Positions 1 through 37,423 of a stretch of DNA of 37,423 nt are shown piece by piece. The notes beneath the pieces are model-generated. The model made no database searches, had not been told where the DNA came from, and was given only the letters and a program-made list of their open reading frames with translations. Each line of letters starts with the position of its first letter. Positions within the stretch are counted from its first letter, which is position 1. Source of the stretch: an uncultured bacterium (GTDB taxonomy: Bacteria > Verrucomicrobiota > Kiritimatiellia > RFP12 > UBA1067); the NCBI GenBank assembly GCA_902799715.1, contig CADCBS010000026.1, forward strand, positions 15,084-52,506, read 5' to 3'. A program made the translations under genes and the position numbers.

Positions 1-24
1 GGGGGGGGGGGGGGGGGGGGGGGG
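1..24. other. Poly-G run at window start
   Basis: The first 24 bases are all G, followed directly by ordinary mixed sequence. A homopolymer of this length is unlike anything else in the window. It is most simply a sequencing or assembly artefact at a contig end, so nothing should be inferred from it. Confidence 0.8.
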
Positions 25-157
25 ATGATGCCGCAGACGGAATGCGTACGCCGCGATCGGCGGAAATCATGTTCCGCCGCCGTCGCGGCCGCCGTTTCCC
101 GCACGCAAGGCTGGAAATGGCGCTTATCTGTCGCAATCTGTCCCATGGCCGGATAGC

Positions 158-186
158 AGTTTACCAAAACCGCGGCGGCGAGTCAC
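158..186 (-). promoter_or_regulatory. Promoter facing the left window edge
   Basis: On the minus strand an extended -10 TTTTGGTAAACT (158-169) lies 17 bp from a -35-like GTGACT (181-186). It sits just beyond the stop of the esterase-phosphatase gene and fires towards position 1. The predicted start of transcription is near 151. An ATG on the same strand begins at 146 and stays open to the poly-G run, about 40 codons, but its product is not recognisable. The transcript could be a truncated gene with an almost absent leader, or an RNA. Confidence 0.5.
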
Positions 187-187
187 A

Positions 188-1576
188 TTAAATTCGCGCC
201 GGGAAGTAGGCCACGCGATCGAGCGCGCCGTCCGGCGAGAACATCGCGGCAGCGGAATCGAGGAACCCGATCCACCTGTCCTGGCGCCAGCCGCGGCATG
301 CGCCGTGCGCCTGCAGATACGCCGCGACGTGCGAATCGTGCGAAACCGCCACGGCGAGCGGCGCGCGCGCGTATCCGCGCAATATGCGGTCCATCTCGCG
401 GGTGGCGGCGGCGAGCGGCGCGAACCCCGGGCCTTCGCCGTTCTCGAGATATTCCGTCATCATCGGCCAGAACCCGCGCTCGAGTATCTCGCGCCACACC
501 GTTTCGCGGTCCTCGAAATACGGCGTCTCCATCCCGAGCAGCGGGTCTTGCGCGACCTCTGCGCCGCCAAGCCCCATGCCTTCGGCGACGGCCTGCGCGG
601 TCATGCGGCTGCGCACGAGCGGCGACGATGCGAAGCACGCCCCGGCCCCGCCGGCCGCTTCCGCGAGCAGGCGGCCGAGAGCGCGGGCGCTTTCGCTCCC
701 GGCCTCCGTCACCGGCAGTCTTTCGCCGAAGGTCGGGTCGCAAGCGGCGAGGTGCGGACGGCGCGCGTGGCGCATGAACAGGACGACGCGCCCGCCGGCC
801 GCGATGCGGGCGGCGATCTCCGCGGCGTCCACCACGTCCGGATGGCGCGCTCCGCCGGCGCAAAGGGTCTCGCCCGCCGGAACGGGGTCGTTCGCCGCGG
901 ACGGCACCACGGCCGCGCCGGACAGTATCTCGCGCGCGCACTGCGATATTTCGCCCGCCATCGTGACGGGAAGCGCGTGCTCCGACCCCGCCACCATCCG
1001 CACGCGCGTCTGCGGAATGTGCGACACGATGAACCCGACGCCCGAGGAACGGACGATGCCGTCGGATTCCGACTGGAAAAGATACGACGGGATGTCGCGC
1101 GGAATGCGGTCGAGCATATCCCTGACGTCGGCCGTGCGCAGGAACTCCAGCCCGCGCTCCAGGTTTTCAGGCGTGTCGAGCATGTACGGCGACGGCATCC
1201 CCGGCTCCTGCGGGAAGAGACCCTTCCCGCCCGTCATCAGCAGCCCCGCGCGCAGGGCTTCGATCCGGCGCGGCGACATTCCGCGCCAGCCCGTCGACTT
1301 GTCTTCCGCGAGGCGCGGCGTGGCGGCCGCGAGGATCAGGCCCGCGGTCTTTTCCGGGTATTCCGCCGCTATGCGCATGGCGGTGGTGCCGCCCATCGAC
1401 CACGCGGCGAGCACCGCCTTGCCGCGCAGGGCGCGCATGTAGCGGTCCACCGCGCCGTCGAGCTGCTCCACGTAGCCGAACATCGACGTCATGCACGGGA
1501 ATTCGCACCGGCTCCACGCGGCGGGCGACGCCGCCCAGCCGTTCAGTATGGCCACTTCAACGTCCATGTCCGCCAC
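188..1576 (-). CDS. BioH-like alpha/beta hydrolase fused to a histidine phosphatase
   Basis: Two enzymes in one 462-residue chain. Residues 1-235 are an alpha/beta hydrolase resembling BioH, the pimeloyl-ACP methyl ester esterase of biotin synthesis: nucleophile elbow AWSMGG (Ser60), acid in SESDGIV and His in GSEHALP. After a linker of about 30 residues, roughly 265-462 is a histidine phosphatase (phosphoglycerate mutase-like) domain with the phospho-acceptor motif FMRHARRP, where the usual RHG reads RHA, and a second catalytic His in VSHDSH. The start is GTG at 1576; an in-frame ATG at 1567 is an alternative. The gene begins 6 bp after the CoaB-Maf stop, so the two are co-transcribed. Domain calls are from motifs; the substrates of both halves are unknown, and no other biotin gene is in the window. 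Confidence 0.8.
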   Translation of the reverse strand: MADMDVEVAILNGWAASPAAWSRCEFPCMTSMFGYVEQLDGAVDRYMRALRGKAVLAAWSMGGTTAMRIAAEYPEKTAGLILAAATPRLAEDKSTGWRGMSPRRIEALRAGLLMTGGKGLFPQEPGMPSPYMLDTPENLERGLEFLRTADVRDMLDRIPRDIPSYLFQSESDGIVRSSGVGFIVSHIPQTRVRMVAGSEHALPVTMAGEISQCAREILSGAAVVPSAANDPVPAGETLCAGGARHPDVVDAAEIAARIAAGGRVVLFMRHARRPHLAACDPTFGERLPVTEAGSESARALGRLLAEAAGGAGACFASSPLVRSRMTAQAVAEGMGLGGAEVAQDPLLGMETPYFEDRETVWREILERGFWPMMTEYLENGEGPGFAPLAAATREMDRILRGYARAPLAVAVSHDSHVAAYLQAHGACRGWRQDRWIGFLDSAAAMFSPDGALDRVAYFPARI

Positions 1577-1582
1577 CCTGTC

Positions 1583-2809
1583 CTACCTTTCGGGGCGCTC
1601 CCCGGACTTCCGCACGGGGAAAGGCCTGCACAGGAAGCCGCGGAGCGGCGCCACGGGCAGCCCCATAATGTTTTCGTACTCGCCCGTCCAGCCTTCCACG
1701 AGCATGGAGCCGTGCTCGTCGATGTCGTACGCGCCGGCGCGGTCGAGCGGATTCGCGACGGCGATGTAGCGGGCGATGGCGCGGGGCGACAGCTTCTTGA
1801 AGCGGACGTGCGATTCCGCCGTGCATACGCGCTCCGCGCCGTCCGGCCCGCAGTACGCCACGCCGGTGAACACGGTGTGCGTCCTGCCGGAAAGCTCCCC
1901 GAGGAACGCGGCCGCCCCGGCGGCGTCGCGCGGCTTGCCGTATATCGTGCCGCCGCACCACACGATCGTGTCGGCGGCGAGCACTGCCGCGCCGGGATGC
2001 TTCGCGCGGCAGGCGCGCATCTTGGCCGCGGCGTTGGCGCGCACGGTCCCGGCGGGGTCGTGCGGCAGCGATATTTCCGGCGCGCCCGTCGGCTCCGCCG
2101 TGAATTCCACGCCCAGCGATTCGAGGATCTTGGCGCGGCGCGGGGATTTCGACGCCAGCACGAGCGGGGCCGACCGCGCGGCGGCGATGCGCCCGATCAT
2201 GCGGACCAGCCGCGCGGCCACCGCGCTTTTGCGCATCAACGGAATCCGCACCGGCGCGTCGAACGCCGTATAGACGGTCACGCTGTTCGTTTCCGACGCA
2301 AAGCCGCATCCCGGCGCCGAAACGTCGTTTGCGGCTATGAGATCGAGGTTCTTCTCCCGGAGCTTCCTCATGGCCTCGGCCCCGGGATCGCCCGTTTCGG
2401 CCGCGAACCCCGCGAAGATCCTGTCGCCCTTGTCCGCCGCAAGCGTCTTGAGCACGTCGGGATTTCGCACAAGCGCCAGGGTGCCGTCCATCCCGCCTTT
2501 CTTGAGCTTCGACGCGGCCCGCCGGGCCGGACGCCAGTCCGCCACCGCGGCGCACATCACGAGCGCGTCGCATTCCGGCAGCCGGCTCCGCACCGCCTCC
2601 AGCATGTCGCATGCCGAAACCACGTCCACGCGCTCCACGCCGGGCGGGGTAGGCAGGCTGACCGGCCCGGCCACAAGCACCGCGTCGTGCCCGGCGCGCG
2701 CCGCGGCGCGCGCCACGGCGAAACCCATCTTGCCAGTAGACGGATTGGAAAGGAACCGCACAGGGTCGGCGAATTCGCGGGTCGGACCCGCTGTGACAAG
2801 GAATCTCAT
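1583..2809 (-). CDS. Phosphopantothenate-cysteine ligase (CoaB) fused to Maf nucleotide pyrophosphatase
   Basis: A 408-residue fusion. Residues 1-205 match the CoaB domain, which joins cysteine to 4'-phosphopantothenate in coenzyme A synthesis: N-terminal VTAGPTREFADPVRF, the NPSTGKMG nucleotide-binding turn, and AAVADWRP followed by a KLKK segment. The flavoprotein decarboxylase half (CoaC) that normally precedes CoaB is absent. Residues about 212-400 are a Maf/Ham1-like house-cleaning pyrophosphatase acting on non-canonical or UTP/dTTP-type nucleotides, with the hallmark LASKSPRRAKIL, the LAADTIV core and a GKP segment. The ATG at 2809 has no clear Shine-Dalgarno. The gene lies 68 bp downstream of tRNA-Cys and 6 bp upstream of the esterase-phosphatase. 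The domains are clear; their joining in one chain is unusual and may be restricted to this lineage. Confidence 0.88.
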   Translation of the reverse strand: MRFLVTAGPTREFADPVRFLSNPSTGKMGFAVARAAARAGHDAVLVAGPVSLPTPPGVERVDVVSACDMLEAVRSRLPECDALVMCAAVADWRPARRAASKLKKGGMDGTLALVRNPDVLKTLAADKGDRIFAGFAAETGDPGAEAMRKLREKNLDLIAANDVSAPGCGFASETNSVTVYTAFDAPVRIPLMRKSAVAARLVRMIGRIAAARSAPLVLASKSPRRAKILESLGVEFTAEPTGAPEISLPHDPAGTVRANAAAKMRACRAKHPGAAVLAADTIVWCGGTIYGKPRDAAGAAAFLGELSGRTHTVFTGVAYCGPDGAERVCTAESHVRFKKLSPRAIARYIAVANPLDRAGAYDIDEHGSMLVEGWTGEYENIMGLPVAPLRGFLCRPFPVRKSGERPER

Positions 2810-2877
2810 ATCGCGGAATGCACAAAAAAGACCGCGGACGGCGACTGCTTCGCGCAGTGCCGGCCATGGCCGTAAAA

Positions 2878-2951
2878 TGGAGGTGCGAAGCGGAATTGAA
2901 CCGCTGTGGGAGGATTTGCAGTCCTCAGCCTAACCACTCGGCCATCGCACC
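2878..2951 (-). tRNA. tRNA-Cys (GCA)
   Basis: A complete cloverleaf is readable on the minus strand. The 7-bp acceptor is GGTGCGA/TCGCACC, the D stem is GCC/GGC around GAGTGGTTA, and the anticodon stem GAGGA/TCCTC carries the loop CTGCAAA, so the anticodon is GCA. The T arm is AGCGG-TTCAATT-CCGCT. The discriminator is U, as expected for cysteine, and the CCA end is encoded (TGG at 2878-2880 on the plus strand). It lies 14 bp downstream of the 34-codon gene and seems to share its promoter. Confidence 0.96.
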
Positions 2952-2965
2952 TTTGAGGGGAACCC

Positions 2966-3070
2966 TTACTTGGATTCCGTTTTCTTGGAAGCCATCTGGC
3001 GCTCGTGCAGGCGTTTGTTGTACGCTTTGCGGCGATTGCGCTTGGCTCTGTTTCTCAACTGTTGTCCCAT
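2966..3070 (-). CDS. 34-residue highly basic protein, function unknown
   Basis: ATG at 3070 to TAA at 2966 gives a 34-residue product beginning MGQQLRNRAKRNRRKAYNKR and ending in MASKKTESK. More than a third of the residues are Lys or Arg, so an RNA- or ribosome-associated role is plausible but not shown. A promoter is placed so that transcription would start about 2 nt before the ATG, which would make the mRNA leaderless; no Shine-Dalgarno is present. tRNA-Cys follows in the same direction after 14 bp. It does not look like the PVC signature small basic protein that begins MSLDRSLK. The coding call rests on composition, stop position and promoter fit. Confidence 0.6.
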   Translation of the reverse strand: MGQQLRNRAKRNRRKAYNKRLHERQMASKKTESK

Positions 3071-3078
3071 GGCGAGAG

Positions 3079-3107
3079 AGTGTACCAAACCGGCCGCGCC
3101 GATGCAA
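3079..3107 (-). promoter_or_regulatory. Promoter of the basic-protein / tRNA-Cys transcript
   Basis: Minus-strand extended -10 TTTGGTACACT (3079-3089) with a -35-like TTGCAT (3102-3107) at a 17-bp spacing. The start of transcription is predicted near 3072, two bases before the ATG at 3070. Because no clear terminator follows the tRNA, the transcript may continue into the CoaB-Maf and esterase-phosphatase genes. Confidence 0.6.
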
Positions 3108-3712
3108 CTGCTATTTTTCGGAAAATTCCCGCCGCCATTCCCGCCCCCCGCCTCCCGCCCCTGAACCGGATTTCATCCGCACCGTAATCTCATATCCGGG
3201 TTGAAGGCCTCATGTCTGGATTGAAGCCTCGCGCAGAGGCGCAGAGAGGCCGAGAGCGCAGAGGAATCTCCGCGTCTCAGTGTGTATGGAATCTTGGTTG
3301 AAGGTTTCGACATCCGGCATTCGACATCCGACAGCCCGCGTCGGACAGCCGCCATGGGGATCAGCCTTTGCCAAGGCTACGGCGCGTTGGGACAACGCGC
3401 CCTACCGGTTTTCTACACGTTCTACATGTTCTCCACGGCCGATTTTCACACGGCCAATGAAATTCATCCGCACCGTAATCTCACTTTGGCGGCGAACAGG
3501 AAATTCCATTGTTAGACGACGGTTGAAACCGGAAGTCTAATGTCGGCTGTCGAATGTCCACAGCGGGATGTCGGCTGCCGAATGGCCGAAGCGGGATGTC
3601 GGCTGCCGGTTGTCGAATGTCGCAACATTCGCAATTGCATTTCATCCGCACCGTAATCTCATTTCCGGCCGAAAAGGCGCGATGACGGGTTGAAAAGCCG
3701 TGCAGCCCGCCC
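3108..3712. repeat. Gene-free mosaic of short repeats
   Basis: About 600 bp with no credible gene, assembled from short repeated phrases. The phrase TTCATCCGCACCGTAATCTC occurs three times, at about 3172, 3463 and 3641. A GGTTGAA or GGATTGAA word follows several times (3200, 3222, 3297, 3523, 3688). Words of the type GACATCC and CGAATGTC recur, and there is an imperfect 28-bp tandem repeat at 3541-3624. A stretch around 3230-3290 is built from GCAGAGG-like words, and 3365-3410 reads through a small palindrome GCGCGTTGGGACAACGCGC. Phrases of this kind are, as far as I recall, scattered in many PVC genomes, but their function is unknown. Confidence 0.75.
3541..3624. repeat. 28-bp imperfect tandem repeat, three units
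   Basis: Three adjoining units start at 3541, 3569 and 3597, each beginning TGTCGGCTGYCG. Units 1 and 2 both end in AGCGGGA and differ at a few positions; unit 3 diverges after the first 12 bases. They sit inside the larger repeat mosaic and are not in any reading frame I can support. Confidence 0.75.
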
Positions 3713-3717
3713 GTTTT

Positions 3718-3728
3718 TTTGGTAGAAT
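3718..3728 (+). promoter_or_regulatory. Promoter of the lar operon
   Basis: Extended -10 TTTGGTAGAAT preceded by a T run. Transcription should start near 3735, giving a leader of about 70 nt. No good -35 is visible at 16-18 bp, so the extended -10 probably carries the promoter. The motif is the same as at the other promoters in this window. Confidence 0.55.
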
Positions 3729-3747
3729 TTCCATGCTTGACGAAACT

Positions 3748-3796
3748 GCGGGGCGCCCCGCGCACAAGTGAATCCGCGGGGAACCCCGCAAAGGAG
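3748..3796 (+). promoter_or_regulatory. GC-rich competing hairpins next to the lar ribosome-binding site
   Basis: The leader contains the perfect palindrome GCGGGGCGCCCCGC (3748-3761) and the hairpin GCGGGGAACCCCGC (3776-3789). Each holds both GCGGGG and CCCCGC, so the left and right elements can also pair with one another (3756-3761 with 3776-3781), giving mutually exclusive folds. The last arm ends one base before AAGGAG (3791-3796), the ribosome-binding site of the next gene. This geometry would suit translational control, but no known riboswitch consensus is recognised. Confidence 0.4.
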
Positions 3797-3804
3797 ATGA
3801 AGAC

Positions 3805-4152
3805 ATGGCATGTTTCACCGTTCCGCTGGCCGCCGCAGCCGCTGCAGGCGCGGCACGCCATTCGAAAACCTGCAGAAAATCCCGCAACCCCTTCGTCTCA
3901 AGGCTCGACTGGCTTGCGAAGATGATGCTGGGCGGAAGCTTCCTGCTTGCGATCGAGCACGTGTGGCACGGCGAAGTGCAGTTCACGTTCCCGTTCCTGA
4001 CCGCAGTGGAAGAAGGGCCTGAGGCCGTTTCGGAGATGCTGCGCGAAATGGCGACGCGCGGCGTGGCGATGGCCGTCGCCACGGTCGCGGCTTGGGCGTG
4101 CATGGTGGCGGCGGCGTGCACAGGCGCGCGAAAGGCGGCGGCCCATGTATGA
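3805..4152 (+). CDS. Small membrane protein heading the lar operon
   Basis: A 115-residue protein starting MACFTVPLA, with a strong AGGAG 8 bp before the ATG. It contains a hydrophobic segment around residues 38-50 (LAKMMLGGSFLLAIEHVWHG) and another near 88-106 (VAMAVATVAAWACMVAAA). The central part includes EHVWHGEVQ, with two His and acidic residues that could bind metal. The gene overlaps the next one by 8 bp and is the first gene of the nickel-pincer cofactor operon, so a membrane or metal-related accessory role is likely. I recall similar small proteins beside lar-type genes in other anaerobes but cannot verify that here. It does not resemble the known Lar nickel transporter proteins. 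Confidence 0.7.
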   Translation: MACFTVPLAAAAAAGAARHSKTCRKSRNPFVSRLDWLAKMMLGGSFLLAIEHVWHGEVQFTFPFLTAVEEGPEAVSEMLREMATRGVAMAVATVAAWACMVAAACTGARKAAAHV

Positions 4153-4435
4153 AATAGCCGCAGTCGCGGCTACGGCCGCGTTCGCCGCCGCCTGGTTCGC
4201 CGGCGCGCGCAACGGACGCTTCGCCCGCCCGGTCTTCACCGCCATGCTGATGTTCGCGGGCGCCGCGCTGATGTGGGGCGTGGACTGCGTGGCGGAACTG
4301 TCCGCCGGCGAGCCGTTTCCCGGCATGGACGCCGACGGCGCATGCCTTGCAGCCGTCATCCTGGCCGCAGGGCTCGGGGTGTTCGCGATTCTCTGCCTGA
4401 CGGAACGCAACCGTGCCGCTGCAGCGGAAGATTGA
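4145..4435 (+). CDS. Second small membrane protein of the lar operon
   Basis: A 96-residue protein with three hydrophobic stretches: residues 3-19 (EIAAVAATAAFAAAWFAG), about 29-46 (VFTAMLMFAGAALMWGVD) and about 66-83 (CLAAVILAAGLGVFAIL). Short hydrophilic loops separate them and the tail is charged. It overlaps the preceding gene by 8 bp and the following LarE-LarB gene by 23 bp, which implies translational coupling and a joint role. Its family is not recognised. It could be a partner of the upstream membrane protein in metal or anion handling. Confidence 0.68.
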   Translation: MYEIAAVAATAAFAAAWFAGARNGRFARPVFTAMLMFAGAALMWGVDCVAELSAGEPFPGMDADGACLAAVILAAGLGVFAILCLTERNRAAAAED

Positions 4436-5936
4436 CCGCCTGCGCGCCGCGCTGGCCGATGCGGGATCCGCGGCCGTCGCCTTTTCGGGCGGCGCGGATT
4501 CCTCGTTCCTGCTTCTCGAGGCGCACCGCGCGCTCGGCCGGCGCGCCGTGGCCGTGACCGTGCGCTCCGCGCTGTGTCCGTCCGGCGACGTGGACGCCGC
4601 GGCCGCGTTCTGCCGGACGATCGGCGCGGCGCACGAAATACTCGATTTCGATCCGTTCGCCGTCCCCGGCTTCGCCGCCAACGGCCCGGACCGCTGCTAC
4701 ACGTGCAAGCGCGCGATGTTTTCGGCGCTGAAGAAATTCGCCGCGGAGCGCGGACTGGAGCGCGTAATCGAAGGGTCGAACGCGGACGACGACGGCGACT
4801 ACCGTCCCGGCCGCCGCGCGCTGCGGGAGCTTGGCGCGGAAAGTCCGCTGCGCGACGCCGGCTTCTCCAAGGCCGAGATACGCGACGCCCTGCGCGGGGA
4901 AGGGCTCGACGCCGCGTCGAAGCCCCCGGCGGCATGCCTGGCTTCGCGCGTGCCTTACGGCGAACGCCTTTCGCCGGAGCTGCTTGCGCGCATCGGCAGG
5001 GCGGAAGACGTCGTGCGCGCCATCCTGGGCGGCGGCGGGCCGGAGCGGTTGCAGGTGCGCGTGCGCGCGCACGGCGCCGCCGCGCGCGTTGAGACGGATC
5101 CGTCCGCCATCGCGCAGGCCGCCGCGAAATGCCGCGAAATTTCCGCCGCGCTGAAGGCGGAAGGGTTCGCATACGCGTCGCTCGACCTGGACGGCTACCG
5201 GACCGGCAGCCTGAACGAAACGCTTCCCGCGCAGGCGGCCGCGGCGGAATCCGCTGGGCCGGCGGGCGTGGACATGGGTTTCGCGAACATCGACATCGAC
5301 AGGCTGCGGCGCCAGGGGATGTGCGAAACCGTGTACGGCGAAGGCAAGACCGCCGCGCAGATAGCGGCGATACTGCGCGCGATGCGCGAGCACGGGCAGG
5401 CGCCCGTGCTCGTGACGCGGATAGACGCCGCGAAAAGCGCGGCGGCCGCGGAGGCGGCCGGGCCGGACTGGGAGTATTTCCCCGAGGCGCGGCTCGGACG
5501 CATGGGCGCGCCGCGCCCGGCGGCGCCCGGCGCGGAGATAGCGGTGGTGTGCGGCGGCACGAGCGACGTCCCGGTGGCCGAAGAGGCGGCGCTGACGGCC
5601 GAAACGCTGGGCTGCGCCGCGCGGCGCGTGTACGACGTGGGTGTGGCCGGGATACACAGGCTGCTTTCGCGCGTGGAGACGCTGCGCGGGGTCCGCGCCG
5701 TGGTGGCGGTCGCGGGCATGGAAGGCGCGCTCGCGAGCGTGGTGGGCGGGCTTGTGCGCTGCCCGGTGGTGGCCGTGCCCACGAGCGTGGGCTACGGAGC
5801 GTCGTTCGGCGGGCTGGCCGCGCTTCTCGCGATGCTGAACTCGTGCGCGGCGGGGACGGCCGCCGTGAACATCGACAACGGATTCGGGGCGGGCGTGCTC
5901 GCCGCGCGGATCGCGCTGCGGGAGGATTTCAGGTGA
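4413..5936 (+). CDS. LarE-LarB fusion: nickel-pincer nucleotide cofactor synthesis
   Basis: A 507-residue fusion of two enzymes that build the nickel-pincer nucleotide (NPN) cofactor of lactate racemase-type enzymes. Residues 1-270 are LarE, the PP-loop sulfur insertase: the ATP motif FSGGADSS (24-31), CYTCKR (95-100) and KPPAACLASRVPYG (170-183). In that last motif Cys175 aligns with the sacrificial cysteine (Cys176) described in Lactiplantibacillus LarE. Residues about 280-507 are LarB, the PurE-like enzyme that carboxylates and hydrolyses nicotinate adenine dinucleotide: DRLRRQGMCETVYGEGKT, VVCGGTSDVPVAEEA, and LNSCAAGTAAVNIDNGFGAG with the expected catalytic Cys. Start is GTG at 4413, overlapping the upstream gene. 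The two are normally separate genes; here there is no stop or frame change between them. Confidence 0.92.
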   Translation: MPLQRKIDRLRAALADAGSAAVAFSGGADSSFLLLEAHRALGRRAVAVTVRSALCPSGDVDAAAAFCRTIGAAHEILDFDPFAVPGFAANGPDRCYTCKRAMFSALKKFAAERGLERVIEGSNADDDGDYRPGRRALRELGAESPLRDAGFSKAEIRDALRGEGLDAASKPPAACLASRVPYGERLSPELLARIGRAEDVVRAILGGGGPERLQVRVRAHGAAARVETDPSAIAQAAAKCREISAALKAEGFAYASLDLDGYRTGSLNETLPAQAAAAESAGPAGVDMGFANIDIDRLRRQGMCETVYGEGKTAAQIAAILRAMREHGQAPVLVTRIDAAKSAAAAEAAGPDWEYFPEARLGRMGAPRPAAPGAEIAVVCGGTSDVPVAEEAALTAETLGCAARRVYDVGVAGIHRLLSRVETLRGVRAVVAVAGMEGALASVVGGLVRCPVVAVPTSVGYGASFGGLAALLAMLNSCAAGTAAVNIDNGFGAGVLAARIALREDFR

Positions 5937-7207
5937 ACATGCTCTATTTCGACTGTTCGATGGGCGCGGCGGGCGACATGCTGGCGGGCGCGCTGATGGA
6001 GCTCATGCCCGACCCCGCCGCCGCGCTCGGGCGCATAAACGCATTCGGCATTCCGGGCGTGGAATGCGGCGCGGAGAAAACCGCGAAATGCGGCATCGCC
6101 GCAACGCGCTTCACGGTGAAAGTGCACGGCGAGGAGGAAGGTTTCGGACACGCGCACGGCCACGGGCACGGACACGCGCACGGACACGGACACGCGCACC
6201 GCAGTCTCGGCGAGGCGCTCGATTCCGTTTCGCGTCTCGACATGGAAGATTCCGTGAAGGAGCACGTCGCCGCCGTCTACCGGGAAATCGCGCTTGCGGA
6301 GAGCCGCGCGCACGGAAAGCCGCCCGCGGAGATCCATTTCCACGAGATCGGCTCGGCGGACGCGCTGGCGGACATATCGGCGGTGTGCTGGATGATGGAG
6401 CGGCTGCATCCGGACGCCGTAGCGGCGTCGCCGGTCAACACGGGCTCCGGGACCGTCGCGTGCGCGCACGGCGAAATGCCGGTTCCGGCGCCAGCCACGG
6501 CGTTTCTCCTGGAAGGAGTGCCGTCGTATTCCGACGGCGCGGCGCGCGGCGAACTGTGCACGCCCACCGGCGCGGCGCTGCTGCGGCATTTCGCCGGCTC
6601 GTTCGGTCCGCAGCCGGCGATGCGCGTTTCGGCGATAGGCAGCGGCGCGGGCGCGAAAGACTTCGCGCGCCCGAACATCGTGCGCGCGTTCGCGGGGGAG
6701 GCGGCCGGGGCGGCCGGCACCGGGGACGCGGACGGCGGGACGGTCGCCGAGATTGCGGAACTGTCGTTCGAGGTCGACGACATGACCGGCGAGGAAATCG
6801 CATTCGCCGCGTCGATGCTGTACGCCGCCGGCGCGAAGGACGTTTCCACAAGCCCCGTTTCCATGAAGAAGGGGCGCCCGGGGGTTTCGTTCCGCATAAT
6901 CTGCGCGCCGGAGGGGCGCGACGCCGCGGTGCGCGCGGCGTTCGCCTGCACGAGCACGCTCGGAGTGCGCGAAACGCTCTGCCGGCGCTACGAAATGGCG
7001 CGCGAAGAGCGCGCGACAGCCATCCCCGGGGGAGGGACGGCGCGGCTGAAGGTGTCGCGCGGATTCGGCGCGGAGCGCGCCAAGTTCGCGGCGGACGACC
7101 TGGCCGCCATCGCCGCCGCGCGCGGCATATCGCTTTCGCGGGCGCGCGGCATCGCGGAATCCGCGGTTTTTGACGGAAAGGAGAACACATGGGCACGAAC
7201 GACATGA
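5933..7207 (+). CDS. larC: LarC, nickel insertase for the NPN cofactor
   Basis: A 424-residue LarC (DUF111 family), the CTP-dependent enzyme that inserts nickel into the pincer nucleotide. The N-terminus is the family-typical MLYFDCSMGAAGDMLAGAL. A His-rich loop, residues 73-89, alternates His with Gly/Ala and would bind nickel. IHFHEIGSADALADI and SPVNTGSGTV follow, then the C-terminal domain with FEVDDMTGEEI and SPVSMKKGRPG. In lactobacilli LarC is made by a frameshift between two frames; here it is one continuous frame. GGAGG lies 7 bp before the GTG at 5933, which overlaps the LarB stop; ATG at 5939 is an alternative start. The last 19 bp overlap the aldo/keto reductase gene. Confidence 0.93.
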   Translation: MNMLYFDCSMGAAGDMLAGALMELMPDPAAALGRINAFGIPGVECGAEKTAKCGIAATRFTVKVHGEEEGFGHAHGHGHGHAHGHGHAHRSLGEALDSVSRLDMEDSVKEHVAAVYREIALAESRAHGKPPAEIHFHEIGSADALADISAVCWMMERLHPDAVAASPVNTGSGTVACAHGEMPVPAPATAFLLEGVPSYSDGAARGELCTPTGAALLRHFAGSFGPQPAMRVSAIGSGAGAKDFARPNIVRAFAGEAAGAAGTGDADGGTVAEIAELSFEVDDMTGEEIAFAASMLYAAGAKDVSTSPVSMKKGRPGVSFRIICAPEGRDAAVRAAFACTSTLGVRETLCRRYEMAREERATAIPGGGTARLKVSRGFGAERAKFAADDLAAIAAARGISLSRARGIAESAVFDGKENTWARTT

Positions 7208-8586
7208 CGAGGCGCGACTTCCTGAAAGGCGCGCGGACGCCGGAACAGGAACGGCCGCAGGCGCCGGCCGCGAAAAACACGCGCATGACCATGCGGCGCG
7301 ACGCGCACGGCGACGCGGTTTCGCTGCTGGGGTACGGCATGATGCGCCTGCCGACCGTGGACGGCAGGCACGCGAACGGCTGGGCGCCGGGCGCGAGCAG
7401 CGACAGGATCGACCAGGAGATGGTCAACCGCGAGGTGGACTACGCCATAGAGCACGGCGTGAACTATTTCGACACCTCCCCGGCGTACTGCCGCGGCGAG
7501 TCCGAGACGGTGACGGGCATCGCGCTTTCGCGCCATCCGCGCGGCTCGTACAAGATCGCCACCAAGCTTTCCAATTTCGCGCCGCAGACGTGGCCGCTCG
7601 AAAAAGGGAAGCAGATGTTCGAGAACTCGCTGAAGGCCCTTCGCACGGACTACATAGACTACTATCTGCTGCACTCCATCGGCAACGGCGACAAGACGAT
7701 GGGCAACGACGGCTTCCGCACCTTCAAGGCGCGCTACGTGGACAACGGCGCCATCGACTGGCTCGCCGCGGAGCGCAAGGCGGGGCGCATACGAAATCTC
7801 GGCTTTTCGTACCACGGCGACGTGCGCGCGTTCAAGTGGTGCATGGACAACCACGGGAAGTACAAGTGGGACTTCTGCCAGATCCAGATGAACTACGTGG
7901 ACTGGCGCCACGCCAAGGAAGTGAACAAGCGCAACGAGAACGGCGAATACCTGTACGGCGAACTCGAAAAGCGCGGCATCCCGGTGGTGGTCATGGAGCC
8001 GCTGCTCGGCGGCAGGCTCGCGCGCTTCGACAAGACGCTCGCGTCGTTCCTGAAGCCGCTCGACCCGCAGGCGACGCTGGCCGAATGGTCGTTCCGCTTC
8101 TGCGGCCACTGGCCGCGCGTGATGACCTGCCTTTCGGGCATGACCGAAATGCAGTACGTAGAGGAGAACTGCCGCACGTTCTCGCCGCTGCGCCCGCTCG
8201 ACGGGCGCGAGCTGGCCGTGCTGGAGGCCGCCGCGGTCGCGTACCTGCGCGGCATGACGATTCCGTGCACCGACTGCAAGTACTGCATGCCATGCCCCTA
8301 CGGCATAGACATCCCCGGCATATTCTCCGTGTGGAACGACGCATGCGCCCACGACCGCGTGCCGATGGAAGGCCGTGCGGACTTCGCGGAGCGGCGCACG
8401 GACTTCCTGCGCGGATACGAGGCGCGCATCCCGCAGCTGCGCCGGTGCGAACGCTGCGTAGGCTGCGGCGTGTGCGCCCCGCACTGCCCGCAGTCGATAA
8501 AGATACCCGACGAGATGGTCCGTCTCGACGGATTCATCGAAAACCTCAGGCAGAGCATCGCGCGCGACGGCGCGTCCGAAGACTGA
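7189..8586 (+). CDS. Aldo/keto reductase with C-terminal 4Fe-4S domain
   Basis: A 465-residue protein. The AKR barrel (residues about 35-330) has the catalytic tetrad Asp95, Tyr100, Lys126 and His162 (FDTSPAY, ATKLS, LLHS). The C-terminus has ferredoxin-type cysteine clusters CTDCKYCMPCPYG and CERCVGCGVCAPHCP. Proteins with this layout may pass electrons between a sugar, alcohol or ketone substrate and iron-sulfur carriers. The N-terminus starts like a Tat signal (MTRRDFLKG) but is followed by polar sequence instead of a hydrophobic stretch, so export is doubtful. AAGGAG lies 5 bp before the ATG, inside the end of larC. The NapH-like and NapG-like genes follow and are its probable electron partners. 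The substrate is unknown. Confidence 0.88.
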   Translation: MGTNDMTRRDFLKGARTPEQERPQAPAAKNTRMTMRRDAHGDAVSLLGYGMMRLPTVDGRHANGWAPGASSDRIDQEMVNREVDYAIEHGVNYFDTSPAYCRGESETVTGIALSRHPRGSYKIATKLSNFAPQTWPLEKGKQMFENSLKALRTDYIDYYLLHSIGNGDKTMGNDGFRTFKARYVDNGAIDWLAAERKAGRIRNLGFSYHGDVRAFKWCMDNHGKYKWDFCQIQMNYVDWRHAKEVNKRNENGEYLYGELEKRGIPVVVMEPLLGGRLARFDKTLASFLKPLDPQATLAEWSFRFCGHWPRVMTCLSGMTEMQYVEENCRTFSPLRPLDGRELAVLEAAAVAYLRGMTIPCTDCKYCMPCPYGIDIPGIFSVWNDACAHDRVPMEGRADFAERRTDFLRGYEARIPQLRRCERCVGCGVCAPHCPQSIKIPDEMVRLDGFIENLRQSIARDGASED

Positions 8587-8609
8587 TTCCGGAAAGGGGG
8601 AACGCAACC

Positions 8610-9362
8610 ATGGACGCATCCAAGATATCGCGCCTGGCGCTGAAATACGGCGTGCGGCGCTGGGCGGCCCTGCTCGTGGGCATCGCCAACACGCTCGCGA
8701 TCGCGACGCTGTTCTTCACCGAGCCTGACGCCGTGGAGCCGGCCTCGACCGCATGGGAATGGTGGCCGTGGATCGCGCGCGCGCAGTTCATGCCGGCCGT
8801 GCTGGCGCTCGACTTCGCCGTGCTCGCCGGAATCGCCGCCGCCACGGTCCTGCTGGGCCGGATATACTGCGAGTCGGTCTGTCCGCTCGGAGTGTTCCAG
8901 GACGTCCTGCGCACGGCCTCGTGCACGCGCCGCCTGTCCGTGCGGCGCGTGTGCCCGCGCCTGCCGTCGTCGAAGCCGGAATGGGCGGTGCGCCTTGCGA
9001 TCCTCGCCGCGACCGTCGCCGCGGCGGCCGCCGGCTTCGGCGCGTTCTGGCTCGATCCGTACGCGATATTCTGCCGCGCGCTTGCGGTTTTCCCGATAGA
9101 GGAGACGGATGCCGCGTTCGCGCTCCTGGCGGCGATCCCGTTCGAGGCCGTGGCCATCCTGTCCTTCGTGGGCAAGGGCCGCGTCTGGTGCAACGTGATA
9201 TGCCCCGTCGGCACTGTATTCGCGCTCGCCACGAAAAAGGAAGCGTTCGCCACGCCGTTCCGCCGCTCGTGCGGCGAATGCCGCGCCTGCTTCCCGAAGA
9301 CAGCCCAGGCGCCTGCGGCGGAGAGCGCCGCCCCCGCCAAGGCCCCGCCAGACAGAACATGA
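8610..9362 (+). CDS. NapH-like membrane 4Fe-4S protein
   Basis: A 250-residue membrane protein with about four hydrophobic segments, near residues 18-36, 60-85, 128-150 and 165-190. Two CxxxCP motifs characteristic of the NapH/NosR/RdxA family are present, CESVCPLG and CNVICPVG, plus a C-terminal CGECRAC. In the family these proteins take electrons from the quinone pool and pass them to periplasmic or cytoplasmic Fe-S partners. GGGGGA precedes the ATG. It stands between the AKR-ferredoxin gene and a NapG-like gene, which makes the three a plausible electron-transfer unit. Confidence 0.85.
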   Translation: MDASKISRLALKYGVRRWAALLVGIANTLAIATLFFTEPDAVEPASTAWEWWPWIARAQFMPAVLALDFAVLAGIAAATVLLGRIYCESVCPLGVFQDVLRTASCTRRLSVRRVCPRLPSSKPEWAVRLAILAATVAAAAAGFGAFWLDPYAIFCRALAVFPIEETDAAFALLAAIPFEAVAILSFVGKGRVWCNVICPVGTVFALATKKEAFATPFRRSCGECRACFPKTAQAPAAESAAPAKAPPDRT

Positions 9363-9373
9363 GGAGAACAGCC

Positions 9374-10060
9374 ATGGAACTTACGAGAAGAACGTTCATA
9401 GCGGCCGCTGCCGCGGCCGGAGCCGCGGCAGCGGCGGAAAAGACCACAGACGGCGGATTCGCCGAAGTGTCGCGCCCGGGCTCGCCCCGGCGCGAACATC
9501 CGGTCCTGCCGCCCGGCGCGGGGAGCGACCGCGCGTTCGCCGCCCGGTGCGTAGGCTGCCAGCTTTGCGTGAAGGCCTGCCCCAACAAGGTCCTGCGCCC
9601 GTCGAAAGGCGCGAACAGGCCGCGGCCCGAAATGGGCTTCGAGCGCGGATGGTGCCGCCCGGAGTGCGTGAAGTGCGGCGAGGTGTGCCCCGCCGGCGCG
9701 ATACGCAGGCTGAAGCGCGAAGAGAAGAAATTCGTCCACGCCGGCCATGCCGTGTGGAACAAGGGCGCGTGCATAGCGGCCAAGGACGGCGTGCGATGCA
9801 CAGTGTGCAAGCGCAAATGCCCGCACGGCGCGATAACGCTCGTGCCGCTCGATCCGGACGATCCGTCCGGTCCGCAGGTTCCGGTGGTCGACGACGTGAA
9901 ATGCGTGGGCTGCGGGGCGTGCGAGCACCTGTGCCCGGCGCGCCCGATGCCCGGCATGGCGGTGCAGGGATACGTGAAGCAGACCGAGACTTCCCCCATG
10001 CCCGCCACGGCCGCGAAGTTCCCCGAAAACGCCGTGTGGCAGGGATTGCGCCTGGCTTGA
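9374..10060 (+). CDS. NapG-like Tat-exported ferredoxin
   Basis: A 228-residue polyferredoxin. The N-terminus is a full Tat signal, MELTRRTFIAAAAAAGAA, so export with folded Fe-S clusters is expected. Cysteine clusters follow: CVGCQLCVKACP, CVKCGEVCP, CTVCKRKCP and CVGCGACEHLCPARP, enough for four 4Fe-4S clusters, as in NapG. GAGGAG precedes the ATG and the gene starts 11 bp after the NapH-like stop. It is the last gene of the operon, ending 40 bp before the terminator. Confidence 0.88.
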   Translation: MELTRRTFIAAAAAAGAAAAAEKTTDGGFAEVSRPGSPRREHPVLPPGAGSDRAFAARCVGCQLCVKACPNKVLRPSKGANRPRPEMGFERGWCRPECVKCGEVCPAGAIRRLKREEKKFVHAGHAVWNKGACIAAKDGVRCTVCKRKCPHGAITLVPLDPDDPSGPQVPVVDDVKCVGCGACEHLCPARPMPGMAVQGYVKQTETSPMPATAAKFPENAVWQGLRLA

Positions 10061-10100
10061 CGCAAACCCGCCGGCCGCCCGCCGGCGAATCCGGAACGCG

Positions 10101-10132
10101 AAAAAGGCCCGGCGGATCCGCCGGGCCTTTTT
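10101..10132. terminator. Bidirectional intrinsic terminator
   Basis: The 32-bp segment is a perfect inverted repeat, AAAAAGGCCCGGCGGA on the left and its complement on the right, ending in TTTTT. It serves both the plus-strand lar operon and the convergent minus-strand surface-protein gene whose stop is at 10172. Confidence 0.93.
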
Positions 10133-10171
10133 ATATTCGCGTCCACCGCGGGACGCGGCGCCGCCTGCGCG

Positions 10172-13100
10172 TCACGGCGCGGGGGCTATCGTCACGGCGA
10201 CGCGGAAGCGCTGGAACCCGGCCGAGCCCGACGAAGCGTCGTACTTCAGCGTCACAGGCTGCCCCGCGGCCGCGACGACGGGGTTGCCGGCATCGATCCA
10301 TTCCGTGCCGTTCCACCTCTGGAGCCTGCACGTCACGGCGACGCCGTCGGCGCCTGCGGGCTTCAGCAGGTTCTTCGCGACCAGGGCGATTTCGCCATCC
10401 TGCGTCTGCGCCCCGGGCGCGCCTTCGCACAGCACCACCGAAGACGCGTCCTGCGGATCGAGGCCCAGGAAGTACGACTGCCACGCCGGGATGCCGTTCG
10501 CGCCGGCTGTCGCGAGGGCGGCGACGGAAGCGATGCCGTGCGACACGGCCCAGCCGCGCGGAACGGTGTACGTCTCGCCGGAGTCTTCGACTTCGACCGC
10601 AGTCGTGTCGCCGGCCGCCGCGAGCGAATACACGGTCGACGAACCGTCGGACGACGTCCAGACATGATACCCTTCCACGCCGCTCGAAGGAGCCGGGGAA
10701 AGCGTCAAGCCCGTAACCGTCAGCGTCGCCGCCGCATCCGTCAGGACGATGCCGCCGGTGGCGGCGAGAGTTCCGCTGCCGATGACAACCGCCGTTCCGC
10801 CAATCTTTATCGCCGCGACCGTCACGCCGCCGGCCTCGTTCACCGGAGCGCCGCCGTCTATCACGACAGTATCGAGAGTGGACGGAGCGCGGGTGGCCGC
10901 ATCGCCTTCGGCAGAGCCGACTTTCCACTTGTCCGGCCTTCCCCATGGTTGAGACGTCGATCCGGTGCCGGCCCAGAAATATGTCGTAGCTTTGGGGTTC
11001 TTTGCATAGGCGACGATGCCGTCCGCATCAGGTTCGCCGGCAGCGAGTTCATATTCCTCTGAACTTGGCGCGACGGACACCGTCACTCCTGTGGAGCATT
11101 TGAACTTGATTGTCTTGCTGAGTGTAGCCCACGACATTTTGGAAAGGTTGACGGATATCGCCACATCCGTACCGAAAAAGACGGCGAAATAAGAATACGC
11201 CTTCTCGGTGCCCATGCCTCTATACGAATCCACATCATCCACCGCAGCCTGGGCCGTGGGATAGTAATGGGCCGTGCCATCCGTATCGACAACCGCCGCC
11301 TGGTACATGGCGAGCCTGTCGTTGGCGTCCTTGTAGTAGCCCTCCGGCACCGCGGAATCGTCGAGCACCGTGACATCGGCGAACGTCCCGCCGGCAGCCT
11401 CGGCCGCCTCGATGGCTTTCGCAAATGTCTCGTACTGCACGCCATCATACTCGGCGACATACGTGACCGCAGGATATACCTTGAGTGCGTCACCGTCGAC
11501 TGCAAGACGATAGGCACTATCCACGGCAAACGTGCCGACGCTGGAAACGCCACCAGAAATCAGCATAACGCCGCTAGCGGTAATGCTCTCTGAAATTGCG
11601 CTGACATCAACCGCAACAGTACCACTGCCAGGAGTCGTAACCGTACCGGAAACAGTCAACTCACTCGCCCCCGCCTTGAAGGTCGCGCCATCGCTGAACG
11701 TCAGGCTGCCTTCGAGCGTTCCCGTGCCGCCGAACGTGCCCGCAACCGTCGTCGCACCAATCCACGTGCCCGTGAGGTTCACCGCCGCGCCGGATTCGAC
11801 GGCAAGTCCCGTACTTTCAGCATCCACATGTGTTGCCGAAATGGTCAGCGTACCAGATGTCGTTGCACCAGGGGCGACAATAAGTGACCGGAAGCGATGA
11901 GGATTAGACGTCCAGAAATTTCCACTCCATGTCGTATCCTTCGCCTGGAGTACCCGCAAGTCTCTATCGCCAGCTGACCCGCTCCAGTCACTACGGAGAT
12001 ACCCGTTACCGGCAAGACTGCCAATCGTAATTTCCAAACCAGGTATGCGATGCAGGAAGCCTGCGGTCAATCTATTGTCAACCGTCATTGCAGTTGGGAA
12101 ATTGTTTGTGGAAATACACCTGTAGGCAGTCCCATCAAGTCTTAACGTACCAGTTCCCTGGATCCTTGCATAATCTACGTTCATGTCGTCAGCGTTGCTG
12201 TTTGTAACGAGCGTGAAGACGCCATTGTCGGTCGTGGTGATGGTCGTGCCGCCGCCGAACTTGTCAAGATTGGGGGCGCGGAGTTCGCCATCGACCTTGA
12301 TGCCGCCGACAGCCCACCATGTGCCGGAAGTCTGTTGCGGCGTGACAACCGCTCCCTCGGAGATATAAATCGTACCAGCCGTCAAGTTGTCGCTCTCAGG
12401 TATTGTAGAGCCGAAGACAACGCACTTGTTGTTCAGTCCGATCGTGCCGGTGAAGCCCGACCAATCGTCCGTAATGTTGAATACGACTGTTACAGCACTA
12501 CCGTCACCGCTGATTGTGCCAGAACCGAGAAGTGTTCCAACCTTGAAAGCAGATGCCTTGCCAGAGCCACCGTTATTCAGATACAGCGTTCCGGTAATCT
12601 TGAGCTTGGGCGTGCAAGTATAACCGGTTTCAAGCCAACCAGTGACATTGTTCATTTCAACGACTGAACCGCTGTTGCCGTAGTCATTGAACTTGAGCCA
12701 CACGCCTGTACGGCTATCGCCCACCATGTTAGTGACATCCTTGACCTGCACGGTACCTGTCCAATCGGCATTCTTCCACCAAGCGTTGCCTGACACAGTA
12801 GGCGCACGTCCGGTGAACACAACCGTGCCGGCGCCACTCACCGCCTTTGTCGTATGAGAACTGGCCAACGTTCCATCGACGTTGAGCGTACCGTTTACCA
12901 CAAAGCCGCCGTTGGCAGTCCATGTCTTGCCGGATGGAACGGTCATGGTAACTCCAGACCTGATTTCGAGCTTGCCATTCGGATTTGTCGAAGCCGAATA
13001 GTCTGGCTGGGAACCGCCCACATAGACATACTTACCAGTCAGGTTGAATGCGCCCGTGAAACCGCTGGCGTCAACAATGTAGATATGCTCGCCAAGACCG

Positions 13101-15112
13101 CTGCCCTGGGTCTTGAGCGTGCCAGTACCCTTAAGGGTGTTGATCTTCACCAAATTTCCACCCCAGCCATTGTTGTATGTGAAGGCTACGGTTTCGCCCT
13201 CGTCCACAAGTTCAAGAGGAACGGTATGAACATAAGTGCTGCTATTCCAGGAGCTGGTCTGCAAGTAACCGGACACGCCGGTAAAGCGGACGGTCGAACC
13301 GGCATTGCCAAACTTGGTGCCCTCGAACGCAGAGACAGCCTGGTTTTTGATCCAGACAGTGCCGGACCATCCGATATTCGACCAGCCCTTGCCTTCGACA
13401 GGAGCTGTGCCATCATACACGACCGTGCCAGCGCCGATGAATGTGGTGCCGTCAAGGCGATCGGCGTTGACGTTCATCGTCTTCGCGGAACCATCAAGCG
13501 TGAGCGTCCCCTGCCCGATCACGTAAACCGTGCCCGACAACGTTTTTGCCTCGTTGACCGTGTAGGTCGTGGCGCCGGAGACCTCGATGATGAGATCGCC
13601 CTCGCCCGCTTCCGGCTTGACCTCGATGATCTGGATAGCCGCAATGCAGCCTCTCGCATTAGAAGCCCCGCCTGCGCGGTGTCCAACGACCGTAAGAGTC
13701 GATCCAGAAAGTGCTTCTGTCACGAGAACATTGCCGCCCTCGGCAATAGCGTTGGCACTATCCTGTGCGCCAGAAGCGCCCCACGCTGTCGCACCTTCCG
13801 ACAAGGCGTCGTTTACATACGTATAGTTCGTGCCATTGATGGTGTCATAGCCAAACGGAACGCTTCCCGAGTCTGTCGAATGATAAACGAGGACGCGGTA
13901 CTTGTAGTAGGGGATGCCAGTTACAGTGACCGTCGGCGTGGAATTGCCTGCATTCTCGTCAATATAGCCATGGAGGGGGTTGCTCGATGGCGTGAGGCTG
14001 TTGCAGCTATAGCTGCCGCGAGTGCCCGAAATCGAGACACTCACGCCGGAAGCCACGGAGGCCGCGCCCGTGGAATCGATGGCGTTGACGGTGTTGAACG
14101 TGGCATTGTTGGCGACGACAAAGTTGTTCCAGGAAGTGCCGGGAACCGCATATCCTTCCAGACCAACATCTGCGCTTGTCGTGAGGCCGTTAGCAGCGCC
14201 GGACGTGAAGTTGATGTCGATTGAGGGCTTGTAGGTCTTAGGCTCGTATGTTGCGCCATCCACATAGTAAAGCATAATGCCCGTAGAGGTTTGGACGAGT
14301 TCGCAGGAGCCAACGCGATCAGCCGTCGTGAGCGTGGTCGCGCCCGTCGTGCTGATTGTGATTGTGGCAAGATTCTCGGTTCCGGCAAGCGTCGAACCAT
14401 CTGTCGCATAGACCTTGATTGCGGCGTCGGCGGTAAACGTCTTGGTGGTCGATGTGAATGAAACGAGCGTCTTGGAGGCAACTCGCGAAGTGCCGGAAAG
14501 CGTGACGTCGGCCCGCTTGATCACATGAGCAGCCCGTTCCAGCGCTTTATAAGCAACACTCCCCTCGCCAGCAAGGTAGTAGTCAATCGTCAAGCCTTGA
14601 TCCGTACCATTGTTCAAATCCGCATTCCAAGTGACACCGTTTTCATTGGCAACATAGTAACTCAATGTTTGGCCGTTCTGGCCAAGATTGCCGCCACCCC
14701 AGCCATCGATGATGATAGAGGAAGTGTTATCGACTGTCAGCCACATCCCGGCATTGCCCTGGATCTTGCCGACATGCGACAACGTTATGGTTGCGTTACT
14801 GTATGCGCCGACGCATAGATTCCAGCCGTCAATCGCGGTGGAGGTCGAAACCGTCGCATTACTGACAAGCGCTGGGTCGTAGTTACCACTTGAAACGAAT
14901 GGTACCTTTGATTCCTCCTTTAGTTGCCAGTTGGCCGCGTCATTCCATTCCGTCGCGGTTCCGCCGGCGCCGCCGGTGAAGACGTTCTCATAAGTCTCCG
15001 TCGCGCCGGTGACGGGATTCGTCTTTGTTTCCGCGAAGGCGGCCGCCGGCGCAAGAGCGCCCGCCGCGAGCATGACGGCCGCGGAGACTGCGGAGAGGGT
15101 GGTGTTTTTCAT
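10172..15112 (-). CDS. Giant secreted beta-strand repeat surface protein
   Basis: A 1646-residue protein with a signal peptide MKNTTLSAVSAAVMLAAGAL ending near AFA-ET. The start at 15112 is chosen because AAAGGAG lies 8 bp upstream and the signal peptide begins there. The body is Gly/Thr/Ser/Val-rich beta-helix-type sequence. Two homologous modules start near residues 557 and 757 (GAGTVVYDGTAP, GAGTVVFTGRAP) and repeat a WxGTVxVK pattern and a later GxGTL segment. Motifs such as GTLTLDGSA and GTGTLEGSLTF resemble autotransporter-associated beta-strand repeats. The C-terminus has GIPAWQSYFLGLDP and then a beta-sandwich-like tail, a pattern I associate with Kiritimatiellota surface proteins. 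No outer-membrane barrel or sorting anchor is seen. Function is unknown; adhesion or a polysaccharide-facing surface layer is possible. The middle part is less GC-rich than the flanks. Confidence 0.85.
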   Translation of the reverse strand: MKNTTLSAVSAAVMLAAGALAPAAAFAETKTNPVTGATETYENVFTGGAGGTATEWNDAANWQLKEESKVPFVSSGNYDPALVSNATVSTSTAIDGWNLCVGAYSNATITLSHVGKIQGNAGMWLTVDNTSSIIIDGWGGGNLGQNGQTLSYYVANENGVTWNADLNNGTDQGLTIDYYLAGEGSVAYKALERAAHVIKRADVTLSGTSRVASKTLVSFTSTTKTFTADAAIKVYATDGSTLAGTENLATITISTTGATTLTTADRVGSCELVQTSTGIMLYYVDGATYEPKTYKPSIDINFTSGAANGLTTSADVGLEGYAVPGTSWNNFVVANNATFNTVNAIDSTGAASVASGVSVSISGTRGSYSCNSLTPSSNPLHGYIDENAGNSTPTVTVTGIPYYKYRVLVYHSTDSGSVPFGYDTINGTNYTYVNDALSEGATAWGASGAQDSANAIAEGGNVLVTEALSGSTLTVVGHRAGGASNARGCIAAIQIIEVKPEAGEGDLIIEVSGATTYTVNEAKTLSGTVYVIGQGTLTLDGSAKTMNVNADRLDGTTFIGAGTVVYDGTAPVEGKGWSNIGWSGTVWIKNQAVSAFEGTKFGNAGSTVRFTGVSGYLQTSSWNSSTYVHTVPLELVDEGETVAFTYNNGWGGNLVKINTLKGTGTLKTQGSGLGEHIYIVDASGFTGAFNLTGKYVYVGGSQPDYSASTNPNGKLEIRSGVTMTVPSGKTWTANGGFVVNGTLNVDGTLASSHTTKAVSGAGTVVFTGRAPTVSGNAWWKNADWTGTVQVKDVTNMVGDSRTGVWLKFNDYGNSGSVVEMNNVTGWLETGYTCTPKLKITGTLYLNNGGSGKASAFKVGTLLGSGTISGDGSAVTVVFNITDDWSGFTGTIGLNNKCVVFGSTIPESDNLTAGTIYISEGAVVTPQQTSGTWWAVGGIKVDGELRAPNLDKFGGGTTITTTDNGVFTLVTNSNADDMNVDYARIQGTGTLRLDGTAYRCISTNNFPTAMTVDNRLTAGFLHRIPGLEITIGSLAGNGYLRSDWSGSAGDRDLRVLQAKDTTWSGNFWTSNPHRFRSLIVAPGATTSGTLTISATHVDAESTGLAVESGAAVNLTGTWIGATTVAGTFGGTGTLEGSLTFSDGATFKAGASELTVSGTVTTPGSGTVAVDVSAISESITASGVMLISGGVSSVGTFAVDSAYRLAVDGDALKVYPAVTYVAEYDGVQYETFAKAIEAAEAAGGTFADVTVLDDSAVPEGYYKDANDRLAMYQAAVVDTDGTAHYYPTAQAAVDDVDSYRGMGTEKAYSYFAVFFGTDVAISVNLSKMSWATLSKTIKFKCSTGVTVSVAPSSEEYELAAGEPDADGIVAYAKNPKATTYFWAGTGSTSQPWGRPDKWKVGSAEGDAATRAPSTLDTVVIDGGAPVNEAGGVTVAAIKIGGTAVVIGSGTLAATGGIVLTDAAATLTVTGLTLSPAPSSGVEGYHVWTSSDGSSTVYSLAAAGDTTAVEVEDSGETYTVPRGWAVSHGIASVAALATAGANGIPAWQSYFLGLDPQDASSVVLCEGAPGAQTQDGEIALVAKNLLKPAGADGVAVTCRLQRWNGTEWIDAGNPVVAAAGQPVTLKYDASSGSAGFQRFRVAVTIAPAP

Positions 15113-15203
15113 TGATGCGCTCCTTTCGGGGGCGTCTGATGTTCTTTTTTGTAGCGCCCGGAAGCAGCATCCATCCAAGACACCTTGCCCCAAGCATGGC
15201 AAG

Positions 15204-15233
15204 AGTCTACCATATATGGCCGGCGGATGGCAA
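15204..15233 (-). promoter_or_regulatory. Promoter of the surface-protein gene
   Basis: Minus-strand extended -10 ATGGTAGACT (15204-15213) with -35 TTGCCA (15228-15233) at 18 bp. Transcription would start near 15197, giving a leader of about 85 nt with a clear AAAGGAG site. Confidence 0.6.
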
Positions 15234-15396
15234 ATCGCGGTGTTTTGGTGTAACTTGCCAAAGTAAATGTCCATAGTATATGGGCATTTAGCTGGACAAT
15301 TGAAATTTCGATAAAAAGAGGGGGGCTTATGCGGAAATTCTTTGAAGTCCCAAATTCTTGCCGCAACCGGCAAAGATTTTGCACCAACAGCGTTCT
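15234..15396. other. AT-richer intergenic stretch
   Basis: Between the surface-protein promoter and the methyltransferase stop there is about 160 bp of AT-richer DNA with no supported gene. It holds a purine run AAAAAGAGGGGGG near 15313-15325 and a small hairpin (listed separately). It marks the left edge of the restriction-modification block. Confidence 0.6.
15358..15373 (-). terminator. Possible weak terminator after the methyltransferase
   Basis: On the minus strand TTGCCG-GTTG-CGGCAA forms a 6-bp hairpin 24 bp after the methyltransferase stop, followed by GAATTTG rather than a clean T run. It is weak and may not terminate efficiently. Confidence 0.3.
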
Positions 15397-17055
15397 TCAC
15401 CCCAATGCAAAGGCAAAGTACAGCTCGCTTATCCTGCGCGGTTGCCTGAAAGAGACTTTTGCCACGACTCGCTCTACGCACGCATCGATCTTCTTCAAGT
15501 CTTTTTCAAGATAGAGGCTTGCCAACGCGTCCACATCGCTTTCATCAAGGCTGCGCCACGCCGGAATATGGACATTCCGCAAATTCTGCGCCTGATAGCG
15601 TATGCTCCCGCCTCGCATCTGCATCGACACGCACCGCATCTGGCCGGTTACAAAAGAACTACGCATAATCACGCACAACGCCTTCATGTTCCACGACGAC
15701 GATTTTATCCAATAGACATTGTGGTGCGGATAGTATTCGCCCCGCTCGTCCAAAGCTACGTTTCCGCCGCGCTGTATATCTGGCAAGAGCAGTTTCGGCG
15801 CCCGCAGCGTACTGTATTTGATTCTGTCAAGCGTCCTGTACCAAGCATCGGGATGTTTTCTCGCGCAATAGCGGGATTTCAATCTTTCGGCATGGCGATT
15901 CAAATATGCGCCCGTCTTCGGGAACATCGACAGGTCAAGCATCCGGCTGTCGTCATGCTGGTCGTACGGATTGAGAATGTACCTTTTGTTCCACATGATG
16001 GAACCGTTGCGAATGTCCTCGGACGAGACAAGAGGAAGAAGGCAGGAGCTTTCAATCTCCGAGGCAATCTGCCCGCAGGCATATACATCGTCCGCTCCAG
16101 TGGCGACACCTATGCCGACCCGAGTGCCGGCGCCGGATTCCTCAATGGCGGGAAACAACCCTGAAACATTGTCAATCGTCGATCGCAAGGAGCTGTCGGT
16201 CGTCACCCAAGCGTCCCGTCCACTGTACCACCTGTCGAATCTGCTCAGGATGGATTTTGCCGAACCCGTCCTGCAACGCTCAAGCTCCCCTCCCTCTATC
16301 GACGAAATTTCCCCGGAATATGTTTCGCGGCCCACGCGACGATCTATGACAAAAACAGCCGGATACGCGGACACATCGGTCTCGAACGGCTGCGCGTGCT
16401 CCATGTTGAGATACAGCGAAACATGAAATGAATCGCCTATCATTCTACGCAACCTCCGGCCGTAACTGCTTCTGACAAATCTGTTGGAGCAAATGAACGA
16501 GAGCACTCCGCGCTTCGACAAAAGCGACATCGAACGCTCGAAGAACGGGACATATATGTCGCATCGTTCCGAAAATGTGACATATCGCGACTTGTATGCG
16601 GCCTGCTTGGCCGGATCTATATTATCGAACCGGATATAAGGCGGATTGCCTATTACAACATCAAACGTGCATGTGAAATCGTGAAGCAGAAAATCTCCGC
16701 AGGAAAACCATCTTGACAAAAGGCGTTCCCGCACGGCCTTCGGACATCCGGCGGCGAGAAGTTTCCCGTCGACTGCGGCACGCACTTTCGACACGCTCTT
16801 TTCAGAGATGTCGAATGCGCACAGAAACGTCTCCAGCGCAGCATCGTTCCAGTCTGGCGACTCGGCGACAAGCGCATCCACTATAGGCAGGACGAAGGCG
16901 CCGTCGCCGCAGCTCGGCTCAAGGATGCGCATACCGCTCCACTTCCTGAAACCGCCTGCGCGGCGAGCCTCGCCCATCATGTACGCGACCACTTCCGGAC
17001 GCGTGAAAACCGCGCCGGTCGTCCTGCGCGATGGAACTGTTTCGTTTGGCTTCAC
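15397..17055 (-). CDS. Type II N6-adenine DNA methyltransferase (PaeR7I/XhoI type)
   Basis: A 552-residue methyltransferase. Motif I is ILEPSCGDGAFV (about residues 44-55) for S-adenosylmethionine binding, and motif IV is VIGNPPYIRF, the NPPY signature of N6-adenine methylation. A long C-terminal target-recognition region follows, as in gamma-type Type II enzymes. The length is close to that of PaeR7I methylase. It starts at 17055 with an ATGA overlap with the endonuclease gene upstream, so the two are translated together. It would protect the CTCGAG-type site cut by the partner. Codon and base composition are less GC-biased than in neighbouring blocks, consistent with horizontal transfer. 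Confidence 0.9.
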   Translation of the reverse strand: MKPNETVPSRRTTGAVFTRPEVVAYMMGEARRAGGFRKWSGMRILEPSCGDGAFVLPIVDALVAESPDWNDAALETFLCAFDISEKSVSKVRAAVDGKLLAAGCPKAVRERLLSRWFSCGDFLLHDFTCTFDVVIGNPPYIRFDNIDPAKQAAYKSRYVTFSERCDIYVPFFERSMSLLSKRGVLSFICSNRFVRSSYGRRLRRMIGDSFHVSLYLNMEHAQPFETDVSAYPAVFVIDRRVGRETYSGEISSIEGGELERCRTGSAKSILSRFDRWYSGRDAWVTTDSSLRSTIDNVSGLFPAIEESGAGTRVGIGVATGADDVYACGQIASEIESSCLLPLVSSEDIRNGSIMWNKRYILNPYDQHDDSRMLDLSMFPKTGAYLNRHAERLKSRYCARKHPDAWYRTLDRIKYSTLRAPKLLLPDIQRGGNVALDERGEYYPHHNVYWIKSSSWNMKALCVIMRSSFVTGQMRCVSMQMRGGSIRYQAQNLRNVHIPAWRSLDESDVDALASLYLEKDLKKIDACVERVVAKVSFRQPRRISELYFAFALG

Positions 17056-17771
17056 GACTTTGAGACAAGATGTGCATAGAGCGAAGAGAAGAATCGCATC
17101 GCGCCTACAGCCGCGCCGCCATCTCGCACCGAGGCCGTCGACTTGTCGGACAGCAGAAGCGCGGCGGCTGTGTAATCGCGTTCAAGCACAAGGCGTTCGC
17201 AAAGCATTTCATAACGCCTCAGACAACTCGTGCCATCGAACCCGGAAAGCGGTGGCAGCCGGCTGTCTGCGAGCGCGACGGCGCGATCCGTCGCGGGGGA
17301 GTCCTCAAGGAAAAACAAATACCCAAGCCACGGTGCATCAATCGCACCAAACACTCGTTCGCGATACGCCACCCAGAAATCGCGCGATACGCCAAGAGCT
17401 TCCTCGGTACGGTTGTTGAAATTGTTGCCAAAACTTCCGCTTTGCGATTTGAATTCTATTGCCGCGACAAGTTTTCCATCGCGAAGGACAACGACATCCC
17501 AATTCTTCTGCGGACGGTAATACCCTGGAATCGGAACCGCCCTGTCGAAGAATATCTCCGACTTTTTGAATCCGGCCTTTCTGCAAATGTGTTCGACAAG
17601 GCGGGCGAAACCGTCCAACTGCCGTCCACCCGTTACTTGACCTCGCGTCCCTGCGTCGGATTTTCCTCGCTGTTTCTGCGACATGGCCTGCAATCGCCGA
17701 GTCTGCCAGTAGAACCTTGCGGCTTGTTCAAGTTTTCTTCGGAGAACAGATTCTGTATACGGAAAAGACAT
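17052..17771 (-). CDS. XhoI/PaeR7I-type restriction endonuclease
   Basis: Starting at ATG 17771 (MSFPYTESVL) the protein is 239 residues, matching the roughly 245 of XhoI and PaeR7I. Family-typical motifs include GQVTGGRQLDGF, PIPGYYRPQKNWDVVV, the catalytic-site-like AAIEFKSQSGSFGNNFNNRT followed by EEA, then AYRERVFG and PWLGYLFFLED. The IEFKSQ segment carries the Glu-x-Lys of a PD-(D/E)xK nuclease, with the Asp in NWD. The family cuts CTCGAG, which is the predicted site here. A longer frame runs up to 17858, but an extended -10 sits at 17778-17787, so transcription would begin at or next to the ATG at 17771. Confidence 0.9.
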   Translation of the reverse strand: MSFPYTESVLRRKLEQAARFYWQTRRLQAMSQKQRGKSDAGTRGQVTGGRQLDGFARLVEHICRKAGFKKSEIFFDRAVPIPGYYRPQKNWDVVVLRDGKLVAAIEFKSQSGSFGNNFNNRTEEALGVSRDFWVAYRERVFGAIDAPWLGYLFFLEDSPATDRAVALADSRLPPLSGFDGTSCLRRYEMLCERLVLERDYTAAALLLSDKSTASVRDGGAAVGAMRFFSSLYAHLVSKS

Positions 17772-17777
17772 GCGAGT

Positions 17778-17787
17778 ATCATACCAT
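17778..17787 (-). promoter_or_regulatory. Extended -10 promoter for the endonuclease gene
   Basis: Minus-strand ATGGTATGAT places the start of transcription at about 17771, the first base of the chosen ATG, so the mRNA would be leaderless. No convincing -35 is visible. It lies in the 83-bp gap between the ATPase stop and the endonuclease start. Confidence 0.5.
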
Positions 17788-17854
17788 ACTTTTACCACAT
17801 TTTCGCATTCCCGGACGGGCGCGCGGCTGGGGCAGCAAGGCGGTTTATCCGACA

Positions 17855-19060
17855 TCACGGCAATTGAGAGAGAAATGTCCGCGCAGGCACTACGACTGGA
17901 TGATTGCAGTCAAACGGGTTTGCATTTGCAAAAGGCATGTCAACCACGACCTGAAACGCATGTCTCGCTCCGATTGCCGATTGAATCCTTCCCAGCACTG
18001 GCGAAATGGACTTTTCGGAAGACTTGGCCTCGACGAGAAACCAGGGCTTGCGGTCTTTCGTCACAAGAAAATCGACTTCATGCTTCTGCTTGTCGCGTAT
18101 GTAATAGAGAGCGTAATCGCCAAGGCCTATATCCGTCCACATCTCCACCGCTTTCAAAATATGGCAGGCGACCATCGTTTCGTTGCGCTTCCCCTCGTCT
18201 TCGATCCCCGACCAGTCGCGAAGATACCATTTGGCGGTCTTGCGCAGCGAATTTTCTATGTTTTTGAACCACGGCCGTATCTCAAAGCCATAGTATAGCG
18301 ACTTGAGAACCGAAATCCATTTCTTCACGGTCGGCTCGCTGACGTTTATCTCCCTCGCAAGGGATGCGCATACAAGCATTTCTCCAGACCGGTTCGCAAG
18401 CATCTTCGCCAGATGTCCAACAAGGTCAAGCTCCGTCGTGCGGGTCAAATCCCTGATGTCTTCACGCAGAAACTGCTCGGAACGGAGACGCTGCCACTTT
18501 ATCTGGAAACGTACGTCCCTGGTTGCGAACGGCTCCGGGAAACCGCCAAACCGGAGAAGCGCCCGCCAATCGTCGTCCTCGATCGGCAGCGGATTTCTGA
18601 TCTCGTCTGTCATTGGAATAGCAGGCGACGCCAACTCGCCCACGGAAAACGGATGGACGCGATAAGGAAAATAACGCCCCATCATACTGTCTCCACCACG
18701 CTTGTAGACATCCATTCGAGCGGAACCTGTGGCAATGACCCTGCAGTTTCTCTCGAACGAGTCGAAAAATCCCTTGAGAAACGTCTTCCACTTCGAGTAG
18801 CGATGTATTTCGTCGAATGCGACAACCGGCATCTGGCCGACCGATGGCGACGAAACGCCCAATTTCTCCGCCAATGCGTCAGCGCCGGAAAGCACAAGCT
18901 GACGATCCTTTTCCTTGTCCCAACTTACATACGCACCTGCACTCTCCGTCGCCAGAGTGGTTTTGCCTACTTGTCGCGGGCCGGACAAAAAAATCATCTG
19001 CCGGTACTTCGCAAGGTGATCGGCTATTATAGTTGAATACACGCGTTTGTAGGTTTTCAT
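17855..19060 (-). CDS. AAA ATPase with DUF4143 C-terminal domain
   Basis: A 401-residue protein from ATG 19060 (MKTYKRVYSTIIADHL). Walker A is SGPRQVGKTTLA, Walker B-like VVAFDEIHR, then VIATGSARMD (sensor 1). The C-terminal half has the DUF4143 pattern, with a winged-helix-like segment (INVSEPTVKKWISVL) and HEVDFLVTKDRKPWFLVEAKSS, which resembles a degenerate PD-(D/E)xK fold. Such ATPases are common in bacterial accessory regions and their role is mostly unknown. An upstream ATG at 19069 overlaps the -10 hexamer and is therefore rejected. It precedes the restriction genes and shares their lower-GC composition, so it may be cargo of the same block or regulate it. Confidence 0.87.
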   Translation of the reverse strand: MKTYKRVYSTIIADHLAKYRQMIFLSGPRQVGKTTLATESAGAYVSWDKEKDRQLVLSGADALAEKLGVSSPSVGQMPVVAFDEIHRYSKWKTFLKGFFDSFERNCRVIATGSARMDVYKRGGDSMMGRYFPYRVHPFSVGELASPAIPMTDEIRNPLPIEDDDWRALLRFGGFPEPFATRDVRFQIKWQRLRSEQFLREDIRDLTRTTELDLVGHLAKMLANRSGEMLVCASLAREINVSEPTVKKWISVLKSLYYGFEIRPWFKNIENSLRKTAKWYLRDWSGIEDEGKRNETMVACHILKAVEMWTDIGLGDYALYYIRDKQKHEVDFLVTKDRKPWFLVEAKSSEKSISPVLGRIQSAIGARHAFQVVVDMPFANANPFDCNHPVVVPARTFLSQLP

Positions 19061-19067
19061 ATTGGAC

Positions 19068-19097
19068 ATTATACAATGAAGTTGCCCCGCAAGTCAA
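19068..19097 (-). promoter_or_regulatory. Strong promoter of the ATPase gene, leaderless
   Basis: Minus-strand TTGACT (19092-19097), an 18-bp spacer and a perfect TATAAT (19068-19073). The predicted start of transcription is at about 19061, immediately before the ATG at 19060, so the mRNA would have no leader. The -35 box touches the first unit of the 32-bp tandem repeat, so a protein bound there would affect this promoter. Confidence 0.7.
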
Positions 19098-19159
19098 TTA
19101 CCATTCTAAACACTTGTTTAGTTTGGTAATTACCATTCTAAACACTTGTTTAGTTTGGC
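19096..19159. repeat. Two 32-bp direct repeats, each with an inverted repeat
   Basis: Two back-to-back 32-bp units (19096-19127 and 19128-19159), identical except at their ends. Each contains the inverted repeat CTAAACA-CT-TGTTTAG, and the junction forms a second palindrome GGTAATTACC. A partial third copy (CAATT) follows. The array abuts the -35 of the ATPase promoter. The arrangement looks like a double operator; an end-of-island or recombination site is the alternative. Confidence 0.85.
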
Positions 19160-19284
19160 AATTGACATTGCAGACGTCAATCTGGATTGTGCGTGACGTC
19201 GTCTCGGCTATCCACAGGAAGTCCATGCCCGGGCGCGCCCGTCCTGGCGGCATCGGAATCGGCCGCGGCGGAATGGCCGGACGG

Positions 19285-22095
19285 TCAATCGGCCCGCCGA
19301 GCCTGCGCGCGACCGGCGACGACGACATCGGCGCGGCGGGAGGCGGGAGTGACGGCAAGGTCTTTCAGTTCGCCGTTCTCCACGCGGCCCTCGACGATGG
19401 TGTTCTTCGGCGCGTGGAGCTTGAAGTCGCAGTTCCAGTCTTTCGGCCACGCGGGAAGGAGGTATATCTTGTCGCCCTCGTACTGCATGAGCATCGACTG
19501 GATCGTGCACAGGAATATCCCGCCCTCGTCCTGGTCCGGGCACCAGTTGAAGTTCGGCCCCCAGTACGCCGGCCAGCGGTAGGTGTTCTTCGAGTGGGTG
19601 AGCGCGCGGTCGGCGATGTGCCTGCGCGCCTCCTCCGTCATGCCGAGATACGCCGCGTTCACCTCGTCCTGCGCCCAGCCGTGGTAGAGCTTGTACATGC
19701 GCCCCTCGCGGTACGAGTGCCGTCCGATCTCCACGTTCGGCTTTTCGAACGAGCAGAGACGGAACGGGAACACGCAGTAGAGTTCGGGCGTCTCGAGGTT
19801 GTGGCGGTCGGCGAATCTCTCCGCCGGCGCGAACGCGGCCTTGCCGCCGAGATCGCGCACGGGCAGGGCGGGGATGCGCGCGCGTATCTTCGCGAAGAGC
19901 GCGCGGTCGTCCGCGGAAAGGACGCCCTCCGGCAGCGCGAGCAGCATGTCCGCCACCCGCGTCAGGCCCGCGATCTCCGGCATCGGGTTCGTGCAGTCCC
20001 ACCACATTTCCGCAGCCTGCGCGGGGTGCATCAGGTAGCGCCCGTTCGCGTCAAGCCTGTAGTGCTCGTCAAAGTAGCGCACGTACTCGCGGACGGACGG
20101 CAGCGCCTTCGTCCGGAACCACTCGCCGTCCTGCGTGAAGGCGTAGTAGCGCAGAAGCATCATGGAAAGCTCCAGCTGCCCGACCCATTCGTACTTGTGC
20201 CAGCCGCTCGCCTGGAGTTTGTCCTTGCGGTCCTTCCACGCCCCCTTTTCGTATCGCAGAAACGGGCCTGCGCTGTAGATGCCCAGGAAGTGGTCGCCCC
20301 AAGGCTGCATACACTCCGGGAAGTACGCTCCGCCGTGGCCGAGGTACCTGCGCGTGCGCTTCACGTTGAAGTCGAGGAGGCCGCAGTACATGTCGAACAG
20401 CGGCTGGAGCATGTCGAAGTCGCCCGACGCGAACATCGTGTAGTACGGCAGGCGCGTGTTCTGCCACCAGTAGCCGTGCCCCCACTTGCGGTAGTCGGGA
20501 TCGCCCTTGAACGACATCGTGAAAAGCGACCCGTTGAAGCGGATCGGGAGGCGCCCGCGGCCGGCGCACGCGTTCAGGTAGCGCTGCGCGGCGTAGCGCA
20601 GCGTTATGGCCGCGCACTCGTCCGAGACGCTCTCCGCGCCGAAGTCGCGTTCCTCCGGCACGCCGTCGACGACGATCTTCGCGGCGCCGTTCCGCGACAC
20701 CGAGACCTCGACCGCGGTTTCGCGTCCCGCGCGGAGCTTCGCCGGATGGAAGAACCTGTTCTTCCCGGCGAGAAGGCGTATCCGCCCATTGAGGACGTCT
20801 ACGAGGAAACCGTCGTCCTTCCCGGGCGTCGCGTTGTCAAGAAGCCGCTGCGGCTTTTCGAAACGGTCCGTCGCGAACCTGCACGCGAAGCGGAGAACCA
20901 GGGAACTTTCCGCGCAGTCCGCATTTCGTCCCGCGCAAACCTCCCCGTCCGCAGAATCCTTCGCGGACTTTACGGACTTTGCGCGAGACCGGAAGGAACC
21001 CGTCCCGATCGCGTCCCCCGCCTTCGGGACGCCAGAATACACGACATTCCCGCCGAGCTCTACCTCGGCGTGCGCGAACGTGCCGAGGAAGCGGTTGCCG
21101 CCCTTGGAGTCTACGCCTATGCTCAGCGGCAGCTTGCCGTTGGCCGGCAGCGCGTACGGCTCGCGCCGCGCGTCCTTCGCAGCGGCGGCCGGCGTCACGT
21201 CGATGTGGCTGCGGTCCCAGAACGCGCGCCAGGCGGCGACATGCGCGGCGCGTTTCGCCTCCTCGCCCTCGACGGTCCAGCCGTCGCGGTCGAGCATTGC
21301 GTTCGTGCGGCGCAGCCATTCCGCCTCGTCCTTGCACGGATGCAGGCACGTGACAGCGGAGAGGAAGAGGGTCTCGCCGGGGCGGCCGCATTTCCTCGTA
21401 ACGCCGCCGAAGACGCGGTCCGACAGCAAGTCCGGCTTGCCGAGATCGCCCGTAGCCTGGTAGTGGTCGTAATACTCCATCATCTTCGCGACGGTCGCGT
21501 TGCGGTTCGCGTGGCACCACCCGCCAGGCACGAGGCGGTCGGCGGCGATCCTGAACGAGATGGGCCTGCCTTTTTCCGTGGCGCCGTCGAACTGGTTCCC
21601 CAGGCCGTCGGCGCCGTACCGCCTCGCGGACGAGACCGTCTTTCCGCCGCCGCGGTAGAGGCGCCAGTTGACGACCTTCGCCTCGGCTTCCGGCGCGCCC
21701 TTCACGTCGCACACCGCGATCGAATCCGTGCCGTGCTGGATGCGGTACCGCAGCGACACCGTCTTCCCGCCGCTCTTCCACGACGCCTCGAACTCGCCGC
21801 GCTCCATCGAAAGCTCCTGCCGGTACGTGCCCGCATCGACGGGCGCCTTCGTCCTGTAGTCTATCGCGCCCGTCTTCACGTGGAGTCCGGCCTCGTTCCA
21901 CGAATCGGAATTCTGCAGCACCGTGTGCAGCGTGCCGGCGGCGTCAAGCCACGCCATCGCGCCGACCTCGCCGTTGCCGAGCGGCATCATGCCTTTCTCG
22001 TCTTTCGCGGGCTTGTCGAAAACGACCGGCGCCGGCGCGTATGCGAAGGCCGCGGCCGCAATTCCGGCGGAAACTATCATGGCTATGGTTTTCAT
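19285..22095 (-). CDS. Secreted GH95-like / DUF5703-type glycoside hydrolase
   Basis: A 936-residue exported enzyme with signal peptide MKTIAMIVSAGIAAAAFA. The N-terminal beta-sandwich begins MMPLGNGEVGAMAWLDAAG and has LQNSDSWNEAG, typical of DUF5703/GH95-like proteins. A LamG-like segment (about residues 310-480) appears to be inserted. From about 530 an alpha-toroid catalytic domain follows, with GHGYWWQNTRLPYYTMFASG, then HPAQAAEMWWDCTNPMPE, and a C-terminal beta domain with YLLPAWPKDWNCDFKLHAP. Fucose- or galactose-containing glycans are plausible substrates, by analogy. AAGGAG stands only about 3 bp from the ATG. It lies 46 bp downstream of the beta-propeller glycosidase, so one transcript likely carries both. 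Confidence 0.8.
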   Translation of the reverse strand: MKTIAMIVSAGIAAAAFAYAPAPVVFDKPAKDEKGMMPLGNGEVGAMAWLDAAGTLHTVLQNSDSWNEAGLHVKTGAIDYRTKAPVDAGTYRQELSMERGEFEASWKSGGKTVSLRYRIQHGTDSIAVCDVKGAPEAEAKVVNWRLYRGGGKTVSSARRYGADGLGNQFDGATEKGRPISFRIAADRLVPGGWCHANRNATVAKMMEYYDHYQATGDLGKPDLLSDRVFGGVTRKCGRPGETLFLSAVTCLHPCKDEAEWLRRTNAMLDRDGWTVEGEEAKRAAHVAAWRAFWDRSHIDVTPAAAAKDARREPYALPANGKLPLSIGVDSKGGNRFLGTFAHAEVELGGNVVYSGVPKAGDAIGTGSFRSRAKSVKSAKDSADGEVCAGRNADCAESSLVLRFACRFATDRFEKPQRLLDNATPGKDDGFLVDVLNGRIRLLAGKNRFFHPAKLRAGRETAVEVSVSRNGAAKIVVDGVPEERDFGAESVSDECAAITLRYAAQRYLNACAGRGRLPIRFNGSLFTMSFKGDPDYRKWGHGYWWQNTRLPYYTMFASGDFDMLQPLFDMYCGLLDFNVKRTRRYLGHGGAYFPECMQPWGDHFLGIYSAGPFLRYEKGAWKDRKDKLQASGWHKYEWVGQLELSMMLLRYYAFTQDGEWFRTKALPSVREYVRYFDEHYRLDANGRYLMHPAQAAEMWWDCTNPMPEIAGLTRVADMLLALPEGVLSADDRALFAKIRARIPALPVRDLGGKAAFAPAERFADRHNLETPELYCVFPFRLCSFEKPNVEIGRHSYREGRMYKLYHGWAQDEVNAAYLGMTEEARRHIADRALTHSKNTYRWPAYWGPNFNWCPDQDEGGIFLCTIQSMLMQYEGDKIYLLPAWPKDWNCDFKLHAPKNTIVEGRVENGELKDLAVTPASRRADVVVAGRAQARRAD

Positions 22096-22141
22096 ATACT
22101 CCTTCCGGCGGTGGTGTGCATGTGGTGGGGGGGCTGCGCGG

Positions 22142-23206
22142 TCATTTCAGGGGCTTGGACGTGGCGAGCGCGATTCCCCTGCCCTTGCCGCCCACGGCGC
22201 AGTAGAAATGGTACACCACGCCGCCGTGCTTGATCACCCACGGCTTGTGCGCGTGCACGTTGTCGTACGGCTCGGACGGGCGCAGAAGCGGCTCGCCCGT
22301 CCATTTGGTCCAGTGCACGAGGTCGCGCGAGCAGGCGAAAGTGTCGAACGCGCCTTTCTCGCCCGGCTTCCAGTTGAAGCCGAAGTAGAACATGACCCAC
22401 AAGCCGCCTATCCGCCGGATCATCGGGTCGCCGGAAATGCCCGCCTTGCCGGGCAGGCAGTCGTCTATCACGGGCTTTTCGCCGTAGCGCCGCCAGTTCA
22501 CCATGTCGTCGGACACGGCCATTCCGATGCGTTCCTGCCATACGCCCTTCTGCTTGGCGTTGTAGAAGTCCACGAAACGCGCGCCGAGGCTGCGCGACGA
22601 GTCTTCCACCACGTAGTGCTTGTAGATCGTCTTGCGCTCGAACGGCCGCGCATCGGCGTCTGCCGGGCCGAGGACCGGCGAGTCCTTCGCGCGCTTCCAT
22701 TTCCGCGGGGCGGACGGGTCGTCGGTGAACGCCACCCCGGCGCTGAGCGGATCCGTCTCGTAGCCGCGCCTCGCGCCGCCGATGTACAGCATCCAGTATC
22801 TCCCGCCGAACGGCCTGAGTTCGTTCGACCCTTCCCATTCGGGGTCGAGCAGCAGCGGCGTGCCGTCGGCCTGCTCGCCGTCCCAGTCGCCGGGGCCTCC
22901 GCGCGGAAGGACGCATCCGAGCTTGCGCCAGGCCAGGAGGTCGTCCGACTCCGCCAGCATCGTCTCGTATCCGCTGCCGTCGAAGCGGACGTACATCATG
23001 AACCACTTCCCGTTCCGCCGGAACACCATGGGGCAGTCGAGCTTTTCGCCCTTTCCGGGCTCGATCAGCATCCCCGCCTTGTACGGGGTGGCGACCTCCC
23101 GGGCGATGCGCTCCATCGTCTCCCGGGGGATTTCCGCCCCGCCGCAGAACGCGCTCCCCGCCGCCGCGAGCGCCGCGAGAACCGCTGCCGCCGCCGTGTT
23201 TTCCAT
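22142..23206 (-). CDS. Secreted five-bladed beta-propeller glycosidase (GH130/GH43/GH32-like)
   Basis: A 354-residue protein from ATG 23206, chosen for the GGAGG upstream and the hydrophobic N-terminus MENTAAAAVLAALAAAGSAF, a short signal peptide. Repeated blade motifs are seen: DCPMVFRRNGKWFMMYVRFD, then NELRPFGGRYWMLYIGG, GDPMIRRIGGLWVMFYFGFN and VHAHKPWVIKHGGVVYHFYC, ending RGIALATSKPL. This resembles the predicted glycosylase group related to GH130 and GH43. The substrate is unknown. It precedes the GH95-like enzyme in the same orientation, so the two probably act on one glycan. Confidence 0.78.
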   Translation of the reverse strand: MENTAAAAVLAALAAAGSAFCGGAEIPRETMERIAREVATPYKAGMLIEPGKGEKLDCPMVFRRNGKWFMMYVRFDGSGYETMLAESDDLLAWRKLGCVLPRGGPGDWDGEQADGTPLLLDPEWEGSNELRPFGGRYWMLYIGGARRGYETDPLSAGVAFTDDPSAPRKWKRAKDSPVLGPADADARPFERKTIYKHYVVEDSSRSLGARFVDFYNAKQKGVWQERIGMAVSDDMVNWRRYGEKPVIDDCLPGKAGISGDPMIRRIGGLWVMFYFGFNWKPGEKGAFDTFACSRDLVHWTKWTGEPLLRPSEPYDNVHAHKPWVIKHGGVVYHFYCAVGGKGRGIALATSKPLK

Positions 23207-23249
23207 GTCCAGGTCCCCTCCGTTTCCGCCGGCCCCCGCCGGCAGAGCG

Positions 23250-23278
23250 ATTCTACCAAAACGCACGCCGCGCGGCAA
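23250..23278 (-). promoter_or_regulatory. Promoter of the glycosidase pair
   Basis: Minus-strand extended -10 TTTTGGTAGAAT (from 23250) with -35-like TTGCCG (23273-23278) at 17 bp. Transcription would start near 23243, 37 nt before the ATG. It is divergent from the hydrogenase promoter 30 bp away. Confidence 0.6.
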
Positions 23279-23300
23279 GAGCGCTTCGCGCGGCGACGCG

Positions 23301-23312
23301 TTATGGTATAAT
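23301..23312 (+). promoter_or_regulatory. Promoter of the hydrogenase operon
   Basis: TTATGGTATAAT: an extended -10 with a perfect TATAAT (23307-23312). The start of transcription is predicted near 23319, and GGGAG precedes the ATG at 23345. No strong -35 is seen. Confidence 0.65.
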
Positions 23313-23344
23313 GTCCGCCGCTATCCACCGACAGGGAGAACGAA

Positions 23345-23617
23345 ATGGACAAGATAAAGGTAGAGATTTGCTGCGGAACCGCCTGCTATCTGCTGGGCGC
23401 CGCAAACCTGATGGCGGTCGAGGACGAAATCCCCGAAAGCCTGCGCGACAGGGTCGAGGTCGAGGCCAGGACGTGTCTGGAGCTATGCGAAAAGGAGAAC
23501 CTCGGCGGCGCGCCGTACGTCCGCTTCAACGGCACGGAGATCATGGCGCAGGCCACCAGCGAAAAGGTGCTTGAACGCATAGCCGAGCTCGCCGGAGGGG
23601 ATGGACGGGATGCTTAA
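23345..23617 (+). CDS. Thioredoxin-like [2Fe-2S] ferredoxin (NuoE-like)
   Basis: A 90-residue small redox protein with four cysteines in the pattern of thioredoxin-fold [2Fe-2S] proteins: CCGTACYL near the N-terminus and RTCLELCEK in the middle, followed by GGAPYVRFNG. Such proteins, related to NuoE and HydC subunits, carry electrons between NADH-oxidising subunits and hydrogenases. It overlaps the start of the [FeFe] hydrogenase gene by 17 bp, so the two are very probably functional partners. No NuoF-like flavoprotein is in the window. Confidence 0.88.
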   Translation: MDKIKVEICCGTACYLLGAANLMAVEDEIPESLRDRVEVEARTCLELCEKENLGGAPYVRFNGTEIMAQATSEKVLERIAELAGGDGRDA

Positions 23618-25013
23618 CGGAGCCACTTTCATACGCCGCGAACTGATGATCCGCATCGTCCGCGCGTTCGACGACGGGACCATCGGGGCCGAGCTCGACC
23701 GCATTCCCGTGAAACTGCGCCCGAAGGATTCAGCCGCGTCGCGCTGCTGCATCTACCGCGACCGCGCGATCCTGAAGTACCGCCTGATGGCGATGATGGG
23801 CGTGTCCGTGGAGGACGAGACCGACGAAACGAGGCAGCTGTCGTCGTACTGGGCCGAGAAGGAGGCGAAGGCCGGGGGCGGCGGCGCGCGCGGAACGCAT
23901 CCCTCCGCGCCGCTGAGCGTGTGCGGCCCCGCGTGCAGCGGCTGCCCCGACGCCAAGGTGGTCTCCACCCCGAACTGCCGCGGATGCTTTGCGCGCCCGT
24001 GCGTGTACAACTGCCCGAAGAAGGCGATTTCGATCGTGGGCGGCCAGTCGGTGATCGACCAGTCGCTCTGCGTGAAGTGCGGCAAATGCGTGTCGGCCTG
24101 CCCGTACCACGCCATCGTGAAGACGTCAGTCCCGTGCGAGGAGGCGTGCCCCGTGGGCGCGATACGCAAGAACGCGCACGGAGTGGCCGAAATCGACTTC
24201 GCGAAATGCATATTCTGCGGCAAGTGCTTCGCCGCCTGCCCGTTCGCCGCCGTGATGGAGCGCTCGCAGCTCGTGGACGTGCTGGCGGCGATGAAGCGCG
24301 GCGAAAAGCTCGTGGCGATGGTCGCGCCCGCCGCGGAGAAGCAGTTCCCGGGCAAGATCGAGCAGCTGCTTTCCGCCTGCGCCAAGGCAGGATTCGCCGA
24401 CGTGATGGAAGTCGCCCTCGGCGCGGAGATGACGACCTCGCACGAGACGGCGGAGTTCATCGAGCGCATGGAGAAGGACCCCAAGACGTTCATGGCCACA
24501 TCCTGCTGCCCGGCGTGGGTGAACCTCGTCGGGAAGCATCTTCCGGACCTCGTGGACCACGTGTCGCTGACGCCCAGCCCGATGGTCTACGCCCGCGAGA
24601 TCGCCAAGGCGAAGGACCCGTCGGCCAAGACCGTGTTCATCGGGCCGTGCGTGGCGAAGCGCAGCGAGGCGCGGCGCAAGGACGTAGACTACGTGCTCTC
24701 CTTCGAGGAGCTCGGCGCGATACTGGCCGGGCGCAAGATCGACGTGATCGCGTGCGAGCCTTGGCCCGTGGAGCGCCCGGCGAACCCCACGGCGCGCAAC
24801 TACGCGCGCAGCTGCGGCGTGACCGACGCCGTGCTGACGGAGGCGACTTCGCGGATCCCCGGCTTCAAGCTGGACGCGAAGCAGATAAACGGCATCGACC
24901 GCAAGACGTGCGCGATGGTGAAGCTCTACGCGTCCGGCAAGCTGCCGGTGAACTTCCTGGAGGTCATGGCCTGCCCCGGCGGCTGCCAGAACGGCCCCTG
25001 CTCCCTGTCCTGA
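23601..25013 (+). CDS. [FeFe] hydrogenase, group B-like
   Basis: A 470-residue iron-only hydrogenase. A helical N-terminus is followed by ferredoxin-type clusters: CGPACSGCP, CRGCFARPCVYNCP, CVKCGKCVSACP, CEEACP and CIFCGKCFAACP (residues 108-213). The H-cluster domain has L1 TSCCPAW (300-306), L2 IGPCVAKRSE (347-356) and L3 EVMACPGGCQNGP (454-466). The TSCCP form of L1 points to group B rather than the TSCSP of group A, and L3 ends NGP rather than GGG. The protein stops four residues later. The start could instead be ATG 23610, which has a better-spaced GGAGG. Likely role: proton reduction or hydrogen sensing in fermentative metabolism. Confidence 0.9.
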   Translation: MDGMLNGATFIRRELMIRIVRAFDDGTIGAELDRIPVKLRPKDSAASRCCIYRDRAILKYRLMAMMGVSVEDETDETRQLSSYWAEKEAKAGGGGARGTHPSAPLSVCGPACSGCPDAKVVSTPNCRGCFARPCVYNCPKKAISIVGGQSVIDQSLCVKCGKCVSACPYHAIVKTSVPCEEACPVGAIRKNAHGVAEIDFAKCIFCGKCFAACPFAAVMERSQLVDVLAAMKRGEKLVAMVAPAAEKQFPGKIEQLLSACAKAGFADVMEVALGAEMTTSHETAEFIERMEKDPKTFMATSCCPAWVNLVGKHLPDLVDHVSLTPSPMVYAREIAKAKDPSAKTVFIGPCVAKRSEARRKDVDYVLSFEELGAILAGRKIDVIACEPWPVERPANPTARNYARSCGVTDAVLTEATSRIPGFKLDAKQINGIDRKTCAMVKLYASGKLPVNFLEVMACPGGCQNGPCSLS

Positions 25014-25042
25014 CGCCGCCTGCGGCGGCGGCCGGCGTCAGG
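25009..25042. terminator. Hairpin holding both convergent stop codons
   Basis: CCTGACGCCG (25009-25018) pairs with CGGCGTCAGG (25033-25042) across a 14-nt GC-rich loop. The hydrogenase stop TGA is in the left arm and the MFS stop TGA is in the right arm as its mirror image. There is no T run, so it may act as a 3' stabiliser or weak bidirectional terminator. Confidence 0.5.
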
Positions 25043-26270
25043 GCCGGTCCGGCGCCGCCTTGACGCCGCCGCGGCAGAAAAGCGCCGCAAGCGCGAACGC
25101 GGCGGCGGAAAGCCCCAGCGCCCAGGCGAACGGCACCGTCCACTCGTTGCGGACCGCGCCGTCCGGTCCAGCCGTGCGGCTCGCGGCGAGTATCGCGTCG
25201 AACACCGCCACCGAAAGGAATCCGCCGGCCCCGGCGGTGACGAGCATCACCAGCCCTTGCGCCTGGTTGCGCAGTTCCGGCGGCGCGATCTCCGCCATGT
25301 GCATCTGCACCCCCACCACGAGGATGCAGAAAATCAGCCCGTGCACGAGGATGCCGCCGTAGTCGAACACGTGCATCCCCGTCGCCGCCGCCGCGTAGAA
25401 GCAGGCGTAGCGGAACGCGAGCGCGCCGATCCCCGCCAGCAGCGTCCCCTTGAAGCCAAGCCTGCGCATCATGAGCGGCAGCGCCAGCATGAATGCCAGC
25501 TCCGCGGCCTGCCCCAGGTTCTGCATCAGGTTGAGATACTGGAATCCCGAGTCCGCAAGGTATATCGTGTTGTAGGCGAGATACCACTGGAACGGGACCA
25601 TCGCAAGCAGCAGGACTGCGAAGAGCACGGCGACGTCGCGGTTCTTCAGCAGCGACAGCGCGCGCAGCCCCAGCGCGTCCGCCACGCTCATCGGGGTGCC
25701 TTTGGCCTTGGGCGGGGTGGACGGCATCGCGAGCGCCGTGGCCGCGCCCGCGGCCGACACGGCCGCCGCCGCCGCGAATATCCACGGCGACGTGTCGAAG
25801 CCGTCGAAGCCGAAGCATTTTATCGCGACGGCGGAGAACACGGCGCTGCACGCCCATCCTATCGAGCCGCACGCGCGGATGCGCGGGAAAGAGGAGGCCG
25901 GAGCGTGCGCCATCGCTATCGCGGCGGCGACCGACCATGTCGGCATCAGGAACACGGTGTCGACCGCGAGAAGCAGAGTGAGGACCGCCGGGTCGCGCAC
26001 GTGGAAGCATGCGGCCAGCACGGCGGCGGAAACGGCGTTGCAGGCGGCCAGCACCGTGCGCGAGTCGAAGAACCTGTCGGCGAACATGCAGACGAGCGGC
26101 GACGCGAACATGCCCGCCCCCATGAGTGCACCGCAATACGGAACCCACGCCTCGCCGCCCTGGAGCGTGCGCACGTACGGCCCCACGGTGGTGAACCACA
26201 CGGGGAAGACCATCATCTGCACGAACATCATGGCCATCAGGCCGGCCGTGCGCTTCCTGTCCGTTTCCAT
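25038..26270 (-). CDS. MFS transporter (sugar or nucleoside symporter type)
   Basis: A 410-residue membrane protein with about twelve hydrophobic segments and an MFS layout. The N-terminus METDRKRTAGLMAMMFVQMM runs straight into helix 1, a motif VCMFADRFFDSRTV follows helix 2, and a central cytoplasmic loop PSTPPKAKGTPMS separates the halves. It resembles the NHS/LacY-like MFS_1-like group. AAGGA lies upstream of the ATG at 26270. The gene begins 42 bp after the stop of a predicted secreted glycosidase, so it may import the released sugar. The substrate is not shown. Confidence 0.82.
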   Translation of the reverse strand: METDRKRTAGLMAMMFVQMMVFPVWFTTVGPYVRTLQGGEAWVPYCGALMGAGMFASPLVCMFADRFFDSRTVLAACNAVSAAVLAACFHVRDPAVLTLLLAVDTVFLMPTWSVAAAIAMAHAPASSFPRIRACGSIGWACSAVFSAVAIKCFGFDGFDTSPWIFAAAAAVSAAGAATALAMPSTPPKAKGTPMSVADALGLRALSLLKNRDVAVLFAVLLLAMVPFQWYLAYNTIYLADSGFQYLNLMQNLGQAAELAFMLALPLMMRRLGFKGTLLAGIGALAFRYACFYAAAATGMHVFDYGGILVHGLIFCILVVGVQMHMAEIAPPELRNQAQGLVMLVTAGAGGFLSVAVFDAILAASRTAGPDGAVRNEWTVPFAWALGLSAAAFALAALFCRGGVKAAPDRP

Positions 26271-26312
26271 TTCCGCCCGTCCTTCCGCAGCCTCGCGCCC
26301 GTTCCGGCGCCG

Positions 26313-27878
26313 TCATCTCTCGGGGCGCGTGCGCGCGCGGGCGCGGCGCGAGATCTCTTCCCACGTATCCTTCGTACTCCAGAATATCTCCGCCTGGCCC
26401 ATGGTCGCGTACGAATATGGAGGGTTGTATTCCGCGACGGCGCTGAGTTCGTGCGGACGCGGGCCGTCGCCGGCGCGCAAGGCGCGCAGGTGCTCCCACG
26501 CATGCCTGCCGTTGGCGATCCAGTCTTCGTCGAGCGAGGGGTGCCGGTACGCGGCGTTCTCCACGTCGCGCTCGAGGAGCCTGCGCCCGGCGCATCCGAG
26601 CATGAACGGGCCGGACGGGGAGACGAAATCGCTCCAGTCTATGCGCAGCTGCGCCTTCCAGCAGAAGCCCGCGCAGGGCGTGAGCGAGAGCACCTTCTTG
26701 CAGAACGCGGTGTCGGGCTTCGAGATTCTGCCGTTGGCGTCGCTGAACGGGAATCCGCCGCAGTCTTCCCACAGGATTTCGAACGACGGGTCGGTTTTCG
26801 CGATCGCGGCGGTGCCGGCCTTGCTTTTGACGGACGTGGAGTGCAGGCCGAATATTATCTTCGTGGAGGGGGATTCCGCGTGGATGCGCCTGGCCGTCGT
26901 GTTCACCAGTTCCGTGACGGCCTCCGGCAGGGACCGTCCGCCTATGGTCTTGCGGCTCGTCTCGGTGAAGCTCTGGAAGTATATGCCGTCGCCGCCCATC
27001 GGCTTCCACATCGTGCGCCACTGCTCGACTATGCCGTCGGCGAGTTTCGCGAAATCGAGGTTCTTCGCGTCCATGTCGCTGAACGTCCATCCCCAGGAGA
27101 AGCCCCAGTAGACCTCTATGCCCCAACTGTGCGCGCATTCCACCACGTCGCGCGCGTTCACCACGGGGCGGTTGTTCCAGAGTATCGCGCGGTTCATCCT
27201 GGCGCGGGCCATGGCCCTGAAGGCGGAACGGTAGTCGTCTATCACGAAGCCCCACGCCCATACGCTGCGCACGGGCGTCTCCGGCGCCGTCGCATACGTG
27301 AAGGACGGTATCTTCGCCGCGCGGAAGAACGAGCCTGCGAAGCGGTTGTGCTGGCCGGCCACCTTCTTTTCGAGGTCGGGCACGATCGTGTCGAGGAAGT
27401 CGAACGCGCCCCACAGCACGGCTGCGGGCGTGTCGCCCGCGATCAGGACCGTGTTTCCGCCCTTGTCCGCCCGCGTCTTCACGAGGTATCCGCCGGCCGG
27501 GACCTTGTCCGCCCCGAGAAGGCCGCGCAGCGTGGCGTTCTCCGACGGCACGCCTATCACGATCCTGTCGCGCTTGCCCTGGACCGGCGCGCCGCCGTCC
27601 TTTTCGAGCGGCAGCACGAGCGCCGTGGCGAGGTGCTTTTCGCGCAGCAGGTGCTGCCCCACGCGCTCGGTGAGTATCTCGAGAGCGCGGCCTTGCGGGC
27701 CTTCCGCCGACGAATACACGATCTTCCACGTGCCGCCGCGCTCCGGCTTGTTGTTCCTAACCCCGTCGTAGGCGGCCTGCGCCGCGATGCAGAACGCGGC
27801 CGCCGCGGCCGCGATCGCGGCCCTGGCGCCTGCGCGCGTCCATGCGGACGCCTGCTTGGACATTCCACCCGTTGCCAT
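26313..27878 (-). CDS. Secreted putative glycoside hydrolase (GH67/GH20-like layout)
   Basis: A 521-residue protein with an N-terminal membrane or signal segment (residues about 16-36, ARAAIAAAAAAFCIAAQA). Residues about 40-170 are an alpha/beta domain with GRALEILTERVGQHLL, DRIVIGVP and AAVLWGAFDFLDTIVP, like the N-terminal domains of alpha-glucuronidases and hexosaminidases. A TIM-barrel-like region follows, with RMNRAILWNNRP, WGIEVYWGFSWGW, IYFQSFTETSRK and ILWEDCGGFPF; the acidic residues in these motifs could be catalytic. The family cannot be fixed by eye. AAAGGA precedes the ATG at 27878. It is co-oriented and probably co-transcribed with the MFS transporter. Confidence 0.7.
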   Translation of the reverse strand: MATGGMSKQASAWTRAGARAAIAAAAAAFCIAAQAAYDGVRNNKPERGGTWKIVYSSAEGPQGRALEILTERVGQHLLREKHLATALVLPLEKDGGAPVQGKRDRIVIGVPSENATLRGLLGADKVPAGGYLVKTRADKGGNTVLIAGDTPAAVLWGAFDFLDTIVPDLEKKVAGQHNRFAGSFFRAAKIPSFTYATAPETPVRSVWAWGFVIDDYRSAFRAMARARMNRAILWNNRPVVNARDVVECAHSWGIEVYWGFSWGWTFSDMDAKNLDFAKLADGIVEQWRTMWKPMGGDGIYFQSFTETSRKTIGGRSLPEAVTELVNTTARRIHAESPSTKIIFGLHSTSVKSKAGTAAIAKTDPSFEILWEDCGGFPFSDANGRISKPDTAFCKKVLSLTPCAGFCWKAQLRIDWSDFVSPSGPFMLGCAGRRLLERDVENAAYRHPSLDEDWIANGRHAWEHLRALRAGDGPRPHELSAVAEYNPPYSYATMGQAEIFWSTKDTWEEISRRARARTRPER

Positions 27879-27949
27879 ATCTTTTTATCCTTTCGTCGCT
27901 TGGAGTCATTGCCCGGCGGCCTGGACAGACGCAACCGAAGGCATTTTGA

Positions 27950-27978
27950 AATATACCATAAATCCCCCCGTGGGGCAA
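27950..27978 (-). promoter_or_regulatory. Promoter of the glycosidase-MFS operon
   Basis: Minus-strand extended -10 ATGGTATATT (from 27950) with -35-like TTGCCC (27973-27978) at 17 bp. The predicted start is near 27943, about 65 nt before the ATG at 27878. Confidence 0.55.
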
Positions 27979-28021
27979 TTCCCGCGCCCCGCTCTCCTTC
28001 GATTCAGCGCACGCCGCACGG

Positions 28022-28057
28022 TTTTGTCAGATTTCCGCGGTTCCGGCGTATGTATCC
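28022..28057 (+). promoter_or_regulatory. Promoter-like element, copy 1 (before the ABC exporter)
   Basis: Begins TTTTGTCAGATT and has CGTATGTA 25 bp downstream. TTGTCA (28024-28029) is five of six to a -35 and TATGTA (28049-28054) stands 19 bp on. The same element with the same spacing recurs at 29714-29749 before the precursor peptide gene. Confidence 0.45.
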
Positions 28058-29734
28058 GTGAATATGGAAAGCAAATCCAAATCCGCATCCGCGGAAAACC
28101 GGGCGGCGCCGCGGGCCGGCCGCCTGCGTTTCCTCGCGTCGATACTCTTCTCGTCGCCGGCCGTGGCGTTCGTCCACGCCCCGGCACTCGCCGCGCAGAC
28201 CGCAGCCGGCATTGCGATCCCGTTCGCCGTGGGACGCTTCATCGACGCGCTCGTCGCCGGGACGCCGGCCGTCCGGCCGTTCGTCGCGTTCGCAACGCTG
28301 TCCGTCGCGTCCGCAGCGGCTTCGGCCCTGCTGCAGCGGTTCATCCTGCGCCGCGCGCGGCGCGTCGAGCTGGAGCTGCAATACCGCGTGCTCGACGCCG
28401 CGGCCGGCTACTCTCCGCACGATCTTTCCGCCATCGCGGAGGGCGGTCTGGTGGCCAAGCTCGTCCGCGACGCCGCGGCCGTCTCCGGATTCGTGGGCGG
28501 AATGTATCCGCGGCTCCTGGCGGCCGCGGTCACGATGGCCGCGGCCGGCTTCGCCCTGCATTCCCGCTCCCCGGCGCTCTGCGCCGGTTTCGTGGCGTTC
28601 ATCCCGCTGTCGGCCGCGATGTTCCTGCCGTTCGCCCGCCGGTTCTCCGAAAACTCCTCGGCGGTGCGCAAGCGCGGCGACAGGTCTTTCATCGTCCTGT
28701 TCGACTTCTTCCGCACGCTGCCGTTCCTGCGCCTGCTCGGCGCGGAGCGCCGCTTCGCCGCGACGGCGCGCGAGTCGCTGCGGGGGCTGAACGGATGCGG
28801 CGATTCGACAGATTCGCTGGTCACGGCGTTCGGCGCGCTTCTGTCCGCGATCCTCACGGCCGGCCAGATAGCGGTCCTGGGCATAGCGGGGACGCTCGCC
28901 GCGAACGGCTCGATCCCCGTGGGCGACGTCGTGGTCTACCAGATGCTGTTCATGTCCGCCATGCAGTCCGTGCAGGGCGTGGTCTCGCTCCTTCCGGGGG
29001 CCGCCGCGCTGCGCGAGGGCGTGGATTCCCTGCGCGAGGCGCTTTCGCATCCGCAGGAACGGCGGGGCGGCAGGTCCGCCGGCGCGGTGGAAAGCCTCGA
29101 ATTCAGGAACGTGACGTTCGCATATCCGGGCGGCGCACCGGTGGCGAAGGATTTCTCCGCCGTCTTCAGGCGCGGGCGAGCCGTGGCGTTCGCGGGCGCC
29201 AACGGCGCCGGCAAGACCACGCTCCTGAAACTCGCCGTCGGCGCGCTCGAGCCGCAATCGGGGGAGGTGCTCGTGAACGGCATCCCCTTGAAGGAGCTGG
29301 ACGCCGCGGAATTCAGGCGGGCGATCGGAGTGGTGTTCCAGGACAGCCTCGTCGTATCCGGCACGGTGCGCGACAACGTAACCCTGCGCGACCCGGCGTT
29401 CGGTCCGGCGGACGTCGAGGCCGCCGCCGCGGAAAGCGGGCTTGCGGAAGTGGCGGAAAAGCTCCCCGCCGGATACGACACCGCCGTCGGCGACGGCGGC
29501 CAGGCCCTTTCCGGCGGCGAGCGCCAGCGCCTCGCCATCGCCCGCGCGCTCGTGCGCAAGCCGGGGATCCTGGTGTTGGACGAAGCCACGAACCACCTCG
29601 ACGCGCAGGCGCGCGCCGCGTTCGGCGGCCTGCTCCGCCGGATATCGAAAGACCGCATAGTCCTGGTCGTAACCCACGACGACGCGACAGCCGGCATCTG
29701 CGACGAAAAAATATTTTGTCAGATTCCCGGATGA
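28058..29734 (+). CDS. ABC exporter of the graspetide locus
   Basis: A 558-residue half-transporter with fused membrane and ATPase domains. Residues about 25-315 are a type-1 exporter membrane domain with five to six hydrophobic segments. The nucleotide-binding domain has Walker A GANGAGKTT (380-388), signature LSGGERQR and Walker B ILVLDEATNHLD. There is no N-terminal C39 peptidase domain, so leader removal would need another protease. Start is GTG 28058 or ATG 28064, without a Shine-Dalgarno. Because it precedes a peptide gene and an ATP-grasp ligase in the same orientation, the likely cargo is the modified peptide, as for the exporter in microviridin clusters. CydCD-like or general lipid export cannot be excluded from sequence alone. 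Confidence 0.85.
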   Translation: MNMESKSKSASAENRAAPRAGRLRFLASILFSSPAVAFVHAPALAAQTAAGIAIPFAVGRFIDALVAGTPAVRPFVAFATLSVASAAASALLQRFILRRARRVELELQYRVLDAAAGYSPHDLSAIAEGGLVAKLVRDAAAVSGFVGGMYPRLLAAAVTMAAAGFALHSRSPALCAGFVAFIPLSAAMFLPFARRFSENSSAVRKRGDRSFIVLFDFFRTLPFLRLLGAERRFAATARESLRGLNGCGDSTDSLVTAFGALLSAILTAGQIAVLGIAGTLAANGSIPVGDVVVYQMLFMSAMQSVQGVVSLLPGAAALREGVDSLREALSHPQERRGGRSAGAVESLEFRNVTFAYPGGAPVAKDFSAVFRRGRAVAFAGANGAGKTTLLKLAVGALEPQSGEVLVNGIPLKELDAAEFRRAIGVVFQDSLVVSGTVRDNVTLRDPAFGPADVEAAAAESGLAEVAEKLPAGYDTAVGDGGQALSGGERQRLAIARALVRKPGILVLDEATNHLDAQARAAFGGLLRRISKDRIVLVVTHDDATAGICDEKIFCQIPG

Positions 29735-29749
29735 CGTCCGTATCTACTT
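29714..29749 (+). promoter_or_regulatory. Promoter-like element, copy 2 (before the precursor peptide)
   Basis: Begins TTTTGTCAGATT, overlapping the end of the exporter gene, with CGTATCTA 25 bp downstream: TTGTCA (29716-29721), a 19-bp gap and TATCTA (29741-29746). Spacing and outer sequences match copy 1 at 28022. The start of transcription would be near 29753. Confidence 0.45.
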
Positions 29750-29751
29750 TT

Positions 29752-29788
29752 GTTGCGGACGGGTGTCCGCAGCGTTTGGTTGACCAAA
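29752..29788 (+). promoter_or_regulatory. Two hairpins in the precursor leader
   Basis: GTTGCGGAC-GGGT-GTCCGCAGC forms a 9-bp stem with one wobble pair (29752-29773). It is followed directly by TTTGGT-TG-ACCAAA (29775-29788). An A-rich tract then leads to AAAGGAG. The structures could protect or regulate the short precursor mRNA. They are not followed by T runs and are therefore poor terminators. Confidence 0.4.
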
Positions 29789-29815
29789 ACAAAAAAAACA
29801 AAGGAGCAATCCAAA

Positions 29816-29941
29816 ATGACACCAAGCGAAGTCGCGACCGACGTCGCAAGCATCAGCCCCGTCGAGAACGGGAACATCGGCACTGGTACGAATTTCACGT
29901 ATACGTTCGAGCGTCTTGACGACTCGAACACGTGGGGCTGA
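29816..29941 (+). CDS. Graspetide-type precursor peptide, 41 residues
   Basis: A short gene with an excellent AAAGGAG 9 bp before the ATG. The N-terminal leader-like part is MTPSEVATDVASISPVENGN, and the C-terminal core-like part is IGTGTNFTYTFERLDDSNTW plus a final Gly. The core has hydroxyl residues Thr23, Thr25, Thr28, Thr30, Ser37 and Thr39, and acidic residues Glu32, Asp35 and Asp36. This is the composition that ATP-grasp ligases of the microviridin type link through side-chain ester bonds; no Lys is present, so amide rings are not expected. A terminator follows, then the ligase gene 185 bp downstream. The core does not match the microviridin TxKYPSD or plesiocin TTxxxxEE patterns. The call rests on context and composition. 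Confidence 0.72.
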   Translation: MTPSEVATDVASISPVENGNIGTGTNFTYTFERLDDSNTWG

Positions 29942-29960
29942 GACCATAATAACGGAAACC

Positions 29961-29990
29961 CGGGGGCTGGCGACCGCCAGCCCCCGTTTA
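29961..29990 (+). terminator. Terminator/attenuator between precursor and ligase
   Basis: CGGGGGCTGGC (29961-29971), loop GACC and GCCAGCCCCCG (29976-29986) form an 11-bp GC-rich stem followed by TTTA. Partial termination here would give many precursor transcripts and few ligase transcripts, a common arrangement in RiPP loci. Confidence 0.7.
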
Positions 29991-30022
29991 AAGCGCTCCC
30001 TCGCAGTGCCGCAAAACCGCGG

Positions 30023-30130
30023 ATGCGAGGCTTGCAACGGGCAGGCTCCGGTTTTCGCAGAGCCTCCGCCCCGGCGCTCGATGAATATTCCTCCGTCAAA
30101 GCACTATACGCAGACAGGACAAGACAATGA
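30023..30130 (+). other. Short open frame coupled to the ligase start (doubtful)
   Basis: A 35-codon frame from ATG 30023 stops at TGA 30128-30130, which overlaps the ligase ATG as ATGA. Its end reads SAPALDEYSSVKALYADRTR, with Ser, Tyr, Asp, Glu and Lys that could also be ligase substrates. It has no Shine-Dalgarno and its start is basic and Arg-rich. It may be a coupling frame, a second precursor or chance; the region also folds into small hairpins. Confidence 0.2.
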
Positions 30131-31062
30131 TTTTCATCGCCACCTGCAGCAAAGACACGACAACAGACATTGTCACGGGCGAACTTGACGCGTCCAGCGT
30201 CTTCCGCTTCAACATCGACAAGCCCGACGACTTCTCATGGGACTTCCACGCCGGCGGATTCCGCATCGCGGACGTGACGACAGACAGCGAAATCACCGGG
30301 AAGACCATTACTTCGTTTTACCTGAGGAAGCCGATGTTCCTCGATTCTGTCGACGTGCCGAAATACGGCTGCGTCGAGAACTGGCGGCGGGAAGAGACTT
30401 CGGAACTGCTCAACGACTTCTACCGCGAATGCCAAAGCCGGAACCTCGTCGTGCTCGTCCGCAGCAAAAACAGCCATTACGGCAAACTGCGCCAGCTGAT
30501 TGCCGCAAAGAAATACTTCCGCGTAGCGCCATGGCATTTCTTCCACGGCGAACTGCCGGAAGAACTGAAACGCGGCAGATGGGTCGTAAAGTCGATAACC
30601 CAGACGCCGGTAGGCCAAAGCAAGATATTCTTCGTGAAAGAGGTGGATCCGGCGGCGCTCGACCTTTCCTATCCGTGGTTCGTGCAGGAGCGGATTGATG
30701 GCGAGGAGGAAGTTACGGTCGTCTATATCGACGGCAAGACCTACGCCGCGAATGCACCGCGCGATTCTTTCGACACGGAAGATTCGCGGAAAACCCTTAT
30801 GGAGCATCCACGCGCGTGGCCGCGATGCGGACTTTCGGAGGAGGAGGAACGCGCCATCAAGGGCTTCATGGACGAGACCGGCTACAGATTCGGGCGCTTC
30901 GACTTCATAAGGAAAGACGGCGAGCTGTGGTTCCTCGAACTGAATCCGAACGGGCAGTGGGCGTGGCTTGACGAGAAGAACGAGCACGGGCTCGTCTCGA
31001 TGGTCGCCGACGCGATAAAGAGGGAAGACGCAGAGCACCGGAAGGCGCTTTCGCGCCTGTAG
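30127..31062 (+). CDS. ATP-grasp peptide ligase (MvdC/MvdD-like graspetide maturase)
   Basis: A 311-residue ATP-grasp enzyme. The N-terminal half is a pre-ATP-grasp domain (MIFIATCSKDTTTDIV, ITSFYLRKP). The ATP-grasp fold has the phosphate-binding lysine in RWVVKSI (Lys155), the hinge region YPWFVQERIDGEEEVTVVYI, then GRFDFIRKDGELWFLELNPN and GQWAWLDEKNEHGL. The ELNPNGQW motif (271-278) and downstream MVADAI are hallmarks of enzymes that form side-chain ester or amide rings in microviridin-type peptides. These ligases activate Asp/Glu side chains by phosphorylation. The usual DWR motif of microviridin ligases is not seen; DSRKTLMEHPRAWPRCG stands in its place. CAGGA precedes the ATG. Confidence 0.9.
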   Translation: MIFIATCSKDTTTDIVTGELDASSVFRFNIDKPDDFSWDFHAGGFRIADVTTDSEITGKTITSFYLRKPMFLDSVDVPKYGCVENWRREETSELLNDFYRECQSRNLVVLVRSKNSHYGKLRQLIAAKKYFRVAPWHFFHGELPEELKRGRWVVKSITQTPVGQSKIFFVKEVDPAALDLSYPWFVQERIDGEEEVTVVYIDGKTYAANAPRDSFDTEDSRKTLMEHPRAWPRCGLSEEEERAIKGFMDETGYRFGRFDFIRKDGELWFLELNPNGQWAWLDEKNEHGLVSMVADAIKREDAEHRKALSRL

Positions 31063-31083
31063 CGGCTCCATGGCCGCAGTCGC

Positions 31084-31707
31084 TCACTGGATGCGCGGCG
31101 GCGCGTCCATCTCCTCCAGCACCTGCCCGACCGTTGCGCGCAGTTTCGCGGACAGCCGTCTGCGGATCTGGTAGAGGTTGTCGCCGGTGATCCCGTAAAG
31201 CCTCGCGACGGTTTCCGTGTCCTGTCCTTCCACGGCGCTCGCCACGAACGCCGCGTAGTGCTCCGGGCGCACATCCGGCTTGATGCGCCGCAGAGCCTCC
31301 TCGAGCGCGGCGGCCTGCCACTCGCGCTCCTCGAAAGCGGCGTCGGCCGGATTCCCGGCGCCGGCCTTCGCCTCTTCAAGGTACGACGCCTTCAGGTTAC
31401 GGTCTCTCATGCCGGATCTGAGCCTGTCGTTGACGCGCCAGCGCACCAGGCTGGAGAGCCAGGCCCTGAAGCGGCCCTTCCCGCGGTCGTAGCGGAACCC
31501 GGGCAGATTCCGCGCAAGGTCGGCGAACACGATCTGCACTATGTCATCGGCGTCCGCCGCGTTCAGCCCCTTGGAGCGCGCGATGGAAAATACGAAGCCA
31601 GCGTACAGGTCGAAGAGTCGTTGCCACGCCGCCTCGTTCTCGGTGTTCGCAACTGCCCTCAGCACGCTGGAGCGCGTCGATTCGTTGTTGAAGTGCCTAT
31701 AGGTCAT
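31084..31707 (-). CDS. ECF-type RNA polymerase sigma factor
   Basis: A 207-residue sigma-70 family protein. Region 2 is residues about 25-95: WQRLFDLYAGFVFSIARSKG, ADADDIVQIVFADLAR and GRFRAWLSSLVRWRVNDRLR. A linker leads to region 4, about 140-200, with EGQDTETVARLYGITGDNLY and QIRRRLSAKLR as the helix-turn-helix. The ATG overlaps the kinase stop as ATGA, so the two are translated together and the kinase is the likely regulator. Sigma factors paired with Ser/Thr kinases are frequent in PVC bacteria. The target promoters are not identifiable here. It converges with the graspetide ligase gene 21 bp away. Confidence 0.9.
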   Translation of the reverse strand: MTYRHFNNESTRSSVLRAVANTENEAAWQRLFDLYAGFVFSIARSKGLNAADADDIVQIVFADLARNLPGFRYDRGKGRFRAWLSSLVRWRVNDRLRSGMRDRNLKASYLEEAKAGAGNPADAAFEEREWQAAALEEALRRIKPDVRPEHYAAFVASAVEGQDTETVARLYGITGDNLYQIRRRLSAKLRATVGQVLEEMDAPPRIQ

Positions 31708-33410
31708 TTTGAAGTCTTCCTTTTTTTCCGGCGGGCCTCAGCTGTCTTGAATATCTCGTCCAGGTCCCAGTAGCTGCCTTGAACCCTCACCCAGTTTGGA
31801 TTCGGCTTCCAGTTTTCGTCTTTCCCCTCTGTCGCCCTCAATATTTCCAGCACCCGTTCTTCCAGCTCCGCTCTTTCTACAACCGCGATGTGCGCGGATA
31901 GAATCTTCTTGTCAACGACATGGCGAAGATATGGATTCAACGTCCTGATCGCATCATCCACATCCAGTTTGAGGATGTAGAGTTTCACCGCGACCTTCCT
32001 CATCTTCATCCTCAACTCCTTCAATTCCGTCAAGGCTTTTTCCATCTTTTCCTTCTCTGCGGCGTCGCTGGAATTTTTAATCTTGAAATAGTAGCGATTC
32101 ATGGTGCCCACGCATGTTTTATACGCGTACAGAGCGTCATCTACCGAGGAATCCATGTATTTCTTGATACTCGCAAGGTTTGCCAGCTGCTGCAATTGGT
32201 CCGCGATTTCCTTCGCGGGTTTGACTTGGGCTTCAAGTTTCTTGCGTTTACGGTTCGCGGACTCGATTTCGGCAGTCAACCGTTCGCGTTCGCTGCTCGA
32301 AGATTCTATTTCGGCAGACATCCGTTCGCGCACACTTTTCAAGGATTTTATTTCGGCAGCCATCCGCTCGCGTTCGCGGGTCGAGGATTCCATTTCAGCC
32401 GCCATCCGCTCGCGTTCGCGGGTCGAGGATTCCATTTCGGCCGCCATCCGTTTGCGTTCGCCGCTCGAGGATTCCATTTCAGCCGCCATCCGTACGCGTT
32501 CGCGGTAGGACGCGTAAGCGTACGCCGCCGCGGCGGCGAGCATGCCGGCGATCGCGGTTTTTACCAGCCACGAACATCTTGCGACGGCCATCCTGGCGCG
32601 GAGCAGCTTCAAGTCCTTCAGCAGCGCCTTCGCAGACCGGTACCGGCGGGCGGGAACAGGGTCCGTCGCCTTGTTGAGGATCCGCCACCATGCCGGGAAC
32701 AGCCTTGCGCCGGTGTCCGCCTCCTGCGCGGGGCCTTTGTCGAGCTCCTCCACGCTCCTGCCGAAGCTCGCCGCCTTGAGCGTGAGCCCGAGGCTGTAGA
32801 CGTCGCCGCCCGCCGCCGTGAAATTCTCCGGCGGCACGAAGCCGGGCGTACCGACGACAGACCCGGACTCCGCCTCTTCGACGAGCAGCCCCGGATCGGA
32901 CAGCACGGGCCTTCCGCCGACGTATATCACGTTCCCCGGCTTGATGTCGCGATGGAGGAGATGATGGCGCTGCAGCGTCGCAAGGCCCTTGGCGAGCGCG
33001 ATGCCGAGACCTGCGCATTCCTTGAGGGACAGGGCCTTTTCGCCTTCTATCGCCTTCGCGAGCGTCTTCGGGCGGTACTGTTCCGCGGGGACGCCGGCGG
33101 CGCCGGACTCGTCGTCCGCGAGGTCCATCGCGTACCAGAACCCCCAGTCCGCCTCGGCGAGTTCGAGCATCCTCACCAGGCCTTCGGCGGCGGGCAGCGT
33201 CTTGTAGTGCTTCGCGCCGCGCAGCTCGCGGCCGTAGCGGCCGGGGCCGGCGGCTTCCTTCCGGCAGACCTTCACCGCGGCGCGCCGTCCGCCGGGCCCT
33301 TCCGCCAGGTACACGGTTCCGTACGCGCCCCGGCCGGCTTCCTTCAGAAGCCGCCAGGCGCCGCATTCCACAAGGCCGCCCGTTTCGCCTGCCGTCTGCG
33401 ATATCGACAT
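31704..33410 (-). CDS. Membrane Ser/Thr protein kinase with coiled-coil sensor
   Basis: A 568-residue kinase from ATG 33410, with GGGAGG upstream. Kinase domain about 18-270: Gly loop GRGAYGTVY (26-34), Lys47 in AAVKV, catalytic HRDIKPGN (153-160) and PPE (193-195). The magnesium motif reads DPG (172-174) rather than DFG, an unusual change at the middle residue. A single transmembrane helix spans about 282-301. A periplasmic coiled coil of 14-residue repeats (RERERMAAEMESST type, 303-390) and a helical C-terminal region follow. It is translationally coupled to the ECF sigma factor gene, suggesting that it senses envelope or extracellular signals and controls that sigma factor. Confidence 0.9.
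   Translation of the reverse strand: MSISQTAGETGGLVECGAWRLLKEAGRGAYGTVYLAEGPGGRRAAVKVCRKEAAGPGRYGRELRGAKHYKTLPAAEGLVRMLELAEADWGFWYAMDLADDESGAAGVPAEQYRPKTLAKAIEGEKALSLKECAGLGIALAKGLATLQRHHLLHRDIKPGNVIYVGGRPVLSDPGLLVEEAESGSVVGTPGFVPPENFTAAGGDVYSLGLTLKAASFGRSVEELDKGPAQEADTGARLFPAWWRILNKATDPVPARRYRSAKALLKDLKLLRARMAVARCSWLVKTAIAGMLAAAAAYAYASYRERVRMAAEMESSSGERKRMAAEMESSTRERERMAAEMESSTRERERMAAEIKSLKSVRERMSAEIESSSSERERLTAEIESANRKRKKLEAQVKPAKEIADQLQQLANLASIKKYMDSSVDDALYAYKTCVGTMNRYYFKIKNSSDAAEKEKMEKALTELKELRMKMRKVAVKLYILKLDVDDAIRTLNPYLRHVVDKKILSAHIAVVERAELEERVLEILRATEGKDENWKPNPNWVRVQGSYWDLDEIFKTAEARRKKRKTSK
32241..32504 (-). repeat. 42-bp tandem repeats encoding the kinase coiled coil
   Basis: Imperfect 42-bp repeats inside the kinase gene encode 14-residue coiled-coil units. 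Two neighbouring copies starting at 32359 and 32401 are identical over nearly 40 bp (beginning GCCATCCGCTCGCGTTCGCG). The others are degraded. Recombination between copies could change the length of the stalk. Confidence 0.85.
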
Positions 33411-33489
33411 GGAACAATCCCTCCCGGCCTGAAGCCGTTTTTCCGCGGCCCCGCTTCCGGCGCGACCGCGCCGCCGCCGCTTGGAGCGC

Positions 33490-33500
33490 AGTATACCAAA
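33490..33500 (-). promoter_or_regulatory. Promoter of the kinase-sigma operon
   Basis: Minus-strand extended -10 TTTGGTATACT. The start of transcription is predicted near 33483, leaving a 73-nt leader. No good -35 is visible. Confidence 0.55.
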
Positions 33501-33612
33501 TGGCGGGCCGTTCGTCCGCGCGGGCGAAAATAAAATCCCGCGCGGTCCGGATCCGTCCGGCGGCGCCCGCGGACTCGCCGGCTCCGGGCGTTTCGCCGGG
33601 CGCGTTCCCGTC

Positions 33613-33641
33613 TTGAACGCGGCGGGGGTCTTTGCTATAAT
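33613..33641 (+). promoter_or_regulatory. Promoter of the RodZ-like gene
   Basis: TTGAAC (33613-33618), a 17-bp spacer and a perfect TATAAT (33636-33641) preceded by TGC, an extended -10. The start of transcription is near 33648, 18 nt before the ATG at 33666. Confidence 0.7.
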
Positions 33642-33665
33642 CGCGGAAACACTCCGGGGAACACT

Positions 33666-34484
33666 ATGCAATTCGGCGAAACATTGAGAAAAGCTCGCGA
33701 GGCCAAGGGCCTTTCGCATTCACAGGTGGCGGAAGAAACGCACATGCTCGTGCAGATAGTGCAGGACATGGAGAACGAGGACTTCCGCCGGATTCCGGCT
33801 GCAGTATACGGGCGCGGCTTCGTGCGGCTGTTCGCCGAATGCGTGGGGCTCGACCCGCGACCGCTGCTCCTTGAATTCAACAGCCTTTACGGAGCGTCGA
33901 AAGACGCCCCCGCCGCGGCGCACGCAGCGCCGCCCCCCGCGCGGCAGCCCGCGCCGGAAAAGGAGTTCCGCTTCGGCGGACCCGCCGAGCCGCCCGCGGC
34001 GGGGGACGGACCCGCGCAGCAGGACCTTCCGCCGGCGCCTCCGCGCGGAACGGCGGGACTGGAGCTTTTCGACCCCTCGGCGCCGGCGAACGTCCAGCCG
34101 CCGCCCGCCGCGGAGCCGCGCAGGCCCGATCCGGGCGCGTCCCGCTTCGCCCCGCCCGAAGACGACGAAGCGTACGACGAACGCACGTTCCAGGAAAAGC
34201 TTTCCGACGCGGCGCGCAGGTTCCGCTCCGGAGTCTCCGCCCTGGCGGGGAACATCTCCCGCAGGACGAAGCGCATACCGCGCAGGACCAGGCGCACGAT
34301 CCTCGTGGCTGCGGCGGCCCTTGCGGCGGCCGCCCTGTGCGTGAAGGCGTGTTCCGCCATACGCTCGTCGCTTTCCGAACCCGGAAAGCCGGAAAACCAA
34401 GGCGCAGGCGCCGCGCAGGCGCCTGCCAAGGCGAGAGCCCCGGCGGGCGGAAGCTACATCCCGACCGACCTGTACAAAGACTGA
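33666..34484 (+). CDS. RodZ-like membrane protein with N-terminal helix-turn-helix
   Basis: A 272-residue protein. Residues 1-75 are an HTH_25/Xre-type domain, FGETLRKAREAKGLSHSQVA then RRIPAAVYGRGFVRLFAECV, as in RodZ, which links MreB to the wall-elongation machinery. A long Pro/Ala-rich linker (about 80-180) follows, then a basic stretch and one transmembrane helix near 219-236 (RTILVAAAALAAAALCVKAC). Only about 35 residues follow the helix, so the periplasmic domain of classical RodZ is missing. GGGGA precedes the ATG. A short cytoskeletal adaptor is the best guess, with a membrane-bound regulator as the alternative. Confidence 0.78.
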   Translation: MQFGETLRKAREAKGLSHSQVAEETHMLVQIVQDMENEDFRRIPAAVYGRGFVRLFAECVGLDPRPLLLEFNSLYGASKDAPAAAHAAPPPARQPAPEKEFRFGGPAEPPAAGDGPAQQDLPPAPPRGTAGLELFDPSAPANVQPPPAAEPRRPDPGASRFAPPEDDEAYDERTFQEKLSDAARRFRSGVSALAGNISRRTKRIPRRTRRTILVAAAALAAAALCVKACSAIRSSLSEPGKPENQGAGAAQAPAKARAPAGGSYIPTDLYKD

Positions 34485-34493
34485 GCGGCGGCG

Positions 34494-37124
34494 CTATTCC
34501 AGAAGGGTGGCGATGCGCCCGTGCAGCGCGGGGTACGTCTCCGCGGGAAACGCCTTCAGCAGCCTGCGCAGGAGCGCCAGGGCCTTGCCGCGCAGCGGTT
34601 CCGGGAACGTCGCGCAGTTCTCCAGCGGCGCCACCATGCGCAAGGCGTTGTATTCGCCCACGCGCGCATAGCGCACCACGGCCTTTTCGAGCCACGCCAT
34701 CCCGCGCGCCGTCCAAAGCTGCGCGTTGTTCGCCGCGAACGAGCAGAACAGCGCGCGCGACAGCGTAGGATGCTTGATGGAAAAGCTCCGGGACTTCTCC
34801 TCGGCCGCAAGCAGCGCGAAGACCTCGGGATGCGGGTCGAGCGCGGCCGTGCGCAGGTAGGCCGTGTAGGCGCCCGCCGAGGCGAGCGACTCCCTGCGCA
34901 TGCGGCGCAGCAGCGCCAGGCGGCGCGGATGGGAGGACGCGAGGATCGCGGACATGGCGTTGCAGCGGTCCGTGATGTTCCGCGCCCCGAGGAAATGCCT
35001 TTCGAGCGCGGCGTGCGCCGCCTTGGTGCCGAGCGCGCCGAGCAGGTCCAGCGTGGCCGCCGTCGCGGCGCGGCGCAGGATGCCTGCGGCGGGGTCGGTT
35101 GCGGCGTCGCCGGCGCGGTCCTTTTCAACGGCTTCGCGTATCGCGAGCGCGGCGAGCAGGCCGCGCTCGCCTATTTCCGAGGCCGCCGCGGAAAGCAGCC
35201 TTCGGCGGAAGGCGAAGTCCGCGCGCGGGTCGCCGCGCAGCGCCGGGTCGAACGGCAGCTCCTCCACTCGCAGCATTCCGGAATCCGCGCCGTTCCTGAA
35301 AATATCCGCATAGACCGCGGCCCACGCGCCGGCGGAGACCGCGCCGGTGCGCACGAGATCCGTGTACTTGCGGAAGGCGTCCAGCCTGTCCACGGGGTCG
35401 GAGTCGAGCTTCGCCTGGAGCAGGAGCTCGCGCGCGCCGGCAGACGCGTCGCGCAGGGTGCCGTAGAATCCGCATCCGCGGTTGAACGACACGAACGCCG
35501 GGCGGGCCCCGCCGCACGGCGCTTCGATGCAGCCGCTGTCGCTTGAAAGGACGTACGTGCCGGACAGCCCGGGGATGTCGCTTCCGTCCTCCGCCACGGC
35601 GCACCAGGTCACCGGGACAGTGAAATGCCCGCCCTTCCCGGCGCGGGTCTGGAAGAACGCGATCTTCAGCGTTCCAGCCGTCTCGTCCACCTTCCACCGA
35701 ACCGTGACGCGCGGATGCCCGGCGGTGAACAGCCATTCGCGCATCATGCCCGAAACGTCGCGGCCGGTCGTTTCGTCGAAGCACTCCAGGAACTGCGCGG
35801 TGGCGGCGTTTCCGCCCATGTAGCGCGAGAAGTACAGGCGCGTCGCGCGCCGGTACGCATCGGAGCCGACGAGGCGCTCGAGCGTGTTCAGGACCTCGGG
35901 CGCCTTTATGTACGTGGTGGAGTCCACCACCTCGTCCGGGTCGTTGCAGCCGTCGCGCACGATCTGCCCGAAGCGCCCGCCCTCCTCCTGCGCGAGCGGA
36001 CCCTGCCGCGAGCGCATCGCCGCGGCCTCGCGGCGGCGCGCGAACCCGGCGCCGAACACGGACGCCGTGAAGCCGCGCTCCACGTTTATCGTGTACGCCT
36101 CGTTCAGCCACATGTCGAAGACGGTCTCCATCGTCACGCCCGAGCCGCAGTGGTTGTGCTCGTACTCGTGCGGTATCACGCCGTAGGCGTAGTACAGGCG
36201 GTCGTCGGTGGTGGAGTCGTCTATCAGCGCCGCGTCGGTCACGATCGTGGTGTTGCCCGTGTTCTCCATGCCGCCGTACAGCGACTTGTCCATGCAGATC
36301 GTGCGGTACGTGGAATACGGGTACGTGTAGCCGGTGGCCTCGTGCTGGTACAGCACCGACGCCTTGAGTATCTCCATCGGGATGCGCGCCGCGGCGGCGC
36401 GGCCGGGCGGGACGAGATACTCCAGGCGCACGGTCCGTCCCGTGTCGGGATAAGTCACGGAGTCCTGCAGGACGTCCCACGTGCCGGCGGCGGCGATGAA
36501 GAGGTACGGCGCCATCGGCACCGGGTTCACGTACGTCACCCTGGCGCGGCCGGGCTTTCCGGGGACGGGTTCCGGGCCGCCGGACGGATTGGCCTCAAGG
36601 TCCACGTCGCCGTTCGAGATCATGTGCGTGTAGCGCGCGTCGCCTTCGAGCGTGGTGCGGAACGTGCACTTCGCCGTGCAGTCGTCTATCACCGGCAGGA
36701 TGCGCTGGAAGCCGAACTGCTGGCACTGCGACATGTACTGCTGCGGACGGCCGGGCGGGGTGGTGTCGCGGTATATGCCTTCCAGCCTGTAGTCGGACGG
36801 GCGGCACACGGCGCGCACGCGCACCTTCACCGTCTCGCCGGGCGCGTAGGCGCGCGAAAACGGTATCTTCAGCTTGCGGCGCGCGGGATCGTAGGTGAAC
36901 GGCGCGGACGACAGCGAGCCGCCGGGCAGCACCTCCGCGGCGGCCAGAAGCTCCAGGTCGCGCGCGTCGAGCTCCACGCATGTCTGCGGCGCCTCGCGCG
37001 GTTCGAGCAGCAGCGTGCCTTCGCCGTCCACGCGGTCCTCCCGGAACGACAGGTATATGTCGAAGTGCTTCAGCTGCAGCGGCGGGCGGCGGTAGCCCTC
37101 GCGGGAGAATATCCAGTCTGCCAT
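34494..37124 (-). CDS. pepN: M1 family aminopeptidase (PepN type)
   Basis: An 876-residue zinc aminopeptidase. The substrate-binding motif GGMEN (284-288) replaces GAMEN. The zinc motif HEYEH (319-323) is followed 18 residues later by Glu342 in WLNEAYT, a canonical HEXXH-18-E arrangement. The N-terminal domain has QCQQFGFQRILPVIDD, the PepN version of the family motif, and the C-terminal helical domain is complete. No signal peptide is present, so it acts in the cytoplasm, removing N-terminal residues from peptides. The start is at ATG 37124 with an AAAGGAGG-like site upstream. It begins 22 bp after the xseA stop and converges with the RodZ-like gene 9 bp away. Confidence 0.93.
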   Translation of the reverse strand: MADWIFSREGYRRPPLQLKHFDIYLSFREDRVDGEGTLLLEPREAPQTCVELDARDLELLAAAEVLPGGSLSSAPFTYDPARRKLKIPFSRAYAPGETVKVRVRAVCRPSDYRLEGIYRDTTPPGRPQQYMSQCQQFGFQRILPVIDDCTAKCTFRTTLEGDARYTHMISNGDVDLEANPSGGPEPVPGKPGRARVTYVNPVPMAPYLFIAAAGTWDVLQDSVTYPDTGRTVRLEYLVPPGRAAAARIPMEILKASVLYQHEATGYTYPYSTYRTICMDKSLYGGMENTGNTTIVTDAALIDDSTTDDRLYYAYGVIPHEYEHNHCGSGVTMETVFDMWLNEAYTINVERGFTASVFGAGFARRREAAAMRSRQGPLAQEEGGRFGQIVRDGCNDPDEVVDSTTYIKAPEVLNTLERLVGSDAYRRATRLYFSRYMGGNAATAQFLECFDETTGRDVSGMMREWLFTAGHPRVTVRWKVDETAGTLKIAFFQTRAGKGGHFTVPVTWCAVAEDGSDIPGLSGTYVLSSDSGCIEAPCGGARPAFVSFNRGCGFYGTLRDASAGARELLLQAKLDSDPVDRLDAFRKYTDLVRTGAVSAGAWAAVYADIFRNGADSGMLRVEELPFDPALRGDPRADFAFRRRLLSAAASEIGERGLLAALAIREAVEKDRAGDAATDPAAGILRRAATAATLDLLGALGTKAAHAALERHFLGARNITDRCNAMSAILASSHPRRLALLRRMRRESLASAGAYTAYLRTAALDPHPEVFALLAAEEKSRSFSIKHPTLSRALFCSFAANNAQLWTARGMAWLEKAVVRYARVGEYNALRMVAPLENCATFPEPLRGKALALLRRLLKAFPAETYPALHGRIATLLE

Positions 37125-37146
37125 CTCTTTCCTCCTTTTTCGCTTT

Positions 37147-37423
37147 TCAGGAACCGGTTTCCGCGTCCGCCGGCGCCGGCCGCGCCTCTTCTTCCGCGGC
37201 GGCGCGCGGCGCGGCGGATTCGACCGTCGACACCACGGTTCCGTCGGCCATGCGCGTGAAAATCCTGTCGCCGGGCTTTGCGCAGGCCGCGCGCAGCACG
37301 CGCCCGTCCGCGCCCGTGGTCAGCGACCATCCGCGGCCAAAGGCCGATTCGGGGCCGAGTATGCGCAGGCGCCCTTCTGCGGCGCCGAGCCGGGCGGCGG
37401 CGGCGGAAAGCCCAGCGCGCGCC
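37147..37423 (-). CDS. xseA: Exonuclease VII large subunit, C-terminal fragment
   Basis: The minus strand reads in from the window edge for about 91 codons to TGA at 37147-37149. The end of the XseA family is recognisable: LRILGPESAFGRGWSLTTGA, then DGRVLRAACAKPGDRIFTRM and ADGTVVSTVES, followed by an acidic Ala/Pro-rich tail. In XseA the corresponding L-x-RGY segment closes the protein. The complete enzyme degrades single-stranded DNA together with XseB. The rest lies beyond the window. Confidence 0.8.
   Translation of the reverse strand, partial: ARAGLSAAAARLGAAEGRLRILGPESAFGRGWSLTTGADGRVLRAACAKPGDRIFTRMADGTVVSTVESAAPRAAAEEEARPAPADAETGS

Follow-up and report, generated by a model that had tools for sequence, protein, structure and literature searches.

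The window, a 37,423-nucleotide stretch of DNA from a rumen-type Kiritimatiellae bacterium, carries genes for an ABC exporter, a 41-residue precursor and an ATP-grasp ligase in a compact plus-strand arrangement (Table 1). Comparative evidence that this is a graspetide-type RiPP locus is strong, and judged from sequence it very probably yields a side-chain-cyclised, secreted peptide. Taken as a whole, our reading, which we regard as likely, is that of a graspetide locus whose exporter and precursor genes are transcribed under the control of a neighbouring kinase–ECF sigma pair.

Table 1. Features of the locus and its neighbourhood, in window coordinates
Feature	Position	Strand	Basis
ECF-type promoter-like motif P1, TGTCAGATT-N13-CGTAT, before exporter gene	28025–28051	+	Exact match; same in most relatives
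ABC half-exporter (TMD and NBD)	28064–29734 (ORF readable from GTG 28058)	+	Pfam ABC_membrane/ABC_tran
ECF-type promoter-like motif P2 for precursor, overlapping exporter gene end	29717–29743	+	Exact match; 23 of 23 contigs
Presumed 5′ UTR: covarying hairpin (29752–29773) and TTGGTTGACCAA palindrome (29776–29787)	29752–29787	+	19-sequence alignment
Precursor gene (41 aa, 41 codons), MTPSEVATDVASISPVENGNIGTGTNFTYTFERLDDSNTWG	29816–29941	+	22-precursor alignment
Strong hairpin past the precursor gene and ahead of the ligase gene, GGGGGCTGGCG/CGCCAGCCCCC then GTTT; presumed attenuator/terminator	29962–29985	+	
Graspetide-type ATP-grasp ligase (311 aa), D219-S-R221 and ELNPNGQW	30127–31062	+	HMMs, tree, fold searches, invariant columns
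ECF sigma factor, convergent with ligase, predicted regulator	31084–31707	−	Sigma70_r2 and TIGR02937 above cut-off
Hanks-type Ser/Thr kinase with hydrophobic segment and coiled-coil-like tail	31704–33719	−	Pkinase PF00069, HRDIKPGN

The original prediction had placed the three genes in one orientation in a probable PVC bacterium, and both points hold. Close relatives are Kiritimatiellae and Verrucomicrobia MAGs, chiefly from rumen and gut, and MAGs of this kind supply most of the roughly 24 contigs on which the same precursor type occurs. The exporter (Walker A GANGAGKT, signature LSGGE) contains no C39 peptidase domain (PF03412), as had been claimed, and so does not have the N-terminal C39 domain of a PCAT. 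The claim that no protease is encoded likewise stands for the interval between exporter and ligase. The locus contains no C39 protease and the rest of the genome a single weak C39 match, and a dedicated C39 protease was rejected on these grounds. We also rejected a second graspetide locus, the genome having one ligase; no further copies of the precursor region were found in it. One contig (C114) has the truncated start of a second exporter together with a variant promoter; the contig's aligned pieces are 92–99% like loci of other species, and it is possibly misbinned. An anti-phage defence reading was discarded as well, the PADLOC matches being to generic kinase and ATPase domains.

Promoter-like motifs and the neighbouring kinase and sigma genes

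Exact matches to the TGTCAGATT-N13-CGTAT motif number 74, spread over 30 of the 112 family genomes, against 0 for the reversed control. At P2, the motif or a near variant lies 51–71 nt upstream of the precursor gene in all 23 contigs; the exception is a further genome, G158, where the distance is about 265 nt. At P1, comparison with relatives, in which the exporter gene begins shortly past the −10, suggests that the exporter starts at ATG 28064, about 12 nt past a −10-like element. The exporter is probably translated from a near-leaderless mRNA. The presumed 5′ UTR of the precursor contains a hairpin in which four pairs have changed on both sides, with 93.9% of cells paired compared with 32–49% for slid partners, and is followed by a Shine–Dalgarno sequence (AAAGGAG, 29800–29806). 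A hairpin comparable to that between the precursor and ligase genes lies 3′ of the precursor in nearly all relatives. Rfam at its gathering cut-off assigned no known family to the UTR or to the small RNA described below.

The ECF sigma gene overlaps the adjoining Ser/Thr kinase gene (pair, 31084–33719), the gene arrangement of kinase-activated ECF systems; the true start of the kinase may be internal to the ORF. We infer that this sigma factor pairs with the promoter motif and that the kinase controls it. Orthologues of the sigma factor occur in 19 of the 112 genomes. The ligase is present in 16 of these 19 versus 4 of the other 93 (p=4e-13) and the motif in 15 of 19 versus 15 of 93 (Fisher p=2e-7), both p-values being optimistic because the genomes are related.

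That the kinase and sigma genes are mere syntenic neighbours of a genuine graspetide locus, its motif being read by another sigma factor, is in our estimation unlikely. Such a reading would accommodate the 15 genomes, four of them with the ligase, that carry the motif and have no detected orthologue of the window sigma, the presence of other ECF candidates in the genomes, and the finding of no exact motif ahead of the window's kinase gene. The remaining motif-only genomes could indeed use another sigma. However, in relatives the pair keeps its place beside the ligase although its side and orientation vary, and does so even where sigma identity is down to 41–47%; G158 has both the expected precursor and a nearby sigma homologue. 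In the three ligase-free genomes with the sigma gene, the motif lies 53–260 nt past it and adjoins a structured RNA beside it, which the motif is predicted to drive. The TGTCA and CGT elements also suit an ECF sigma. Elsewhere the motif stands before HtrA-like protease, MreB and Sel1 genes.

The ligase and its precursor

The ligase had been assigned to the graspetide type on its ELNPNGQW motif (residues 271–278), and tree, model matches and fold searches agree. The tree groups these ligases with 100/100 support and sets them within the graspetide ligases, from which RimK is separated by a very long outgroup branch; we looked for a grouping with non-peptide ATP-grasp enzymes and saw none there. 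All 19 close ligases match graspetide maturase models, one with an additional marginal match to PRK06849, and fold searches rank MdnC, AMdnB, CdnC, PruB and MdnB above RimK and Ddl. On the tree, HMM and fold results together we rejected a non-peptide ATP-grasp origin. Across 52 diverse ligases, residues R27, R67, K120, K155, Q187, D219, R221, D259, E271 and N273 do not vary. The ligase had also been described as lacking DWR, which is literally correct, but the site itself is not lost: the aligned tripeptide is DSR, with both D and R among the invariant residues. Because the motif is retained as DxR, the argument for distinctness from DWR is weak, and we rejected its absence as a group-defining trait. 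With 19 near sequences the structure model was of poor quality (pLDDT 60); rebuilt with 52 sequences it was confident (pLDDT 93), and its overall superposition on PDB ligases is poor, with a TM of about 0.47 and an rmsd of about 16 Å.

Against every named graspetide model the ligase scores far under the curated cut-off, the highest NCBIfam score being 79 bits for TIGR04187 (cut-off 350 bits). These scores leave some room for a graspetide relative that performs another peptide reaction, such as RimK- or Pgm1-like amino-acid or peptide ligation with no side-chain macrocyclisation. RimK-type enzymes share the fold and turn up in fold searches, and ATP-grasp families are hard to separate without phylogeny (PMC8939145). 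Phylogeny, however, places the enzyme inside the graspetide ligases, it keeps DxR together with the remaining invariant columns, and the conserved core Thr and Asp pair would be superfluous for ligation to a terminus, all of which makes this alternative improbable.

The precursor ORF is not a chance one, since in 23 contigs homologues with the same leader precede the ligase gene by 53–185 nt, and a 24th, found later, is present in G158, where the ligase is 45% identical. Across the family (32–47 aa) a short conserved leader, MTPN(D/E)IATxI, is joined to a variable core with TxxTx(T/S/C)...DD, the sequence and length between the Thr residues and DD being variable. M1, P3 and T28 are invariant in the 22 aligned precursors, and T2, A7, T8, T25, D35 and D36 are at least 90% conserved. 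The leader takes up approximately residues 1–21 of the 41; T25, T28 and T30 are candidate donors, and D35 and D36 candidate acceptors. The leader is without PFFARFL, and a Phhx(1,2)h motif is not clearly seen (compare PMC8939145). The peptide is very short and has no canonical double-glycine leader, as a small regulatory or structural peptide left unmodified might, but in these loci it is paired with the ligase, its leader is conserved and its core varies, and the donor and acceptor residues are kept, all of which makes that reading highly improbable.

Comparison with known systems

With microviridin (MdnA/B/C), AMdnB, chryseoviridin (CdnC), plesiocin (PsnB) and PruB the locus shares a homologous ATP-grasp ligase with a DxR site and ExNPxG-type motif, an N-terminal leader, a core of Thr donors and acidic acceptors, and an adjacent ABC exporter. 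It differs from microviridin- and plesiocin-type graspetides in the separate, long-stemmed clade of its ligase, DSR in place of DWR, the length and core pattern of its precursors with their very short leader, an exporter without a peptidase domain and, as we read it, kinase/ECF promoter control. Membership of the microviridin group (group 1; PFFARFL, two ligases, MvdC and MvdD) does not fit a genome with one ligase, which falls below the MvdC/MvdD cut-offs, and a different leader and core. The actinobacterial TgmA/TgmB type (TIGR04187) gives the best NCBIfam score, but that score is under the cut-off, the window locus has no methyltransferase and the ligase sits on a separate branch.

The kinase–sigma arrangement resembles PknS/EcfK of Xanthomonas citri and PknT/EcfP of Vibrio parahaemolyticus, in which a Ser/Thr kinase gene likewise adjoins an ECF sigma gene (PMC13147305, PMC8999054). 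ECF43 members are without DAED, whereas an acidic DADD stretch is retained in the window sigma, which is predicted to act on a RiPP locus, not on T6SS or polymyxin resistance.

The proposal of a new graspetide group is plausible from the distinct clade and precursor family. Verrucomicrobia, Kiritimatiellae and Lentisphaerae are unnamed in the main texts on the 43 published groups (PMC13097080), and among the papers searched none reports graspetides in these phyla. New here are the promoter-like motif and the conserved kinase/ECF-sigma pair beside the locus.

Proposed pathway and significance

Sequence comparison establishes the gene content, the ligase family and the conservation of precursor, promoter motif and sigma/kinase neighbourhood; from it we infer the following ring chemistry and number, cleavage and export. 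The ligase would bind the precursor via its short N-terminal leader, activate the C-terminal DD pair by phosphorylating its side chains and join the activated Asp to side chains of Thr (possibly also Ser/Cys) in TxxTx(T/S/C), two rings being the most likely outcome. An unlinked protease would remove the leader, and the dedicated half-exporter would carry the product out. The neighbouring sigma would read the two ECF-type promoters, driving exporter and precursor transcription, once activated, probably by phosphorylation, by the co-encoded kinase. By analogy, the peptide's role may be protease inhibition. In relatives the regulon would also take in envelope-type stress genes and a small RNA, placing the graspetide under a kinase–ECF stress circuit.

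With this locus, uncultured rumen Kiritimatiellae contribute a distinct graspetide family, and its more than 20 natural precursor variants with one leader are suited to combinatorial work on ring formation. The promoter motif renders the kinase–ECF regulon directly testable. For most graspetides the physiological role is, to our knowledge, not known; hence the regulatory link, if true, would offer rare insight into the conditions and purpose of graspetide production. More tentatively, the graspetide may belong to the producer's own envelope-stress circuit, with the kinase–ECF regulon coupling a secreted ring peptide that might inhibit proteases to an HtrA-type protease, to MreB and to a small RNA dependent on the sigma factor. 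A ring peptide coupled in this way to its own stress regulon would thus serve the physiology of the producer, beyond competition alone.

The ligase and its family

The ABC exporter, short peptide and ATP-grasp ligase of the original prediction are all found in the window. The ligase has no significant match in Pfam. The NCBIfam models that it hits are those of graspetide-type maturases (TIGR04187, TIGR04185, TIGR04192 and TIGR04184), in every case far under the cut-off, besides a marginal match to PRK06849; the pattern is the same in 19 of 19 close homologues. Its sequence matches in the PDB are AMdnB, MdnB, 9bou (PruB), CdnC and MdnC. A second AlphaFold model (pLDDT 93) retrieves AMdnB, PruB, CdnC, MdnC, MdnB and PsnB within the first 29 places of a fold search, with Ddl, LysX/ArgX and RimK among the matches ranked after the graspetide ligases. 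Because the chain as a whole superposes poorly (TM about 0.47, r.m.s.d. about 16 Å), the model serves as ranking evidence only.

Grouping with non-peptide ATP-grasp enzymes is not what a maximum-likelihood tree of 54 ATP-grasp proteins gives: the ligase falls among graspetide ligases, and Escherichia coli RimK is remote, with a branch length of about 5. The ligase belongs to a 14-member clade (99/95) nested in one of 16 members (100/100, stem 1.0), itself inside a PVC-rich clade of 24 (100/100, stem 1.31) that has MvdC/MvdD, TgmB and further graspetide ligases around it. Since PNGQWAW/TGYRFGRF patterns were used to pick the sample, it is uneven as a survey. The ligase had been described as lacking DWR. 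The tripeptide is indeed DSR here, and DWR in distant relatives, but its outer residues D219 and R221 are invariant in a 52-sequence alignment, as are K120, K155, Q187, D259, E271 and N273.

Named relatives come from metagenome-assembled genomes (MAGs) of Kiritimatiellae, Verrucomicrobia and Lentisphaerae, most from rumen or gut. Distribution is patchy in the family (21/115 genomes); the order has the ligase in 25 of 162 genomes and 7 of 33 genera, and the sole other genome of the window's genus gave no match. As MAGs are incomplete, absence of a gene from a genome is weak evidence. A contig labelled as a Selenomonadaceae MAG (L048) carries a Kiritimatiellae-type locus at 77% identity and is probably misbinned.

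Precursor peptides and exporter

In 23 contigs the ligase gene is preceded by an ORF of 32–47 codons. An alignment of 22 precursors shows no variation at M1, P3 and T28 and at least 90% conservation at T2, A7, T8, T25, D35 and D36. The leader, MTPN(D/E)IAT(D/S)I(A/S)GL or a near variant, is often followed by a G-N-I/V step and then by the core T-x-x-T-(Y/Q/F/H)-(T/S/C)-...-D-D, in which the stretch from donors to DD varies in length. The precursor of genome G158, looked at once the pattern was already set, is MTPSDMATSLDSMTSPGGIGLSTNFTQSWTGSSFSMDDANTWD. At L046, on the same contig as L028, the ORF upstream of the ligase at 4045 ends at CSG by an in-frame TGA and is either a decayed or a misread copy; the frame past the TGA still encodes NGQRLDDSHTWD, including the conserved DD-containing end, which shows that this end is coding. 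Two acceptors are kept throughout, suggesting a product with two rings, and the third nucleophile of the core may be a spectator.

Other precursor types were seen. A marine Kiritimatiellae MAG (L109:5326-5995) has several tandem precursor-like ORFs (TxTxTI..V..EN.D.D), unlike the window's, before a graspetide-type ligase. Within the same large clade, ligases that are more distant (L065, L071 and L072) follow ORFs of 63–65 residues that are of a different kind and lack the TGTCA-CGTA motif.

The exporter, as originally described, is without a C39 peptidase domain; ABC_membrane and ABC_tran were matched in a domain search. In the PDB it comes closest to ABCB-type exporters in general, with peptidase-containing bacteriocin transporters ranking lower. 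A contig end in the window's genome (L136, G000:C114:477) holds a further exporter start after a variant motif, CGTCAGATT...CGTAT; it is >92% identical to loci of other species, and represents either a second locus or misbinning.

A promoter-like motif and its neighbourhood

In aligned 5' flanks, TTTTGTCAGATT...CGTAT is conserved and overlaps the 3' end of the exporter gene. TGTCAGATT-N13-CGTAT has two exact matches in the window, ahead of exporter and precursor, and 74 exact sites in 30 of 112 family genomes (reversed control, 0). In 23 of 23 contigs it stands 51–71 nt before the start of the precursor, a count that admits small variants (CGTAA, or one extra spacer base); in G158 it is farther off, about 265 nt upstream. 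The motif also stands a short way before the exporter start, implying a near-leaderless exporter mRNA. TGTCA/CGT elements resemble ECF promoters. The presumed leader RNA of the precursor contains a covarying hairpin, and a hairpin also lies 3' of the gene, an arrangement that would fit a highly expressed precursor and a ligase expressed at a lower level.

Downstream of the ligase, and convergent with it, are a gene for an ECF sigma factor and, overlapping that gene, one for a Ser/Thr kinase. The pair recurs near the ligase in about 18–20 loci, side or orientation being changed in some, and at more distant loci (genomes G157, G158, G159 and G138) a sigma of 41–47% identity persists no more than a few kb away. 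Of 112 genomes, 19 carry a sigma orthologue (E<1e-40) and 16 of these also carry the ligase, counts that take no account of relatedness among the genomes. In the ligase-free genomes G052, G089 and G109 the motif lies 53–260 nt beyond the sigma gene and is followed by a conserved, structured RNA, about 105 nt long, in which base pairs covary. This RNA, directly behind TGTCAGATT-N13-CGTAT in many family genomes, has a U-rich end and 6 covarying pairs, matches nothing in Rfam at the gathering cut-off and is present twice in the window's own genome (contigs C14 and C91). It is a probable sigma-dependent small RNA.

Further genes behind the motif encode HtrA-like proteases, MreB-like proteins (one fused to an ADP-ribosylglycohydrolase domain), Sel1-repeat proteins and type III glutamine synthetase, kinds that suggest an envelope or general stress regulon. 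ECF sigma factors activated by kinases are described in Xanthomonas and Vibrio (PMC13147305, PMC8999054). Here the sigma factor would pair with the motif, and the kinase would control the locus.

Coordinates of locus genes in the window and of motif-preceded features on other contigs
Feature	Location	Strand	Remark
ABC exporter ORF	28058-29734		GTG start
	28064-29734		or ATG start
Precursor ORF	29816-29941		
ATP-grasp ligase	30127-31062		
About-105-nt RNA	L167:4671-4778	-	among others
	L187:2752-2859	+	
	L195:5083-5190	-	
Trypsin/HtrA-like protease and MreB-like genes	L171:3-1052	-	
	L181:4797-6254	-	
	L185:1079-3142	-	
	L188:3664-4722	+	

Relation to known graspetides

Gene content, ligase family, conserved precursor, motif and neighbourhood are established from sequence, and the locus reads as a variant of the graspetide kind with predicted ring chemistry. 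The ligase would cyclise the precursor, which would then be cleaved and the product exported. Earlier surveys list 174 precursor families (PMC8939145) and 43 groups with >20,000 predicted graspetides (PMC13097080). Kiritimatiellae, Verrucomicrobia and Lentisphaerae are unnamed in the main texts of both; the comparison covers main texts only, and the window's group may already be in an earlier computational listing. All graspetides characterised by the time of the former survey were protease inhibitors (PMC8939145). The function of the product is one that we infer: since the motif occurs before HtrA-like genes, a protease-related role would be attractive.
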